Below, piece by piece: positions 1 to 64,000 of a stretch of 64,000 nucleotides of DNA. Under the pieces are notes generated by a model. That model did no database searches. It had not been told where the DNA came from and was given only the letters and a program-made list of their open reading frames with translations. The DNA is from Pseudomonas paralcaligenes. GTDB taxonomy: Bacteria; Pseudomonadota; Gammaproteobacteria; Pseudomonadales; Pseudomonadaceae. The stretch lies in NCBI RefSeq assembly GCF_019655855.1, contig NZ_BPFX01000034.1:13580-77579 (forward strand), given 5' to 3'. Position 1 is the stretch's first letter. Each line of letters opens with the position of its first letter. The translations under genes were made by a program, and so were the position numbers.

Positions 1-674
1 TAGTGGTCGAACTCGTCCCAGCCGCCCATTTCCTTCCAGCGGTTGACGATGCCGCAGAACAGCTCGGCGGTCTTCTCCGTGTCGTAGCGCGCGGAATGCG
101 CTTCCTTGCCGTCGAACTCGATGCCGGCGGCCTGGCAGGCCTTGGCCAGCACGGTCTGGCCGTAGGCGAGGCCGGCCAGGGTGGCCGTGTCGAAGCTGGA
201 GAAGGGATGGAAGGGGTTGCGCTTGAGGTCGCAACGGGCCACGGCGGCGTTGAGGAAGCCGAGGTCGAAGCTGCTGTTGTGGCCGACCAGGATGGCGCGC
301 TTGCAGCCGTTGGCCTTGATCGACTTGCGCAGGCCCCGGAAGATTTCGGTCAGCGCATGTTCCTCGCTCACTGCCATGCGCAGCGGGTGATCGAGTTTGA
401 TGCCGGTGAACTCCAGCGCCGCCGCCTCGATGTTGGCACCCTCGAAGGGCTCGATGCGGAAGAAGTGGGTGTGGTCCGGGTAGAGGAAGCCGCCTTCGTC
501 CATGGCGACGGTAGTGGCGGCGATCTCCAGCAGCGCGTCGGTGGCGGCGTTGAAGCCGCCGGTCTCCACGTCCACCACCACCGGCAGGTAGCCGCGGAAG
601 CGCGCGGCCATCGGGTGGCGTGGGCCGGACGGCAGGCTGCCGTCGAGTTCGTCGTCGAAGTTGTCTTCGCTCAC
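1..674 (-). CDS. rnt: Ribonuclease T, truncated by the window edge inside its last codon
   Basis: RNase T is a DEDDh 3'-5' exoribonuclease that trims tRNA CCA ends and the 3' ends of stable RNAs. All three exonuclease motifs are visible: VDVETGG (D35, E37), a HNSSFDLGF segment, and [10 protein letters not shown] with the catalytic His. The GTG start at 674 overlaps the pyrC stop as GTGA, so the two genes are translationally coupled. From this start 224 codons are present, which matches the usual Pseudomonas length. The final two bases in the window are TA, so the stop codon (TAA or TAG) is most likely cut by one base. An internal Met at codon 22 is a less likely start, because the coupled GTG gives the family length. 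Confidence 0.93.
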
Positions 675-1717
675 GCTTGGTCCTCCAGCAGGCGCCATTG
701 CAGCTTCTCGCCGGCGCGCAGCGGAATCACCCGGTTCTCGCCCAGCGGCAGTTCGCTCGGGCCGGTCCATTCCTCGCGTACCAGGGTGATGCGGTCGGTG
801 TTGCGTGGCAGGCCGTAGAAATCCGGGCCGTGCAGGCTGGCGAAACCTTCCAGCTTGTCCAGCGCCTGGCGCTGCTCGAAGGCCTCGGCATACAGCTCGA
901 TGGCAGCGTGCGCGGTGTAGCAGCCGGCGCAGCCGCAGGCGGCTTCCTTGGCATGCTGGGCGTGCGGCGCCGAGTCGGTGCCGAGGAAGAATTTCGGGTT
1001 GCCGCTGGTGGCGGCGTCCAGCAGGGCTTCCTGATGGGTGTTGCGCTTGAGGATCGGCAGGCAATAGAAGTGCGGACGGATGCCGCCGACCAGCATGTGG
1101 TTGCGGTTGTACAGCAGGTGGTGGGCGGTGATGGTGGCGCCGACGTTGGCCGGTGCGCCCCTGACGAACTGCGCCGCGTCGCCGGTGGTGATGTGCTCGA
1201 ACACCACCTTCAGCGTCGGGAAACGCTCGACCACACGAACCAGATGCTCGTCGATGAAGCGCTTCTCGCGGTCGAACACGTCCACGTCGGCGCGGGTCAC
1301 CTCGCCATGTACCAGCAGCGGCAGGCCGACCTCGGCCATGGCTTCCAGCACCGGGAAGATGTTGTCGATGCTGGTGACGCCGGAATCGGAGTTGGTGGTG
1401 GCGCCGGCCGGATAGAGCTTGGCGGCGTGGACGAAGCCGCTGGCCTTGGCGGCGCGCACGTCTTCGGCGGAAGTCTTGTCGGTGAGGTAGAGCACCATCA
1501 GCGGTTCGAAGCGGCTACCGGCTGGGCGGGCGGCCAGGATGCGCCCGCGATAGGCCTCGGCCTCGGCGGCGTTGCGCACCGGCGGCACTAGGTTGGGCAT
1601 GATGATGGCGCGGGCGAAGGTCCGCGCGACATCGCGGACGGTGTGCTGCAGGACGGCACCATCGCGCAGATGGATGTGCCAGTCGTCTGGGCGCAGCAGG
1701 GTAATGCGGTCGGACAT
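671..1717 (-). CDS. pyrC: Dihydroorotase, class II
   Basis: Zinc amidohydrolase that cyclises carbamoyl-aspartate to dihydroorotate in pyrimidine synthesis. The 348-aa product matches the E. coli-type class II enzyme in length. Metal-site residues are in place: H14 and H16 in the DWHIHLRDG opening, K100 (the carboxylated lysine) in [10 protein letters not shown]137 in LLVHGEV, H175 in FEHITT and D248 in GTDSAPH. It is followed with a 4-base overlap by rnt, the same pair I recall in P. aeruginosa. Its ATG lies divergent to motY with about 120 bp between them. Confidence 0.96.
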
Positions 1718-1778
1718 GGGGATTCCCGGCAGGTAAAACGTGGGCGAATGCTACCAGTTTTGCGGCTTCCACGACCTA

Positions 1779-1805
1779 TCAAGTTTCCGGCGCCGCTGCC
1801 GATAC
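1779..1805 (+). promoter_or_regulatory. Sigma-28 (FliA) promoter of motY
   Basis: TCAAGTTT (1779-1786), an 11-base spacer, then GCCGATAC (1798-1805). The flagellar sigma-28 consensus is TAAAGTTT-N11-GCCGATAA, so the spacing is exact and only two positions differ. It sits about 37 bp upstream of the motY start, which fits a late flagellar gene and supports the MotY assignment independently of the protein sequence. Confidence 0.8.
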
Positions 1806-1841
1806 GGGCTATGAAAGCCGTATCTCCCCACGGAGCCGATC

Positions 1842-2801
1842 TTGCGCCAGCCCAGCCTCCTCCTGCTCAGCCTGTTTGCCAGCCTGCCCTGGTGCATGCC
1901 GGCCGCGGCCATCACGTTCCAGACGCGCATGGAGAGCGTGGAGTGGAAGGTCGAGGGTGACCAGTTCGAATGCCGCCTGAGCCAGCCGATCGCCGATTTC
2001 GGCAGTGGCGAGTTCGTCCGCCGCGCCGGCGAGCAGGCAACGTTCCGCCTCAAGGCCCGCGAACGCTGGATGGGCGCCGGCTCGGCGACGCTGCTGGCCG
2101 CCGCCGCGCCGTGGCAGCCGGGCAGGGGGGACATCAACCTCGGTGCGCTGAGCGTCGGCAGCGGCGACGTGCCGTTCAACAGCAGCCAGGAACAGGCCGG
2201 GCGCCTGCTCACCGGCCTGATGGAGGGCCGCAGCCCTCTGGTACGCCACCGCACCCTGCAGGGCGGCGACAGCCTGGAGGTGCGGTTGCTGCCGGTCAAG
2301 TTCAACCAGGCCTACAACGACTACCTCAAGTGCACGGTCGGCCTGTTGCCGGTCAACTTCGACCAGATCCGCCAGACCCAGCTCGGCTTTCCCGGCGGCA
2401 CCACCCTGGAACCCCTGGCCCAGGCCAAACTCGACATTATCCTGGATTTCATGAAGGCCGACCCGAGCGTCAACCGCATCCAGCTCGACGGCCATGCCGA
2501 CAACTCCGGCAACCGCCTGACCAATCGCGACGCCTCGCGCCGCCGCGCGGTGGCGGTGGAAGAGTACCTACGGGCCCACGGCGTCCCGGCCGAGCAGATC
2601 ATCGTCCGCTTCCATGGCGAGCGTTACCCGCTGGTGAAGAACAACAGCGCGGCCAACCGGGCGAAGAACCGCCGGGTGACCATGACCCTGTCTCGCGAGC
2701 CCGTGATCGAGCCGGCCCCCGAGGCCCAGTCGCCGGCCGCTCCCGCCCCGACGGAGCCGACGCCCGCCGCCGGAACGTCGGGTCCGTCCTCCGCATCCTG
2801 A
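1842..2801 (+). CDS. motY: MotY-like flagellar T-ring protein with OmpA-type peptidoglycan-binding domain
   Basis: The 319-aa product has a Sec signal peptide (hydrophobic LLLLSLF run, cleavage probably after PAAA near residue 22). An N-terminal MotY-type beta domain follows (about 25-155), then an OmpA/MotB-like domain (about 165-290) with LDGHADNSGNRL and NRAKNRRVT. MotY forms part of the T ring around the basal body and helps seat the stator. The start is TTG at 1842 with a GGAG about 7 bases upstream; the first in-frame ATG would remove the signal peptide. A FliA promoter lies directly upstream. The C-terminal 30 residues are a Pro/Ala-rich low-complexity tail. Same neighbours (pyrC, argG) as P. 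aeruginosa motY, as I recall them. Confidence 0.85.
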   Translation: MRQPSLLLLSLFASLPWCMPAAAITFQTRMESVEWKVEGDQFECRLSQPIADFGSGEFVRRAGEQATFRLKARERWMGAGSATLLAAAAPWQPGRGDINLGALSVGSGDVPFNSSQEQAGRLLTGLMEGRSPLVRHRTLQGGDSLEVRLLPVKFNQAYNDYLKCTVGLLPVNFDQIRQTQLGFPGGTTLEPLAQAKLDIILDFMKADPSVNRIQLDGHADNSGNRLTNRDASRRRAVAVEEYLRAHGVPAEQIIVRFHGERYPLVKNNSAANRAKNRRVTMTLSREPVIEPAPEAQSPAAPAPTEPTPAAGTSGPSSAS

Positions 2802-2877
2802 AGTCGCCTGGGCAAATAAATCTGTCGCTTTGTCGCTAGTGTCTGTCGCGCCCCTGTAAATCATTCCGCACGGCCGG

Positions 2878-2883
2878 TAGAAT
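2878..2883 (+). promoter_or_regulatory. Candidate -10 element of argG
   Basis: TAGAAT lies 37 bases upstream of the argG ATG and matches the TATAAT consensus at five of six positions. No good -35 is seen at 17 bases (TGTAAA), so the promoter may be activator-dependent or the call may be wrong. Confidence 0.35.
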
Positions 2884-2920
2884 CCCCGGTTTTCCGTACA
2901 ACCCCCTGGAGTTGATTGGC

Positions 2921-4138
<1,218 letters not shown>

Positions 4139-4162
4139 TAAGCTGAACGCACCGAGCCAGAC

Positions 4163-4195
4163 GAACCCCGGCCACGAGCCGGGGTTCTGTTTTTA
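4163..4195 (+). terminator. Rho-independent terminator of argG
   Basis: 10-bp perfect stem GAACCCCGGC / GCCGGGGTTC with a 5-base loop, followed by TGTTTTT. It lies 25 bases after the argG stop. Confidence 0.92.
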
Positions 4196-4230
4196 TAAGC
4201 CCGCACACGGGCAACGATGAGGAAAAACCG

Positions 4231-4623
4231 ATGAGACTGCTACATACCATGCTGCGCGTGGGCGACATGGACCGTTCCATCACCTTCTACACCGAGGTGC
4301 TGGGCATGACCCTGCTGCGCCGCAAGGAGTACCCGGACGGCCAGTTCACCCTGGCCTTCGTCGGCTACGGCAACGAGGCCGAGAACAGCGTGATCGAGCT
4401 GACCTACAACTGGGGCGTGGACCGGTACGAACTGGGCACTGCCTACGGCCACATCGCCCTGGAAGTGGAAGACGTCTACAAGGCTTGCGAGGACATCCGT
4501 TCCCGTGGCGGCAAGATCACCCGCGAGCCGGGCCCGATGAAGCACGGCACCAGCATCCTGGCCTTCGTCGAAGACCCGGACGGCTACAAGATCGAACTGC
4601 TGTCGCCCAAGCGCAACGACTGA
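4231..4623 (+). CDS. gloA: Lactoylglutathione lyase (glyoxalase I)
   Basis: Isomerises the methylglyoxal-glutathione hemithioacetal to S-lactoylglutathione in the cytosol. At 130 aa it is the short bacterial form. All four metal ligands known from E. coli GloA fall at the same residue numbers: H5, E56, H74 and E122. The short form without the eukaryotic insertions is usually Ni/Co-activated; that is inference from the family. The ribosome site GATGAGGA is 9 bases upstream. It follows argG, as in P. aeruginosa. The partner glyoxalase II (gloB) is also in this window, about 14 kb away. Confidence 0.95.
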
Positions 4624-4670
4624 GACGCGCTCGCCGCCTTTTTGCATGAGCTGAGAGTTGGTGCTCAAAA

Positions 4671-4698
4671 ATTGACTATCAATGGATGATTGGTCAAT
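4671..4698. promoter_or_regulatory. Palindromic AT-rich element upstream of the secreted multi-Ig gene
   Basis: ATTGAC ... CAAT-GGATG-ATTG ... GTCAAT: a 6-bp outer and 4-bp inner inverted repeat in the only AT-rich stretch of the area. A possible -10 (TATAGT, 4720-4725) lies downstream. It could be an operator. No known regulator site is recognised. Confidence 0.3.
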
Positions 4699-4756
4699 TA
4701 CTTGACGATTTTGGGTTGCTATAGTCGCCGCCCCACAACCTTTCAAGGACGAAAAG

Positions 4757-6466
4757 ATGTTCAAGCAGTGGTGTCGACTCCTGCTGGTCGTGCTCGGCAC
4801 GGCCGGCCTTTTCAGCTCACCCGCCCAGGCAACCCTGCCGCTGCAGGGCAAATCCACCATTTCCGGCCAGGTCTTCGACGTCGACGGTCGCCCTCTCGAG
4901 GGTGTGACCGTGCAGGTGCGCGAGGGCATCATCCTCAAGCGCGGCCAGAAGGCCATTACCAATCCTGGCGGCCTGTTCACGCTCCAGGGCATCGTGCCGA
5001 CCCAGACCCTCTTCCTGAGCTTCGAGAAGGAGGGCTTCACCTCGACTCAGGGAACCGTGAGCCTGGTGCAGAAGGTGCCGACCGGGAAATGGCTTCCGCG
5101 CTATGAGTACAAGCTGCTGCGCGAGGCCACCATCAAAAAGACCCTGCTCAAGCGCGGTGCGGTGCAATCTCTTGACCCGGTTCTCGGCGGCACGCTGGAC
5201 GAGGCCGGTTTCAAGGTCAGCTTCAGCCCGGACAGCCTGACCGGCAACGCCGGCCAGCCGGTGCAGGTGGTGATCACGCCGGTCGACGTCTCGACCGCCG
5301 CGATCAACGGTGCTCCGGGTGAATTCGGTGCGCGTACCGCCGATGGCCGCCTGGAGACGCTGGAGTCTTTCAGCATGGCGGACTTCAGCCTGTACCAGGG
5401 TTCCAACAAGGTGAACCTGAAGCCGGGAAGCACCGCCGACATCGAGCTGCTGCTGCCGGCGAACACCCGCCTGCAGGAAGGCGATGTCACCCCGATGTGG
5501 CATTTCGATACTGTCAGCGGGCTCTGGCAGGAGGAAGGCACCGGCCATGTGGCTGCCTCCACGTCGCAGCCCAATCGACTGGCCGTGTTCGCCACCGTTG
5601 CGCATTTTTCCTGGTGGAACAGCGATCAGGTGATCACTCTCGCCGAAGTCAGAGGGCGGGTGGTCGACCAGATCGGCCAGCCGGTCGCCGGTGCCAGCGT
5701 TTCTTCCCAGGGCGTGGACTATAACGGCAGCACCAATCCGGTACTGACCGATGCCAACGGCTACTACTGTCAGAAGGTGAAAGCCGATTCCGTCAGTGCT
5801 CTGCGGGCCAATCGCGTTATCCAGGGCATCAGCTTGAACTCGCCCACACAGCAGGTGCAGGCCGGCGCCGCAGGCAGCCTGTGTGCGAGCGGCAGTGCGG
5901 TTGTGGTGGCCGACCTCGTGCTGCCGGCCGGACTGGCTTGTGTGAGTGGCACCGTTCTGGACGGCTCTGGCCAACCGGTTTCGGGCGTGACCGTCTTCGC
6001 CAGCTCGGGCTCCCACACGCAGAGCGATGCCCATGGCGCGTTCCAGCTGAGCGTGATGGAGCTGGCCCAGGCCGTGATCTACGCCGCGGGCTACCCGTCC
6101 CAGACTGTAGCGGCGCCGGCCGCAGGCGCGCCCTGTGCCACAGTGACCCTGCAGCCGGGCGGCTCCAATAGCGCTCCCGCCTGCGTGAGCGGTTTCGTCT
6201 ACCAGTGCGACCTGTCGAACCGTCGAGAAGACGTGCAGCTGTTCGCCCGGGATGTCTCCAACTCGACGCCGCTGGGCACTTCCGCGCCCACTGATCTCGA
6301 TGGCAACTATTGCATCGACAACCTGCCGGCCAATCTGCAGATCAAGGTGGGGCCGGTGAACTCCAGCATCGACGAAGGCATCGAGCTGAACAGCGGTAAT
6401 GGTGGCGGCAGCTGCGCCGCCAATACCTGCAACGCGGTGCCGCCGATGGACATCTGGTGCTACTGA
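4757..6466 (+). CDS. Secreted protein with repeated carboxypeptidase-regulatory-like Ig domains
   Basis: 569 aa with a clear signal peptide (LLLVVLGTAGLF, cleavage after AQA near residue 26). Four carboxypeptidase-D regulatory-like beta-sandwich repeats share the pattern ISGQVFDVDGRPLEGVTV / GLFTL. They start near residues 34, 297, 393 and 478. Between the first and second lies a 130-residue segment resembling CILP/FAM171-type modules (SFSPDSLTG, PMWHFDTVSGLWQEEG, ATVAHFSWWN). The C-terminal third is Cys-rich (about ten Cys), suggesting disulfides in the periplasm or outside the cell. No catalytic motif, lipobox or sorting signal is visible, so the role is unknown. It has an AT-rich upstream region and its own terminator, so it is probably monocistronic. 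Confidence 0.75.
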   Translation: MFKQWCRLLLVVLGTAGLFSSPAQATLPLQGKSTISGQVFDVDGRPLEGVTVQVREGIILKRGQKAITNPGGLFTLQGIVPTQTLFLSFEKEGFTSTQGTVSLVQKVPTGKWLPRYEYKLLREATIKKTLLKRGAVQSLDPVLGGTLDEAGFKVSFSPDSLTGNAGQPVQVVITPVDVSTAAINGAPGEFGARTADGRLETLESFSMADFSLYQGSNKVNLKPGSTADIELLLPANTRLQEGDVTPMWHFDTVSGLWQEEGTGHVAASTSQPNRLAVFATVAHFSWWNSDQVITLAEVRGRVVDQIGQPVAGASVSSQGVDYNGSTNPVLTDANGYYCQKVKADSVSALRANRVIQGISLNSPTQQVQAGAAGSLCASGSAVVVADLVLPAGLACVSGTVLDGSGQPVSGVTVFASSGSHTQSDAHGAFQLSVMELAQAVIYAAGYPSQTVAAPAAGAPCATVTLQPGGSNSAPACVSGFVYQCDLSNRREDVQLFARDVSNSTPLGTSAPTDLDGNYCIDNLPANLQIKVGPVNSSIDEGIELNSGNGGGSCAANTCNAVPPMDIWCY

Positions 6467-6498
6467 TGGCCTAGCTCGATTCGCTGAGCGACACCAAG

Positions 6499-6531
6499 AA
6501 ACCGATACCAGTCGCCTGGTATCGGTTTTTT
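6499..6531 (+). terminator. Terminator after the multi-Ig gene
   Basis: Stem ACCGATACCA / TGGTATCGGT with a 6-base loop, followed by a T run (GGTTTTTT). It lies about 35 bases past the stop codon. Confidence 0.9.
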
Positions 6532-6556
6532 CATGTTTTGCCTGGCTGAAACAGAA

Positions 6557-6587
6557 AGCACGCCGCGACTTGGCGTCGCGGCGTGCT
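6557..6587 (-). terminator. Terminator at the end of the yej-fabI unit
   Basis: 12-bp stem GCACGCCGCGAC / GTCGCGGCGTGC with loop TTGGC. Read on the minus strand it is followed by TTTCTGTTT, so it probably ends the fabI transcript. The plus-strand T content (TTCTTT) may make it bidirectional. Confidence 0.8.
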
Positions 6588-6642
6588 TCTTTGCGCTATT
6601 CGGCGAGTTTCGTCACGGCGAGTTTCGTCTCCGAGCCGGAGA

Positions 6643-7437
6643 TCACTCCTCGATGGCGCCCATGGCGGTGGTGTTGAAGCCGCCGTCGACGTAGAGGATT
6701 TCGCCGCTGATGCCCGAGGCCAGGTCGGAGCAGAGGAAGGCTCCGGCGTTGCCGACTTCCTCGATGGTTACGTTGCGGCGCAGCGGGGTCTGTTTCTCGT
6801 TGGCGGCGAGCATCTTGCGGAAGCTCTTGATGCCGCTGGCCGCCAGGGTACGGATCGGGCCGGCGGAGATGGCGTTGACGCGGGTGCCTTCCGGGCCGAG
6901 GCTGCCGGCCAGGTAGCGCACGCCGGCCTCCAGGCTGGCCTTGGCCATACCCATCACATTGTAGTTGGGCATGGTGCGCTCGGCGCCCAGGTAGGAGAGG
7001 GTGAGGATGCTGCCGTTGCGGCCCTGCATCAGCTCGCGGCCGGCCTTGGCCAGGGCCACCAGGCTGTAGGCGCTGATGTCGTGGGCGATCTTGAAGCCTT
7101 CGCGGGTGGTGACTTCGGTGAAGTCGCCGTCCAGCTGGTCGCCCGGGGCGAAGCCGACGGAGTGGACGATGCAGTCCAGGCCGTCCCATTGCTTGCCCAG
7201 TGCTTCGAAGACCTTGGCGATCTCCTCGTCGCTGGCGACGTCGCAGGGGAAGCACAGCTCGGGGTTGGAGCCCCAGCCGGCGGCGAACTCTTCGACGCGG
7301 CCCTTGAGCTTGTCGTTCTGGTAGGTGAAGGCGAGCTCGGCGCCCTCGCGGTGCATGGCGGCGGCGATGCCCGAGGCGATGGACAGTTTGCTGGCCACGC
7401 CAACGATCAGTACGCGCTTACCGGCGAGAAAACCCAT
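6643..7437 (-). CDS. fabI: Enoyl-[acyl-carrier-protein] reductase (NADH)
   Basis: Last reductive step of each fatty-acid elongation cycle. 264 aa, short-chain dehydrogenase fold. The nucleotide-binding [11 protein letters not shown] segment near residue 13 and the catalytic set Y149, Y159 and K166 ([19 protein letters not shown]) correspond to E. coli Y146/Y156/K163. The start ATG lies only five bases after the yejF stop, with AGAGGAA as ribosome site, so fabI is probably the last gene of the peptide-transporter operon. The same order is known in P. aeruginosa (PA1806 region, from memory). Confidence 0.96.
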
Positions 7438-7442
7438 GTGCG

Positions 7443-9071
7443 TTATTCCTCTTTCAGTGAGTCGGCGGTCGTCGGAGCCATGAAGGCGGCTTCCAGCAAC
7501 TGCCGGGTATAGGGGTGCTGCGGCGTGGCGAACACCTGCTCGGCCGGCCCCTGTTCAACCACCTTGCCCTGTTTCACCACCATCAATTGGTGGCTCAGGG
7601 CCCTGACCACCGCCAGGTCGTGGCTGATGAACAGGTACGTCAGGTTGTACTTGGCCTGCAGCGAGCGCAGGAGTTCCACCACCTGGCGCTGCACCGTGCG
7701 GTCGAGCGCCGAGGTGGGCTCGTCCAGCAGGATCAGCGCCGGTTTCAGCACCAGTGCCCGGGCAATGGCGATCCGCTGCCGTTGCCCGCCGGAAAACTCA
7801 TGGGGGTAGCGGTGCCGGGTATCCGGGTCCAGTCCCACCTCCTTGAGCGCGTCGATGACGGCCTGTTCCTGCTCCTCTTCGCTGCCCATGCCGTGGATGC
7901 GCAGGCCCTCGCCGACGATCTGGCCCACGCTCATGCGCGGGCTGAGACTGCCGAAGGGGTCCTGGAAGACCACCTGCATCTGCCGCCGCAGCGGCCTCAC
8001 GGCCTTCTGCGACAGCCCGTCCAGCGCCTGGCCCTGGAAGCGGATAGCGCCCTGGCTGCCGAGCAGCCGCAGGATCGCCATGCCGAGGGTGGATTTGCCG
8101 GAACCACTCTCGCCGACGATGCCCAGGGTCTGGCCCTGGGGCAGGCTGAAGTCGATTCCGTCCACCGCCTTCACATGGTCGACCGTGCGCCGCAGCACGC
8201 CCTTCTTGATCGGGAACCACACGCGCAGGTCGTCCACTTCCAGCAGCGGCGCGCCGGCGGGGTTGGCCGCAGGCTCGCCGCTGGGCTCGGCGCCGAGCAG
8301 TTCCCGGGTATAGGGATGCTGCGGAGCGCGGAACAATTCGTCACACGACGCCTGTTCGACGATGCGACCGCGCTGCATGACACATACGCGGTGGGCGATT
8401 CTTCGCACCAGGTTGAGATCGTGGGTGATCAGCAGCATGGACATGCCCAGGCGCGCCTGCAGGTCCTTGAGCAGGTCGAGGATCTTCAGCTGCACGGTGA
8501 CGTCCAGCGCCGTGGTCGGTTCGTCGGCGATCAGCAGCTCCGGCTCGTTGGCCAGGGCCATGGCGATCATCACCCGCTGGCGCTGGCCGCCGGACAATTC
8601 GTGGGGGTAGGCCTTGAGGCGCTTGGCCGGTTCGGGGATGCCGACCAGTTCCAGCAGTTCGATGATCCGCGCGCGCGCCGGCTCGCCGCTCAGGCCCTTG
8701 TGCCAGGCCAGGATTTCGCCGATCTGCTTGCCGATGCTGTGCAGCGGGTTGAGCGAGGTCATCGGCTCCTGGAACACCATGGCGATGTGGTTGCCGCGGA
8801 TGCCGCGCAGCTTCTCCGGCGGCAGCTTGAGCAGGTCCTGCTCGCCGTAGCGGATGCTGCCGGCCGGGTGGCGGGCCAGCGGGTAGGGCAGCAGGCGCAG
8901 GATGGAGTGGGCGGTGACCGACTTGCCGGAGCCGCTCTCGCCGACCAGGGCCAGGGTCTCGCCGCGGCGGATGTCGAAGCTGACGCCTTCGATCACCCGC
9001 TGGGCCTTGTCGCCGGATACGAACTCGACGGCCAGGTCGCGCACTTCGATCAGGTTGTTCGGATCGGTCAT
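7443..9071 (-). CDS. yejF: Oligopeptide ABC transporter, duplicated ATP-binding subunit (YejF-type)
   Basis: 542-aa fusion of two ABC ATPase domains. Each half has a Walker A GESGSGKS, a Q-loop ([20 protein letters not shown]), a signature ([16 protein letters not shown]) and Walker B ([24 protein letters not shown]). C-terminal oligopeptide-type extensions ([18 protein letters not shown]) follow both halves. It powers import through YejB/YejE. The ATG at 9071 lies one base after the yejE stop with AGGAAATG upstream; an in-frame ATG at 9095 inside yejE is less likely. It is followed immediately by fabI. Confidence 0.93.
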
Positions 9072-9072
9072 C

Positions 9073-10092
9073 TCATTTCCTCGGGTCGAAGGCATCGCGG
9101 GCGGCTTCGCCGATGAACACCAGCAGGCTGAGCATCAGGGCCAGCACGGCGAACGCGCTGATGCCGAGCCAGGGCGCCTGCAGGTTGGCCTTGCCCTGGG
9201 CCACCAGTTCGCCCAGCGAGGGTTCGCCGGCCGGCAGGCCGAAGCCGAGGAAGTCCAGCGAGGTGAGGGTGCCGATGGCGCCGGTGAGGATGAAGGGCAT
9301 GAAGGTCATGGTCGAGACCATGGCGTTGGGCAGGATGTGGTGGAACATGATGCCGCCGTTGCCCATGCCCAGGGCGCGGGCCGCGCGCACGTACTCCAGG
9401 TTGCGGCCGCGGAGGAACTCGGCGCGCACCACGTCGACCAGGCTCATCCACGAGAACAGCAGCATGATGCCCAGCAGCCACCAGAAGTTGGGCTGCACGA
9501 AGCTGGCCAGGATGATCAGCAAGTAGAGCACCGGCAGGCCCGACCAGACTTCCAGGAAGCGCTGCCCGGCCAGGTCGACCCAGCCGCCGTAGTAGCCCTG
9601 CAGGGCGCCGGCCAGCACGCCGATGAGCGCGCTGGCCAGGGTCAGCGCCAGGGCGAACAGCACCGACACGCGGAAGCCGTAGATCACCCGCGCGAGCACG
9701 TCGCGGCCCTGGTCGTCGGTGCCCAGCCAGTTCTGCGCCGAGGGCGGCGCGGGGGCCGGCACCTGCAGCTCGTAGTTGATGCTGGAGTAGCTGAACGGGA
9801 TCGGCGGCCAGACCATCCAGCCGTCCTTCGCCGCGATCAGTTCCTGGATGTAGGGGCTCTTGTAGTTGGCCTGCAGCGGGAACTCGCCGCCGAAGGCGGT
9901 CTCCGGGTAGCGCTTGAGCACCGGGAAGTACCACTCGCCGTCGTAGCGCACGGCCAGCGGCTTGTCGTTGGCGATCAGCTTCGCGCCCAGGCTGAGCACG
10001 AACAGGGCGAGGAACAGCCAGAGCGACCACCAGCCGCGCTTGTGGGCCTTGAACAGGGCGAAGCGGCGTCGATTGAGGGGAGAGAGCTTCAT
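9073..10092 (-). CDS. yejE: Oligopeptide ABC transporter permease (YejE-type)
   Basis: 339 aa. One N-terminal membrane segment (about 22-40) is followed by a periplasmic stretch and five further segments of the BPD_transp_1 fold. The EAA coupling loop is EYVRAARALGMGNGGIMFHH. A long periplasmic insertion after TM1 is typical of YejE/OppC permeases. It starts four bases after the yejB stop and ends one base before the yejF start. It should pair with YejB as the heterodimeric channel. Confidence 0.93.
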   Translation of the reverse strand: MKLSPLNRRRFALFKAHKRGWWSLWLFLALFVLSLGAKLIANDKPLAVRYDGEWYFPVLKRYPETAFGGEFPLQANYKSPYIQELIAAKDGWMVWPPIPFSYSSINYELQVPAPAPPSAQNWLGTDDQGRDVLARVIYGFRVSVLFALALTLASALIGVLAGALQGYYGGWVDLAGQRFLEVWSGLPVLYLLIILASFVQPNFWWLLGIMLLFSWMSLVDVVRAEFLRGRNLEYVRAARALGMGNGGIMFHHILPNAMVSTMTFMPFILTGAIGTLTSLDFLGFGLPAGEPSLGELVAQGKANLQAPWLGISAFAVLALMLSLLVFIGEAARDAFDPRK

Positions 10093-10095
10093 CGA

Positions 10096-11181
10096 TCAGT
10101 TCTCCCGGCTTTCGAAGTCGATGCGTGGATCGATCAGCGTGTACATCAGGTCGCTCACCAGCTTGGCCAGCAGGCCGAACAGGGAAAAGATGAACAGGGT
10201 GCCGAACACCACCGGGTAGTCGCGGTTGACGATGGACTCGAAGCCCAGCAGGCCGAGGCCGTCGAGGGAGAAGATCACCTCGATCAGCATCGATCCGGCG
10301 AAGAAGATGCCGAGGAAGGCGGCCGGGAAGCCGGCGACCACGATCAGCATGGCGTTGCGGAACACGTGGCCGTAGAGCACGCGCCGGTCGGTCAGGCCCT
10401 TGGCGCGGGCGGTGACCACGTACTGCTTGCCGATCTCGTCGAGGAAGCTGTTCTTGGTCAGCAGGGTGAGGGTGGCGAAGTTGCCGATCACCAGGGCCGT
10501 CACCGGCAGGGCCAGGTGCCAGAAGTAGTCGAGAATCTTGCCGCCCAGGCTGAGTTCGTCGAAGTTGCCGGAGGTCAGCCCGCGCAAGGGGAACCAGTCC
10601 CAGTAGCTGCCGCCGGCGAACAGCACGATCAGCAGGATGGCGAACAGGAACGAGGGGATGGCGTAGCCGACGATGATCGCCGAACTGGTCCAGACGTCGA
10701 AGGCGCTGCCGTGGCGGGTGGCCTTGGCGATGCCCAGGGGGATGGAGACGAGGTAGGTGATCAGGGTGCTCCACAGGCCCAGGGAAATGGACACGGGCAT
10801 CTTTTCCAGGATCAGGTCGATCACCGTGGCGTCGCGGAAGAAGCTCTCGCCGAAGTCCAGCTGGGCGTAGCTCTTGATCATCAGCCAGAAGCGCTCGGGA
10901 GCCGACTTGTCGAAGCCGTACATCTTCTCGATCTCGGCGATCAGCTCGGGGTCGAGGCCCTGGGCGCCCCGGTAGTTGGAGCCGGCCACCGCGACCTCGC
11001 CGCCGCCGCCGGAAACGCGGCCGGTGGCGCCGCCCGAGGCGGCGTCGAAGCCTTCCAGCTTGGCGATCATCTGCTCCACCGGGCCGCCCGGCGCCGCCTG
11101 GACGATGATGAAGTTGATCAGCAGGATGCCGAGCAGGGTGGGGATGATCAGCAGCAGGCGGCGGACGATATAGGCCAGCAT
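10096..11181 (-). CDS. yejB: Oligopeptide ABC transporter permease (YejB-type)
   Basis: 361 aa with OppB/DppB-type topology: an N-terminal TM in the opening [15 protein letters not shown] segment, a periplasmic region with a Gly-rich linker (residues 48-70), and five more TMs. The EAA loop is [19 protein letters not shown]. The ATG shares its A with the stop of the upstream binding protein (TGATG), a tight coupling that fixes the start at 11181. Part of the five-gene yej unit read toward fabI. Confidence 0.93.
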
Positions 11182-13016
11182 CAAGGGGCTTCCTGCTCGG
11201 TGGTCTTGGCGGGCTTGCTGCGTGGCGGGGCCGCCGGTGCCTCTTCCCACCAGGTCATCAGGCCGTAGTCGTACAACGGGGTCACCGCGGGGCGGCCGAA
11301 GCGCTTCCAGTAGGCCACGCGCCAGGTGTCCACATAGTAGTTGGGCACCACATAGTGGCCCCAGAGCAGGGCGCGATCCAGCGCGCGGGCGTGGCTGATC
11401 AGCGCTTGCCGCGAGTCGGCGCGGATCAGGCCGTCCACCAACTGGTCGATGGCCGGGTCGCGCAGGCCCATCAGGTTGCGGCTGCCGGGGTTGTCGGCGC
11501 TGGCGGAGTGCCAGAATTCTCGCTGTTCGTTGCCCGGCGAGTTGGACTGGGGCCAGATCGCCGAGGTCATGTCGAAGTCCCGTGAGCGCAGGCGGTTGAT
11601 GTACTGGGAGGTGTCGACCCGGCGAATCTGCAGGTCGATGCCCAGTTCCGCCAGGTTGCGCTTGAACGGCAGGATCACCCGCTCCAGGTTGGGCTGGAAG
11701 TTGATGAACTCGAAGGCCAGCTGCTTGCCGTCCGGGCCGATCATCTTGTCGTCCTCGATGCGGTAGCCGGCCTCGGTGAGCAGCTGGAAGGCGCGCCGGC
11801 TCTGTTCGCGGATGATGCCGCTGCCGTCGCTGACCGGGGGCTTGAACTCCTGGGTGAAGACTTCCGGCGGCAGCTTGTCGCGCAGCGGCTCCAGGATCTT
11901 CAGTTCGGCCTCGTCGGGCAGGCCGGTGGCCGCCATCTCGGAGTTGGCGAAGTAGCTGCCGGTGCGCTTGTAGGCGCCGTAGAACAGTTGCTTGCTGGCC
12001 CACTCGAAGTCGAACAGCTGGGCGATGGCCTCGCGCACGCGGCGATCCTGGAACATCGGCCGGCGCAGGTTGAACACGTAGCCCTGCATGCCGGCGGGGT
12101 TGTGGTTGGGGATGGCGGCCATCACGAAGCGGCCGGCGCGCAGGGCAGGGGAGTCGTAGCCGGTGTTCCAGTCCTTGGCCGAATACTCCAGGTTGACGTC
12201 GAACTGGCCGGCCTTGAAGCCTTCCAGGGCCACCTGGGTGTCGCGGTAGTAGTCGACGCGGATGCGGTCGAAGTTGTACAGGCCGCGGCTCACCGGCAGG
12301 TCCTGGCCCCACCAGTCCTTGACCCGCTCGAACTCGACGCGGCTGCCCGGCGAGACCTTGCCGATGCGGTAGGGGCCGCTGCCCAGCGGCGGCTCCAGGC
12401 CGCCTCTGGAGAAGTCCCGGTCGGCCCACCAGTGCTTGGGCAGCACGTGGATCTGGCCGAGGATCAGCGGCAGCTCGCGGTTGTCCTTGTGCTTGAAGTC
12501 GAAGCGCACGGTCAGCCTGTCCTCGGCCACCACCTTGTCCACGTCCGCGTAGTAGTGGCGGTACATGGGGTCGCCTTTCTCGACCAGGGTGTCGAAGGTG
12601 AAGATGACGTCCTCGGCGGTCACCGGCTGGCCGTCGTGGAAGCGCGCCTTGGGGTTGAGGAGGAAGCGGACGTAGCTGTTGTCCTCGGCCTTGTCGATCT
12701 TCTCGGCCAGCAGGCCGTATTCGGTGAAGGGTTCGTCCGGCGAGTGGTAGGTGAGGCTGTCGTAGATCAGCGGTTCCACGTCCACCGGGTTGCCCTTGGG
12801 AATGTAGGGGTTGAAGCTGTCGAAGCCGCCGATCCCGCGCTGCCGCAGCAGGCCGCCCTTGGGCGCTTCCGGGTTGACGTAGTCGAAGTGCTTGAAGTCC
12901 GCCGGGTACTTCGGCTGCTCGCCGTACAGGGTGAGGGCGTGCCTGGGTTCGGCCTGGGCGGCGCCGGCCAGGAGCAGCAGGGCGGCGGCGCCGAGGGTGC
13001 GCAGGGTGGGGCTCAT
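11181..13016 (-). CDS. Periplasmic oligopeptide-binding protein (YejA-type), second copy
   Basis: 611 aa with a signal peptide ([12 protein letters not shown]). SBP family 5 (peptide/nickel-type) fold. Motifs shared with its neighbour include [30 protein letters not shown], [10 protein letters not shown] and [18 protein letters not shown]. Its start overlaps the stop of the preceding paralogue as ATGA and its stop overlaps yejB as TGATG, so all three are translationally coupled. YejA proteins deliver oligopeptides, including some peptide antibiotics in other bacteria, to YejBEF. The substrate here cannot be read from sequence. Confidence 0.9.
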
Positions 13017-14863
13017 CGAACGGTCTCCGTGGGCTTCAGCCACCAGGCCCGCAGCCCGAGGGTGTAGGGCGGGGTGGTGACGAAGGCGAACCGGTTGCGG
13101 TACGCCAGACGATGGTGATTGATGTACCAGTTGGGAATGCTGTAGTGCTGCCAGAGCAGGACCCGGTCCAGCGCGCGGGCGGCCGAGACCTGTTCTTCGC
13201 GGGTCTGGGCGGCGAGCAGCTTGTCGAGCAGGGCGTCGACCACCGGATGGCGCACGCCCGCGTAGTTCCTGCTGCCCTTGACGCCGGCCTGGCTGGAGTG
13301 GAAGTACTGCCACTGCTCCAGGCCGGGGCTGAGGTTCTGCGGCAGGGTCATGAGGATCATGTCGTAGTCGAACTGGTCGAGGCGCTGCTTGTACTGGGCC
13401 CGGTCCACGGTGCGCAGGCTGGCGCGGATGCCGATGCTGGCCAGGTTCTCGGTGTAGGGCTGGAGGATGCGTTCCAGGTTGGGGTTGACCAGCAGTATTT
13501 CGAAGCGCAGGGGCTGGCCCTTGGCGTTGACCAGGCGCTGGCCGGAAGGTTTCCAGCCCGCCTCGGCGAGCAGGCCCAGGGCGCGGCGCAGGGTCTCCCG
13601 CGGGATGCCGCGGCCGTCGGTGGCGGGCAGGGCGAAGGGCTCGGTGAACAGCTTGGCCGGCAACTGCTTGCGGTAGGGCGAGAGCACCAGCCACTCGCCG
13701 CCCTCCGGCTTGCCGGTGGCGGAGAACTCGCTGTTCGGGTAGTAGCTGGGGCTGCGCTTGTAGGCGCTGTTGAACAGGGCGCGGTTGGTCCACTCGAAGT
13801 CGAACATCAGGCCCAGCGCCTCGCGCACCTTGCGCTGGGCGAAGATGTCGCGGCGGCTGTTCATGAACAGCGCCTGGGTCTGGGTGGGGATCTGGTGCGG
13901 GATTTCGGCGCGGATCACGTCGCCGCGGGCGATGGCCGGGAAGCGGTAGCCGTTGGCCCAGTTCTTCGCCTGGTGCTCGATGTAGAAGTCGAATTCGCCG
14001 GCCTTGAACGCCTCGAAGGCCACGTTGCTGTCGCGGTAGAACTCCACCTCGACCCGGTCGAAGTTGTACTTGCCGCGGTTGACCGCCAGCTTCGCGCCCC
14101 ACCAGTCCTTGACCCGCTCGAACACCAGGCGCCGCCCGGGGTCCACCTGGACGATGCGGTAGGGCCCGCTGCCCAGCGGCACGTCGAAGCTGGTGGCCTT
14201 GAAGTCGCGCTTCTTCCAGTAGTGCTGGGCCAGCACCGGCAGTTCGCCCAGGCGCAGGATCAGCAGCGGGTTGCCGGCGCGCTTGAACACGAAGCGGATG
14301 CGGTGGCGGCCGAGGATGTCGACCCTTTTGACTTCCTGCAGGTTGGTGCGGTACTGCGGATGACCGTCCCTGACCAGGGTGCGGTAGGAGAAGGCCACAT
14401 CGTAGGCGGTGATCGGCTGGCCGTCGTGGAAGCGGGCTTCCTTGCGCAGGTTGAACACCACCCAGCTGCGGTCCTCGTTGTATTCCACGCTCTTGGCGAT
14501 CAGGCCGTAGCTGGAGGCCGGCTCGTCGCCCGAGGGATCGTAGGGGCCGGTGCCCACCATCAGCGGCTCGTTGAACTCGCTGACCCCGTATTGCAGGAAG
14601 TTGGGCGCCGCCGACGGGCTGCTGCCCTTGAAACTGTAGGGATTGAGGGTGTCGAAGGTGCCATAGGCCATGATCCGCAGCGTGCCGCCCTTGGGCGCAG
14701 CGGGGTCGACCCAGTCGAAGTGGGTGAAGCTCGCCGGGTACTTGAGCATGCCGAACTGGGCGTAGCCATGGCTCTCGCTGAGGGTCGCCAGGGCGGGGAA
14801 GCTCATGGCCAGGCCAAGGATCAGCGAGAGCAGGAGACGCATCGGGTGCGGAGTCCGGTCCAT
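13013..14863 (-). CDS. Periplasmic oligopeptide-binding protein (YejA-type), first copy
   Basis: About 616 aa, SBP family 5, first gene of the yej unit. It is closely related in order of motifs to the following gene: [30 protein letters not shown], [30 protein letters not shown]. The start is uncertain. ATG 14863 (AGAAG upstream) gives a short extra N-terminus; ATG 14842 starts directly at the signal peptide ([19 protein letters not shown]). Both keep the signal sequence. The 200 bp to the divergent HDOD gene should hold the operon promoter, but no convincing hexamers are seen. Confidence 0.9.
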
Positions 14864-15064
14864 TGGGCTTCTGGCGGCATATAGAGGCAGGGTGCTGGTT
14901 TTTCTCTGCGGTTGGCGGCGGATGATCGCCGATTTGCACGGGCATGCCGACCGATTGTTTGCCGGTACAGTAACAGCTTGTATCCGCTGGAAAAAGAGCA
15001 CCTTCCACGCGGCTTGTGCCATCATTTTGCCTACACTTGAACGAGATGAAACGAGGTCGCTGTC

Positions 15065-16507
15065 TTGGCGGAACGCAGTATCGGGTTACAGGCATGGATC
15101 GACAGATTGAACCAGGCGGAACTGCCTGCGCTCGCCGCCGTGGTGCAGGACCTGCATCGCCTGTCCCAGGCCGACCGTGCCTCGGTGCAGCAACTGGCCG
15201 ACGTGCTGCTGCGCGACGCTTCGCTGACCTCCAAGGTGCTGCGGGTCGGTAACAGCGCCTACTACAACCCCTCCCAGGAAAGCATCCGCACCATCTCCCG
15301 GGCCATCGTGCTGATCGGCTTCGACAACGTGCGCCTGATCGGCATGTCGGTGTGCCTGATCGACAGCCTGCTGGCGAAGGCGCCGCGCGAGCAGTTGCAG
15401 ATGCTCCTGGCGCGTTCCTTCCACGCCGCGGTGCAGGCTCGCAACATCGCCGGCTACGTGTTGAGCCGCAGCGAGGAAGAGGTGTTCATCGCCGCGCTGC
15501 TGCACACGGTGGGCGAACTGGCGTTCTGGGCCAGCGGCGGCGCCCAGGCCGACGAGCTGGCCGTCGCCCTGGAGCGGCCCGGCATGGACCCGGACGAGGC
15601 CGTGCGGGAGGTGCTCGGCACCAGCTTCCGCCAGTTGACCCAGGGCCTGGTGCGGAGCTGGAACCTGGGCGAACTGGCCGCTTTCGCCCATGGCGGTGGC
15701 AACCAGCACGATCCGGCGGTGCGCGCCATCGGCCTGGGCGTGAAGATCAGCGAAGCGGCGCTGGAGGGCTGGGATTCCCCGGAGATGGAGCAACTGGTGC
15801 AGCAGGTGGCCGAGTTCACCGGCGTCAGCCCCGAGGATGCGCTCAGGCAGGTGCTGGAAAGCGCCCGGGAGACCGTGGAGGTGGCCACTACCTTCGGTGC
15901 CGGCCAGCTGTGCCGGCTGATTCCCGATACCGATCCGGAGCAGATCCGCCTCCAGCAGCAGGAGCGCAAGGCGCGCCTGCTGCAGCCCGACCAACTGGTG
16001 TTGCAACAGGCATTGCAGGACCTGGGCATGATGGTCAGCAGCAAGGCCGACGTCGGCATGATCCTCGACACCCTGCTCAAGGGCCTGCACCGGGGCGCCG
16101 GGCTGGAGCGGGTGATGCTGGCGGTGCTGGCCGACGGCCAGACCCGCTTCCGGGTCAAGCGGGCGATAGGCGAGGGTACCGAGCGCTGGCTGAGCGACTT
16201 CCAGCTGCCGGCGTCCCAAGTCGAGCAGCCACACATCTTCAGCTACGTGCTGCGCAACCGCGAGGCGCTGTGGATGGGGGTGCCGGCCAGCTACAACCTG
16301 GCCGAGCTGGTGACCCTGCCGATGCGCCAGCAGCTGGGGCAGGGCATGTTCTTCATCGCGCCGCTGCTGGCCGGCAGCCGCGAGATCGGCGTGCTGTACG
16401 CGGACTGCCGGGTTTCCGGGCGGGCGCTGAAACACGAGCAGTTCGTCGCCTTCCAGCGCTTCGCCCAGCTGACCGTGCGCTGCCTGGAGGCGCTGGGCAA
16501 GCGCTGA
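15065..16507 (+). CDS. HDOD-domain protein with C-terminal GAF domain
   Basis: 480 aa. The N-terminal two-thirds is an HDOD domain (about 15-215): LPALAAVVQDLHRLSQ, LADVLLRDASLTSKVLRVGNSAYY, ISRAIVLIGFDNVRLIGM, and a degenerate HD site (LLHTVGELAFWA). A GAF-like domain follows (about 325-475). Such proteins act as signalling adaptors in the cytoplasm; they lack the HD-GYP phosphodiesterase residues, so no enzymatic activity is expected. The start is TTG at 15065 with GAGG eight bases upstream. Divergent from the yej unit. I do not recall an HDOD gene here in P. aeruginosa, so it may be lineage-specific. Confidence 0.82.
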   Translation: MAERSIGLQAWIDRLNQAELPALAAVVQDLHRLSQADRASVQQLADVLLRDASLTSKVLRVGNSAYYNPSQESIRTISRAIVLIGFDNVRLIGMSVCLIDSLLAKAPREQLQMLLARSFHAAVQARNIAGYVLSRSEEEVFIAALLHTVGELAFWASGGAQADELAVALERPGMDPDEAVREVLGTSFRQLTQGLVRSWNLGELAAFAHGGGNQHDPAVRAIGLGVKISEAALEGWDSPEMEQLVQQVAEFTGVSPEDALRQVLESARETVEVATTFGAGQLCRLIPDTDPEQIRLQQQERKARLLQPDQLVLQQALQDLGMMVSSKADVGMILDTLLKGLHRGAGLERVMLAVLADGQTRFRVKRAIGEGTERWLSDFQLPASQVEQPHIFSYVLRNREALWMGVPASYNLAELVTLPMRQQLGQGMFFIAPLLAGSREIGVLYADCRVSGRALKHEQFVAFQRFAQLTVRCLEALGKR

Positions 16508-16611
16508 CGACAAGGCCATGTCCCCGCGTGGCCAAGATCTCTAGCCGAACACTGCAGCTGTCTGCCCTTGGACTATTCCCCTTCCGGCCAGCGCAAGCGC
16601 TGTTCAGCCCT

Positions 16612-16675
16612 GCGCGGGATGACGAAGTAGGAGTGAAGCCCTTCCGAGAACCGTCATTCCCGCGCAGGCGGGAAT
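16612..16675. repeat. Inverted repeat of the GTCATTCCCGCG type
   Basis: GCGCGGGATGACG near 16614 and CGTCATTCCCGCGC (16652-16665) are inverted copies differing by one base. The second overlaps a perfect hairpin ATTCCCGC-GCAG-GCGGGAAT (16656-16675). Sequences of this form are widespread dispersed repeats in proteobacteria. Confidence 0.6.
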
Positions 16676-16743
16676 CCAGAACATGGCACCAGGTACACAG
16701 CCAACGAAAAGCGCCCACGGGCTAATGCCTGTCAGTTAAGAGA

Positions 16744-16779
16744 AACGCCGCGATTCCCTGCTGGATCACGGCGTTTTTT
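16744..16779 (+). terminator. Terminator-like hairpin within the palindromic element
   Basis: AACGCCG / CGGCGTT stem with an inner GATTCC / GGATC pairing, followed by TTTTTT. It could end HDOD-gene transcription, although it lies 240 bases past the stop and inside a repeat. Confidence 0.6.
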
Positions 16780-16822
16780 CTTGGCTATGCCTGAGTCGGC
16801 TGTGGCGAACAGACTCGGCCTT

Positions 16823-16902
16823 TGTGGGAGCGGCTGGGCGGCATTCCGATTGGCCGCGATGCTTTGTTGTCAGCCCCGTTCGCGGACAAGTCCGCTCCCA
16901 CA
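16823..16902. repeat. REP pair (copy 1)
   Basis: TGTGGGAGCGG at the left and CGCTCCCACA at the right, in inverted orientation, with CGCGGACAAGTCCG inside. The whole 16508-16972 gap contains repeats only; no gene is seen in it. Confidence 0.8.
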
Positions 16903-16972
16903 GGGGCAATGGCGCTCGCCAGCCAGGGAAATGCCTTAACTGACAGGCATTAGCCCGAGGGCGGCCTTGTTG

Positions 16973-18556
16973 TCAGTCGAGATACAGCGTGAGGGTCTGC
17001 CCAGGCTTGAGCGCGCGGCTGTCGCTGCGCGGGTTCCAGCGCTGGATGTGCTCGACATTGACCTTGAAGCGCTGGGCGATCAGGTACATGGAGTCGCCGC
17101 TCTTGACCTGGTAGTAGGTCACGTTCTGCCGCGCCTTGCCGTTGCTGCTGGCGGCCACCGAGTTGCCGGTGCCGCCCGAGCCGCCGCGGATGTCCAGCAT
17201 CTGGCCGAGGCTCAGCTTGCTGCCGGCGTTCAGGCCGTTCCAGCGCTGCAGGTCCTTGAGCGAGACGCCGTGGGCATTGGCGATCTGCCAGAGGTTGTCG
17301 CCGCGCTTCACCTTGTAGCGCTGCGGATGGCTGGCGGGCGGAGGCGCCTTGGCCACTTGCTCGTGCAGCGCCCGCACCGGCTCGCGCCCGCCCGCGGACG
17401 GGATGGTGAGGACCTGGCCGACCCGCAGGTTGTTGCCGCTCAGCTTGTTGACGTCCTTAAGGGCGTTCACCGTCAGGTGGTGGCGGTTGGCGATGCTGTG
17501 CAGGTTGTCGCCCGCGCGCACCCGGTATTCCTGCCACTGCACAAGTTCCTGGGGCTTCATCAGCGAGAGGCTGGCGTTGAACTGCTCGGCCTTGTCGATG
17601 GGCACCAGCAGGTGCTGTGGGCCGTCCATGGTAATGCCTTTCTTGAAGGCCGGGTTGAGGCTCTCCAGTTCGTCCTCTTCCATGTCGACCATGGCCGCCA
17701 GCCGCGCCAGGTCCAGCCCCGGCTTGCTCGCCACCTGCTGGAAGTAGGGCTCGTTGGCGATGGGGTTGAGGGCGACGCCGTAGGCCTCCGGCGACATGAC
17801 GATCTGCGACAGGGCCAGCAGCTTGGGCACGTAGTCCTGGGTTTCCTTGGGCAGCGGCAGGTTCCAGTAGTCGGTCGGCAGGCCGAGCTTCTGGTTGCGC
17901 TCGATGGCCCGGCTCACGGTGCCCTCGCCGGCGTTGTAGGCGGCCAGCGCCAGCAGCCAGTCGCCGTTGAACATGTCGTGCAGGCGGGTGAGGTAGCTCA
18001 GCGCGGCGTTGGTCGAGGCGGTGATGTCGCGGCGGCCGTCGTACCAGTTGGTCTGGCGCAGGTTGAAGTGGCGGCCGGTGGAGGGGATGAACTGCCACAG
18101 GCCGACCGCGTGGCTGCGCGAGTAGGCGTAGGGGTTGTAGGCGCTCTCGATCACCGGCAGCAGGGCCAGCTCCATCGGCATCTTGCGCTCTTCCAGGCGC
18201 TCGACCACGTAGTGGATATAGAGGCTGCCGCGGGTGCTGGCGTTTTCCAGGAAGGAGGGGTTGCTGACGAACCACAGGCGCTGGTTCTCGATGCGCGGGT
18301 TGATGCCGATCTCGTCTTGCAGCCCGAAGCCGTCGCGCATCCGCACCCAGATGTCCTTGGGCACTTCCGGCTCGACCGCTTCGGCGAGCCATTGCGGCTC
18401 CTGCTGCAGGGTCACGGCGGGGTCGGTATCGCGGCTCTGCTCGACCGGAGCCGTGCTCTGGCAGCCTGCCAGGCCCATGCATGCCATTACCGCCAGAGCC
18501 CTTGCCCGTCGCGTCAGTTCCGTTGAATCAAGGGTTCCGAAAGGTAATAAAAACAT
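16973..18556 (-). CDS. mltD: Membrane-bound lytic murein transglycosylase D
   Basis: 527-aa lipoprotein that cleaves the glycan strand of peptidoglycan. A lipobox LAGC gives lipidated C32. The SLT domain (about 115-260) has the catalytic Glu E137 in LLPVIESAYNP, plus GLWQFIPSTGRHF and AAYNAGEG. Three LysM peptidoglycan-binding repeats lie near 344-388, 413-456 and 482-526. The N-terminus before the RRARA signal region is longer than usual (15 residues), so the true start could be downstream, but no ATG lies between it and the hydrophobic core. Upstream of gloB on the same strand in the conserved mltD-gloB-methyltransferase-rnhA arrangement. Confidence 0.93.
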   Translation of the reverse strand: MFLLPFGTLDSTELTRRARALAVMACMGLAGCQSTAPVEQSRDTDPAVTLQQEPQWLAEAVEPEVPKDIWVRMRDGFGLQDEIGINPRIENQRLWFVSNPSFLENASTRGSLYIHYVVERLEERKMPMELALLPVIESAYNPYAYSRSHAVGLWQFIPSTGRHFNLRQTNWYDGRRDITASTNAALSYLTRLHDMFNGDWLLALAAYNAGEGTVSRAIERNQKLGLPTDYWNLPLPKETQDYVPKLLALSQIVMSPEAYGVALNPIANEPYFQQVASKPGLDLARLAAMVDMEEDELESLNPAFKKGITMDGPQHLLVPIDKAEQFNASLSLMKPQELVQWQEYRVRAGDNLHSIANRHHLTVNALKDVNKLSGNNLRVGQVLTIPSAGGREPVRALHEQVAKAPPPASHPQRYKVKRGDNLWQIANAHGVSLKDLQRWNGLNAGSKLSLGQMLDIRGGSGGTGNSVAASSNGKARQNVTYYQVKSGDSMYLIAQRFKVNVEHIQRWNPRSDSRALKPGQTLTLYLD

Positions 18557-18648
18557 TGTTATCTAGTATCTGTCGGCCCAAAAAAGTGGAGGGATTCTAG
18601 AAACGGCCCCCAGGGTGGTCAAGTTTTCACCAGCCCGCCGACGGGTCG

Positions 18649-19431
18649 CTAGGCCACCTTGAACTGGTCCTTCCAGCCGCGCAGCGCAGCGAAGACCTCG
18701 TCTTCCGTACGCTGCCGGGCGCCGTCCCGCTCGTCGATTTTTTCTTTAATGGATGTTTCGCGGCAGCGCAGGAAGGGGTTGGTCGCCTTCTCCAGGGCGA
18801 TGGTCGACGGCAAGCTGATCCGCCCGGCCGCACGCCAGGCGCTGACCTCCTCGAAGCGTTGCGCGACGGCCGTATTGCCCGGCTCCGCGGCGCGTGCGAA
18901 GTGCAGGTTGCTCAGGGTGTATTCGTGGGCGCAGTAGACGCGGGTGGCGTCCGGCAGGGCGGCCAGGCGCCGCAGCGACATGTTCATCTGCTGCGGCGTG
19001 CCCTCGAACAGCCGGCCGCAGCCGGCGGCGAACAGGGTGTCGCCGGAGAACAGCCAGCCTTCCTCGGCCTGGTAGTAGGCGATATGGCCCAGGGTATGGC
19101 CGGGCACCGCGTGGACGACGAAGTCGCGGCCGAGCACCTCGATCCGCGCGCCGTCGTCGAGCGCCACGTCGCGGGACGGGGTGTTCTCCCGCGCGGGGCC
19201 GGATACCCGGGCGCCGGTGGCGTCCTTGAGCCGGGTCACGCCGCCCACGTGGTCGGGGTGGTGGTGAGTGACGAGGATGTCGTCGAGCCGCCAGTCCGGG
19301 TGGGCGGCCAGCCAGTCCAGCACCGGCTGGGCATCGCCCGGGTCGACCACGGCGCAGCGGCGGGTGGTGGTGTCCTGCAGCAGCCAGATGTAGTTGTCGC
19401 TGAAGGCGGGAAGGGCATCGATCCGGTACAT
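18649..19431 (-). CDS. gloB: Hydroxyacylglutathione hydrolase (glyoxalase II)
   Basis: Metallo-beta-lactamase-fold hydrolase that releases D-lactate and glutathione from S-lactoylglutathione, completing the glyoxalase pathway begun by GloA. 260 aa from ATG 19431 ([16 protein letters not shown], the family's usual N-terminus). The binuclear site [10 protein letters not shown] gives H56, H58, D60 and H61, with further ligands in GHTLGH and [13 protein letters not shown]. An ATG five codons upstream is also possible; neither start has a strong ribosome site. Divergent from the methyltransferase gene. Confidence 0.93.
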
Positions 19432-19645
19432 GTTCGGGGTCGCCATTTGGGGAGCAATGGCGCATCTTAAGCGCAACAACCTGCCACGATCTGCTGCGCG
19501 TCGGCCAAACGATGGAGAAAGCGTCCTCGGAGTGTTCATTTATCACTCGTAAACTGCGCTTCCTCGGCTACTTCTGCATCGTTCATCCCTGGATCGCGAG
19601 ATCGATTGGCGAGGCCTTACGTCCTGCTTGTTCATGGAGGCTGCG

Positions 19646-20401
19646 ATGAGCGAACCCTTCGCCCAGGCCGATGCCGACTGGCTGCAACTGACCCGCGCCG
19701 CCCGCGAATGGCTGGCCTCGCCCCACGGCGAGCTGCTGTTGATGGAGGAACGGCAGGCGCTGGACGAGGAGCTGGCGCGCTATTTCGGCGGCTATCTGGT
19801 GCACTACGGCCCGGCCGAGGCCGAGCCGCCCAGCGCGCCGCAGATCCGCTGCAACGTCCGCCTGGGCGCGCCGCTGGCCGGCGTGCACATCGCCTGCGAG
19901 GAGCAGGCCTGGCCATTGGGCGAGCACGCCGCCGACGTGGTGGTGCTGCAGCACGGGCTGGACTTCTGCCTCTCGCCCCACGGCCTGCTGCGCGAGGCGG
20001 CGCGCAGCGTGCGCCCCGGCGGCCACCTGCTGATCACCGGGGTCAACCCCTGGAGTACCTGGGGGCTGCGCCACTACTTCGCCCGCGACGGCTTTCGCCA
20101 GGCCCGCTGCATCTCGCCCAGCCGCCTGGCGGACTGGCTCAGCCTGCTGGGCTTCGCGCTGGAGAAACGCCGCTTCGGGTGCTATCGTCCGCCGCTTTCC
20201 GCGCCGGCCTGGCAGGCGCGGCTGGCCGGACTGGAGCGCTGGGGCGCGCGCATGCACGCGCCTGGCGCAGGGTTCTACCTGCTGGTGGCACGCAAGCTGG
20301 TGGTCGGCCTGCGGCCGCTGCGCCCGCCGCAGCGCGCCAGCATGGGCAAGCTGGTGCCGATGCCCGTGGCCAAGGTCAGCCGGCGCGATTCCGAGGAATA
20401 G
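19646..20401 (+). CDS. SAM-dependent methyltransferase-like protein lacking a clear motif I
   Basis: 251 aa. The C-terminal half of a Methyltransf_11-type fold is clear: VVVLQHGLDF, LLREAARSVRPGGHLLITGVNPWS, then LADWLSLLGFALEKRRFG. The glycine-rich SAM-binding motif I expected near residues 45-60 is not recognisable; that region reads YLVHYGPAEAEPP. The P. aeruginosa counterpart between gloB and rnhA looks the same from memory, so this is a family property rather than local damage. ATG 19646 has GGAGG upstream. Its substrate is unknown. Confidence 0.8.
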   Translation: MSEPFAQADADWLQLTRAAREWLASPHGELLLMEERQALDEELARYFGGYLVHYGPAEAEPPSAPQIRCNVRLGAPLAGVHIACEEQAWPLGEHAADVVVLQHGLDFCLSPHGLLREAARSVRPGGHLLITGVNPWSTWGLRHYFARDGFRQARCISPSRLADWLSLLGFALEKRRFGCYRPPLSAPAWQARLAGLERWGARMHAPGAGFYLLVARKLVVGLRPLRPPQRASMGKLVPMPVAKVSRRDSEE

Positions 20402-20470
20402 GGCCGGTTGGTGTTTGTCACGGCCCCTCCAGTTGCGCGTTGAAACGCCAACAGACCTGCAGAGCATTCG

Positions 20471-20926
20471 ATGAGCGAAGAAATAGTCGAGATCTATACC
20501 GATGGCGCCTGCAAGGGCAATCCCGGTCCCGGTGGCTGGGGTGCGCTGCTGATCTACAAGGGTGCGGAGAAGGAGCTGTGGGGCGGCGAGCCCAACACCA
20601 CCAACAACCGCATGGAGCTGATGGCGGCGATCTGCGCGCTGATCGCCCTGACCCGGCCTTGCCGGGTGCGCCTGGTCACCGACTCGCAGTACGTGATGAA
20701 GGGCATCCAGGAGTGGATGCCGAACTGGAAGAAGCGCGGCTGGAAGACCTCCACCAAGGAGCCGGTGAAGAACGCCGACCTGTGGCAGGCGCTGGACGAG
20801 CAGGTCAACCGCCATCAGGTCGAGTGGCGCTGGGTGCGCGGCCACACCGGCCACCCCGGCAACGAAAAGGCCGACCAGCTGGCCAACCGCGGCGTGGACG
20901 AAGTGCGGGCGATGAAGTCCGCATAG
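20471..20926 (+). CDS. rnhA: Ribonuclease HI
   Basis: Degrades the RNA strand of RNA-DNA hybrids. 151 aa. The catalytic carboxylates are in place: D11 in the first strand ([11 protein letters not shown]), E49 in NNRMELMA, D71 in VTDSQYV, a final Asp in [11 protein letters not shown], and the active-site-loop His in RGHTGH. The basic protrusion WKKRGWKTS is present, as in E. coli RNase HI. In P. aeruginosa dnaQ follows directly; here a REP element and an unrelated cluster follow, so this is a synteny break. Confidence 0.96.
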
Positions 20927-20932
20927 CCTCCC

Positions 20933-20956
20933 GTGGGAGCGGCCTTGGCCGCGAAG
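20933..20956 (+). repeat. Single REP unit (copy 2)
   Basis: GTGGGAGCGGCCTTGGCC followed by GCGAA, right after the rnhA stop, at the junction with the accessory cluster. No inverted partner is present. Confidence 0.75.
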
Positions 20957-21126
20957 TTTGCGGATGAAACCGGATCGTCGTCCCCCGCACATGCAGAATT
21001 GCGCTGCCTGCGCGCTATCGAGACATGGCCTTTCCCTTCCGTTGACCTCCGTCATGGCGCCGATCCCGTCCGGCCGCATCATGGCTGCGACATAGGTATC
21101 GCACGCCGGGGCGCCGAGGAGAGAAC

Positions 21127-21567
21127 ATGCTGTACCTGCTGCTGAAATTCACCCACCTGGCGGCGGCCGCCTGCTTCATCGGCGGCGTGTTCTTCGAGGT
21201 GATGATCCTCAGCCGCGCCGCCCGCACCCTGGAGCCCGCGCCGCGCGAGCAACTGTCCAAGGCCCTGGGCCAGCGCGCCCGCCAGGTCATGCACTGGGTG
21301 GTGCTGGCGCTGTACGGCGCCGGCCTGGGGCTGGCCTGGCACTACCGGAGCGCGCTGGCGCAGCCCTTCGCCAGCAGCTTCGGCACCCTGCTGACCCTGA
21401 AGATCTGCCTGGCCCTGAGCATCCTCGGCCACTTTCTCGGCGTGGTCTTCCTGATGCGCACCGGACGCATGACCCCGGCCCGCTCGCGATTGATCCACCT
21501 CAGCGTGCTGGTGCAGATGCTCGGCATCCTGTTCCTGGCCAAGGCGATGTTCGTGCTGAGCTGGTAG
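21127..21567 (+). CDS. CopD-like four-TM membrane protein, paralogue A
   Basis: 146 aa, predicted four transmembrane helices (about 3-27, 55-72, 85-108, 122-143). Clearly paralogous to the gene at 24782: both share FIGxVFFEVxIL, ASSFGTLLTLK / TSFGTLLTLK, LGHF, RIHLSV-type, LLAKxMFxLSW. Histidines H10, H102 and H124 and Glu24 are conserved in both copies and lie in or near membrane segments, so heme or copper binding is plausible but not shown. RBS GAGGAGAG precedes the ATG. Its 3' end converges on the FNR-type regulator gene. Confidence 0.75.
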   Translation: MLYLLLKFTHLAAAACFIGGVFFEVMILSRAARTLEPAPREQLSKALGQRARQVMHWVVLALYGAGLGLAWHYRSALAQPFASSFGTLLTLKICLALSILGHFLGVVFLMRTGRMTPARSRLIHLSVLVQMLGILFLAKAMFVLSW

Positions 21568-21571
21568 CCGC

Positions 21572-22285
21572 TCAGAAGGTGCGGGTGGCGGCGCTCGCCA
21601 GCTGCTGCAGGTAGGGCAGGTCGCACACCACCCACTGGCGCAGGCGGCCGCGCACCCGGCCGGCCTGCTGCCAGTCGGACAGCAGGCGGCTGAGCGATTC
21701 CGGGCGGATGCCCAGGTGGGTGGCGAGCTGGCGCTGGCTGATCGGCAGGCTGAGGTTGTCGCCCTGGCGCCGGTGCAGGCCGAGCAGGTAGGCGGCCAGG
21801 CGCTGGGATGCCGAGCTGGCGGTCAGCCAGTCCACTTCGTTGACTTGGCGATAGAGGCGCAGGCTGAGGCTTTCCAGCATGCGCATGGCCAGCGGCGGGT
21901 GGCTCTCGCAGGCCTTGCGCAGCGCCGCCCGGCCCAGGCGGTAGAAGGCGCTGTCGCACTGGGCACGGGCATTCATCGGGTAGCGGCCGTGGGGCATGAA
22001 CATGGCCGCCTCGGCGATCAGCTGGCCGTCGCGGAACAGGTGGAAGACCCGCTCCTCGCCCTCGCTGGTGAATCGCATCATCTCCACGCAGCCCTGGCGC
22101 ACCAGCAGGAAGTGCTCGGCCGCCTCGCCCTCGCGGAACAGCAGTTCGCCGGCTTCGGCCCGCAGGCAGGTGGCCGAGGCGGTGAGGGCCGCCATCAGCT
22201 CGGCGGGCAGGTCGGCGAACAGGGGAACTGACGACAGCAGCTGGCGGCATTCGCCGCAATCTGCCCGGGACTTAACATTTGTCAT
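21572..22285 (-). CDS. CRP/FNR-family transcription regulator (Dnr-like)
   Basis: 237 aa: an N-terminal cyclic-nucleotide-type beta-roll (about 20-130; FREGEAAEHFLLVRQGCVEMM), a dimerisation helix, and a C-terminal HTH_Crp domain (about 155-225; SQRQLATHLGIRPESLSRLL). The recognition helix (RPESLSRLL) resembles that of FNR/DNR proteins, so TTGAT-N4-ATCAA-like sites are expected. The N-terminus has CGEC only, not the four-Cys FNR iron-sulfur set, so direct O2 sensing is unlikely; Dnr-type heme/NO sensing is possible. ATG 22285 is 34 bp from the divergent lipoprotein gene, making it the likely local regulator of the ABC/TonB cluster. Confidence 0.85.
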   Translation of the reverse strand: MTNVKSRADCGECRQLLSSVPLFADLPAELMAALTASATCLRAEAGELLFREGEAAEHFLLVRQGCVEMMRFTSEGEERVFHLFRDGQLIAEAAMFMPHGRYPMNARAQCDSAFYRLGRAALRKACESHPPLAMRMLESLSLRLYRQVNEVDWLTASSASQRLAAYLLGLHRRQGDNLSLPISQRQLATHLGIRPESLSRLLSDWQQAGRVRGRLRQWVVCDLPYLQQLASAATRTF

Positions 22286-22314
22286 TGGTAGCTGGCGTGC
22301 CGGCGGTGATGATG

Positions 22315-22341
22315 CGCGAATGAAGATAAGACTTATTCGCG
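22315..22341. promoter_or_regulatory. Inverted repeat over the start of the binding-protein gene
   Basis: CGCGAAT (22315-22321) and ATTCGCG (22335-22341) are perfect inverted arms spanning the ATG at 22320. It could be an operator or a hairpin that masks translation initiation. No matching regulator family is recognised. Confidence 0.35.
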
Positions 22342-23333
22342 AATCATTCAATCGACGTGCCGCCCGGCTGCTCGTCTCCCTGTGGCTGGCCGGCTGCGCC
22401 GCCTCGCTCGCGCCTGCCGTGGCCGCTAAGGAGGAGGTCCTGCGCCTGGCCGGTCCTGCCGCGGTGGTCAGCTTCCCGCTGCTGCACATGGTCGAGAGCG
22501 GGGCGCTGGAGGAGCATGCGCAGCGGGTCGAGTTCCGCCTGTGGCAGAACCCGGACCAACTGCGCGTGCTGCTGGCCAACGACGAGATCGACTACAGTGC
22601 GGCGCCGGTCAACCTGCCGGCGCTGATGGCCGGGCGTGGCCAGCCGGTGCGCCTGCTCAACGTGTCGGTGTGGGGCATCATCTGGCTGGTCAGCCGCGAC
22701 CCGGCGGTGCAGGGCTTCGCCGACCTGAAGGGCAAGGAACTGGCGCTGCCGTTCCAGCGCGACCTGCCGGCGATCCTGGTCGACGAACTGCTGCTCAGCC
22801 ACGGCCTGCAGGCGGGACGCGACCTGACCCTGCGCCCGGTACGCGACGGCCAGGACGCCCAGGCGCTGCTGCTGGCCGGCCGCGCCGACCACGCGCTGCT
22901 GGTGGAGCCCGCCGTGTCGCTGCTGCTGTGGCGCAACCAGCAGCAGAAGGGCGCGCCGCTGTTCCGCGTGCAGAGCCTGGAAAGCGCCTGGAAGCAATCT
23001 TTCCCCGCGCAGCCCGAACTGCCCCAGGCCGGGCTGATGGCCAGCGCGCGGATGGCCGACCGGCGCGAGCTGGCCCGCGCCGTGGTCGAGGCCTATGACG
23101 AGTCCGCGCGCTGGTGCAGCGCCCGGGCCCGCGAATGCGCGGAGCTGGTCCACCGGCACCTGCCGCACCTGCCGGTCGCGGCCATCGAGCAGTCCATCCG
23201 TGTCACCCGCCTGGAAAGCCGCACCGCCAGCGAGGCCCGCGAGCCGCTGGAGGCGCTCTACCGGCTGATCGCCGAGCGCCATCCCCAGGCCATCGGCGGT
23301 GCGATGCCGGCCGCCGGCTTCTACGGGCCGTGA
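22320..23333 (+). CDS. ABC transporter substrate-binding lipoprotein (NMT1/THI5-like)
   Basis: 337 aa. The signal sequence LLVSLWLAGC ends in a lipobox-like LAGC, so a membrane-anchored lipoprotein is likely; a Sec-type cleavage after AVAA is the alternative. The fold resembles nitrate/taurine/thiamine-precursor binding proteins: a REVLRLAGPAAVVSFPLLHMVESG-type opening, then DEIDYSAAPVNLPALMA, FADLKGKELALPF and AGRADHALLVEPAVSLLL. Substrates in this superfamily are small organic molecules or oxyanions and cannot be read from sequence. Followed after two bases by the permease gene. Confidence 0.8.
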   Translation: MKIRLIRESFNRRAARLLVSLWLAGCAASLAPAVAAKEEVLRLAGPAAVVSFPLLHMVESGALEEHAQRVEFRLWQNPDQLRVLLANDEIDYSAAPVNLPALMAGRGQPVRLLNVSVWGIIWLVSRDPAVQGFADLKGKELALPFQRDLPAILVDELLLSHGLQAGRDLTLRPVRDGQDAQALLLAGRADHALLVEPAVSLLLWRNQQQKGAPLFRVQSLESAWKQSFPAQPELPQAGLMASARMADRRELARAVVEAYDESARWCSARARECAELVHRHLPHLPVAAIEQSIRVTRLESRTASEAREPLEALYRLIAERHPQAIGGAMPAAGFYGP

Positions 23334-23335
23334 CG

Positions 23336-24103
23336 ATGAACGATATCCGACCCACCTCCCGGCGCTGGGCGCTGCTCGGTGGCGCGCTGATTCTGCTCGG
23401 CTGGCAGTTGCTGGCGATGCGCCTCGGCCCGCTGCTGATGGCGACGCCGCTGCAGACGCTGGACGCCATGTGGCGGCTGCCGTTCGAGGCCGACTTCCGC
23501 CTGCACGCCGGCGCCAGCCTGCTGCGTATTGGCCTGGGCGTCGGCCTGGGCTGCCTGCTCGGTTTCTGCCTGGGCCTGCTGGCCGGGCTGGATGCGCGCC
23601 TGCGCGGCCTGCTGGAGCCGCTGCGCTGGCTGCTGATGGCCACGCCGCCTGTGGTGGTGGTCGTGCTGGCCATGCTCTGGTTCGGCCTGGGTTCGGCGAT
23701 GGTGGTGTTCATCAGCGTGCTGATGCTGGCGCCCGGCATGTACGTGAACACGGTCAAGGGCATGCTGATGGTGGACCGCGGCCTGCTGGAGATGGCCCGG
23801 GTGTACCGCTTCGGGCCGTGGCAGAAGCTGCGTCATCTCTATGTGCCCGCCCTGGCGGCGCCGCTTGGCGCGGCACTGCTGATCGCCACTTGCGGCGGCG
23901 TGCGCCTGGTGGTGATGGCCGAGGTGCTGGGCGCCGAGAGCGGCGCCGGCTTCGCCCTGGCCAACGCGCGCAGCACCTTCGACAGCGCCGGGCTGTACGC
24001 CTGGACCCTGCTGATCCTGCTGCTGGTGGCGGGTCTGGAGTTCGCCCTGTTGCAGCCGCTGCAACGGCGCATGGGGCGCTGGCAGGAGCCCGCCCATGCT
24101 TGA
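23336..24103 (+). CDS. ABC transporter permease (NitT/TauT type)
   Basis: 255 aa, about six TM helices in the BPD_transp_1 fold. The cytoplasmic EAA loop is LEMARVYRFGPWQKLRHLYVP. An extended hydrophobic run at residues 90-125 (LLMATPPVVVVVLAMLWFG) is typical of SsuC/TauC permeases. It starts two bases after the lipoprotein gene and its last codons overlap the ATPase start by 8 bases. Confidence 0.87.
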   Translation: MNDIRPTSRRWALLGGALILLGWQLLAMRLGPLLMATPLQTLDAMWRLPFEADFRLHAGASLLRIGLGVGLGCLLGFCLGLLAGLDARLRGLLEPLRWLLMATPPVVVVVLAMLWFGLGSAMVVFISVLMLAPGMYVNTVKGMLMVDRGLLEMARVYRFGPWQKLRHLYVPALAAPLGAALLIATCGGVRLVVMAEVLGAESGAGFALANARSTFDSAGLYAWTLLILLLVAGLEFALLQPLQRRMGRWQEPAHA

Positions 24104-24785
24104 CTGGCACGCCATCGACCTGCACCTGGGCGGCCGCCAGGTGCTGAACGGCGTCGACTTCCGGGTGCGGGCCGGCGAGCGGGTCGGCATTCTCGGCCCG
24201 AGCGGCGCCGGCAAGAGCAGCCTGCTGCGGCTGGCCGCCGGCACCCTCAAGGCCCGGCACGGCACACTGGGCAACAGCTTCCGCCACGCCGTGCTGGCCT
24301 TCCAGGAACCGCGCCTGCTGCCCTGGTGCCGGGTTGCCGAGAACCTGGAGATCCCCCTGCGCGCGGTCGGCCGCGATCCGGCGACGGCGCGGCGCCTGGC
24401 CGCCGAGTGGCTGGCGCGCGTCGGCCTCGGCGAGCAGGCCCGGGCCTGGCCCAACCAGCTCTCGGGCGGCATGGCGCAGCGCGTGGCGCTGGCCCGGGCG
24501 TTGGCCGTCGAGCCGGACCTGCTGCTGCTCGACGAACCCTTCAGCGCGCTGGACCCCGCCCTGCGCAAGACCCTCGGCGAACTCTGCCGCGACTGGCTCG
24601 ATGCCTCCGGCGCGGCCCTGCTGTGCGTCAGCCATCATCCCGCCGAACTGGTGGGTCTGGTCGACCGCTTCGTGCTGCTCAGCGGCGGCGCGCTGCGCGA
24701 GTTCGACCCCGCCGGACGCACGCCGGACAAGGTGGCCAGCGCGCTCCACCAGACCCTGATGACCCCGGAGGCACCGCAGCCATGA
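24096..24785 (+). CDS. ABC transporter ATP-binding protein (NitT/TauT type)
   Basis: 229 aa with one ATPase domain: Walker A GPSGAGKSS (about 34-42), Q-loop FQEPRLLPWCRVAENL, signature LSGGMAQRVALARAL, Walker B LLLLDEPFSALD and H-loop SHHPAEL. The QEPRLLPW and SGGMAQR versions are characteristic of nitrate/sulfonate/taurine ATPases. It overlaps the permease by 8 bases upstream and the CopD-like paralogue by ATGA downstream, so all four genes form one translation-coupled unit. Confidence 0.9.
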   Translation: MLDWHAIDLHLGGRQVLNGVDFRVRAGERVGILGPSGAGKSSLLRLAAGTLKARHGTLGNSFRHAVLAFQEPRLLPWCRVAENLEIPLRAVGRDPATARRLAAEWLARVGLGEQARAWPNQLSGGMAQRVALARALAVEPDLLLLDEPFSALDPALRKTLGELCRDWLDASGAALLCVSHHPAELVGLVDRFVLLSGGALREFDPAGRTPDKVASALHQTLMTPEAPQP

Positions 24786-25225
24786 GCTATCCCATCCTGC
24801 TGACCCTGCACCTGTTCGCCGCGCTGATCTTCATCGGCACGGTGTTCTTCGAGGTGCTGATCCTCGAAGGCGTGCGCAAGCACGTGCCGCCCGCGGTGAT
24901 GCGCGAGGTGGAGCAGGGCATCGGCAAGCGTGCGCGGCGCCTGATGCCCTGGGTGCTGCTGGTGCTGTTCAGCGCCGGCCTGGGCATGGTCTGGGTGCGC
25001 TACCTGCCTCTGCTGGCCGACCCGCTGGCGACCTCCTTCGGCACTTTGCTGACGCTGAAGATCACCCTCGCCCTGAGCGTGCTCGGGCACTTCTTCACCG
25101 CCATGTACCTGCTGTTCAGCGGGCGCATGAATTCCACCTATTTCCGCCGCATTCACCTGAGCGTGTTCACCCACATGGTCGGCATCGTGCTGCTGGCCAA
25201 AGGCATGTTCTACCTGAGCTGGTGA
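24782..25225 (+). CDS. CopD-like four-TM membrane protein, paralogue B
   Basis: 147 aa with the same four-helix pattern as the protein at 21127. Conserved H10, E24, H103 and H125 align with H10, E24, H102 and H124 of paralogue A; this copy has an extra H131 in FTHMVG. Its start overlaps the ATPase stop (ATGA), which ties it functionally to the transporter. The TonB receptor gene starts 30 bp downstream. Bacterial CopD-like proteins are linked to copper uptake, and small four-helix relatives can bind heme; neither is established here. Confidence 0.77.
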   Translation: MSYPILLTLHLFAALIFIGTVFFEVLILEGVRKHVPPAVMREVEQGIGKRARRLMPWVLLVLFSAGLGMVWVRYLPLLADPLATSFGTLLTLKITLALSVLGHFFTAMYLLFSGRMNSTYFRRIHLSVFTHMVGIVLLAKGMFYLSW

Positions 25226-25255
25226 GCCGATTTCCTATTCTGACGGAGTTGTGTC

Positions 25256-27349
25256 ATGAGTCGATCCTTCACCCCGAAACTCCTGCCCCTGGCGATCCTG
25301 AGCGCGCTGCCCCTGGCCGTCGCGGCCGCCGACAACGTGGAGCTGGAGCCGCTGCGGATCAGCGGCCAGCGCCAGGCGCCGGCCAGCCAGTCCGTGGAGG
25401 TTGCGCGCGAACGGCTGGCCCGTGTGCCGGGCGGCACCAACCTGGCCGAGCCGCAGGCCGAGACGCGCCTGGCGACCCTGCGCGATGCGCTGGACTACCA
25501 GCCGGGCCTGGTCATCCAGGACTTCTTCGGTGGCACCGACCAGCCGCGCCTGAACATCCGCGGCTCGGGCATCCAGAGCAACCCGGTCAACCGCGGCGTG
25601 CTGTTGCTGCAGGACGGCCTGCCGCTCAACGAGGCCGACGGCTCCTTCGTCATCGGCCTGCTGGAGCCGCGCAACGCCGCCTGGATCGGTGCCCGGCGCG
25701 GCGCCAACGCCGGCAGTCCCGGCGCCACCACCCTGGGCGGCGAACTGGAGTTCGGCTCGCTGACCGGCGCCGACGAGGCCGGCCGCCTGCGCGTCGAAGG
25801 CGGCAGCTTCGGCCGCTACGCCCTGCAGGCCGCTGCCGGCCTGGCGGCGGGTGGGCACGATGCGCGGGTCAGCGTCAGCCAGGACGAGTACGACGGCTAC
25901 CGCCACCACTCCGCCTCGCACCGCACCCTAGTGCAGAGCAATTTCGGCCTGGACCTGGGCAACGGCGTGGAGAACCGCAGCTACCTGTCCTGGAGCGACC
26001 TCACCTTCGAGATCCCCAACGTCATCACCAAGGCGCGCCTGGAGGACGAGCCGCGCAGCGTGCTGGGCGACGGCAGCACCCCGCAGGACCGCATGCTCAA
26101 CATCTACCGGCGCGACCCGCACCGCGACACCCAGCAACTGCGCATCTCCAACCGCACCCTGTGGAAGGGCGAGGGCTGGCAGCAGAGCTTCGGCGTCTAC
26201 GGGCAGAACACGGTGGACGACTTCACCGACCCGCTCAGCCATACCCTGACCGACAGCGACACGCTCGGCGCCCAGTGGAGCCTCGAAGGCGAGCAGCGCC
26301 TGTTCGGCTATCGCCTCGGCGCCGGCTGGTCCTACAGCGACATGGCCCGCGAGCTGTACGCCAACAGCGGCGAGGACGGCCGGCGCCTGCAGCGCTTCGG
26401 CGACTTCGACCTGGAGGCGCGCAACCTGGACCTGCTGGCCGGCCTGGACTGGCGCCTGGCCGACGACTGGACCCTGGTGACCGAGGTGAAGTGGAGCGAC
26501 GTCAGCCGCGACGCGCGCTCGCGCGATGGTGGCGCCAGCCTGGACCAGGGCTGGAACTACGCCACGCCGAAGATCGGCCTGAACTGGACGCCCGCCGACA
26601 ACCAGCGCTGGTACGCCAACGTCAGCCGCAGCCACGAGGCGCCGACCTTCTGGGAGATCGTCACCGGCCAGGTTCCGCCGATCGCCCCGGCGCTGGCCAC
26701 GGCGCAGCTGGTCGAGCTCGACGTGCAGCGCGCCACCACCTACGAGGTCGGCGGCCAGGGCCGGGTCGGCGCGAACGAGTGGAGCCTGTCCCTGTACCAC
26801 AGCGACGTGGAGGACGAGCTGATCTCCACCAGCGACAGCCTGGGCGTCAAGGTCGGCACCTACAACTACGCCTCGCGCACCCGCCATCGCGGCGTGGAGG
26901 CCGGGCTCAAGGGCCTGCTGCCGACCTCCGCCAGCCTCGGCGGCGACCTGGCCTACCGCCTGGCCTGGACCTTCAGCGACTTCCGCTTCCGCGGCGGCGA
27001 GTTCGCCGGCAACCGGATCGCCGGCGTGCCGCGCCAGCTGCTGGCGGCCGAGCTGCTCTACCGGCGCGGCCCGTGGAGCGTCGGCCCCAACCTGCGCTGG
27101 CTGCCCCAGGACACCCCGACCGACCATGCCAACACCCGCGGCAACTACCAGGACAGTTACGCGCTGTGGGGCCTGAAGGCGAGCTACAAGGCGAGCGAGG
27201 GACTGTCGCTGTACCTGCAGGGCGACAACCTGACCGACGAGGTCTACGCCAGCAGCTATGTGATCCGCAATCGCGCCGACGCCAGCCAGCCCACCTTCCT
27301 CAGTGGCAACGGCCGCAGCCTGAGCGTGGGGATGGATTACCGCTTCTAG
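25256..27349 (+). CDS. TonB-dependent outer-membrane receptor
   Basis: 697 aa with a signal peptide ending AVAAA near residue 23. A plug domain (about 45-155) contains LRDALDYQPGLVIQDFFGG, LNIRGSGIQ and a conserved GVLLLQDGLPLNEADG stretch. A 22-strand barrel follows, with a terminal aromatic Phe (VGMDYRF) as expected for BAM recognition. The resemblance is to FecA/CirA-type receptors; no Met/His-rich metal motif typical of OprC/NosA is seen. RBS GGAG precedes the ATG. Position at the end of the ABC/CopD unit suggests it brings the same substrate across the outer membrane. Confidence 0.88.
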   Translation: MSRSFTPKLLPLAILSALPLAVAAADNVELEPLRISGQRQAPASQSVEVARERLARVPGGTNLAEPQAETRLATLRDALDYQPGLVIQDFFGGTDQPRLNIRGSGIQSNPVNRGVLLLQDGLPLNEADGSFVIGLLEPRNAAWIGARRGANAGSPGATTLGGELEFGSLTGADEAGRLRVEGGSFGRYALQAAAGLAAGGHDARVSVSQDEYDGYRHHSASHRTLVQSNFGLDLGNGVENRSYLSWSDLTFEIPNVITKARLEDEPRSVLGDGSTPQDRMLNIYRRDPHRDTQQLRISNRTLWKGEGWQQSFGVYGQNTVDDFTDPLSHTLTDSDTLGAQWSLEGEQRLFGYRLGAGWSYSDMARELYANSGEDGRRLQRFGDFDLEARNLDLLAGLDWRLADDWTLVTEVKWSDVSRDARSRDGGASLDQGWNYATPKIGLNWTPADNQRWYANVSRSHEAPTFWEIVTGQVPPIAPALATAQLVELDVQRATTYEVGGQGRVGANEWSLSLYHSDVEDELISTSDSLGVKVGTYNYASRTRHRGVEAGLKGLLPTSASLGGDLAYRLAWTFSDFRFRGGEFAGNRIAGVPRQLLAAELLYRRGPWSVGPNLRWLPQDTPTDHANTRGNYQDSYALWGLKASYKASEGLSLYLQGDNLTDEVYASSYVIRNRADASQPTFLSGNGRSLSVGMDYRF

Positions 27350-27522
27350 CAGCGCCGACCCGGAGGAGGTGTACAGGATTGTCCGGCACGCCGGCTTCGG
27401 GCTAACCTCCCGGCCACGCCGGCGTCGCCGGCCGAGGGACTTGCAGCACCGCGCGCGCCTTCTCTGGAAAGGGGCGCGCCCGCTGACGCAGCCCCTGGAG
27501 CGGTCATCATCGGGAGGGAGTC

Positions 27523-27930
27523 ATGCTTTCCAGGGTTCTGGTCACACTCGGGGTCGCGATATTCGCCATCGTCGTTCCGGCGCTGGAAATCAACGCGTCC
27601 CACGTCTTCAACCCCGAATGGCCGCCCCATGCGCGGCTGCACGAGGTCTGGCAACTGACCACCAACTGCGCCATCGGCGCGCTGTGCCTATGGCTGGCCT
27701 GGATCAGGGGCAACGTCCGGCTCGCCGGTGTCCTGACGATTATCGTCATGAGCGGCGCCCTGTTCGCCCACGCCATCGAGGACTCGTACGGTGGCTCCCT
27801 TGCCTCCGGCAATATCGGCAGGACCTTGCTCGGCCTCGAACCCGCCGCCATCGCCGCCGGTTTTGCCGTCGTCGTGGCCGCGTTGGCCATATGGCTCGAT
27901 GGGCCGCGCAAGCCGTCTGCCAGGGCCTAG
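27523..27930 (+). CDS. Conserved four-TM membrane protein
   Basis: 135 aa, four predicted membrane helices (about 3-22, 45-62, 68-85, 105-127). A polar loop HVFNPEWPPHARLHEVWQ after TM1 is rich in His and aromatics and looks like a family signature; I associate it loosely with DUF6640 but am not certain. RBS GGGAGGGAG precedes the ATG. No functional link to its neighbours is evident. The 170 bp before it hold a GC-rich hairpin (GCGCGCC / GGCGCGC, 27453-27479) that may end the TonB transcript. Confidence 0.65.
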   Translation: MLSRVLVTLGVAIFAIVVPALEINASHVFNPEWPPHARLHEVWQLTTNCAIGALCLWLAWIRGNVRLAGVLTIIVMSGALFAHAIEDSYGGSLASGNIGRTLLGLEPAAIAAGFAVVVAALAIWLDGPRKPSARA

Positions 27931-28033
27931 GGGCAAGGCCTGGCATGGGCACTCTCTCGTTTCACGCGCAACCGAGCATGCCGATGGCTGCTGCCATCCG
28001 AGCCTCCAATAGGCCGACACCAGACACCAAACC

Positions 28034-28378
28034 ATGAAGATCGACTGGACGCCGTTGCAGGAGCATGAAGACGAAAATCTCTGGCGAGGCAGCGTCTTCC
28101 GCTTCCCGGCAAGGCATCCTTTAGAGGATGTCGTCGATTTCATGCTGGTCGCGGATGCCTGTTCGGACAGTGGTTTCTCGCTGATCTGCACCACGGGGTA
28201 CAAGGCCGGCCACCGGGAGTGCCTGCTGCCTCGCGAGGCGTTGGCGGCGGGGCAGGTCCAGGCGATCAGCAGGCGTTGGCTGCTGGCCAACTGGCAGCTG
28301 TGGGTCTATCCGGAGACCGATGCTTCGAAGGTTCTGGTGTGTTCGGGCTATCCGCCGGGAGTTGGTGGTCTTGCATGA
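28034..28378 (+). CDS. Orphan immunity-type protein (Imm45-like)
   Basis: 114 aa, no signal peptide. The pattern LWRGSVFRFPARHPLEDVVDFML, then TGYKAGH, then RWLLANWQLWVYP resembles the Imm45 family of immunity proteins from polymorphic toxin systems, as I recall that family. The ribosome site is weak. GC content is slightly lower than in flanking genes. No toxin gene is adjacent; the next gene is another immunity-like protein, which suggests a remnant or an orphan immunity locus. Confidence 0.6.
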   Translation: MKIDWTPLQEHEDENLWRGSVFRFPARHPLEDVVDFMLVADACSDSGFSLICTTGYKAGHRECLLPREALAAGQVQAISRRWLLANWQLWVYPETDASKVLVCSGYPPGVGGLA

Positions 28379-28509
28379 AGCGGTTCTTGATTTGCTCGTT
28401 TCGCCTGCCTGGCAAGAGCGTGATTTTCTATTTCCACCCAACCGGAAGAGTTGCTCGAACGGCAAGGCGAGTGATCCAGTTGAGATGCTGCTGGCGAGTG
28501 CCGCGACCT

Positions 28510-28588
28510 TGTGGGAGCGGCCTTGGCCGCGAAGCCTTGATGTCGGCTCCGTTCGCGGACAATCGGAATGCCCCCAGCCGCTCCCACA
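28510..28588. repeat. REP pair (copy 3)
   Basis: TGTGGGAGCGGCCTTGGCC at the left and AGCCGCTCCCACA at the right. It separates the two immunity-type genes. Confidence 0.82.
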
Positions 28589-28625
28589 GATCAGCAGCAA
28601 CAGTTAACTCAGACAGGTCATTCGC

Positions 28626-29015
28626 ATGATCGACGACGGCACCCGGGGAAAGATTTCCGTCTGGGTCGGCACCACCAGCAAGAGCCTCGATGAGTTCAAC
28701 GCGTACTTCGAGGGGCTCGAGGACCCGGATTCGAACTGCGGTATCCACCGCGACTTCGGCTGCACCTTCATCGACACGGACAGGTTCGGCACCTACGGCA
28801 CGGCCGATAACGTGGTGGTGCCGATCGAGGAGCTGTGCAAGGAGGTCGGCTGCCGGAGCCTGGAGACGGAGCAGGCCATCGTCGCGAAGTGCCGTTCGAT
28901 GGGCATCGTCAGCGGCAACTCCCTGAGCTACTACGGCAACGCGACCTTCATCGAGCCCGAGCCGGGCAGGACCTACAACGACATGCGCTTCGTCGGCACG
29001 TTCGACGACCCGTGA
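28626..29015 (+). CDS. Orphan immunity-type protein (Imm22-like)
   Basis: 129 aa, cytosolic. KISVWVGTTSKSLDEFNAYF near the N-terminus and FGCTFIDTDRFGTYG resemble Imm22 (DUF4284) proteins, which typically open with a WVG followed by an acidic helix. It then has a Cys-containing helix (IEELCKEVGCRSLE). No ribosome site stronger than AGG is seen before the ATG. Together with the gene at 28034 it forms a pair of small immunity-like genes without a visible cognate toxin. It could also be a standalone DUF4284 protein. Confidence 0.6.
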   Translation: MIDDGTRGKISVWVGTTSKSLDEFNAYFEGLEDPDSNCGIHRDFGCTFIDTDRFGTYGTADNVVVPIEELCKEVGCRSLETEQAIVAKCRSMGIVSGNSLSYYGNATFIEPEPGRTYNDMRFVGTFDDP

Positions 29016-29030
29016 GGCGCAGGCGCCGCC

Positions 29031-29044
29031 TTGACCGGCGTCAA
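29031..29044. promoter_or_regulatory. FNR-core palindrome upstream of the acyl-CoA dehydrogenase
   Basis: TTGAC-CGGC-GTCAA keeps the TTGA-N6-TCAA core of ANR/DNR sites but lacks the inner T/A. It is 118 bp upstream of the start codon. Weak candidate. Confidence 0.3.
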
Positions 29045-29161
29045 GCCGAGCACCCTTCGCGGGTGGCGTGATGCCGGGGCATCCACGCCGCCCAGTATCC
29101 TTCGCCGCATCTGCCGCCATCCTTAGGCTGGGGTTTCCGATCCCTACCCGAGGAAGATGCG

Positions 29162-30406
29162 ATGGACTTTGCCTTCAGCCCGCGAGTGGAAGCGCTGCGC
29201 CAGCAGTTGCAGGACTTCATGGACGCCCACCTGGTGCCGCGCCACGGCCAGTGGCTGGCCGAGACCCGCGACGGACGCCTGCCGGTGTCCTTCATGGGCG
29301 ACCTCAAGGCCCTGGCGCGCAGCGAGGGGCTGTGGAACCTGTTCCTGCCGGCCCTGGCGGCCGACGAGCCGGGCACCCGCCTGAGCAACCTGGAATACGC
29401 GCCGCTGGCGGAAATCATGGGGCGGCTGCCCTGGGCCTCCGAGGTGTTCAACTGCAGCGCCCCGGACACCGGCAACATGGAGCTGCTGCATCTGTTCGCC
29501 AGCCCGGAACAACGCCGGCGCTGGCTGCGGCCGCTGCTGAACGGGGAGATACGCTCGGCCTTCGCCATGACCGAGCCGGATGTCGCCTCGTCGGACGCCG
29601 GCAACGTGCAGACGCTGATCCACCGCGACGGCGACCACTACGTGCTGAACGGGCGCAAGTGGTTCATCACCAATGCCGCGCATCCGCAGTGCCGCCTGCT
29701 GGTGGTGATGGGCAAGACGGCGCCCGACGCCGAGCCCCATCGCCAGCAGAGCATGCTGCTGGTGCCGTTCGACACGCCAGGCGTGCAGGTGCTGCGCAAT
29801 ATCCCGGTGCTCAACCACCTGTCGCCCGAGGGGCACGCCGAGATTCTCCTGCGCGACGTGCGGGTTCCGCTGGATCACCTGCTCGGGCGCGAGGGCGAGG
29901 GCTTCATGATGGCCCAGGCCCGCCTGGGGCCGGGCCGCGTGCACCACTGCATGCGCGCCATCGGCATGGCCGAGCTGGCCCTGCAGCTGTTGCTGGAGCG
30001 TTGCCAGGAGCGGCGGGTGTTCGGTCGCCACCTGGGGCAGTACGCCAATATCGGCGACTGGATCGGCGAATCGCGCCTGGACATCGAGCAGGCGCGCCTG
30101 CTGGTGCTGAAGACCGCCTGGATGCTGGACGCGGTGGGTGCCAGGGCGGCCAGGCGGGAGATCGCCATGATCAAGGCGCAGGTGCCGCGCATGCTGTGCC
30201 GGGTGGTGGACCGTGCCATGCAGGTGTTCGGTGCCATGGGCCTGAGCCCGGATACGCCGCTGGCCGACTTCTACACCCAGGGCCGCGCGCTGCGTTTCGC
30301 CGATGGCCCGGACGAGGTGCACCTGCGCAGCCTGGCGCGTTGGGAACTGGAGGCCAGCGCGGAGCGGCGCGGCCATACCGCGGCCTACCTCACGCCGCCG
30401 CCGTGA
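29162..30406 (+). CDS. Acyl-CoA dehydrogenase
   Basis: 414 aa, complete three-domain acyl-CoA dehydrogenase. The N-terminal helical domain is followed by the middle beta domain with SAFAMTEPDVASSDAGN (FAD/substrate signature), then a C-terminal helical domain with QYANIGDWIGES and AMQVFGAMGLSPDTPLADFY. The DGPDEVHLRSLARWE segment near the C-terminus and the overall pattern suggest the ACAD10/11-like branch, whose substrates are often long or hydroxylated acyl chains; this is inference. No electron-transfer or thiolase genes adjoin it, so pathway context is lacking. Confidence 0.88.
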   Translation: MDFAFSPRVEALRQQLQDFMDAHLVPRHGQWLAETRDGRLPVSFMGDLKALARSEGLWNLFLPALAADEPGTRLSNLEYAPLAEIMGRLPWASEVFNCSAPDTGNMELLHLFASPEQRRRWLRPLLNGEIRSAFAMTEPDVASSDAGNVQTLIHRDGDHYVLNGRKWFITNAAHPQCRLLVVMGKTAPDAEPHRQQSMLLVPFDTPGVQVLRNIPVLNHLSPEGHAEILLRDVRVPLDHLLGREGEGFMMAQARLGPGRVHHCMRAIGMAELALQLLLERCQERRVFGRHLGQYANIGDWIGESRLDIEQARLLVLKTAWMLDAVGARAARREIAMIKAQVPRMLCRVVDRAMQVFGAMGLSPDTPLADFYTQGRALRFADGPDEVHLRSLARWELEASAERRGHTAAYLTPPP

Positions 30407-30409
30407 CGC

Positions 30410-30757
30410 TCAGAAGGGCAGGCCGTGGCCCAGCGGCTGCAGGTGGGCGAGCAGGAGAAACGCCGAGACCAGCATCGCGTTGATCGACCAGGCCACGGTG
30501 AGGAAGCGGGCCATCTCGCCGTAGATGGCTTCGCGCACGTTGCCGGCGTTGCGCCAGACGGCGTTCAGCAGCCATGCCGTGTAGCCGATGAAACCGAGCA
30601 GCAGCAAGGCGAGCGAGGCGCTGTCGATGGCCTGGTAGAGCAGCAGGATGGCGCCGAACAGCAGATGGCTGACCAGTACGCCGTGGAGCCAGAACACCTT
30701 CCACAGGGGCGTGGTGCCGGGTGTGTCGAGCCGGGTGATGAGCTTGTGTGCCTGCAT
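30410..30757 (-). CDS. Small three-TM membrane protein downstream of the NO reductase gene
   Basis: 115 aa with about three membrane helices (22-45, 48-68, 87-107). His residues lie near or in the first and last helices (WLHGVLVSHLL, LAHLQPLGH). GGAG lies 9 bases before the ATG. Same strand and 107 bp after the qNOR gene, so it may be the third gene of the ric-qNOR unit, although a hairpin lies between them. It is convergent with the acyl-CoA dehydrogenase gene, four bases apart. Function unknown. Confidence 0.6.
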   Translation of the reverse strand: MQAHKLITRLDTPGTTPLWKVFWLHGVLVSHLLFGAILLLYQAIDSASLALLLLGFIGYTAWLLNAVWRNAGNVREAIYGEMARFLTVAWSINAMLVSAFLLLAHLQPLGHGLPF

Positions 30758-30812
30758 GGGGAGCGACTCCTGTGCGAAACCTCTGTCCGAGTGTAGTCAG
30801 TGGCCTTGATGA

Positions 30813-30836
30813 CTCGGCCCGCGAACGCGGGCCGAG
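30813..30836 (-). other. Hairpin between the qNOR gene and the small membrane-protein gene
   Basis: Perfect 10-bp stem CTCGGCCCGC / GCGGGCCGAG with loop GAAC. No T tract follows on the minus strand, so it is more likely an RNA-stability or partial termination element than a full terminator. Confidence 0.5.
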
Positions 30837-30864
30837 CCTAGCCAAAACACATGTCATTCGATAA

Positions 30865-33144
30865 TCAGCCGACCGTCGTGGCACCTCCTTCCGCGCCCCG
30901 CGGCACGGTGCTGGCAGTGGGGGAGAAGAAGCCGCTGATCACCTGCCAGGCCATGGCCAGGGCGCCGACGATGAACACCACGTCGCCGAAGGTGCGCACC
31001 CAGCGCAGGGTCTGCAGCAGGTCCTGCTGCATGAAGGTCTCGCTGCGGGCGTACCACAGGCCCTGGCTGACGCTGGCGTGGAACTGGATGATGCCGATGG
31101 GCAGCAGGCTGGTGGCGATCATCAGCACCAGGCCGCCGTTCAGCCACCAGAAGGCCACCTTCATCAGGCGCTCGCTGAACACCAGCTGCGGGCGGATGTA
31201 GCGCAGCACCAGCAGGGTGAAGCCCAGGGCGAGGAAGCCGTACACCCCGAACAGCGCGGCGTGGGCATGCACCGGCGTGGTGTTGAGGCCCTGGATGTAG
31301 TACAGCGAGATCGGCGGGTTGATCATGAAGCCGAACACACCGGCGCCTAGCATGTTCCAGAAGGCCACGGCGACGAAGCACATCAGCGGCCACTTGACCC
31401 GTTCCATCCAGGGCGCGCGGCCCTTGAGGCGCCAGTTCTCCCAGGCCTCGTAGCCGAGCACCACCAGCGGCACCACTTCCAGGGCGCTGAAGGTGGCGCC
31501 CACCGCCATCACCGGCGTGGTGGTGCCGGCGAAGTACAGGTGGTGGAAGGTGCCGGGCACGCCGCCGAGCATGAACAGCGAGGCCGACGCCAGGCTGGCG
31601 GTGGTGGCGGCGCGGCGCGACACCAGGCCCATGCTGGAGAAGACGAAGGCCAGCGCGGTGGTGGCGAAGACCTCGAAGAAGCCTTCCACCCACAGGTGCA
31701 CCACCCACCAGCGCCAGTACTCCATCACCGACAGGTGGGTGCGCTCGCCGTAGGCCAGGCCGGCGCCGTAGAACAGGCCGATGGCGATCACCGAGGCGGA
31801 GAGCAGGGCCAGCAGGTTCTTGTCGCCCGGTTTGGCGAACGCCGGCAGGATGCCGCGCAGCATCAGCACCAGCCAGAACACGATGCCGAGGAACTTGCCG
31901 ATCTGCCACAGGCGGCCGAGGTCGACGTATTCGTAGCCCTGGTGGCCGAGCCAGAAGTTCCACTCGGCCGGCATGATCTGGGCGATGGCCAGGTAGTTGC
32001 CGACGAAGGAGCCGAGCACCACGACCACCAGCGCCCAGAACAGCACGTCGACGCCGAGCTTCTGGTATTTCGGGTCCTTGCCGCCGTTGATCAATGGTGC
32101 CAGGAACAGGCCGGCGGCAAGGAATCCGGTGGCGATCCAGAACAGCGCGCTCTGGATGTGCCAGGTGCGCAGCAGCGAGTAGGGGAACCACTGCGACAGC
32201 GGGAAGCCGTAGAAGTCCTGGCCCTCCACCGTGTAGTGGGCGGTGGCGCCGCCGAGCATGACCTGGAAGCCGAACAGCCCGACCACCAGCAGCAGGTACT
32301 TGCCCAGCGCCTTCTGCGACGGGGTGAGGCCGGCCAGGGTCAGCGGGTCCTGCGGCGGCACGACCGGCTCTTCCTCCTCATGGTCGCGCAGGAAGGCCCA
32401 GGCCCAGACCAGGAAGCCCACCCCGGCGATCAGCAGGATCACGCTGGCGATCGACCACATCAGGTTCTCGGCGGTCGGCACGTTGCCTATCAGTGGCTCG
32501 TGGGGCCAGTTGTTGGTGTAGGTCGCCGTGGATTCCGGGCGCTCGGTGGCGGCCGCCCAGGCGGTCCAGAAGAAGAAACGGCTCATCTGCTCGCGCCGGG
32601 CGGCGTCGGGCAGGGTGTTCTCCTTCATGGCGAAGCTCTTGCGGCTCGGTTGCAGCGCCGGGTCGTCGCTGAACAGCGCGTTGTAGTAGTCGGCGGTCTG
32701 GCGCACGGCGGCCGCGCGGCGCTCGCTCAGGACCAGCACGCCGCCTGCCACGTCGTTGTCGCGGTATTCGCGCTTCAGGCGCTGGCGCAGCAGGGCCTGG
32801 AGATCGTCGTCGAGCTCGGCGAAGGGCTTGGCGTAGGCGTCCTGCGCGGCCAGGTCGAGCCAGGCGGTCAGTTCGCGGTGCAGCCAGTCGGCCGTCCAGT
32901 CCGGCGCCTGGTAGGCGCCGTGGCCCCAGATGGAGCCGAGCTGCATGCCGCCGACGCTCTGCCAGGCGGTCTGGCCGTCGAGGATGTCGTCGGCGCCGAA
33001 CAGCGCCGCGCTGTCCGCGCTCAGCACCTGCTCGGGAATCGGTGGCGCCTGGCGGTAGACCTCGCGGCCGAACCAGCCGAGCAGGCAGAAGGTGGCGCCG
33101 AGCACGGCGATCAGCGTCCACCAGAGCTTGCGGTACTCACCCAT
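30865..33144 (-). CDS. norZ: Quinol-dependent nitric oxide reductase (qNOR)
   Basis: 759-aa single-subunit NO reductase that takes electrons from quinol and makes N2O at the inner membrane. The N-terminal extension fused to the catalytic domain, replacing NorC, is the qNOR hallmark. Twelve or more TM helices hold the heme and FeB ligands: RTWHIQ, WWVVHLWVEGFFEVFATT (FeB His plus essential Glu), TFHHLYFAG and TPVHAHAALFGVYG (paired His). The start ATG overlaps the end of ric by 8 bases. NorR is encoded divergently, so NO-responsive control is expected. Confidence 0.95.
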   Translation of the reverse strand: MGEYRKLWWTLIAVLGATFCLLGWFGREVYRQAPPIPEQVLSADSAALFGADDILDGQTAWQSVGGMQLGSIWGHGAYQAPDWTADWLHRELTAWLDLAAQDAYAKPFAELDDDLQALLRQRLKREYRDNDVAGGVLVLSERRAAAVRQTADYYNALFSDDPALQPSRKSFAMKENTLPDAARREQMSRFFFWTAWAAATERPESTATYTNNWPHEPLIGNVPTAENLMWSIASVILLIAGVGFLVWAWAFLRDHEEEEPVVPPQDPLTLAGLTPSQKALGKYLLLVVGLFGFQVMLGGATAHYTVEGQDFYGFPLSQWFPYSLLRTWHIQSALFWIATGFLAAGLFLAPLINGGKDPKYQKLGVDVLFWALVVVVLGSFVGNYLAIAQIMPAEWNFWLGHQGYEYVDLGRLWQIGKFLGIVFWLVLMLRGILPAFAKPGDKNLLALLSASVIAIGLFYGAGLAYGERTHLSVMEYWRWWVVHLWVEGFFEVFATTALAFVFSSMGLVSRRAATTASLASASLFMLGGVPGTFHHLYFAGTTTPVMAVGATFSALEVVPLVVLGYEAWENWRLKGRAPWMERVKWPLMCFVAVAFWNMLGAGVFGFMINPPISLYYIQGLNTTPVHAHAALFGVYGFLALGFTLLVLRYIRPQLVFSERLMKVAFWWLNGGLVLMIATSLLPIGIIQFHASVSQGLWYARSETFMQQDLLQTLRWVRTFGDVVFIVGALAMAWQVISGFFSPTASTVPRGAEGGATTVG

Positions 33145-33820
33145 GGCTCACCTCCATGCCCAGCGCCCGCGGGAACAGCAGGTTGTTCTCCAGGTGGATG
33201 TGCTGCATCAGGTCCACGCGCAGTTCGTTGAGGCCGCGGTACAGCGCCTGCCAGGTGTTGCAGGCGCCGGCCGGTGCGCGGATGTCGTCGGTGAGTTCGG
33301 CGAGCCGCTCCAGGGCCTCGCCGTGCTGGTCGTGCTCGAAGCGCATCACCGAGATCGGACCGCCGGCCATGGCGCCCGCGCCGCGCAGGATCATCGGGAA
33401 CAGCACCTGCTCCTCCTTCTGCATGTGGCTTTCCAGCTCCTGCTGCATCTCCATCAGCAGCTCGGTGAGGCCGTTCGGGCATTCCTCGCGGCGGCCGTGC
33501 ACCTGCTCCACCCGCGCGGCCAGGCGGATCAGCTCCGGCAGCTGCTGGCGGTGGATGGCGTGGTAGCGGGTCAGCACATGGTCGATCAGCTGCGCCGGCG
33601 CGGCCTCGCGCCAGGTTTCCCCGCCCGCGTCCTGCGGGTCGAGGGCGAGCAGGCGGGCCGCCACTTCGCCGGCGTCGATGCCGCGCTCCCGGGCCGCCTG
33701 GCGCAGGCTCTTGGCGCCGCCGCAGCAGAAGTCCAGGTGGAATTCGTGGAATACCCGGGTGGCGCCGGGCAGGTTGCAGGCCAGGTTGCCGAGCGTGTCG
33801 TCGAGCAGTTGGGCGGCCAT
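33137..33820 (-). CDS. ric: Di-iron repair-of-iron-centres protein (RIC/YtfE/DnrN type)
   Basis: 227 aa. The N-terminal ScdA_N domain (about 8-65) contains the FCCGGAKSL Cys pair; a hemerythrin-like four-helix bundle (about 80-225) contains the His/Glu ligands (YHAIH, ESHMQKEEQVLFP, FEHDQHGEALE, HIHLENNLLFPR). RIC proteins repair NO-damaged iron-sulfur clusters or release NO from iron. ATG 33820 has GGAG seven bases upstream. First gene of the ric-qNOR operon behind a sigma-54 promoter; the coupling to qNOR fits a joint NO-stress role. Confidence 0.93.
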   Translation of the reverse strand: MAAQLLDDTLGNLACNLPGATRVFHEFHLDFCCGGAKSLRQAARERGIDAGEVAARLLALDPQDAGGETWREAAPAQLIDHVLTRYHAIHRQQLPELIRLAARVEQVHGRREECPNGLTELLMEMQQELESHMQKEEQVLFPMILRGAGAMAGGPISVMRFEHDQHGEALERLAELTDDIRAPAGACNTWQALYRGLNELRVDLMQHIHLENNLLFPRALGMEVSHG

Positions 33821-33859
33821 GGAGGGTCTCCTTATCGGGCTAGGTCCGATACCTCCACC

Positions 33860-33873
33860 GCAAACGGCGTGCC
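33860..33873 (-). promoter_or_regulatory. Sigma-54 promoter of ric-qNOR
   Basis: Minus-strand GGCACGCCGTTTGC: the GG and GC dinucleotides are exactly 10 bases apart and the match to TGGCACG-N4-TTGC is near complete. It lies about 40 bp before the ric start, downstream of a bEBP gene, as expected for NorR-type activation. Confidence 0.82.
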
Positions 33874-33883
33874 GTCGTCCGGG

Positions 33884-33897
33884 TTGACGCAAATCAA
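33884..33897. promoter_or_regulatory. DNR/ANR box in the ric-norR intergenic region
   Basis: TTGAC-GCAA-ATCAA matches TTGAT-N4-ATCAA at nine of ten positions. Its centre is about 40 bases from a plausible norR start point (candidate -10 TTTAAT, 33918-33923), the class II activator distance. Confidence 0.7.
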
Positions 33898-33923
33898 GGG
33901 TTTGCGCGGCGAGCGGGTTTAAT

Positions 33924-33945
33924 TTACCTGTCACGGATCAGGTAA
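33924..33945. promoter_or_regulatory. Palindromic candidate NorR operator/enhancer
   Basis: TTACCTG and CAGGTAA, perfect 7-bp arms 8 bases apart. It lies 51-72 bases upstream of the sigma-54 -24 element and just before the norR start, so it could serve both as enhancer for ric-qNOR and for norR autoregulation. Confidence 0.55.
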
Positions 33946-33957
33946 CGGATACCCGAA

Positions 33958-35487
<1,530 letters not shown>

Positions 35488-35501
35488 TGACGGAGATGAC
35501 G

Positions 35502-35969
35502 ATGCTGACCCACCTCGATGCCCAGGGCCACGCCAACATGGTGGATGTCACCGACAAGGCGGCGACCACCCGCGAGGCGCTGGCCGAATCGCGCGTGCGG
35601 ATGCTGCCTGCCACCCTGGCGATGATCGCCGACGGCAGCCACCCCAAGGGCGACGTGTTCGCCGTGGCGCGCATCGCCGGCATCCAGGCGGCGAAGCGGA
35701 CCCATGAGCTGATCCCGCTGTGCCACCCGCTGCTGCTGACCGGCATCAAGGTCGAACTGGAGGCCGAGGGCATCGACTGCGTGCGCATCCAGGCGCGCTG
35801 CAAGCTGGCCGGGCAGACCGGGGTGGAGATGGAGGCGCTGACCGCCGCCAGCATCGCCGCGCTGACCCTCTACGACATGTGCAAGGCGGTGGACCGCGGC
35901 ATCGTCATCGAGGCCGTGCGCCTGCTGGAGAAGAGTGGCGGTGTCTCGGGGCACTTCCGGGCGTCTTGA
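35502..35969 (+). CDS. moaC: Cyclic pyranopterin monophosphate synthase
   Basis: Second step of molybdopterin synthesis, converting the MoaA product to cPMP. 155 aa. Conserved family blocks: [59 protein letters not shown] and a C-terminal [11 protein letters not shown]. Three in-frame ATGs (35487, 35496, 35502) occur; the last has CGGAG six bases upstream and gives the family's usual MLTHLDAQG start. It lies 14 bases after norR, so it may be co-transcribed with it. Confidence 0.95.
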
Positions 35970-35979
35970 GTTTGGTCAA
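35966..35979. promoter_or_regulatory. FNR-core box upstream of pdxH-moaD
   Basis: TTGA-GTTTGG-TCAA keeps the TTGA-N6-TCAA core, with both inner positions off consensus. It overlaps the moaC stop. A CAGACT at 36002 is at the right distance for a -10 element. Confidence 0.45.
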
Positions 35980-36035
35980 GGCAGGCCATCGGCGCGCCGC
36001 ACAGACTGCCGGCATCTTCCCGCGGAGAGCCGCCC

Positions 36036-36689
36036 ATGCACACGAGCGATGACCTGAGAGGCATGCGCCGGCAATACGGCAACGACGCGCCCCTCGAACG
36101 GAACGCCCCAGAGTCGCCGCTGCAACTGCTGCAGGGCTGGCTGCACGAGGCGATGGTGCGCGAGCGGCCGCCGGTCGAGGCCAACGCGATGTTCCTGGCC
36201 ACGGCCGACGCCCGTGGCCAGCCCCATTGCCGGGTGGTGCTGCTCAAGGGCTGCGACGAACGCGGCCTGGTGTTCTTCAGCCACCACGGCAGCGCCAAGG
36301 GGCGGGAACTGGCGGGCAACCCGCGGGCGGCGGCGACCTTCCACTGGCCGTCCTGCGAGCGCCAGTTGCGCGTCGAGGGCGATGTGCGGCGCGTCGCCGA
36401 CGACGAGGCCGACGACTACTTCAACAGCCGTCCGTTGCCCAGCCGGCTGGCCTGCTGGGCCAGCGAACAGAGCCAGGTGATCAGCGGCCGAGGCGAGCTG
36501 GAGGCGCGCATGGCCCTGGCCAAGTACCGCTTTCTCGACACCGAGCCGCCCCGTCCACCCGACTGGGGCGGCTACCGGCTGGTCCCCCACGAAATGGAGT
36601 TCTGGCAGGGGCGCCCCGATCGCCTGCACGACCGCCTGCGCTACCGGCGCGTGGCCGAGGGCTGGTGCCGGGAATTCCTGGCGCCCTGA
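36036..36689 (+). CDS. pdxH: Pyridoxamine/pyridoxine 5'-phosphate oxidase
   Basis: FMN-dependent oxidation of PNP/PMP to pyridoxal phosphate. 217 aa, matching E. coli PdxH (218). Conserved: N-terminal MRRQYG, the FMN-contact stretch [45 protein letters not shown], the mid-protein [12 protein letters not shown], and a C-terminal [24 protein letters not shown] split over the substrate site. It lies between moaC and moaD, an unexpected place for a vitamin B6 gene; no PLP enzyme of the Moco pathway is adjacent. It could be a second, anaerobically expressed copy. Confidence 0.92.
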
Positions 36690-36706
36690 TTCGGAGAGGA
36701 TGGAGC

Positions 36707-36955
36707 ATGCTCGACATCTATTACTTCGCCGGCTACCGGGAGCGCCTGGGCGTGGACCGCGAGCGCGTCGCCTGGCAGCCGGAGCTGGCCAGCGTCGGGC
36801 AGTTGCGCCAGTGGCTGGTCGCGCGCGGCGGCGCCTGGTCCGAACTGGCCGCGAGCAACCTGATGTGTGCGCGCAACCAGGAGTTGTGCGGTCTGGAACA
36901 AGCGCTGTGCGACGGCGACGAGATCGCCTTCTTCCCGCCGGTGACGGGCGGCTGA
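36707..36955 (+). CDS. moaD: Molybdopterin synthase small subunit
   Basis: 82-aa ubiquitin-fold sulfur carrier ending in Gly-Gly (PPVTGG), the C-terminus that is thiocarboxylated by MoeB and inserts sulfur into cPMP within the MoaDE heterotetramer. The internal IYYFAGYRERLG and DGDEIAFFPPV segments are typical. ATG 36707 with GGAG upstream; the moaE start is one base after the stop. Confidence 0.93.
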   Translation: MLDIYYFAGYRERLGVDRERVAWQPELASVGQLRQWLVARGGAWSELAASNLMCARNQELCGLEQALCDGDEIAFFPPVTGG

Positions 36956-36956
36956 G

Positions 36957-37409
36957 GTGGCCGTCCGCGTGCAGGCGCCGGCCTTCGACTCTTCCCGGCT
37001 GCTCGAAACGCTGCAACGGGAAAGCGGCGGGGCCGGGGCGGTGGTGGTCTTCGTCGGCCTGGTCCGCGACTTCAACCACGAGGGCGCGGTCGGCGAGCTG
37101 TACCTGGAGCACTACCCGGGCATGACCGAGAAGGCGCTGCTGGCGATTGAGCGCGAGGCCCGTGCGCGCTGGCCGCTGCTGGCGGTGGAGATCGTGCATC
37201 GCTTCGGCCCGCTGGCACCGGCCGAGCCCATCGTCTTCGTGGGCGTCGGCAGCGCCCACCGGCAGGCCGCGTTCGAGGGCTGCGCCTACATCATGGACCA
37301 GCTGAAGACGAGGGCGCCGTTCTGGAAGAAGGAGTCGCACGGGCAGGGCGGCCAGTGGGTGGAGGCGCGTCCCGCCGACCAGGCCGCGGCGCGCCGCTGG
37401 GGGCGCTGA
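36957..37409 (+). CDS. moaE: Molybdopterin synthase catalytic subunit
   Basis: 150 aa, partner of MoaD. Conserved elements: GAVVVFVGLVRDFN, LYLEHYPGMTEKAL, IVHRFGPLAPAEPIVFVGV, AHRQAAFEGCAYIMDQLKTRAPFWKKE split around the active-site Lys residues. The start is GTG at 36957, immediately after the moaD stop, so coupling is tight. moaB follows after 140 bp with its own putative control region. Confidence 0.95.
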   Translation: MAVRVQAPAFDSSRLLETLQRESGGAGAVVVFVGLVRDFNHEGAVGELYLEHYPGMTEKALLAIEREARARWPLLAVEIVHRFGPLAPAEPIVFVGVGSAHRQAAFEGCAYIMDQLKTRAPFWKKESHGQGGQWVEARPADQAAARRWGR

Positions 37410-37438
37410 GCGCAGGCTCATCCGGGCTTCGGCCGTGA

Positions 37439-37452
37439 TTGACCGCGATCAG
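37439..37452. promoter_or_regulatory. DNR/ANR-like box upstream of moaB
   Basis: TTGAC-CGCG-ATCAG, eight of ten consensus positions. A candidate -10 TGATAC (37475-37480) places the box centre about 41 bases before the start point. A TACCTCC NarL-like heptamer overlaps that -10 (37478-37484). Confidence 0.5.
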
Positions 37453-37551
37453 GCCGGGTCCATGCCGACCCTGGTGATACCTCCATCGGGGAATGGGCGG
37501 GGGCGACCGACAGGCGCAGTCTGCCGCCAGATCATCCGGGAGGTTGCGGTC

Positions 37552-38106
37552 ATGGCTCACTTGTCGAACGTCGAATTCCAGGCACTGCGCATCGCGGTGC
37601 TGACCATCAGCGATACGCGCACGCTGGCCACGGACACCTCCGGGCAGACCCTGGCCGAGGCGCTGGAAGCGGCGGGGCACGCCCTCTACGAGCGGGCGCT
37701 GGTGCAGGACGACATCTGGCTGATCCGTGCCCGGCTGTGCGCCTGGATCGCCGACCCGCTGGTGCAGGTGGTGCTGCTCACCGGCGGCACCGGTTTCACC
37801 GCCCGGGACAACACGCCGCAGGCCGTGGCGCCGCTGCTGGACAAGGCGGTGGACGGCTTCGGCGAGCTGTTCCGCCAGCTGTCCCTGGGCGAGATCGGCA
37901 CCTCTACCGTGCAGTCGCGTGCCCTGGCCGGGATCAGCAACGGCACCCTGGTGTGCTGCCTGCCCGGTTCGCCAGGGGCGTGCCGCACCGCCTGGGACGG
38001 CATCCTCGTCGAGCAGCTGGACAGCCGCACCCGTCCCTGCAATTTCGTGCCCCACCTGAAGCGCCTGGCCGACCAGCCGGCGGCCATGTGCGGGAGCCGG
38101 TCATGA
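37552..38106 (+). CDS. moaB: Molybdopterin adenylyltransferase-like protein
   Basis: 184 aa, MoaB/Mog family fold that binds molybdopterin: LRIAVLTISDTRTLATDTSG, VQVVLLTGGTGFTARDNTP and CLPGSPGACRTAWDGIL. In Moco synthesis such proteins adenylate molybdopterin before Mo insertion by MoeA, although E. coli MoaB itself is inactive; a MogA-like activity is inferred here from pairing with moeA. ATG 37552 with GGGAGG upstream; an upstream in-frame ATG at 37435 would run through the promoter region. Ends ATGA-coupled to moeA. Confidence 0.92.
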   Translation: MAHLSNVEFQALRIAVLTISDTRTLATDTSGQTLAEALEAAGHALYERALVQDDIWLIRARLCAWIADPLVQVVLLTGGTGFTARDNTPQAVAPLLDKAVDGFGELFRQLSLGEIGTSTVQSRALAGISNGTLVCCLPGSPGACRTAWDGILVEQLDSRTRPCNFVPHLKRLADQPAAMCGSRS

Positions 38107-39335
38107 ACGGCTGCGGTTGCGACCAGGGCGGCCTGCGCCCGGTCGACGAGGCCATCGCCGAGCTGCTGGAGCGGGCGCCCAGCCCGCCGCCGCCGGCCTG
38201 GGTGCCGCTGGAGCAGGCGCAGGGTCTGACCCTGGCCGAGCCGATCCATGCGTTGCGGCCGATGCCGGCCTGGGACAACAGCGCCATGGACGGCTACGCC
38301 CTGCGCGCCCGCGACCTGCCCGATCAGGGCGGCCGCCTGCCCCTGGCGGGGCGCATCGCGGCGGGGGACACGGGGCAGGCGAGCCTGCCGCCCGGTCATG
38401 CGGCGCGCATCTTCACCGGCGCGCCGCTGCCGGACGGCGCCGATGCCGTGGTGCCCCAGGAACAGGCCCGGGCCGAGGGCGATGGCGTCTGGCTGGAACC
38501 CTGCCGGCCGGGTGCCCACGTGCGCCGACGTGGCGAGGAGTTCGACCGTGGCGCGCTGATCTTCGCCGCCGGCCAGCGGTTGCGGGCGCCCGCGCTGGGC
38601 CTGCTGGCCAGCCTGGGCGTGCCCGAGGTGGTGGTGCACCAGCGCCTGCGGGTCGGCCTGCTGAGCAGTGGTGACGAATTGCGCGAGCCGGGCGAGGTCC
38701 TGCTGCCCGGGCAGATCTACAACGCCAATCGCTACAGCCTGACGGGTGCGCTGCGCAGCCTGGGCCTGGAGGTCGAGGCGTGCGGGGTGCTGATCGACGA
38801 CCTGGCGGCAAGCCGCGATGCGCTGAGCCAGGCCGCCGCGGAATGTGACGTGTTGATGACCTCCGGCGGCGTGTCGGTCGGCGAGGAGGACCATCTCAAG
38901 CAGGCGGTGCGCGAGCTGGGCGAACTGAACCTGTGGCGCCTGGCCATCCAGCCCGGCAAGCCGTTCGCGTTCGGATGGGTGCGTGGCACGCCGTGGCTCG
39001 GCCTGCCCGGCAATCCGGTGGCGGCGCTGCTCACCGCGCTGGTGGTGGCGCGCCCGTTCCTGCTCAAGGCCCAGGGGCGCCGCGACGTGCTGCCGCGCGC
39101 CATCCCCATCGCCGCCGGCTTCGACTGGCCCACGGCCAATGGTCGGCGCCAGTACCTGCGGGCGCGGCTGGAGGAGGGCCTGAACGGGCTGGAGGTGGTG
39201 CCCCATGCCAAGCAGGGCTCCGCCATGCTGACCGGCCTGTGCGGGGCCGAGGGGCTGGCGATCGTCGAGGCGGGGCGCACTCTGGCGCGGGGCGAACCCG
39301 TGGATTTCCTGGCGCTCGACACGCTGCTGGGTTGA
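38103..39335 (+). CDS. moeA: Molybdopterin molybdenumtransferase
   Basis: 410 aa; inserts molybdate into adenylated molybdopterin. The MoeA signature regions are present: MPAWDNSAMDGYALRA, RIFTGAPLPDGADAVVPQE, LLSSGDELREPGE, MTSGGVSVGEEDHLK, IQPGKPFAFG and LPGNPVAALLT. The N-terminus carries CGCDQGG, a Cys pair often seen in Pseudomonas copies. ATGA overlap with moaB. It ends 25 bases before a perfect DNR box that serves the next operon. Confidence 0.95.
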   Translation: MNGCGCDQGGLRPVDEAIAELLERAPSPPPPAWVPLEQAQGLTLAEPIHALRPMPAWDNSAMDGYALRARDLPDQGGRLPLAGRIAAGDTGQASLPPGHAARIFTGAPLPDGADAVVPQEQARAEGDGVWLEPCRPGAHVRRRGEEFDRGALIFAAGQRLRAPALGLLASLGVPEVVVHQRLRVGLLSSGDELREPGEVLLPGQIYNANRYSLTGALRSLGLEVEACGVLIDDLAASRDALSQAAAECDVLMTSGGVSVGEEDHLKQAVRELGELNLWRLAIQPGKPFAFGWVRGTPWLGLPGNPVAALLTALVVARPFLLKAQGRRDVLPRAIPIAAGFDWPTANGRRQYLRARLEEGLNGLEVVPHAKQGSAMLTGLCGAEGLAIVEAGRTLARGEPVDFLALDTLLG

Positions 39336-39360
39336 GCGGACGCCGCTCTGCGGCGGCGGC

Positions 39361-39374
39361 TTGATTGCAATCAA
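39361..39374. promoter_or_regulatory. Perfect DNR/ANR box upstream of ubiUVT
   Basis: TTGATTGCAATCAA: all ten consensus positions match and the whole 14-mer is a perfect palindrome. It lies 62 bases before the ubiU ATG, leaving room for a start point about 41 bases downstream of its centre. Confidence 0.9.
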
Positions 39375-39435
39375 GGCACGCATGGACCCGCTGCCCGAGA
39401 GTGGGCGCCGCAACCGAATACACCGAGGTCGATTC

Positions 39436-40431
39436 ATGCACCTGGTATGTCCGGCGGGCAGTCTGCCCGCCCTCAAGGCTGCGCTGCAGCAAGGCGCGGA
39501 TGCCATCTACGTGGGCTTCCGCGACGACACCAACGCCCGCCACTTCGCGGGCCTCAACCTGGACGAGCGGCAGCTGGACACCGGCCTGCAACTGATCCGC
39601 AGGGCGGGGCGCCAGTTGTACGTGGCGGTCAACACCTACGCCCAGCCCGATGGCTGGGCGCGCTGGCAGCGCGCCGTGGACCGCGCGGCGGACCTGGGCG
39701 TCGACGCCCTGATCGCCGCGGACCCGGGCGTGCTGGCCTACGCCAGCCGGCGCCATCCCGACCTGAACCTGCACCTGTCGGTGCAGGGCTCGGCCACCAA
39801 CGCGGCCGCGCTGGCCTTCTACCAGCAGCGCTACAACGTGCGCCGGGCCGTGCTGCCGCGGGTGTTGTCGCTGGCCCAGGTGCGCCAGCTGGCGGAGAAA
39901 TGCACGCTGCCGCTGGAGGTGTTCGCCTTCGGCAGCCTGTGCATCATGGCCGAGGGCCGCTGCCACCTGTCGTCCTACGTCACCGGCGAGTCGCCCAACC
40001 TCTGCGGCGTGTGCTCGCCGGCCAAGGCCGTGCGCTGGCAGGAGGACGCCCGGGGCCTGAGTTCGCGCCTGGGCGGGGTGCTGATCGACCGCTACTCCCC
40101 CGAGGAGGCCGCCGGCTACCCGACCCTGTGCAAGGGCCGCTTCCTGGTGGACGGCCAGCGCTTCCACGCGCTGGAGGAACCCACCAGTCTGAATACCCTC
40201 GACCTGATCCCCGAACTGGCCGCCATGGGCATCGCCGCGGTGAAGATCGAGGGCCGCCAGCGCAGCCCCGCCTATGTGGAGCAGGTGACGCGGGTGTGGC
40301 GCGAGGCGCTGGACGCCCACGCCCGCGAGCCCCGGCGGTTCGCCGTGCAGGAGCACTGGCGCAAGGCGCTGGACGGGCTTTCCGAAGGCAGCCAGACCAC
40401 CCTGGGCGCCTACCACCGATCCTGGCAGTGA
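39436..40431 (+). CDS. ubiU: O2-independent ubiquinone hydroxylation protein UbiU (U32 peptidase family)
   Basis: 331 aa, the length of E. coli UbiU (YhbU). The [4Fe-4S]-binding cysteines fall at exactly the E. coli positions C169, C176, C193 and C232 (GSLCIMAEGRC, NLCGVC, TLCKGRF). UbiU-UbiV hydroxylate the ubiquinone ring without oxygen, needed for denitrification in P. aeruginosa. The start at ATG 39436 (GAGG upstream) matches the family N-terminus MHLVCPAGS. Preceded by a perfect DNR box, so anaerobic induction is expected. Confidence 0.95.
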   Translation: MHLVCPAGSLPALKAALQQGADAIYVGFRDDTNARHFAGLNLDERQLDTGLQLIRRAGRQLYVAVNTYAQPDGWARWQRAVDRAADLGVDALIAADPGVLAYASRRHPDLNLHLSVQGSATNAAALAFYQQRYNVRRAVLPRVLSLAQVRQLAEKCTLPLEVFAFGSLCIMAEGRCHLSSYVTGESPNLCGVCSPAKAVRWQEDARGLSSRLGGVLIDRYSPEEAAGYPTLCKGRFLVDGQRFHALEEPTSLNTLDLIPELAAMGIAAVKIEGRQRSPAYVEQVTRVWREALDAHAREPRRFAVQEHWRKALDGLSEGSQTTLGAYHRSWQ

Positions 40432-40438
40432 GGTCGTC

Positions 40439-41326
40439 ATGAAATTGAGTCTTGGGCCCGTGCTGTTCTACTGGGGCCGCGACAGGCTGCTGGATTTCTA
40501 CGCCGAGATGGCGGAGCAGCCGCTGGACATCATCTACCTGGGGGAGACGGTCTGCTCCAAGCGCCGGGCCATGTCCCTCGATCACTGGCTGGGCCTGGCC
40601 CGCGAGCTGCGCGAATGCACCCGCGCCGAACTGGTGCTGTCCGGCCTGACCCTGGTCGAGGCCGCGTCCGAGCTGTCCAGCCTGAAGCGCCTATGCGACA
40701 ACGGCGAGCTGCTGGTCGAGGCCAACGACATGGGCGCGGTGCAGCTGCTGCACGAGCGCCGCACGCCGTTCGTGGCCGGGCCGGCGCTCAACCTGTACAA
40801 CGCCCATGCCCTGGACGAGCTGATCGCATGCGGCCTGCGCCGCTGGGTGCCGCCGGTGGAGTGTTCGCGCCGCCTACTGCAGGACTGCCTGCAGCAGCTC
40901 GACCTGCTGGGCCGCCCGCGGCCCGAGGTGGAGCTGTTCGCCTATGGCCACCTGCCCCTGGCCTACTCGGCGCGCTGCTTCACCGCGCGGGCCGAGAACC
41001 GGCCGAAGGACGACTGCCGCTTCTGCTGCCTGAACTACCCCGAGGGCATCCCGCTGTACAGCCAGGAGCGCCAGCCGCTGTTCACCCTGAACGGCATCCA
41101 GACCATGTCCGCCGAGGTGTGCAACCTGCTGCCCGACTATCCGGCGATGGCCGCCAGCGGCATCGACGTGCTGCGCCTGAGCCCGCGCCACGAGGGCATG
41201 GTGGAGGTCGTCCAGGCGTTCGCCGAGGTCAGGGCCGGCTCGATGCCGCCCCTGGCGGTGGACGGCTGCAACGGCTACTGGCATGGCCAGCCGGGCATGC
41301 TGCGCGTCGAGGAGACAGGGCTATGA
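40439..41326 (+). CDS. ubiV: O2-independent ubiquinone hydroxylation protein UbiV (U32 peptidase family)
   Basis: 295 aa. The cluster ligands C39, C180, C193 and C197 known for UbiV are all present (GETVCSKRR, YSARC, DDCRFCCLNY). The start lies 7 bases after ubiU; the end overlaps ubiT (ATGA). It forms a heterodimer with UbiU. Catalytic protease residues are not expected in this branch of the U32 family. Confidence 0.95.
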   Translation: MKLSLGPVLFYWGRDRLLDFYAEMAEQPLDIIYLGETVCSKRRAMSLDHWLGLARELRECTRAELVLSGLTLVEAASELSSLKRLCDNGELLVEANDMGAVQLLHERRTPFVAGPALNLYNAHALDELIACGLRRWVPPVECSRRLLQDCLQQLDLLGRPRPEVELFAYGHLPLAYSARCFTARAENRPKDDCRFCCLNYPEGIPLYSQERQPLFTLNGIQTMSAEVCNLLPDYPAMAASGIDVLRLSPRHEGMVEVVQAFAEVRAGSMPPLAVDGCNGYWHGQPGMLRVEETGL

Positions 41327-41796
41327 GCCTGGCGCACCTGGCCTTGCGCATCGCCGAGCCGCTGCTGCCGCTGGGGCGCCACGTGCCGTTCGCCGTGCAG
41401 CGCGAACTGGTGGAGCGGGTCGCCGCCAGCCTGTTCGCCGAGCCGCTGGCGGAGGGCGCCTTCGACCTGCTGGAGGGGCGCTGGCTGCGCCTGGAGGTGT
41501 CCGACCTCGGCCTGGCCTGGTGCCTGACCTGCGACGGCGCGCGGCTGCGAGTCGAGGAGCGGGCGGCGGCGGATGTCTGCATCCGCGGCAACTGGCGCGA
41601 TTTCCTGCTGCTGGCCAGCCGCCAGGAGGACCCGGACACCCTGTTCTTCCGCCGACGCCTGGTGATCGAGGGCGACACGGACCTGGGGCTGGGGATGAAG
41701 AACCTGCTGGACGGGCTAGACCCGGAACAGCTGCCGCCCAGGCTGTGGCAACTGCTCCGGCAGATGGGCGAGAGGGTGAGGCAGGCCGCTGGCTGA
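41323..41796 (+). CDS. ubiT: UbiT, SCP2-domain lipid-binding protein of anaerobic ubiquinone synthesis
   Basis: 157 aa. The SCP2 sterol-carrier-like fold (about 35-130) includes FDLLEGRWLRLEVSDLGL and DVCIRGNWRDFLLLASR. UbiT replaces the aerobic accessory UbiJ in the O2-independent pathway and binds polyprenyl intermediates. Coupled to ubiV by ATGA, completing the ubiUVT operon as in P. aeruginosa. Confidence 0.92.
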   Translation: MSLAHLALRIAEPLLPLGRHVPFAVQRELVERVAASLFAEPLAEGAFDLLEGRWLRLEVSDLGLAWCLTCDGARLRVEERAAADVCIRGNWRDFLLLASRQEDPDTLFFRRRLVIEGDTDLGLGMKNLLDGLDPEQLPPRLWQLLRQMGERVRQAAG

Positions 41797-41830
41797 GAGC
41801 CTGCTGCTCCCCAGAGCAGAAGCTGACTTG

Positions 41831-41854
41831 GCTCTTGCTCTTGCTCTTGCTCTT
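41831..41854. repeat. Short tandem repeat (GCTCTT)x4
   Basis: Four perfect hexamer copies that run straight into the following REP pair. Intergenic, so length changes would not affect a protein. Confidence 0.85.
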
Positions 41855-41918
41855 GTGGGAGCGGCCTTGGCCGCGAACGGAACAGCGCAGAAGCATCGCG
41901 GCCAAGGCCGCTCCCACA
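41854..41918. repeat. REP pair (copy 4)
   Basis: TGTGGGAGCGGCCTTGGCCG and its inverted copy ending GCCGCTCCCACA: the cleanest symmetric REP pair in the window. It lies between the convergent ubiT and DGC-domain genes and may act as a bidirectional transcription stop. Confidence 0.88.
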
Positions 41919-41934
41919 ACAGCTTCCGAGTTGC

Positions 41935-42321
41935 TCAGTCGCTCTCGCGGCCACGCATGGCATCACCATCCAGCAGCTTCACCACCTCCAGATAGGCCTC
42001 GTCGACCGTCTCGCCGTCGAAATCCTCGCCATAGCGCTTCTTCAGCCCCTGCTTGCTGAGGATCAGGTGGACGCTGGGCTGCACGCCGTGCTGGCCGAGG
42101 CAGCCGCGCACGCACTGCAGCACGCAGCCGTCGATGGCCAGGATCGGCCGGCCGCTGTTGGCCTTGCTGACCAGCGAGGCCACGCGCCCGCCGACGCCGG
42201 CGATGCACGACATCTCGGCCAGTCCGGCGCGGTCCAGGCGCACGGCCAGGGTGTTGGCGAGCTGGGCGACGTTGGAACAGCCGGAGCAGGAGTACACCAG
42301 GGGCAGTTTCGGGTCTGACAT
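41935..42321 (-). CDS. DGC-domain putative zinc-binding protein
   Basis: 128 aa. The Cys pattern YSCSGCSN near the N-terminus and AIDGCVLQCVRGCL near residue 62 (the D-G-C motif) identify the DGC family, predicted to bind zinc. It probably forms an operon with dnr, which ends 29 bases upstream on the same strand. DGC proteins are often beside anaerobic respiratory genes but their role is not established; redox or metal sensing is a guess. Confidence 0.8.
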   Translation of the reverse strand: MSDPKLPLVYSCSGCSNVAQLANTLAVRLDRAGLAEMSCIAGVGGRVASLVSKANSGRPILAIDGCVLQCVRGCLGQHGVQPSVHLILSKQGLKKRYGEDFDGETVDEAYLEVVKLLDGDAMRGRESD

Positions 42322-42349
42322 GTTGCTCTCCTGCTCGGGGGGCGCTGCG

Positions 42350-43027
42350 CTACTCTTGGTAGCTGGCCAGGCTGGGACGGTCGAGCACCCGGATCACGCG
42401 GCGCTCCATGGCGATCAGCCCCGCGTCGATCATGCGGTGCAGGATGCGCGAGAAGGTCTCCGGCTGGATGCCGAGCTGCGAGGCGATCAGGCGTTTCGGC
42501 ACGCTCAGGCGGATCTGCCCGCCGTCCGTTTCCTGTTCCTGGCAGAGGTAGCGGACGACCCGGCGGCTGGCGTTGCCCAGGGCCAGGGTGTCGATCTCGG
42601 CGAGGCGCTGGTTCAGGCGGATGCTGAGGCTGGTCAGCAGCTCCAGGCAGGCCATGGGCTGTTCTTCCAGCACCCGGCGGTAGTGGGCGCCGTCGATGCT
42701 GATCAGGCTGCTCTGCTTGAACGCGCTGGCGGTGTCCGGGTAGTGGCGGGTGCCGCTGAACAGCAGCGCCTCGGTGAAGCTCTGGCCGGGGGCGATCACC
42801 TCCACCAGCTTCTCCTGGCCCTCGGGCAGCACCCGGGTCAGCGTCACCTGGCCCTGCAGCAGCAGGTAGAAGCGGTCCGCCACGTCGCCCTGGTGGAAGA
42901 GCACCGAACCCGCCTCCAGCCGCCGGTGGATCGCCAGGCAGCAGACCTCCTGGAATACGGACTCCGGCAGCCGATCGAACAAGTGATGCCGGCGCAGAAA
43001 CGCCTGTGTCGAGAAATCGGTGAGCAT
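42350..43027 (-). CDS. dnr: Dnr-type CRP/FNR regulator of denitrification
   Basis: 225 aa: beta-roll sensor (about 15-125, FHQGDVADRFYLLLQGQVTLTR), dimer helix, and HTH with PKRLIASQLGIQPETFSRILHRM. The recognition-helix core QPETFSRI is that of P. aeruginosa Dnr. No FNR-type Cys cluster is present (only the adjacent C29 and C30 lie N-terminally), consistent with heme/NO sensing known for Dnr. ATG 43027 is preceded by AAGGAGG. A perfect DNR box 160 bp upstream at about -41 to a candidate -10 (TATCGT) suggests control by ANR or itself. Confidence 0.92.
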   Translation of the reverse strand: MLTDFSTQAFLRRHHLFDRLPESVFQEVCCLAIHRRLEAGSVLFHQGDVADRFYLLLQGQVTLTRVLPEGQEKLVEVIAPGQSFTEALLFSGTRHYPDTASAFKQSSLISIDGAHYRRVLEEQPMACLELLTSLSIRLNQRLAEIDTLALGNASRRVVRYLCQEQETDGGQIRLSVPKRLIASQLGIQPETFSRILHRMIDAGLIAMERRVIRVLDRPSLASYQE

Positions 43028-43090
43028 GGGCCACCTCCTTGCCTTGCATGGTAGGGAGGTGCCGGTGCGCTTCACATTCCTCCATGGCGC

Positions 43091-43106
43091 TACCTCCAAA
43101 GAGGCA
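43091..43106. promoter_or_regulatory. NarL-type 7-2-7 site in the dnr leader
   Basis: Minus-strand TGCCTCT-TT-GGAGGTA fits two inverted NarL heptamers (TACYYMT) two bases apart, with one mismatch each. It lies downstream of the putative dnr start point, 64 bases before the start codon. Confidence 0.5.
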
Positions 43107-43186
43107 GATGCCAGTGGATTGGGGTGTGGAGACTCTGCGGCCCGGGGGAAGTGCCGCCGACGATAGGCGACTGTCGTTCCGTGGCC

Positions 43187-43200
43187 TTGATGCCCATCAA
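43187..43200. promoter_or_regulatory. Perfect DNR/ANR box of dnr
   Basis: TTGAT-GCCC-ATCAA, ten of ten. On the minus strand a -10 candidate TATCGT (43160-43165) gives a start point about 41 bases from the box centre, the class II position for dnr. Confidence 0.88.
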
Positions 43201-43234
43201 GTTCTCTCGAACGGAGGAGCGATTTTTTCCGTTC

Positions 43235-43248
43235 TTGATTCTGGTCAG
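43235..43248. promoter_or_regulatory. Second, weaker DNR/ANR box facing the ModE operon
   Basis: TTGAT-TCTG-GTCAG, eight of ten positions. TTATAT at 43276-43281 may be the -10 for rightward transcription, placing the box near -46. Confidence 0.5.
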
Positions 43249-43314
43249 TTCTGCCCGGGGCGGCATTGCGTAGCGTTATATCCAAGTTGCTATTACGGAT
43301 TGGGAGGCAAGCGG

Positions 43315-43452
43315 ATGAAAGCGAGAGGCATCGGGCGCCTGAGGCGCGGCGGACTGCTGCTCTCCGGCAATCCTGGCGTGGCGCCGGGGCAGGGCGAGGG
43401 CCGCATCGCGCCGCGCCATGTCGAAGTCGCCGTGGGCAGGGTCGCCGCATGA
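43315..43452 (+). CDS. 45-residue leader-position protein coupled to the NifQ-like gene
   Basis: A short reading frame with a strong ribosome site (GGGAGG, 9 bases before ATG). Its stop overlaps the next start as ATGA. The product is basic and Gly-rich (RGIGRLRRGGLLLSGNPG), without membrane segments or recognised motifs. The coupling and ribosome site argue for real translation, perhaps mainly to set expression of the downstream gene. Confidence 0.5.
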   Translation: MKARGIGRLRRGGLLLSGNPGVAPGQGEGRIAPRHVEVAVGRVAA

Positions 43453-43958
43453 ACGCGCAGGCGCGCAACCCGGCGATGGAAGGCCCGGCCGTCCGTGCGG
43501 TGAGCGCGGTGCTGAGTGGCGCCCAGGGCGGCGACCTGCCGCTGTTCGCTTGGACTCTGGGCCTGGCGCAGACCGAGCAGCGGGCGATGCTGCGCCGCCG
43601 TTTTTCCGTACTGGCACAGGCGCCGATGGTGCCGGAGGGCTGCTATGTGCGCATCGGCATCGCGCCGTTGCAGTTCGCGCCGATGGCGGCGCTGCTGCGC
43701 GAGCATGGCCACCGGGAGCTGGCCGAGGACCTGTCCGATTATCTGGCGAGGGCGCTGGCCGCCGCCTGCTTCGGCCACCGGGAGCTGTGGCAGGACCTCG
43801 GGTTGAGGCACCGGGAGGAGCTGGACTGGTTCATGGTGCTGTACTTCCCGCTGCTGTATCGGCGCAACGCCGCCGGCGGATGCTGGAAGCGCTTCCTTTT
43901 CGCCGAATCGGAGCATAGCGCGGCGGCTTTGCCGGTATGCTTGCGGCCTGTCGTTTGA
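43449..43958 (+). CDS. NifQ-like protein
   Basis: 169 aa. LPLFAWTLGLAQTEQ, then ELDWFMVLYFPLLYRRN followed by GGCWKRFLF, resemble the conserved C-terminal half of NifQ (LM..HFP.LA.RN...KWKKF.Y), a molybdenum-iron-sulfur protein that donates Mo to nitrogenase cofactor. The canonical NifQ C-X4-C-X2-C-X5-C metal motif after WKKF is missing; only scattered Cys remain. Placed directly before modE and beside the Moco genes, so a molybdenum role outside nitrogen fixation is the best guess. No nif genes are seen. Confidence 0.6.
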   Translation: MNAQARNPAMEGPAVRAVSAVLSGAQGGDLPLFAWTLGLAQTEQRAMLRRRFSVLAQAPMVPEGCYVRIGIAPLQFAPMAALLREHGHRELAEDLSDYLARALAAACFGHRELWQDLGLRHREELDWFMVLYFPLLYRRNAAGGCWKRFLFAESEHSAAALPVCLRPVV

Positions 43959-43974
43959 GGCTCGGGAGGCAGGG

Positions 43975-44784
43975 ATGGACAAGGACAACTCGATCCAGCT
44001 GCACGGTTCGCTGTGGATGACGGTCGCCGGCGAGAACTTCGGCGGCCGGGGTCGCGTGGCGCTGCTGGCCAGGGTCGCCGAGTGCGGCTCCATCACCCGG
44101 GCGGCCAAGTCCCTGGGCATGAGCTACAAGGCCGCTTGGGACGCCATCGATACCATGAACAACCTGGCCGGCGAGCCGCTGGTGGCGCGCCTGGTCGGCG
44201 GCAAGGGCGGCGGCGGCACGCGCCTGACCCCGCGCGGCGTGCGCCTGGTGGAGAACTTCCGCCTGATCGAGCGCGAGCACCAGCGTTTCGTGGAGCAACT
44301 GGGACGGCAGGCCGAAGGCATTGCCGACGACTATCTACTGGTCAGGCGGATGAGCATGAAAAGCAGCGCGCGCAATCAGTTCTTCGGAAGCGTAACCCAG
44401 GTCCGGCGCGGCGCCGTCAACGACGAGGTGGAGCTGGCGGTGGCCGACGGCGTGAAGATCGTCGCCGTGATCACCCACGACAGCTCCGAGGCGCTGGGGC
44501 TTGCGCCGGGCTGCGAGGCCTTCGCGCTGATCAAGTCGTCCTCGATCATCCTGGTCGCCGACGACGAGGGCACGCGCTTCTCGGCCCGCAACCGCCTGCG
44601 CGGCGTGGTGGCGCGGGTGCAGCCGGGGGCGGTCAGCACCGAGGTGGTGATCGAACTACCGGCGGGGCCGACCGTGGCGGCGATCATCACCCACGAGAGC
44701 GGCGAGGCGCTCGGCCTGCAGCCGGGGCAGGAGATCACGGCGATCTTCAAGGCTTCCAGCGTGATCCTCGGCGTCCCCGCCTGA
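43975..44784 (+). CDS. modE: ModE-family molybdate-responsive regulator
   Basis: 269 aa: N-terminal LysR-like winged helix (about 20-115; VAECGSITRAAKSLGMSYKAAWDAID) and two Mop/TOBE molybdate-binding domains. These begin at SARNQFFGSV (about 131) and SARNRLRGVV (about 202); SARN is the oxyanion-binding signature. Full-length ModE represses molybdate transport and activates Moco/molybdoenzyme genes. No modABC genes are in the window. 16 bases after the NifQ-like gene, same operon. Confidence 0.92.
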   Translation: MDKDNSIQLHGSLWMTVAGENFGGRGRVALLARVAECGSITRAAKSLGMSYKAAWDAIDTMNNLAGEPLVARLVGGKGGGGTRLTPRGVRLVENFRLIEREHQRFVEQLGRQAEGIADDYLLVRRMSMKSSARNQFFGSVTQVRRGAVNDEVELAVADGVKIVAVITHDSSEALGLAPGCEAFALIKSSSIILVADDEGTRFSARNRLRGVVARVQPGAVSTEVVIELPAGPTVAAIITHESGEALGLQPGQEITAIFKASSVILGVPA

Positions 44785-44799
44785 GCCCTCTGGCCGGGC

Positions 44800-44813
44800 T
44801 TGATTCCGGACAA
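44800..44813. promoter_or_regulatory. Partial DNR/ANR box upstream of the carbonic anhydrase gene
   Basis: TTGAT-TCCG-GACAA: eight of ten consensus positions, including the full left half. A CTATTC at 44835 may be a -10, giving a box at about -40. Confidence 0.4.
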
Positions 44814-44872
44814 GTCCGCGCGCCGGACCGCGTGCTATTCCGCCACGGGACGAATGCCGTGGAGGATCGGGC

Positions 44873-45499
44873 GTGGACGTGGAGCAGTTGCTGGCCAACA
44901 ACCGTTACTGGGCGGAATCGCTGCGGGCGCGCGATCCGGATTTCTTCGCCCGCCTGGCCCGCCAGCAGCGGCCGGAATTCCTCTGGATAGGCTGCTCGGA
45001 CAGCCGGGTGCCGGCCAATGAGGTGGTGGGGCTGATGCCGGGCGAGCTGTTCGTGCACCGCAACGTGGCCAACATGGTGGTGGCCACGGATATGAACTTC
45101 CTGTCCGTGCTGCAGTACGCCGTCGACGTACTGCAGGTGGGCCAGGTGATCGTCTGCGGCCACTACGGCTGCGGCGGCGTGCGCGCCGCGCTGGGGCATG
45201 AGGAGCTGGGGCTGATCGACAACTGGCTGCGCGCGCTCAAGGCGCTGTATCACCAGAACCTGCCGCGCTTCGAAGGGCTGGACCCGGAGCGGCAGGTCGA
45301 CCTGCTGTGCGAGCTGAACGTGCAGCGCCAGGTACGCAACGTCTGCCACACCACCATCGTGCAGAACGCCTGGCGCCGCGGCCACCGGCTGGCCGTGCAC
45401 GGCTGGATCTACGGCCTGAGCGACGGCCTGGTGAAGGACCTGCGGGTGACGGTGAACAGCGCCGCGCAGCTGGACAGCACCTTTCTCTACGACCAGTGA
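44873..45499 (+). CDS. Beta-class carbonic anhydrase
   Basis: 208 aa; interconverts CO2 and bicarbonate. Zinc ligands C41, H96 and C99 and the catalytic dyad D43-R45 are visible in IGCSDSRVPANE and VIVCGHYGCGGV. The start is GTG at 44873 with GGAGG seven bases upstream. It closely resembles E. coli Can-type enzymes. A partial FNR-type box upstream hints at anaerobic expression; the role in a denitrification locus could be handling of respiratory CO2. Confidence 0.93.
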   Translation: MDVEQLLANNRYWAESLRARDPDFFARLARQQRPEFLWIGCSDSRVPANEVVGLMPGELFVHRNVANMVVATDMNFLSVLQYAVDVLQVGQVIVCGHYGCGGVRAALGHEELGLIDNWLRALKALYHQNLPRFEGLDPERQVDLLCELNVQRQVRNVCHTTIVQNAWRRGHRLAVHGWIYGLSDGLVKDLRVTVNSAAQLDSTFLYDQ

Positions 45500-45555
45500 C
45501 GCCCCGGGGCGCCGGGCTTCCTGCGGGCTATGTCCGCGTCCGCTATCGCACACCT

Positions 45556-45619
45556 TGTGGGAGCGGATTCATCCGTGAATGTCGCGGCCAATCGGCATGC
45601 CGCCCAACCGTTCCCGCAA
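45556..45619. repeat. Degenerate REP pair (copy 5)
   Basis: TGTGGGAGCGG at the left; the right half has decayed to CCGTTCCCGCAA. It lies between the carbonic anhydrase gene and the convergent toxin gene. Confidence 0.65.
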
Positions 45620-45664
45620 AAGTAGGATCGCGCCACCCGCACGTCACGGGGGCAGAGCCTTCCT

Positions 45665-46093
45665 TCAGCCGTAGCTCCCGGTCGTTTCCTGCACCTTCCC
45701 GGGCGGAATGTCGATGACGATGCGCTCGCGCAGCCAGCGGGCGAACTCGGCTTCGTCGAGCGAGCCTTCGGCCAGGCCGATCATGGCCGCGTACTTCTCT
45801 TCATCGGTGGTGACCAGGGTGCAGTCGTTGAGTTGCAGGAAAACCCGGTAGCAAACATGCGCCGTACGCTTGTTGCCATCGACGAAGGGATGGTTGCGTG
45901 CCAGGCCGTAGGCCAGGCTGGCGGCCAGATCGGCCATGTCCGGCGGGGGCTCGCCATAGGCATGGCGCTGCTGGGGGCGCGCCAGGGCGGAGTCGAGCAG
46001 GGCCTCGTCGCGCACGCCGCTGCCGCCGCCATGTTCGGACAACTGGCGGTCGTGGATGGCCAATGCCAGGGTCTTGCCGATCCAGACGATCAT
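45665..46093 (-). CDS. doc: Doc-type Fic-family toxin
   Basis: 142 aa, compact Fic fold of the Doc (death-on-curing) type. The active-site loop HPFVDGNKRTA (residues 68-78) supplies the catalytic His, Asp, Asn, Lys and Arg. Doc toxins phosphorylate EF-Tu; a Gly replaces the Ala of P1 Doc in the loop, which is common in chromosomal homologues. ATG 46093 is 10 bases after the antitoxin stop. Autoregulated with its partner through the palindrome at 46337. Confidence 0.9.
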   Translation of the reverse strand: MIVWIGKTLALAIHDRQLSEHGGGSGVRDEALLDSALARPQQRHAYGEPPPDMADLAASLAYGLARNHPFVDGNKRTAHVCYRVFLQLNDCTLVTTDEEKYAAMIGLAEGSLDEAEFARWLRERIVIDIPPGKVQETTGSYG

Positions 46094-46103
46094 CGGGCGA
46101 TTC

Positions 46104-46325
46104 TCACTGGGCCAGCTTGTGCAGTACCTGGCGGTCTTCGCGCATGATCTGCTCCGCCACATCCATCTGCTCGGCCAGGGTCGGATCGAACACGGTGAGC
46201 TTGATGCCGTCCGGCGTCTCCAGCACATACAGCTCGTCGCCTTTCTCCAGGCGCAGGCGGGCGAGGATTTCCTTGGGCAGGATGACGCCGGCGGAATTGC
46301 CGATGGCGCTGATCTTGAGTTTCAT
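46104..46325 (-). CDS. AbrB/MazE-type antitoxin of the Doc toxin
   Basis: 73 aa. The swapped-hairpin DNA-binding half MKLKISAIGNSAGVILPKE is followed by a C-terminal tail (DPTLAEQMDVAEQIMREDR) expected to wrap the toxin. GGAGG precedes ATG 46325. First gene of the pair, as usual for toxin-antitoxin operons. Confidence 0.9.
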   Translation of the reverse strand: MKLKISAIGNSAGVILPKEILARLRLEKGDELYVLETPDGIKLTVFDPTLAEQMDVAEQIMREDRQVLHKLAQ

Positions 46326-46336
46326 GGTGCCTCCGG

Positions 46337-46366
46337 GGTTGGTTATAACGAATGGTATAACCAACC
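46337..46366. promoter_or_regulatory. Palindromic operator-promoter of the Doc toxin-antitoxin operon
   Basis: Perfect 11-bp inverted arms GGTTGGTTATA / TATAACCAACC separated by 8 bases. It lies 12 bases upstream of the antitoxin ATG and contains a TATACC/TATAAC -10-like core, so binding of the antitoxin would block transcription. Confidence 0.85.
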
Positions 46367-46444
46367 TCGGCCGCCCGCAACGCTTCCCCCGCACCGCCGA
46401 TCGGCGTGTCACGCATGACTTCTGTCGTGTGCGGAAAAACATGC

Positions 46445-46515
46445 CGTGGGAGCGGCCTTGGCCGCGAAGCTTTTAGCGTGCCGCCTCGGTTCGCGGCCAA
46501 GGCCGCTACCGCACA
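46445..46515. repeat. REP pair (copy 6)
   Basis: CGTGGGAGCGGCCTTGGCCG at the left and GCGGCCAAGGCCGCTACCGC at the right. It lies just past the narL stop and may end that transcript. Confidence 0.82.
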
Positions 46516-46525
46516 ACCTGGAGCC

Positions 46526-47155
46526 TCAGCGCAGGTTCTCCAAGGCCCACACAGCGGCCTCCACCCGCGAGCGCAGGCCGAGCTTGTGCAGCAGGTTCTT
46601 CACGTGGACCTTCACCGTGCCCTCGGTGATGCCGAGCTTGTTGCCGATCATCTTGTTGCTCAGGCCGGAGGCGATCATCTTCAGCACCTGGCGCTCGCGG
46701 TCGGTGAGGTCCAGCGAGCTGGCGCCCTGCGGCGTGCGCAGGGCCTGGGCCAGCACGGTGGTCAGGGACGGGCTGACCACCAGGGTGCCGTGCAGCACGT
46801 CGCGCAGGCGGGCGATCAGGTGTTCCGGCTCCATGTCCTTGAGCAGGTAGCCGTCGGCGCCGAAGCGCATGGCGTCGCGCACGTCGTTCTCGGCATCGGA
46901 CACGGTGAACAGCAGCACCTTGCCGGCGAAGCCCTGTTCGCGCAGGCGCTTGAGGGTCTCCACGCCGTTGAGCTGGGGCATGTTGTTGTCCAGCAGGACC
47001 AGGTCGGGGGCCAGCCGCGCGACCTGCTCGCAGGCCTCCGCGCCGTTGTTCGCTTCGCCGACCACCACCAGGTCGCCCTCCAGTTCGATCAGTTGGCGGA
47101 TGCCGCGACGCATCATGGGGTGGTCGTCGACCAGCAGCAGGGTGTGGGCGTTCAT
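46526..47155 (-). CDS. narL: Nitrate/nitrite response regulator NarL
   Basis: 209 aa: receiver domain with acidic pocket D10-D11, phosphorylation site D56 (LVLLDNNMP) and conserved K107 (LLKDM); C-terminal GerE/LuxR HTH (about 148-208; LTDRERQVLKMIASGLSNKMIGNKLGI). Phosphorylated by NarX. Its ATG overlaps the narX stop (ATGA). Targets should include the 7-2-7 sites near narX, narK1 and dnr. Confidence 0.95.
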   Translation of the reverse strand: MNAHTLLLVDDHPMMRRGIRQLIELEGDLVVVGEANNGAEACEQVARLAPDLVLLDNNMPQLNGVETLKRLREQGFAGKVLLFTVSDAENDVRDAMRFGADGYLLKDMEPEHLIARLRDVLHGTLVVSPSLTTVLAQALRTPQGASSLDLTDRERQVLKMIASGLSNKMIGNKLGITEGTVKVHVKNLLHKLGLRSRVEAAVWALENLR

Positions 47156-48954
47156 AGCGAGGCCTCGTGGCTCGGTTGACGCAGGAAGCCGGGGCAGAAG
47201 CGCAGTTCCACGCGCGTGCCCCGCTGCTTGCGACGGGTGATGGAGAGCTTGCCGCCCAGGCTGCGGGCGCGCTCGTGCATGATGTTCAGGCCGTGGTGCA
47301 GGCGGGTGTCGAAGCCCGGGGTGATGCCGACGCCGTCGTCCTCGACGAGCAGCTCGACTTCCTCGCCGGATTGCCGCAGCTGCACCCAGGCCTGTTCCGC
47401 CTGGGCGTGGCGGGCGCAGTTGGAGAGCGCCTCGCGGGCGATCTGCAGCAGGTGTATCTGTTCCGTGGCCGACAGGCTGAAGGCCAGCGGCGAGCTTTCC
47501 AGCAGCACCCGCATGCCGCCGCGCTCGGCGAATTCGCGGGCGGTGTCGTCCAGCGCCTGCTCGATGCCGCCGTCCTGGATCTGCAGGCGGAAGGTGGTGA
47601 GCAGCTCGCGCAGCTGGCGGTAGGCGTTGTTCAGGCCGTCGCGCAGCTCGTCGCTGACCTCCAGCAGGCGTTCGCCTTCTTCGCCGCGGCGGATCAGCGT
47701 CTGCAGGCGGCTCACCTGCAGCTTCATGTAGGACAGGGCCTGGGCCAGGGAGTCGTGCAGTTCGCGGGCGATGGTGGTGCGCTCGTCGAGCAGCAGGAGG
47801 CGGTCGTCCTGCTCGCGCTGGCGCTCCAGCGACAGCGAGGTGCCGATCAGGTGCGCCAGCGCCTGGATCAGCTCGCGCTCCCAGGGATGCGGCGTATGGC
47901 GGTCGATGTAGTGGGCGCGCAGCTCGCCGAGGTTGTTGCCCTGGGAGCTGATCGGGTAGAGCAGGCTGTCGCTGCCCCCGTGCCGCTCGCAGCTGGCGCA
48001 TTCGTTGCGCGAGCAGATGTCGCGCGAGGCGCTGCCATGCAGCGCGATCAGGTGCTCGACCGGCTCGCGCATGTCGCCCTTCAGGCACAGGCTCAGGCGC
48101 AGGCCGGGCAGGCGCTGCTGGAAGCTGTCGATCAGCGCGTCGAGCTGGCCGGCGCTCGCCGGGCTGCTGGCGATGCTGCGACTGCTTTGGTACAGCAGCT
48201 CCAGCGCGGCATTGCTCTTCGCCAGCTGCTGGGTCTTCTCGGCCACCCGCGAGGCCAGGGTCAGGTGGGATTCCTCGATGGCATCCGCCATGGCGTTGAA
48301 GCTGTCGGCCATCTGCCCCAGTTCGTCGCTGGACCTGTGCTCGATCCGCGCATTGAGGTCGCCGGCGCGGAAGCGCTCGGTGGCGCCCACCAGTTCCTGC
48401 AGGGGGGTGATCACGCTGCTCTGCAGCTCGAACATGCCCACCAGCAGGATGATCACGGTCATCAGCAGCGCCGCGCCCTGGATGCTCTGCTGCCAGCCCT
48501 GGCGCTTCTCGCTCTGCTTCTGCAGCAACAGCACGAAGTGTTCGAGCTGGCCGACGAAGATTTCCGACTGCTGCTGGAACGTGACCCTGTCACCACGCTC
48601 CAGGGCTGGCCGCAGCTGCCCCTGCCACCGGTCGCGGATGTTGGCGAAGGCCTGGGCCACCGGGCTCTGCCGGTCGCCGTCGACCATGTGCTTGAGTGCG
48701 CTGCTGTCCAGGCGCCGCTGCATGTCGTCGCGCAGATGGCCTATCGCCTGCGGCGACGCGTTCGCCTCCAGCTGCCAGTTGAGGCGGTAGACGGCCATGC
48801 GCAGGGAACCGGCGGTGTTGATGGCCGCGGCGTCGTCTTCGCTGACCCAGGCGATCAGCACGGCGCTGAACGCGCTGAAGAAGGTGAGGGTGGCGATGAG
48901 GATGACGGCCAGACCGGCGCGAGCGGGCAGGGAGCCTTTCAACCAGTCCAGCAT
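47152..48954 (-). CDS. narX: Nitrate/nitrite sensor histidine kinase NarX
   Basis: 600 aa: TM1 (about 15-38), a periplasmic nitrate-binding P-box right after it (AAAINTAGSLRMAVYRL), TM2 (about 160-180), HAMP, a central Cys cluster (CSRNECASCERHGG), and HisKA_3 with phospho-His in ARELHDSLAQALSYMK. The ATPase domain has VEDDGVGI and GLNIMHERARSLGG. ATG 48954 has GGAGG eight bases upstream; an in-frame TTG at 48969 is unlikely. Cotranscribed with narL. Confidence 0.94.
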   Translation of the reverse strand: MLDWLKGSLPARAGLAVILIATLTFFSAFSAVLIAWVSEDDAAAINTAGSLRMAVYRLNWQLEANASPQAIGHLRDDMQRRLDSSALKHMVDGDRQSPVAQAFANIRDRWQGQLRPALERGDRVTFQQQSEIFVGQLEHFVLLLQKQSEKRQGWQQSIQGAALLMTVIILLVGMFELQSSVITPLQELVGATERFRAGDLNARIEHRSSDELGQMADSFNAMADAIEESHLTLASRVAEKTQQLAKSNAALELLYQSSRSIASSPASAGQLDALIDSFQQRLPGLRLSLCLKGDMREPVEHLIALHGSASRDICSRNECASCERHGGSDSLLYPISSQGNNLGELRAHYIDRHTPHPWERELIQALAHLIGTSLSLERQREQDDRLLLLDERTTIARELHDSLAQALSYMKLQVSRLQTLIRRGEEGERLLEVSDELRDGLNNAYRQLRELLTTFRLQIQDGGIEQALDDTAREFAERGGMRVLLESSPLAFSLSATEQIHLLQIAREALSNCARHAQAEQAWVQLRQSGEEVELLVEDDGVGITPGFDTRLHHGLNIMHERARSLGGKLSITRRKQRGTRVELRFCPGFLRQPSHEASL

Positions 48955-48960
48955 GGCGGC

Positions 48961-48976
48961 TACCTCCAAAGAGTTC
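48961..48976. promoter_or_regulatory. NarL-like 7-2-7 site overlapping the narX ribosome site
   Basis: TACCTCC-AA-AGAGTTC. The left heptamer also provides the GGAGG ribosome site of narX on the minus strand, so the match could be a by-product of translation signals. Confidence 0.35.
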
Positions 48977-49060
48977 CGGCGCCCGTGCAGGCCCGGCGGG
49001 TGAGCTTGCTTGTTGTTATAAGTCGATGATCTACAAGGGATATTTTTCGTATTTCCAGCC

Positions 49061-49076
49061 TATCCCTTTGGAGGTA
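49061..49076. promoter_or_regulatory. NarL-type 7-2-7 site upstream of narK1
   Basis: TATCCCT-TT-GGAGGTA: both inverted heptamers match TACYYMT at six of seven positions. It is centred 53 bases upstream of the DNR/ANR box, fitting joint NarL and ANR/DNR control of narK1K2GHJI. Confidence 0.65.
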
Positions 49077-49114
49077 TCCGGCCCCATGGTAGGAGTTGGA
49101 GCGGCCTGGCTTCC

Positions 49115-49128
49115 TTGATTTGGATCAA
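49115..49128. promoter_or_regulatory. Perfect DNR/ANR box of narK1
   Basis: TTGAT-TTGG-ATCAA, ten of ten. A -10-like CATAGCC around 49148-49154 gives a start point 39-41 bases from the box centre (class II). Confidence 0.9.
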
Positions 49129-49187
49129 GGGCGGGAGGGGGCCGGTGCATAGCCTGCGAGCCATGAGAGTCGCTTGGGAGAGCGGTC

Positions 49188-50450
49188 ATGGCGAGTCGGA
49201 AAGTGCAACAGGGGCTGGTGCTGGGGATGAGCACCGCTGCGTTCACCATCTGCTTCATGGTGTGGATGATGTTCGCGGTGCTCGGCGTGCCCATCAAGGA
49301 GCTGCTGCAGCTCAACGAGACCCAGTTCGGCCTGCTGGCGTCCACCCCGGTGCTGACCGGGTCGCTGATCCGCCTGCCGCTGGGCATGCTCACCGACCGC
49401 TTCGGCGGGCGCATCGTGTTCTTCGTGCTGATGCTGGTCTGCGTGCTGCCGATCTACCTGATCGGCGAGGCCACCGAGTATTGGCAGTTCCTGGTGCTGG
49501 GGCTGTTCGTCGGCCTGGCCGGCGGCTCCTTCTCGGTGGGCATCGCCTACGTCGCCAAGTGGTTCGAGAAGTCCAGCCAGGGCCTGGCCATGGGCATCTT
49601 CGGCGCGGGCAACGCGGGTTCGGCGCTGACCAAGTTCCTCGCCCCGGCGATCATCGCCGCGGCCAGCTGGCAGATGGTGCCGAAGATCTACTCGGCGATC
49701 ATGTTCGTCACCGCGCTGCTGTTCTGGTTCTTCAGCTACGACGACAAGAGCCACCGCACGCCCAGCAGCGTGTCCTTCGGCGAGCAGCTCAAGACCCTCC
49801 GTGATCCGCGGGTGTGGCGCTACTGCCAGTACTACTCGATCGTCTTCGGCGGCTACGTGGCGCTGGCCCTGTGGATGACCAAGTACTACGTGCAGGAGTA
49901 CGGCTTCAGCCTGCAGAGCGCGGCGCTGCTGGCCGCCTGCTTCTCCCTGCCGGGCGGCGTGCTGCGCGCCATCGGCGGCTGGATGAGCGACCGCTGGGGC
50001 GCGCACGGCGTGACCTGGTGGGTGATGTGGGTGAGCTGGATCTGCCTGTTCGTCCTGTCCTACCCGCAGACCGACTTCACCGTGCATACCGTCGATGGCC
50101 CGCGCACGTTCCATGTCGGCCTCAACGTCTGGGTGTTCACCGCGCTGATGTTCGTCATGGGCATCGCCTGGGCCTTCGGCAAGGCCTCGGTGTTCAAGTA
50201 CATCTCCGACGAGTTTCCCGATCGCATGGGGGCCGTGTCCGGCATCGTCGGGCTGGCCGGCGGCCTGGGCGGCTTCGTCCTGCCGATCATGTTCGGCGCC
50301 CTGGTGGACCTCACCGGCGTGCGCAGCTCCTGCTTCATGCTGATGTACGGCGTGGTCTGGGTCTCCCTGATCTGGATGTACCTCAGCGAAGTCCGCAAAA
50401 CCCCGGTCATGGGGTCGGGTTCCACCGGCCCCATGAATTCCGCTTCCTGA
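49188..50450 (+). CDS. narK1: Nitrate/nitrite transporter NarK1
   Basis: 420 aa, 12 TM, major facilitator superfamily. Nitrate signatures GLAGGSFSVGIAYVAKW and GLAGGLGGFVLPI (Gly-rich motifs in TM5 and TM11) and the TM2 motif RLPLGMLTDRFGGR. NarK1-type proteins are proposed nitrate/proton symporters. GGAGAG precedes ATG 49188. First gene of narK1K2GHJI, as in P. aeruginosa. The predicted substrate direction is from family knowledge, not from the sequence. Confidence 0.94.
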   Translation: MASRKVQQGLVLGMSTAAFTICFMVWMMFAVLGVPIKELLQLNETQFGLLASTPVLTGSLIRLPLGMLTDRFGGRIVFFVLMLVCVLPIYLIGEATEYWQFLVLGLFVGLAGGSFSVGIAYVAKWFEKSSQGLAMGIFGAGNAGSALTKFLAPAIIAAASWQMVPKIYSAIMFVTALLFWFFSYDDKSHRTPSSVSFGEQLKTLRDPRVWRYCQYYSIVFGGYVALALWMTKYYVQEYGFSLQSAALLAACFSLPGGVLRAIGGWMSDRWGAHGVTWWVMWVSWICLFVLSYPQTDFTVHTVDGPRTFHVGLNVWVFTALMFVMGIAWAFGKASVFKYISDEFPDRMGAVSGIVGLAGGLGGFVLPIMFGALVDLTGVRSSCFMLMYGVVWVSLIWMYLSEVRKTPVMGSGSTGPMNSAS

Positions 50451-50468
50451 CGCTTGAGGAGACCGAGC

Positions 50469-51884
50469 ATGTCCGCAACCAAGAATCCGGCCATGGGGCA
50501 GCCGCCCCGGCAGGGGCCGGTGATCGACGATTGGCGCCCCGAGGACCCGCACTTCTGGGGTTCCACCGGCAAGGCCATCGCCACCCGCAACCTGTGGATC
50601 TCGATTCCCGCGCTGTTCCTGGCGTTCGCCGTGTGGATGGTGTGGAGCACGGTGATCGTGCGCCTGAACGCCATCGGCTTCGCCTTCAGCACCGACCAGC
50701 TGTTCTGGCTGGCGGCGCTGCCGGGGCTGTCCGGGGCGACGTTCCGCATCTTCTACTCGTTCATGGTGCCGGTGTTCGGCGGGCGGCGCTGGACGGCCCT
50801 GAGCACGGCGTCGCTGCTGGTCCCGTCGCTGTGGATGGGCTTCGCGGTGCAGGACCCGGGCACCTCGTACAGCGTGTTCGTGATCATCGCCCTGCTGTGC
50901 GGCTTCGGCGGCGGCAACTTCGCCTCGTCGATGTCCAACATCAGCTTCTTCTACCCCAAGGCCCAGCAGGGCACCGCGCTGGGCCTGAACGCCGGGCTGG
51001 GCAACCTGGGCGTCTCGGCCATGCAGTTCCTGGTGCCGCTGGTGATCGGCTTCGGCCTGTTCGGCGCGGTGGGCGGCAAGCCCCAGGAACTGGCCGACGG
51101 CAGCCAGCTGTGGCTGCAGAACGCCGGCCTGATCTGGGTGCCGCTGATCGCGGCGGTGACCGTGGCGGCCTGGTTCGGCATGAACGACCTGGCCAGCGCC
51201 AAGGCCTCCTTCGCCGAGCAGGCGGTGATCTTCAAGCGCAAGCACAACTGGCTGATGTGCTGGCTGTACCTGGCCACCTTCGGCTCCTTCATCGGCTTCG
51301 CCGCGGCCTTCCCACTGCTGATCAAGACCTCGTTCCCGGAAGTCACCGCGCTCAAGTTCGCCTTTCTCGGCCCGCTGGTCGGCGCCCTGGTGCGCCCGCT
51401 GGGCGGTTGGGTGGCGGACAAGCTGGGCGGCGCGCGGGTGACCCTGTGGAACTTCGTGGTGATGATCGCCGCGGTCTTCGGCGTCATCGCCTTCCTGCCG
51501 CAGAACGGGCAGGGCGGCAATTTCTACGGCTTCCTCGCCATGTTCATGCTGCTGTTCGTCACCACCGGCATCGGCAACGGCTCCACCTTCCGCATGATCC
51601 CGGTGATCTTCCGCACCCTGCATGAGCGCCTCAGCGCCGGCAAGGGGGCCGCGGTCAAGGAGCAGTCGCTGCGCGAGGCCGGCAAGGAGTCGGCCGCGGT
51701 GCTCGGTTTCAGCTCCGCGATCGGTGCCTTCGGCGCGTTCTTCATTCCCAAGTCCTTCGGCAGCTCCATCGCCCTCACCGGCGGGCCGGAGATCGCCCTG
51801 TACGTCTTCGTCGGCTACTACGCCAGCTGCATCCTGGCCACCTGGTGGTGGTACTCGCGCAAGGGTGTCGAAACGCCCTGCTAG
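50469..51884 (+). CDS. narK2: Nitrate/nitrite antiporter NarK2
   Basis: 471 aa, 12 TM MFS protein with an extended hydrophilic N-terminus (WRPEDPHFWGSTGKAIATRN) typical of NarK2-type carriers. Nitrate signatures: CGFGGGNFASSMSNISFFYPK and ATFRIFYSFMVPVFGGRRW. In P. aeruginosa this is the main nitrate/nitrite antiporter needed for denitrification. ATG 50469 with GAGGAG upstream; 18 bases after the narK1 stop. Confidence 0.94.
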   Translation: MSATKNPAMGQPPRQGPVIDDWRPEDPHFWGSTGKAIATRNLWISIPALFLAFAVWMVWSTVIVRLNAIGFAFSTDQLFWLAALPGLSGATFRIFYSFMVPVFGGRRWTALSTASLLVPSLWMGFAVQDPGTSYSVFVIIALLCGFGGGNFASSMSNISFFYPKAQQGTALGLNAGLGNLGVSAMQFLVPLVIGFGLFGAVGGKPQELADGSQLWLQNAGLIWVPLIAAVTVAAWFGMNDLASAKASFAEQAVIFKRKHNWLMCWLYLATFGSFIGFAAAFPLLIKTSFPEVTALKFAFLGPLVGALVRPLGGWVADKLGGARVTLWNFVVMIAAVFGVIAFLPQNGQGGNFYGFLAMFMLLFVTTGIGNGSTFRMIPVIFRTLHERLSAGKGAAVKEQSLREAGKESAAVLGFSSAIGAFGAFFIPKSFGSSIALTGGPEIALYVFVGYYASCILATWWWYSRKGVETPC

Positions 51885-51907
51885 ACAGCCATCGCCCAAG
51901 AAATGAC

Positions 51908-51932
51908 GAGCGCGGGGTAACCGCCCGCGCTC
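51908..51932 (+). other. Intercistronic hairpin between narK2 and narG
   Basis: Perfect 9-bp stem GAGCGCGGG / CCCGCGCTC with a 7-base loop, 20 bases before the narG ATG and just ahead of its GAGAGGAAAG ribosome site. No T tract, so RNA processing or stability is likelier than termination. Confidence 0.6.
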
Positions 51933-51951
51933 AGCCTGAGAGGAAAGAAAA

Positions 51952-54900
51952 ATGAGCCACATACTCGACCAGCTGCGCTTCTTCAATCGCAAGCAAGGAG
52001 AGTTCGCCGACGGTCATGGCGAGACCCGCAAGGAGTCGCGCGACTGGGAGAACGTCTACCGTGCCCGCTGGCAGTACGACAAGATCGTGCGCTCCACCCA
52101 CGGGGTGAACTGCACCGGGTCGTGCTCCTGGAAGATCTACGTGAAGAACGGCCTGATCACCTGGGAAACCCAGCAGACCGACTACCCGCGCACCCGCAAC
52201 GACCTGCCCAACCACGAGCCGCGAGGCTGCCCGCGCGGCGCCAGCTACAGCTGGTACATCTACAGCGCCAACCGCCTGAAATACCCCAAGGTGCGCAAGC
52301 CGCTGCTGAAACTCTGGCGCGATGCGCGGCGGACCCTGGCACCGGTCGAGGCCTGGGCCAGCATCGTCGAGGACCCGGCCAAGGCGCAGAGCTACAAGAG
52401 CAAGCGCGGCATGGGCGGCTTCATCCGTTCCAGCTGGCGCGAGGTCAACGAGATCATCGCCGCGGCCAACGTCTACACGGTCAAGCAGTACGGGCCCGAC
52501 CGGGTGGTCGGCTTCTCGCCGATCCCGGCCATGTCGATGGTCAGCTACGCCGCCGGCAGCCGCTACCTGTCGCTGATCGGCGGGGTGTGCCTGAGCTTCT
52601 ACGACTGGTACTGCGACCTGCCTCCCGCGTCACCCCAAGTGTGGGGCGAGCAGACCGACGTGCCGGAATCGGCCGACTGGTACAACTCCAACTACATCAT
52701 CGCCTGGGGTTCCAACGTCCCGCAGACCCGCACCCCCGACGCCCACTTCTTCACCGAGGTGCGCTACAAGGGCACCAAGACCGTGGCCATCACCCCGGAC
52801 TACGCCGAGGTGGCCAAGCTCACCGACCTCTGGCTCAACCCCAAGCAGGGCACCGACGCGGCGCTGGCGCAGGCCTTCGCCCACGTCATCTTCAAGGAAT
52901 TCCACCTGGAGAACCCCAGCGCCTACTTCACCGACTACGCCAAGCGCTACACCGACCTGCCGATGCTGGTGCTGCTCGACGAGAAGGACGGCAGCTACCG
53001 CGCCGACCGCTTCCTTCGGGCCTCCGACCTGGATGGCGAACTCGGCCAGGACAACAACCCCGAGTGGAAGACCATCGCCGTCGACGCGGGGGGCGAACTG
53101 GTCTCGCCCCTGGGCTCGATCGGCTACCGCTGGGGCGAGAAGGGCAAGTGGAACATCGAGGCCCGCGAGGGCGGCGAGGGACGCGCGGTCGACCTCAAGC
53201 TGAGCCAGCTGGACAGCGGCGAAGTCGCCGAGGTGGCCTTCCCGTACTTCGGCGGCCAGGCCCACGAACACTTCGCCCATGCGCCGGGCGAGGAAATCCA
53301 GCTGCGCCGCGTGCCGGTACGCACCCTGGTGCTGGCCGACGGCAGCCAGGCCAGGGTCGCCAGCGTATTCGACCTGATGGCCGCCAACCTCGGCATCGAC
53401 CGTGGCCTCGGCGGCGCCAACGTCGCCAACCACTATGACGACGACCGCGTGCCGGGCACGCCGGCCTGGCAGGAGAGGATCACCGGCGTCAGCCGCGAGA
53501 AGGCCATCCAGATCGCCCGCGAGTTCGCCGACAACGCCGACAAGACCAAGGGGCGCAGCATGATCATCGTCGGCGCGGCGATGAACCACTGGTACCACAT
53601 GGACATGAACTACCGCGGCCTGATCAACATGCTGATGTTGTGCGGCTGCGTGGGCCAGACCGGTGGCGGCTGGGCGCACTACGTCGGCCAGGAGAAGCTG
53701 CGTCCGCAGTGCGGCTGGCTGCCGCTGGCCTTCGGCCTCGACTGGCATCGCCCGTCGCGGCAGATGAACGGCACCAGCTTCTTCTACAACCACAGCTCCC
53801 AGTGGCGCCACGAGAAGATGAGCATCCACGAAGTTCTGTCGCCGCTGGCGGACAAAGCCGCGTACCCCGAGCACATGCTCGACTACAACATCCGCGCCGA
53901 GCGCGCCGGCTGGCTGCCGAGCGCGCCGCAGCTCAACCGCAACCCGCTGCAGATCACCCGCGACGCGGCGGTGGCGGGATTGGAGCCGAAGGACTACGTG
54001 GTCAGGTCGCTGGCCGAAGGCACCCTGCGCTTCGCCTGCGAGCAGCCGGACAACCCGGTCAACTTCCCGCGCAACATGTTCATCTGGCGCTCCAACCTGC
54101 TGGGCAGTTCGGGCAAGGGCCACGAGTACATGCTCAAGTACCTGCTCGGCACCCGCAACGGCGTGATGAACCCCGACCTGGGCCAGCGCGGCGGCTTCAA
54201 GCCGCAGGAAGCCGAATGGCAGGACGAGGGCGCCATCGGCAAGCTCGACCTGGTCACCACCCTCGACTTCCGCATGTCGTCCACCTGCGTCTACTCCGAC
54301 ATCGTCCTGCCGACCGCCACCTGGTACGAGAAGGACGACATGAACACCTCGGACATGCACCCCTTCATCCACCCGCTGTCGGCGGCCATCGACCCGGCCT
54401 GGGAAGCGCGTTCGGACTGGGAAATCTACAAGGGCATCGCCAAGGCCTTCTCCGAGATGGCCGAGGGGCACCTGGGCGTGGAGAAGGACCTGGTCACCGT
54501 GCCGCTGCTGCACGACACCCCCGGCGAGCTGGCCCAGCCGTTCGGCGGCAGCGACTGGAAGACGGCGGGGCAGGCGCCCCAGCCGGGCCTCAACTGCCCG
54601 AACATCACGGTGGTCGAGCGCGACTACCCGAACACCTACAAGAAATTCACCTCGCTCGGCCCGCTGCTGGACACGCTGGGCAACGGCGGCAAGGGCATCA
54701 ACTGGAACACCAAGCACGAGGTCGAGTTCCTCGGCGAACTGAACTACACCGTGCGCGAGGAGGGCGTCAGCCAGGGCCGGCCGAAGATCGAGTCGGCCAT
54801 CGACGCCGCCGAGGTCATCCTCAGCCTAGCGCCGGAAACCAACGGCCATGTCGCCGTGAAGGCCTGGGCGGCGCTGTCGGAATTCACCGGCCGCGACCAC

Positions 54901-55704
54901 GGCCACCTGGCGCTGCCCAAGGAACACGAGGCGATCCGCTTCCGCGACATCCAGGCACAGCCGCGCAAGATCATCTCCAGCCCGACCTGGTCCGGCCTGG
55001 AAGACGAGCACGTCAGCTACAACGCCGGCTACACCAACGTCCATGAGCTGATCCCGTGGCGCACCCTGACCGGCCGCCAGCAGTTCTACCAGGACCACCC
55101 CTGGATGCTCGCCTTCGGCGAGGGCCTGATGAGCTACCGGCCGCCGATCAACACCCGTTCGACCGGCTACGTGCAGGGCAAGATGCCCAACGGCAACCCG
55201 GAGATCTGCCTGAACTGGATCACCCCGCACCAGAAGTGGGGCATCCACAGCACCTACACCGACAACCTGATCATGCTCACCCTGAGCCGTGGCGGGCCGA
55301 TCGTGTGGATGAGCGAGATCGACGCCAGGAAGGTCGGCATCGAGGACAACGACTGGATCGAGTGCTTCAACGCCAACGGTGCGCTGACCGCCCGCGCGGT
55401 GGTCAGCCAGCGGGTCAAGGAGGGCATGGTGATGATGTACCACGCCCAGGAACGCATCGTGAACGTGCCCGGCGCGGAGAGCACCGGGACCCGTGGCGGC
55501 CACCACAACTCGGTGACCCGGGTGGTGCTCAAGCCCACCCACATGATCGGCGGCTACGCCCAGCTGGCCTACGGCTTCAACTACTACGGCACCGTGGGCT
55601 GCAACCGCGACGAATTCGTGGTGGTGCGAAAAATGAGCAAGGTGGACTGGCTGGACGGCCCCAATGGCAACGACTTGCCGCAACCGCTGCCGCAGGACAT
55701 TTGA
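51952..55704 (+). CDS. narG: Respiratory nitrate reductase alpha subunit
   Basis: 1250 aa, bis-MGD molybdoenzyme on the cytoplasmic face that reduces nitrate to nitrite. The FS0 [4Fe-4S] ligands are H50, C54, C58 and C93 (STHGVNCTGSCSW, PRGCPRG), one His and three Cys as in E. coli NarG. The Mo-coordinating Asp lies in FYDWYCDLPPASP (about residue 223). The N-terminus carries the RR-free tail expected of a non-exported subunit matured by NarJ. Full family length; no frameshift. Confidence 0.97.
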   Translation: MSHILDQLRFFNRKQGEFADGHGETRKESRDWENVYRARWQYDKIVRSTHGVNCTGSCSWKIYVKNGLITWETQQTDYPRTRNDLPNHEPRGCPRGASYSWYIYSANRLKYPKVRKPLLKLWRDARRTLAPVEAWASIVEDPAKAQSYKSKRGMGGFIRSSWREVNEIIAAANVYTVKQYGPDRVVGFSPIPAMSMVSYAAGSRYLSLIGGVCLSFYDWYCDLPPASPQVWGEQTDVPESADWYNSNYIIAWGSNVPQTRTPDAHFFTEVRYKGTKTVAITPDYAEVAKLTDLWLNPKQGTDAALAQAFAHVIFKEFHLENPSAYFTDYAKRYTDLPMLVLLDEKDGSYRADRFLRASDLDGELGQDNNPEWKTIAVDAGGELVSPLGSIGYRWGEKGKWNIEAREGGEGRAVDLKLSQLDSGEVAEVAFPYFGGQAHEHFAHAPGEEIQLRRVPVRTLVLADGSQARVASVFDLMAANLGIDRGLGGANVANHYDDDRVPGTPAWQERITGVSREKAIQIAREFADNADKTKGRSMIIVGAAMNHWYHMDMNYRGLINMLMLCGCVGQTGGGWAHYVGQEKLRPQCGWLPLAFGLDWHRPSRQMNGTSFFYNHSSQWRHEKMSIHEVLSPLADKAAYPEHMLDYNIRAERAGWLPSAPQLNRNPLQITRDAAVAGLEPKDYVVRSLAEGTLRFACEQPDNPVNFPRNMFIWRSNLLGSSGKGHEYMLKYLLGTRNGVMNPDLGQRGGFKPQEAEWQDEGAIGKLDLVTTLDFRMSSTCVYSDIVLPTATWYEKDDMNTSDMHPFIHPLSAAIDPAWEARSDWEIYKGIAKAFSEMAEGHLGVEKDLVTVPLLHDTPGELAQPFGGSDWKTAGQAPQPGLNCPNITVVERDYPNTYKKFTSLGPLLDTLGNGGKGINWNTKHEVEFLGELNYTVREEGVSQGRPKIESAIDAAEVILSLAPETNGHVAVKAWAALSEFTGRDHGHLALPKEHEAIRFRDIQAQPRKIISSPTWSGLEDEHVSYNAGYTNVHELIPWRTLTGRQQFYQDHPWMLAFGEGLMSYRPPINTRSTGYVQGKMPNGNPEICLNWITPHQKWGIHSTYTDNLIMLTLSRGGPIVWMSEIDARKVGIEDNDWIECFNANGALTARAVVSQRVKEGMVMMYHAQERIVNVPGAESTGTRGGHHNSVTRVVLKPTHMIGGYAQLAYGFNYYGTVGCNRDEFVVVRKMSKVDWLDGPNGNDLPQPLPQDI

Positions 55705-55715
55705 GGATTACTGCC

Positions 55716-57254
55716 ATGAAAATTCGTTCACAAGTGGGCATGGTGCTGAACCTGGACAAGTGCATCGGTTGCCATACCTGCTCGATCACCTGCAAGAACG
55801 TCTGGACCAGCCGCGAAGGCATGGAATACGCCTGGTTCAACAACGTCGAGACCAAGCCCGGCATCGGCTACCCCAAGGAGTGGGAGAACCAGGACAAGTG
55901 GAAGGGCGGCTGGGTGCGCAACCCGGACGGCTCGATCAACCCGCGCATCGGCGGCAAGTTCCGCGTGCTGGCGAACATCTTCTCCAACCCCGACCTGCCG
56001 AGCATCGATGACTACTACGAGCCGTTCGACTTCGACTACCAGCACCTGCACACCGCGCCGCTGGGCGAGCACCAGCCGGTGGCACGGCCGCGCTCGGCCA
56101 TCTCCGGCAAGCGCATGGAGAAGATCGAATGGGGCCCCAACTGGGAGGAAATCCTCGGCACCGAGTTCGCCAAGCGGCGCAAGGACAAGAACTTCGACCA
56201 GGTGCAGGCCGACATCTACGGCGAGTACGAGAACACCTTCATGATGTACCTGCCGCGCCTGTGCGAGCACTGCCTCAACCCGGCGTGCGCGGCCTCCTGC
56301 CCGAGCGGCGCGATCTACAAGCGCGAGGAGGACGGCATCGTCCTCATCGACCAGGAGAAGTGCCGTGGCTGGCGCATGTGCATCAGCGGCTGCCCGTACA
56401 AGAAGATCTACTTCAACTGGAAGAGCGGCAAGTCCGAGAAGTGCATCTTCTGCTACCCGCGCATCGAGGCCGGCCTGCCCACCGTGTGCTCGGAAACCTG
56501 CGTCGGGCGCATCCGCTACCTGGGCGTGCTGCTGTATGACGCCGACCGCATCCACGAGGTGGCCAGCACGCCGAGCGAGCAGGACCTGTACCAGAAGCAG
56601 CTGGAAATCTTCCTCGACCCCAACGACCCGAAGGTGATCGAGCAGGCGCTGGCCGACGGCGTGCCGCTGTCGGTAATCGAGTCCGCGCAGAAATCGCCGG
56701 TGTACAAGCTGGCGGTGGACTGGCAGCTGGCCCTGCCGCTGCACCCGGAATACCGCACCCTGCCGATGGTCTGGTACGTGCCGCCGCTGTCGCCGATCCA
56801 GAACGCCGCCGCCAAGGGCGCCGTGAGCATGGACGGCGTGCTGCCGGACGTGGACAGCCTGCGCATTCCCGTGCGCTACCTGGCCAACCTGCTCACCGCC
56901 GGCGACGAGCAGCCGGTCAAGCTGGCGCTCAAGCGCCTGCTGGCGATGCGCGCCTACAAGCGCGCGGAACAGGTCGATGGCGTGCAGGACCTGCAGGTCC
57001 TGGCATCGGTGGGGCTGTCGGTGGCCCAGTGCGAGGACATGTACCGCTACCTGGCCATCGCCAACTACGAGGACCGCTTCGTCATCCCTTCCGCGCACCG
57101 CGAGGAGGCGATGAGCGATGCCTTCGCCGAGCGTTCCGGGTGCGGCTTCAGCTTCGGCAGCGGCTGCAGCGGCGCCTCGGACATCAACATGTTCGGGGCG
57201 AAGAAGGCCAATCGCCGCGATGTACTCAAGACCGTGCAGATCTGGGAGGACTGA
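55716..57254 (+). CDS. narH: Respiratory nitrate reductase beta subunit
   Basis: 512 aa. Carries four iron-sulfur clusters in Cys groups: CIGCHTCSITC (residues 16-26), CEHCLNPACAASCP, CRGWRMCISGCPY (a Trp in place of one Cys, as in NarH, gives the [3Fe-4S] cluster) and CIFCYPRIEAG with CSETCVGRIRY. It moves electrons from NarI hemes to NarG. A Gly/Cys-rich C-terminal stretch (GCGFSFGSGCSG) is also present. 11 bases after narG. Confidence 0.97.
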   Translation: MKIRSQVGMVLNLDKCIGCHTCSITCKNVWTSREGMEYAWFNNVETKPGIGYPKEWENQDKWKGGWVRNPDGSINPRIGGKFRVLANIFSNPDLPSIDDYYEPFDFDYQHLHTAPLGEHQPVARPRSAISGKRMEKIEWGPNWEEILGTEFAKRRKDKNFDQVQADIYGEYENTFMMYLPRLCEHCLNPACAASCPSGAIYKREEDGIVLIDQEKCRGWRMCISGCPYKKIYFNWKSGKSEKCIFCYPRIEAGLPTVCSETCVGRIRYLGVLLYDADRIHEVASTPSEQDLYQKQLEIFLDPNDPKVIEQALADGVPLSVIESAQKSPVYKLAVDWQLALPLHPEYRTLPMVWYVPPLSPIQNAAAKGAVSMDGVLPDVDSLRIPVRYLANLLTAGDEQPVKLALKRLLAMRAYKRAEQVDGVQDLQVLASVGLSVAQCEDMYRYLAIANYEDRFVIPSAHREEAMSDAFAERSGCGFSFGSGCSGASDINMFGAKKANRRDVLKTVQIWED

Positions 57255-57257
57255 ACC

Positions 57258-58013
57258 ATGCGGATTCTCAAGGTGATCTCCCTGTTGCTGGACTATCCCG
57301 ACGAGGCGCTGCAAGGCGCCCACGCGGAGCTGGAGGCTGCGCTCGGTGGCGCCCGCGAGATCAGCCCCGACCAGCGGGGCGCGCTGCTGCGCCTGCTCGA
57401 CGAGCTGGCCCGGGAAGAGCTGATGGACGCCCAGGAACGCTACACCGAGCTGTTCGACCGGGGCCGCGCGCTGTCGCTGCTGCTGTTCGAGCACGTGCAT
57501 GGCGAATCCCGCGACCGTGGCCAGGCCATGGTCGACCTGATGGCCCAGTACGAGGCTGCTGGCTTCGCCATCGGCGTGCGCGAACTGCCCGACTACATCC
57601 CGCTGTACCTGGAATACCTGGCCAGCCGCGAGCAGATCGAGGCGCGCGAGGGCCTGGCCGACGTGGCGCACCTGCTGGCCCTGCTGGCGGCGCGCCTGGA
57701 GGAACGCGAGAGCCCCTATTCGGCGTGCTTCCGCGCACTGCTGCAGATCGCCGGCGAGCAGCCGGCGAGCGCGGTGGCCGAGGTACGCGAACAGGTGGCC
57801 GGCGAGCCACGCGACGACAGCCTGGAGGCGCTCGACAAGCTGTGGGAGGAGGAGGCCGTGGACTTCCTCAAGGCCGAGCAGCAGGAGCGCTGCCCGAGCC
57901 AGGCCGCGCGGCCGGGCAAGGCTCGCGAAGAAGTACCGGTGCCGGTGCACTGGATCGATTTCAAGCAGGATGGGCCGGCCGCCGCGCCGGCTCGGGAGGT
58001 GCGCAATGGCTAA
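57258..58013 (+). CDS. narJ: Nitrate reductase maturation chaperone
   Basis: 251 aa, TorD/NarJ-like all-helical chaperone that binds apo-NarG and helps insert Mo cofactor and FS0 before membrane attachment. Typical blocks: LLLDYPDE, ERYTELFDRGRALSLLLFEHVHGESRDRG split across the core helices, and ELPDYIPLYLEYLA. Three bases after narH; the last codons overlap narI by 8 bases. Confidence 0.95.
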   Translation: MRILKVISLLLDYPDEALQGAHAELEAALGGAREISPDQRGALLRLLDELAREELMDAQERYTELFDRGRALSLLLFEHVHGESRDRGQAMVDLMAQYEAAGFAIGVRELPDYIPLYLEYLASREQIEAREGLADVAHLLALLAARLEERESPYSACFRALLQIAGEQPASAVAEVREQVAGEPRDDSLEALDKLWEEEAVDFLKAEQQERCPSQAARPGKAREEVPVPVHWIDFKQDGPAAAPAREVRNG

Positions 58014-58701
58014 CCTGAATCTACTCGCCTTCGGCGTGTATCCCTACATCGCCCTGGCGGTCTGCGTGATCGGCAGCTGGGCGCGTTTCGACCTGTCGCA
58101 GTACAGCTGGAAGGCCGGATCGAGCCAGATCTTCAACCGCACGCCGGCCGAGCACCGCTACATGCGCATCGCCAGCAACCTGTTCCATGTCGGCGTGCTG
58201 TTCGTCCTGGCCGGCCACTTCGTCGGCCTGCTGACGCCCGCGTCGATCTACCACCATGCGATCTCCACCGAAAACAAGCAGCTGCTGGCGATGGTCTCCG
58301 GCGGTTTCTTCGGCGGCCTGTGCCTGATCGGCCTGCTGATGCTGCTCTACCGACGCCTGAGCGACGCGCGGGTGCGCGCCAGTTCCAGCTGTTCGGACGT
58401 GCTGGTGCTGCTGGTGCTGCTGGTGCAGCTGCTGCTCGGCCTGGGCACCATCTACGCCTCCACCCACCACATGGACGGTTCGGTGATGGTGATGCTGGCC
58501 GACTGGGCGCAGTACACCGTGACCCTGCAGCCGCAGCTGGCCGCCGCCGCGATAGCGCCGGTGAGCCCGGTGTACAAGCTGCACGTGTTCCTCGGCCTGA
58601 GCCTGTTCGTGCTGTTCCCCTTCACCCGCCTGGTGCACATCGTCAGCGCGCCGGTCTGGTACCTGGGCCGGCGCTACCAGATCGTGCGGCAGAAGGCCTG
58701 A
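58006..58701 (+). CDS. narI: Respiratory nitrate reductase gamma subunit (cytochrome b)
   Basis: 231 aa, five TM helices. Four His ligate two b hemes: SNLFHVGVLFVLAGHFVG gives two, and YKLHVFLGLSLF with TRLVHIVSAP gives two more. It oxidises quinol at the periplasmic side and anchors NarGH. ATG 58006 overlaps narJ by 8 bases. A REP pair follows the stop. Confidence 0.96.
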   Translation: MANLNLLAFGVYPYIALAVCVIGSWARFDLSQYSWKAGSSQIFNRTPAEHRYMRIASNLFHVGVLFVLAGHFVGLLTPASIYHHAISTENKQLLAMVSGGFFGGLCLIGLLMLLYRRLSDARVRASSSCSDVLVLLVLLVQLLLGLGTIYASTHHMDGSVMVMLADWAQYTVTLQPQLAAAAIAPVSPVYKLHVFLGLSLFVLFPFTRLVHIVSAPVWYLGRRYQIVRQKA

Positions 58702-58738
58702 GGCCAGACCTGCAGGCTCTGACCTGTGGGAATGGACC

Positions 58739-58822
58739 TGTGGGAGCGGACTTGTCCGCGAGCTTTTCACCCGGAATTACGCGTAGGCGGAAGGCAAAAC
58801 TCGCGGCCAAGGCCGCTCCCAC
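58739..58822. repeat. REP pair (copy 7)
   Basis: TGTGGGAGCGGACTTGTCCG at the left and GGCCAAGGCCGCTCCCAC at the right. A partial extra unit (CTGTGGGAATGG) directly precedes it. It separates narI from the PPIase gene and could end or attenuate the nar transcript. Confidence 0.82.
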
Positions 58823-58897
58823 GGTGGTTGCCGGGAATAGCTGGGTTCTGCCCAAGGGCCAATGGATTTATCAACGACTGATCGAGGAGATCCCATC

Positions 58898-59869
58898 ATG
58901 GGTTGTGGATGCGGTGGTAACGGAAACGGTGGCGGCTGCAGCGGTGGCCAGCCGAGAGTGGAAGTCCCGGCCAATGCGCCGGTGGTGCAGGAAGTGGTGC
59001 CCGACTCGCGGCCCAGCGCCGACGAGCCGGAGGCCGATGAAGGCGAAGAGGGCGAGCCAGCCCCCGAGCTGATCGCCAGCAGCGAGCAGGAATGGCCGCG
59101 GATCAAGGTGAACGGCCTGCCCATCGCGGTGGAGGCGATCGCCCAGGAGCTGCAGTACCACCCGGCGGCGAGCCGCCGCGAGGCGGTGTTCCTCGCTGGC
59201 CAGGCGCTGGTGATCCGCGAGCTGCTGCAGCAGCGGGCGGCCGCGCTGGGCCTGCAGGTGCGCGCCGCCGGCGGCGAGAGCGAGGAGGAGGCGCTGACCC
59301 GCACCCTGATCGAACTCGAAGTGCCGTTGCCACGGGCCGACGAGGACACCTGCCGACGCTACTACGAGCGCAACCTGGCGCGCTTCGCCAGCGCGCCGCT
59401 GCTGGCGGCGCGGCATATCCTGCTGGGCTGTCCGGCCGACGACGCTGAGGCACGCAGCCTGGCCTGGGAGCGTGCCGAGGCGCTGATCGCCGAGCTGCGT
59501 GGCGAGCCCGGGCGCTTCGCCGAGCTGGCGCTGGCCCATTCGGCCTGCCCGTCGAAGGAGCAGGGTGGTTCGCTGGGGCAGATCAGCCAGGGCCAAACCG
59601 TGCCCGAGTTCGAGCGCCAGCTGTTGCGCCTGCCGCTGGGTCTGGCCACGCAGCCGCTGGAGAGCCGCTACGGCTTCCACGTGGTGCAGGTGGACCTGCG
59701 CATCGAGGGCCGGCAACTGCCGTTCGAGACGGTGGTCGGGGCGATCCGCGCCGAACTGGACCAGCGGGTCTGGCAGGTGGCGGTGGCCCAGTACCTGAAG
59801 AACTTGGTGGGCGAGGCGGACATCCAGGGCATCGTCCTGGAAGGCGCCGACTCGCCGTTGCTGCAGTAG
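58898..59869 (+). CDS. NifM/PpiC-type peptidyl-prolyl isomerase of the nar cluster
   Basis: 323 aa. The N-terminus [17 protein letters not shown] is an unusual Gly/Cys tract, then an acidic Pro/Glu linker (about 20-65), a SurA_N-like helical part, and a parvulin domain (about 180-285; [53 protein letters not shown]). No signal peptide. The same gene sits between narI and moaA1 in P. aeruginosa; a role in folding or maturing NarGH is inferred. ATG 58898 with GAGGAG upstream. Confidence 0.88.
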
Positions 59870-59886
59870 CCCGGATGCCATCCGGG
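59870..59886. repeat. Small hairpin after the PPIase gene
   Basis: CCCGGAT-GCC-ATCCGGG (wider context GTAGCCCGGATGCC), a common Pseudomonas intergenic palindrome immediately after the stop codon. Confidence 0.6.
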
Positions 59887-59945
59887 ACGATCGGCGCCGA
59901 ACCGCCTGGGCGGCGTCCGGGTTATGTGAACTGGACGGGATGATG

Positions 59946-60935
59946 ATGGACGCACAACTGCAGGACGGCTTCGGTCGCACCATCGACTACCTGCGCCTGT
60001 CGGTCACCGACCGCTGCGACTTCCGCTGCATCTACTGCATGGCCGAGGACATGACCTTCCTGCCGCGCCAGCAGGTGCTGACCCTGGAGGAGCTGGAGCG
60101 GGTGGCGCGGCTGTTCGTGGCCAACGGGACGAAGAAGATCCGTCTGACCGGCGGCGAGCCGCTGGTGCGCCCCGGCGTGGTCGGCCTGTGCGAGCGCATC
60201 GCCGCGCTGCCGGGGCTGCGCGAGCTGGTGATGACCACCAACGGCTCGCAGCTGGACAAACTGGCACGGCCCCTGGCCGAGGCCGGCGTGCGCCGCCTCA
60301 ACATCAGCCTGGACAGCCTGCGTCCCGAGCGCTTCCGCGCCATCACCCGCACCGGCGAGCTGGTCCGGGTGCTGGACGGCATCGCGGCGGCGCAGGCGGC
60401 CGGCTTCGCCAGCGTCAAGCTGAACACCGTGGTGATGCACGGGCGCAACGCCGACGAAGTGCTGGACCTGGTCGAATTCGCCGCCCGGCGTGGCCTGGAT
60501 ATCAGCTTCATCGAGGAGATGCCGCTGGGCCAGGTCGGCCGCGAGCGCGGCGAGAGCTACTGCTCCAGCGACTGGGTGCGCGAACGCATCGGCGAGCGTT
60601 TCGCCCTGCTCGACAGCGCCGAGCAGAGCGGCGGGCCGGCGCGCTACCTGCGCCTGATCGACTTCCCCGGCACGCGCATCGGCCTCATATCGCCGCACAG
60701 TCACAACTTCTGCGCCACCTGCAACCGGGTGCGGCTGACCGCCGAGGGGCGCCTGCTGCTGTGCCTCGGTCACGAGCACTCGGTGGACCTGCGCGCGCTA
60801 CTGCGTCGCCACCCGGGCAACGACGAACCGCTGCTGGCGGCCATCCGCGCGGCGCTGCCGCGCAAGCCGCTGCGCCATGAATTCGCCGTCGGCGATGTGC
60901 AGATCCTGCGCTTCATGAACGCCACCGGCGGCTGA
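59946..60935 (+). CDS. moaA: GTP 3',8-cyclase (MoaA1), first step of molybdopterin synthesis
   Basis: 329 aa, radical SAM enzyme. N-terminal cluster CDFRCIYC (CX3CX2C), SAM-binding [10 protein letters not shown], and the C-terminal second cluster in [20 protein letters not shown] (CX2CX13C) that binds GTP. The C-terminus ends in Gly-Gly, as required by MoaA. Three consecutive ATGs (59940, 59943, 59946) make the start uncertain by two codons; 59946 gives the length I recall for P. aeruginosa MoaA1. Together with MoaC, D, E, B and MoeA the pathway is almost complete within the window. Confidence 0.95.
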
Positions 60936-60973
60936 CGCCCGTTCCTCCCTCCAGCCTGGTCGCCAGGCGGGTT

Positions 60974-61020
60974 GCCACGCTTGCCGACGGACAGGGTCGT
61001 CTGTCGCGGGCGTGGCTTTT
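60974..61020 (+). terminator. Terminator after moaA
   Basis: GCCACGC (60974-60980) pairs with GCGTGGC (61010-61016), with an inner GACAG / CTGTC pairing, followed by TTTT. Between this and the insertion element (61021-61170) no gene is seen. Confidence 0.65.
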
Positions 61021-61154
61021 GGGGGGCTATGTTCCCGTGATGTGTTGCACGTAGCCGTAGCCATAGAAGCAGGAGCCCAGTCCGCGGTCGCGGCAGGTAA
61101 AGCCGTCAAGCAACTCGGAGCTGGAGTCCCCGTCAGGAGGCCTTCTCTTTGGTT

Positions 61155-61170
61155 ACTTTCTCTTGGCCAA
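61155..61170. repeat. Left half of a hairpin split by the insertion sequence, with target duplicate
   Basis: ACTTTCTCTTG (61155-61165) followed by GCCAA (61166-61170). The matching halves, GCCAA (62440-62444) and CAAGAGAAAGT (62446-62456), lie on the other side of the insertion element. Rejoined, they form an 11-bp perfect stem with a short loop. Confidence 0.75.
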
Positions 61171-62439
61171 ATGTACAGACCGGACACATAGGTGACAGGT
61201 GTGCGCAGACATGGTTGACGGATTATGCACCGGCACCCGGCTCTCGCAGATCGATCTCCATCAGCTTGTGGTGAACGAAGAACACATGGAACAAGCCATC
61301 GGCTTCGTCGCTGGGACGAATCGCCACTGGTTGTCCGTGTAATGGATTGGAGGCCTTGAACTTCCTTCCTCGGAAGTTGATTTCACCGAACCACTTCACC
61401 TGCACCACGGTATCGTCAGGGCCGTATTCGATGTCGGGCAACCGTGTCGGATATGACCGAGGACTGGCCCGATAGCGGGTGCCGGGCATAGCCATCTGCA
61501 ATGCTTCGTGAGGGCGATGGTGGTTGTAGATGTGCCGCCAGTGATCGAAAGCCTCCTGGGCCTGCTGCTGCGTGTGGAAGCTGCGACCGTTGAGCACCTC
61601 TGCCTTCAAGGAGCGATGGAAGCGCTCGTCCTTGCCATTGGTCTGCGGGTGATAGGGACGACTGAAGCTAAGGCGAATCCCCAGGCGGATCAACCAGATA
61701 GCCAGCTCGGTCAGCTGCCCTGGCTGACGCGAAGCGCCCCAGGGTGAGCCATTGTCAGCATTGATCCGCACGGGCAGACATAGCGCTCGAAGATGGGGTG
61801 TAACTGTTCCTGGACAGTCCGGTAGCGCTGCTTCGCACAGGCCGGATACCCAAGCTGAAGCGAGAGTGATCATCCAGCACGGTCAAGGGATGACAGGCTC
61901 CCTCGGAGGCCTGGAAGTAGCCCTTGAAATCCATCTGCCAGAGGTCATTGGGCGCGGCGTGCTCGAAGCGCTGCCAGGCTTGTGCGGCCTCCGAGGCTTG
62001 AGAGTCGATCAACCCGTGGCGGTGCAGGATGTTGGTGATGGTGCTGGGCGCCAGGCTGGGATGTCCAAGGTCTTGCAGGCGCCGGCTCAACTTGCGCCCG
62101 CCCCAGCACGGATGCTGTAGACGAAATGCGATGACGGCGCTCTCCTGCTCCATAGGCGTCAAATGAGGACTGGTTGCAGGCCGCCGTGAACGATCACGCA
62201 ACCCTTCACGTCCATGCTGCTCATGGCGGGCCAGCCATTTGTAGGCCGTTTGTGGACTGATCCCGAACCGGCGACACAGCTCTCGCCGGTTTGCCCCTTC
62301 CTGCTGGGCCAGCAGGACGAACTCTTCTCGAAGGCTCATGGTGTCTTTTGTCTTCCAAGGCATGTGGGCTCGGTAGGGCTCTACCGAAGGTGTCAAACAT
62401 GTCCACGCACACCTGTCACCTATGTGTCCGATCTGTACA
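61171..62439 (-). mobile_element. IS481-family insertion sequence, about 1268 bp
   Basis: Terminal inverted repeats of 48 bp (61172-61219 and 62392-62439, starting TGTACAGA[C/T]CGGACACATAG) differ at only four positions. A 5-bp direct repeat GCCAA (61166-61170 and 62440-62444) is the likely target duplication; one end has an extra A. It contains one transposase frame with two frameshifts. The near-identical ends suggest a fairly recent insertion. Confidence 0.88.
61223..62363 (-). pseudogene. IS481-type transposase, broken by two single-base deletions
   Basis: Read on the minus strand: N-terminal HTH (RRELCRRFGISPQTAYKWLARH), then a DDE integrase core with D in DLWQMDFKGYF, D in VRINADNGSPW and E in GKDERFHRSLK. 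The reading frame changes twice. Around 61842 CGGCC probably derives from CGGGCC; around 61779 TATGTCTG from TATGGTCTG. With both bases restored the frame runs from ATG 62363 through CAKQRYRTVQEQLHPIFERY to the stop at 61223, about 380 aa, the normal family length. As written the product would stop before the second catalytic Asp, so it is inactive unless these are sequencing errors. Confidence 0.88.
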
Positions 62440-62547
62440 GCCAAGCAAGAGAAAGTGACTCGCCCGGGAGGGCGAAACCAGAAGTCACCAACTACTCGGT
62501 AATGAGCCTTAAATTGTGAGCATGAAACCAAAACTTTCATCCCCCAC

Positions 62548-63672
62548 CTAAACCGGCGGTTGCCGCTCCGCCTCAACCACCTGCCCCGGTGCAGGGTTCT
62601 CCATCCGATCCTCCCCCGACCCACTCCCCAGCGAAGCCCTGACCTGCGGCAGGCACCCCGGATAGTGGGCGCAGAGGAAATTCACCAGGTTCTCCCGCAC
62701 ATAGCAGCGCAGGTCCCAGTTGCGCGACGAGTCCGCCGAACTCACCAGCACCCGCAGCTGTACCGCCTTGTCGGTGGCGTCCACCAGCTGCAGCACGCTG
62801 ACCCGGCCGTCCCACAGGTGCCGCGCCTCCTCGCACAGGCGCGTGAGTTCCTGGCGCAGCGGCTCCAGCGGGGTGGAATAGTCGACCCAGAGGATCACCG
62901 CGCCGGTCAGCGACGAGGTGCTGCGGGTCCAGTTCTGGAACGGGTTCTCGATGAACCACTGCAGCGGCACCACCAGCCGGCGGTCGTCCCACACCCGCAC
63001 CACCACGTAGCTGCCGGTGATCTCCTCGATGCGCCCCCACTCGTTCTCGACGATCACCACGTCGTCCAGGCGGATCGGCTGGGTGAGGGCGATCTGCAGG
63101 CCCGCGATCAGGTTGCCCAGCACCGGCTTGGCGGCGAAGCCCACGGCCAGGCCGGCCAGCCCGGCGGAGGCCAGCAGGCTGGTGCCGAACTGGCGCGCGG
63201 CGGGGAAGGTCATGAGCATAGTGGAGACGCCGAAGATCACCACGAACACGCCGAGCGTGCGCACCAGCACCCGGGTCTGGGTCTGGATGCGGCGGGCGTG
63301 CAGGTTGTCGGCGATGTCCACCGGGTGGCGGGCGACGATGATCCGCTGAATCGCGTCGGTTGCCCGCAGGCCGAGCCAGGTGAACGCGGCGATCATCGCC
63401 AGCAGCACCAAGCGTCGCGCGCCGTCGATCATCAGCAGGTCGTCCGGCGCCGAGCCGAGCACCACCTGCACGCCGGACAGCGGCAGCAGCAGGCGCGCCG
63501 GGGCGCGGGCGCGCTGCAGCAGCACGCGGGCGACCGGCAGCGGGCGGGCCAGGCGTTCCAGCAGGCCGAGCAGCCAGCCGCAGGCCAGCATCAGCACCAG
63601 GGCGACCAGCAGCGCGACGGCGAGGGTGCGCAGTTCCGGCCAGGGCAGCAGGGCAAGCCAGTCGTCAGCCAT
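62548..63672 (-). CDS. MscS-family mechanosensitive channel
   Basis: 374 aa. Three to four N-terminal TM helices (about 15-36, 85-103, 132-155), then the pore-lining helix with its Gly/Ala pattern (LLASAGLAGLAVGFAAKPVLGN) typical of MscS TM3. The cytoplasmic beta domain follows (DVVIVENEWGRIEEITGSYVVVRVWDDRRLVVP split at the conserved Gly). A disordered Pro/Glu C-terminus ends the protein. Such channels release solutes on osmotic downshock. The start overlaps the upstream membrane-protein stop by 8 bases. Confidence 0.88.
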   Translation of the reverse strand: MADDWLALLPWPELRTLAVALLVALVLMLACGWLLGLLERLARPLPVARVLLQRARAPARLLLPLSGVQVVLGSAPDDLLMIDGARRLVLLAMIAAFTWLGLRATDAIQRIIVARHPVDIADNLHARRIQTQTRVLVRTLGVFVVIFGVSTMLMTFPAARQFGTSLLASAGLAGLAVGFAAKPVLGNLIAGLQIALTQPIRLDDVVIVENEWGRIEEITGSYVVVRVWDDRRLVVPLQWFIENPFQNWTRSTSSLTGAVILWVDYSTPLEPLRQELTRLCEEARHLWDGRVSVLQLVDATDKAVQLRVLVSSADSSRNWDLRCYVRENLVNFLCAHYPGCLPQVRASLGSGSGEDRMENPAPGQVVEAERQPPV

Positions 63673-64000
63673 GCAGGCTCGGCGCGCGCTGGCGGTCCAT
63701 AAGGCGGGCGAAGGCGCGGTGGGCCGGCAGGAACAGGGCGCCGACGGTCAGCCACAGGGTCAGGTGCGGCAGCAGCTGCCAGACGTCCAGCTCCACCTCC
63801 AGCAGCACCCACAGCCCGGCGATCAGCGAGATCAGCGCGTACAGCGCCAGCACCTCGACGCGCCGCAACAGCAGCAGCGCGCCGACCGGCAGCAGGAGCA
63901 GGTGGCCGAAGAACTCGCTCAGCGGCGCGCCGAGGCGGATGTCACCGGCGGCCAGCACCAGGCCGCCCAGCAGCAGGCCGGCGCCGAGCAGGCGCAGCAG
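63665..64000 (-). CDS. Unknown membrane protein, N-terminus beyond the window
   Basis: 112 codons are open to the window edge. The visible C-terminal part has about three TM segments (LLLLPVGALLLLRRVEVLALYALISLIAGL, then LTLWLTVGALFLPAHRAFA, each split by short loops). No recognised motif. An internal GTG at 63958 could be a start, but the hydrophobic frame continues upstream, so the gene is probably truncated by the window. Cotranscribed with the MscS gene (8-base overlap). Confidence 0.6.
   Translation of the reverse strand: MLRLLGAGLLLGGLVLAAGDIRLGAPLSEFFGHLLLLPVGALLLLRRVEVLALYALISLIAGLWVLLEVELDVWQLLPHLTLWLTVGALFLPAHRAFARLMDRQRAPSLHG

Follow-up and report, generated by a model that had tools for sequence, protein, structure and literature searches.

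What does a denitrifying bacterium take up through a TonB-dependent receptor and a NitT-like ABC transporter that are encoded together behind a Crp/Fnr-type regulator gene? The question arises from a locus of Pseudomonas paralcaligenes lying in a stretch of 64,000 nucleotides (the window). The module combines a TonB receptor and an NMT1-type binding protein with the permease and ATPase of an ABC transporter; a small membrane protein, predicted to have four helices, completes it. With a probability of roughly 50%, we read it as a conserved two-membrane uptake module, under probable DNR-type activation and Fur repression, that is predicted to import an iron chelate. This reading is based on what is seen: the order of the genes, the motifs in the promoter and how they are spaced in relatives, and the co-occurrence with nitrite and NO reductases.

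Gene order in the window and in other genomes

The operon opens with the gene for an NMT1-type periplasmic binding protein of 337 aa (22320-23333, + strand), followed after a 2-bp gap by the ABC permease gene (23336-24103, +; BPD_transp_1), which overlaps the ABC ATPase gene (24096-24785, +; ABC_tran) by 8 bp. The ATPase gene overlaps by 4 bp that of CopD-like protein B (24782-25225, +), a predicted four-helix membrane protein of 147 aa, and after a 30-bp gap comes a TonB-dependent receptor of 697 aa with TonB barrel and Plug domains (25256-27349, +). A DNR-like Crp/Fnr-type regulator of 237 aa (21572-22285, -) is divergent from the operon, and CopD-like protein A (146 aa; 21127-21567, +) is convergent on the regulator gene. 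The genes, gaps and overlaps given in the preliminary description were all confirmed on the open reading frames and the sequence, as were the divergent and convergent orientations by the coordinates of the frames. Neighbours in the window are a single-chain (qNOR-type) NO reductase (30865-33144, -; NorB_cytochrome_c-like, COX1), an open reading frame for a YtfE/ScdA-type di-iron protein (33137-33934, -; Hemerythrin, ScdA_N) and a NorR-like sigma-54 activator (33958-35487, +; GAF, Sigma54_activat).

This gene arrangement is not due to chance, because the same order recurs in further loci. Across 63 loci the order binding protein-permease-ATPase is kept, mostly with a TonB receptor adjoining, in Pseudomonas, Alcaligenaceae, Comamonadaceae, Xanthomonadaceae, Rhodocyclaceae and others. 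Group 1 comprises 45 loci, with the permease and ATPase in 44, the receptor in 41, a CopD-like gene between ATPase and receptor in 33 and a divergent DNR-like gene in 35. Among the 19 loci of group 2, 13 have the receptor and 14 have NnrS, which occupies the place of CopD-like B; that NnrS is the group-2 counterpart of the CopD-like gene is new here. The receptors of groups 1 and 2 differ in kind, an observation that speaks against our main reading. In a third lineage the binding-protein system lies inside a nirK cluster with Fur-like boxes (L115, L117), and its neighbours nirK, SCO1 and PCuAC point away from an iron chelate and toward copper. An uptake system had been said to come into doubt if these neighbours were not conserved together; elsewhere they do remain side by side and, therefore, non-conservation fails to refute the uptake-system reading.

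Regulation and the link to denitrification

Regulators of the DNR/FNR type are marked by a cNMP-binding domain and a Crp-type HTH whose recognition helix carries E-xx-SR. The window regulator matches cNMP_binding (65.9 bits) and HTH_Crp_2 (64.2 bits) and has ESLSR in this helix, with E[ST]xSR in 26 of 28 divergent regulators, and it is accordingly of this type. FNR proper, an Fe-S oxygen sensor, has four conserved cysteines; this cluster is not conserved in the aligned regulators, in which one Cys column is common to at least half. DNR itself senses NO through heme.

The weak DNR-type box of the window, TTAACATTTGTCAT (22272-22285, +), overlaps the regulator start codon and has 4 mismatches to TTGAT-N4-ATCAA (shuffle p 0.94), and relatives have TTGATATTTGTCAT and similar boxes in the same place. 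The Fur-like palindromic element, GCGAATGAAGATAAGACTTATTCGC (22316-22340), overlaps the binding protein's start codon, has rare codons within it and carries 5 mismatches to the 7-1-7 pattern (shuffle p 0.08; 19-mer p 0.02). The weakness of both of the window's own boxes is a point against our main reading. Fur-like boxes, putative Fur sites read from sequence, are strong in many relatives and weak in the window, with 0-1 mismatch in L021, L022, L062, L115 and L117. An FNR/DNR-type box with a Fur-like box downstream occurs in 39/64 loci vs 7/519 control regions, and the spacing of the boxes is 47-50 bp in 30 of the 31 group-1 pairs. Because the loci are related, these and the other statistics overstate independence. 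In 25/64 loci the pair falls short of the threshold, which also tells against our main reading. A DNR-type regulator likely switches the operon on in denitrification or under NO stress, and Fur likely represses it in iron-replete cells; new here is the putative Fur site, a Fur-like element beside an NO-type element in the promoter.

The link to denitrification extends to whole genomes, with NirK or NirS present in 51/51 of the cluster genomes examined. In a sample of 180 genomes from one family (41 with the binding protein and 139 without), NirK was found in 39/41 vs 38/139 and a qNOR-class NOR in 38/41 vs 39/139. The occurrence of both enzymes in genomes that lack the system is a further observation against our main reading. 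The module likely serves iron-limited cells that are denitrifying or under NO stress, and its substrate is likely an iron chelate.

Components and their closest relatives

The binding protein reaches 25.8 bits against NMT1_2 (PF13379; gathering score 24.7). Its fold is common to binders of sulfonates, nitrate, bicarbonate, thiamine precursors and PQQ, and this range of ligands, along with the absence of known iron-binding residues, weighs against our main reading. The window protein has the lipobox LAGC and was first described as a lipoprotein, yet a lipobox pattern is present in just 8 of 63 scanned binding proteins, the window's included (54 are without one and 1 was not placed), and we have dropped it as a defining feature. 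A homologue already characterized for a known substrate had been named as another possible objection to a new system; none was found among solved structures or, by titles and abstract starts, in the open-licence literature.

CopD-like proteins A and B are 52% identical and are the sole two matches in their own genome at E 0.001. Membership of the CopD family (PF05425) is not supported, as copy B scores 16.5 bits against a gathering score of 32.1 and neither copy matches CopD at 1e-3; with an E-value limit of 10, CopD is listed for 16 of the 34 family members, the best value being 5.4e-5. A specific tie of these proteins to copper is likewise not supported. His 10, 103 and 125 are invariant in the 34 CopD-like sequences and retained in copy A, where His 131 is replaced by Gln. 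The predicted model resembles cytochrome b subunits, a helical-bundle match within the level given by common shape alone; Foldseek returned no match to the model at E 0.001, and the profile had none among solved structures. NnrS is the partner in group 2 and in the third lineage; scores against its model (PF05940; gathering score 28) are 269.5 bits for L052 and 157.7 for L115. The idea that the CopD-like protein is a piece of NnrS was rejected (hhalign probability 0.2). Overall, the two-membrane uptake route tied to NO in a denitrifier that was initially proposed gains support from the conserved neighbours, but it loses the lipoprotein, CopD membership and the copper tie.

Several known systems share parts of this design. 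Fur-controlled ferri-siderophore/heme uptake has the same three-part route and, as in the relatives, a Fur-like box upstream; here, instead, an NMT1-type binding protein is paired with a NitT-like transporter, the extra gene encodes NnrS or a four-helix protein, and there is an FNR/DNR-type box with NirK/NirS co-occurrence. NosA/OprC, the copper receptors of denitrifiers, also exemplify a TonB receptor tied to denitrification but differ from the window receptor, which scores 23.4 bits against TonB-copper (TIGR01778; cut-off 472.45), and we know of no ABC importer belonging to that system. NnrS under NO-type control and a DNR-type box are shared with the DNR/NnrR/NsrR regulons, however, here NnrS or the CopD-like gene comes after an ABC importer gene; the main text of the source mentions NosA and contains neither "TonB" nor "ABC transporter" (PMC1274295). 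By titles and abstract starts, no paper in the open-licence literature was seen to bring NnrS together with a TonB receptor and this ABC importer.

Candidate substrates

If an iron chelate is the substrate, the receptor would, judging from its family, move it across the outer membrane with TonB energy, and family and fold suggest that the periplasmic protein would capture it and the ABC transporter take the chelate or freed ligand inward. The four-helix protein, or NnrS in its stead, is a candidate for binding heme via conserved histidines at the inner membrane, where it may pass an electron to iron or keep NO off it. Under joint control, NO and nitrite reductases and Fe-S repair would be supplied with iron just when NO damages the iron pool. 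This would be a possible iron route for denitrifiers when NO disturbs the iron pool, with a bearing on NO and N2O release, and the cluster would give the poorly understood NO-linked NnrS, and the small protein in its place, a testable job. The position of NnrS, or of a small protein for which hhalign finds no relation to it, next after the ATPase in an operon with an NO- and an iron-type promoter element makes for a concrete hypothesis: bacteria that make NO would couple their NO tolerance to their iron supply in a single machine.

Copper uptake that supplies copper enzymes such as NirK or N2O reductase, with the CopD-like protein and NnrS handling copper at the inner membrane, is an unlikely alternative to the iron chelate. 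It would suit the presence of NirK in 40/51 and NosZ in 38/51 cluster genomes, the third lineage within its nirK-SCO1-PCuAC cluster, the sub-threshold CopD match and the listing of NnrS as a cuproprotein (PMC6769254), however, what is conserved as a metal-type element in the promoter resembles a Fur box, NirK is missing from 11/51 and NosZ from 13/51 genomes, and the window receptor has a low TonB-copper score. Group-2 receptors reach 112.6-129.2 bits against the TonB-copper model, also below its cut-off. Copper for N2O reductase alone was rejected because NosZ is absent from those 13 genomes.

A more specific proposal, rather a long shot, is an iron-rescue system of NO-producing bacteria, in which receptor and ABC importer would recapture iron that NO has removed from proteins, in the form of nitrosyl-iron or other small complexes, and NnrS or the His-rich four-helix protein would act as a heme reductase of the inner membrane, either removing NO or reducing the iron to make it usable. 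If so, NnrS would be a partner in transport, from which the protection against dinitrosyl-iron formation that it is reported to give the iron pool would follow.

Heme uptake through an atypical ABC importer, in which NnrS or the CopD-like protein carries the heme, we consider improbable. The Fur-like boxes speak for it, and three group-2 receptors score 257.5, 282 and 269.4 bits against TonB-hemin (TIGR01785), with PhuR/ShuA as best solved-structure matches of group-2 receptors, but all three are below the cut-off of 316.85 and the window receptor reaches 59.3 bits. A His between the FRA and NP motifs has a role in heme receptors, and none was seen conserved there in the group-2 consensus. The binding protein, moreover, is NMT1-type, and those of the usual heme importers are of another type.

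An ordinary importer of small organics or oxyanions (sulfonate, nitrate-like), beside which the CopD-like and TonB receptor genes merely happen to lie, is very unlikely despite the fold family and the NMT1_2 and SsuA-family matches, given that the receptor adjoins the transporter in 41/45 group-1 and 13/19 group-2 loci, that the binding protein has 27.9 bits against the SsuA_fam/aliphatic sulfonate model (TIGR01728; cut-off 163.5) and that the window genes are all far below cut-off for the named sulfonate, taurine and nitrate permeases and ATPases. Import of PQQ or a similar cofactor is highly improbable: PqqU is the nearest solved receptor and PqqT one of the nearest binding-protein folds, tied with SsuA and 3un6, but PQQ was rejected because the PqqU signature Y/F/W99, R304, R365 (PMC12124388) reads P, Q, R in the window receptor (P in 41, Q in 40 and R in 42 of 42 aligned relatives), two of the three residues thus missing, while the PqqU model NF041535 gives 110.5 bits vs a cut-off of 1200 and neither promoter element fits a cofactor.

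Two smaller observations concern the window's own features. The Fur-like element has one other match in its own genome (2 mismatches), 38 bp upstream of a gene for an ECF sigma factor, which speaks for our main reading. The CopD-like A layout of the window is also found in L032, with an NnrS gene (PF05940, 367.8 bits) preceding CopD-A.

Gene content of the window

The preliminary description placed seven genes at 21127..27349, and an ORF and sequence check of the window confirmed their positions, gaps and overlaps. The Crp/Fnr-type regulator (called DNR-like below), NMT1-type binding protein, ABC permease, ATPase and TonB receptor are backed in their identities by Pfam and NCBIfam. The naming of the two small membrane proteins as CopD-like is weak, with copy B scoring 16.5 bits for CopD against a cut-off of 32.1 and neither protein having a family match at 1e-3 in Pfam/NCBIfam; "CopD-like" is used here as a label of convenience for both. 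The window's two copies are the only such matches in the strain's own genome at E 0.001. This genome carries NirK and NosZ, with no match to NirS, and the window further encodes a single-chain NO reductase, a NorR-like activator, a YtfE-type ORF, and nitrate reductase and molybdopterin genes. The TonB gene is followed by an apparently hydrophobic 135-aa ORF without a Pfam/NCBIfam match (27523-27930), and immunity-type genes of the Imm45 (28034-28378; 63.8 bits) and DUF4284/Imm22 (28626-29015; 34.6 bits) kinds lie just past the operon. The stretch at 671-20926 looks to us like the usual order of Pseudomonas genes as far as rnhA. Genes for NO and nitrate respiration start after rnhA, from 21127 onward, and the region from there may be an inserted denitrification region.

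Conservation of the cluster and its link to nitrite reductases

A protein search with the binding protein found 216 relatives at E 0.001 among 7997 scored candidates, and an alignment of the window's protein with 37 relatives, searched against one genome per species, gave 80 pattern matches that reduced to 63 loci. Profiles built from the loci make two main arrangements visible. Group 1 (45 loci, window counted) spans Pseudomonas, Alcaligenaceae, Comamonadaceae and Xanthomonadaceae, with permease and ATPase in 44/45, a receptor downstream in 41/45, a divergent DNR-like gene in 35/45 and, flanked by the ATPase and receptor genes, a CopD-like gene in 33/45. Two of the four loci without a downstream receptor carry other genes there (L014, L015) and two stop at a contig end (L020, L043). 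In seven of the ten loci that have no divergent regulator, ilvD takes its position. This gene, which encodes an Fe-S enzyme said to be sensitive to NO, is divergent from or adjoins the cluster in the Alcaligenaceae loci L012, L013, L016, L021, L022, L023, L025, L038, L039, L040 and L069. Beyond the DNR-like gene, 20 of the 45 loci have a globin-DUF1971 gene, the product of which is likely an NO- or O2-binding partner; in L014 the fused gene (8344-9024) scores 61.2 bits for DUF1971 and 23.6 bits for Bac_globin. The Pseudomonas metagenome locus L032 has the same layout as the window; its convergent CopD-like gene is preceded by NnrS, and past its receptor lies a YtfE-type gene.

Group 2 (19 loci) covers Rhodocyclaceae, Hydrogenophilus, Nitrosomonas and others, with a receptor of a different kind upstream in 13/19. 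NnrS follows the ATPase in 14/19 and therefore occupies the place of the CopD-like gene. Several of the remaining loci are interrupted by contig ends; L052, L059 and L061 have no receptor upstream, and L049 has one of the group-1 type on the opposite strand. Distribution is patchy, with a match in 4 of 57 relatives' genomes (own included), two of them weak.

There is good support both for the existence of this module and for its link to nitrite reductases. Among 51 genomes (the strain's own and those carrying 50 of the 63 loci), NirK matched in 40 (39 above cut-off) and NirS-strength cytochrome d1, which we set at over 480 bits, in 12, so that all 51 have one or both; NosZ is found in 38/51. 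NorB-like matches occur in 48/50, comprising 38 full-length single-chain enzymes, one fragmented enzyme and weaker matches, some of which may be other heme-copper oxidases. A sample of 180 genomes from the family to which L017 (an Achromobacter) belongs includes 41 with the binding protein at E below 1e-30. NirK is found in 39/41 of these vs. 38/139 of the others, and a qNOR-class NO reductase in 38/41 vs. 39/139; counting NirS brings in six more genomes among the 139 and none among the 41.

Four of the nine weaker-scoring genomes in this family sample were inspected, and all four represent a third lineage (L114-L117). The order in all four is nirK, SCO1, PCuAC, a Pfam-unmatched gene (L115:9172-10422), binding protein, permease, ATPase and an NnrS-like gene, the last named by Pfam for L115 and by profiles built in this analysis for L114, L116 and L117. 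L115 and L117 (one mismatch each) and L114 (two) have a Fur-like box immediately ahead of the binding-protein gene; L116 has none there at ≤2 mismatches. L116 and L117 also have an adjoining TonB receptor of the group-1 kind, which in L117 comes with a perfect Fur box.

Promoter elements

Two boxes lie between the regulator and binding-protein genes, one of FNR/DNR type and one Fur-like. At ≤2 mismatches, Fur-like boxes were found at 17/64 loci vs. 4/519 upstream regions taken from the same contigs as controls, and DNR-type boxes at 40/64 vs. 70/519. Pairs reaching the pair threshold, with the DNR-type box first, were found at 39/64 vs. 7/519. These contrasts overstate independence, as the loci are related. 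The boxes are 47-50 bp apart in 30 of the 31 group-1 pairs (66 in the other); of the eight group-2 pairs, five are spaced at 15-16 bp and the others at 20, 21 and 26 bp. Perfect Fur 7-1-7 boxes are present in L021 and L022. From these sequence patterns, Fur-type control in the relatives appears well supported.

The case for Fur-type control in the window itself is weak. Its Fur-like (22316..22340) and DNR-type (22272..22285) boxes fall below these thresholds, with five and four mismatches and shuffle p of 0.08 and 0.94, which counts against Fur and DNR control in this strain. In favor of a real operator, the Fur-like element contains the sole AGA codon and one of the two ATA codons found in the operon and two neighboring genes (1926 codons in all), is conserved in near relatives, and has one other genomic match (two mismatches), whose end lies 38 bp upstream of an ORF for an ECF sigma factor, a type of gene often under Fur control. 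This last match is weak evidence alone, because a control pattern, the element reversed, also matches once per strand.

Possible function and the inner-membrane proteins

It is likely that the module is an uptake system for an iron chelate, operating under iron shortage while nitrite is being reduced to NO. The substrate is suggested by the Fur-type control and the TonB receptor; the main rivals are import of copper and import of heme. At the inner membrane the predicted heme protein would deal with iron or NO, and an electron-transfer role for it, from fold and histidines, is a guess. A bolder version of the iron-chelate reading, in which NO-stripped iron is recaptured and NnrS or the four-helix protein acts as an inner-membrane heme reductase, is worth testing because NnrS reportedly shields the iron pool from dinitrosyl-iron formation, a statement available to us second-hand (PMC11526790).

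CopD-like genes also occur away from the importer. Matches were found in 26/79 Pseudomonas genomes (own included), and 12 of 13 fetched stretches contain the gene, which adjoins an NnrS gene in five of the 12 (L100, L104, L106, L107, L110), some with Dnr-like regulators and NO reductase close by; no NO-related gene was seen adjoining it in L102. A HemN-like pair lies next to it in at least six of the 12, and one such protein scored 259.2 bits, under the hemN cut-off of 324.95. Such a pair, two HemN-like ORFs in succession, accompanies the CopD-like gene in the Pseudomonas stretches L098, L099, L100, L101, L105 and L109, where the importer is not alongside.
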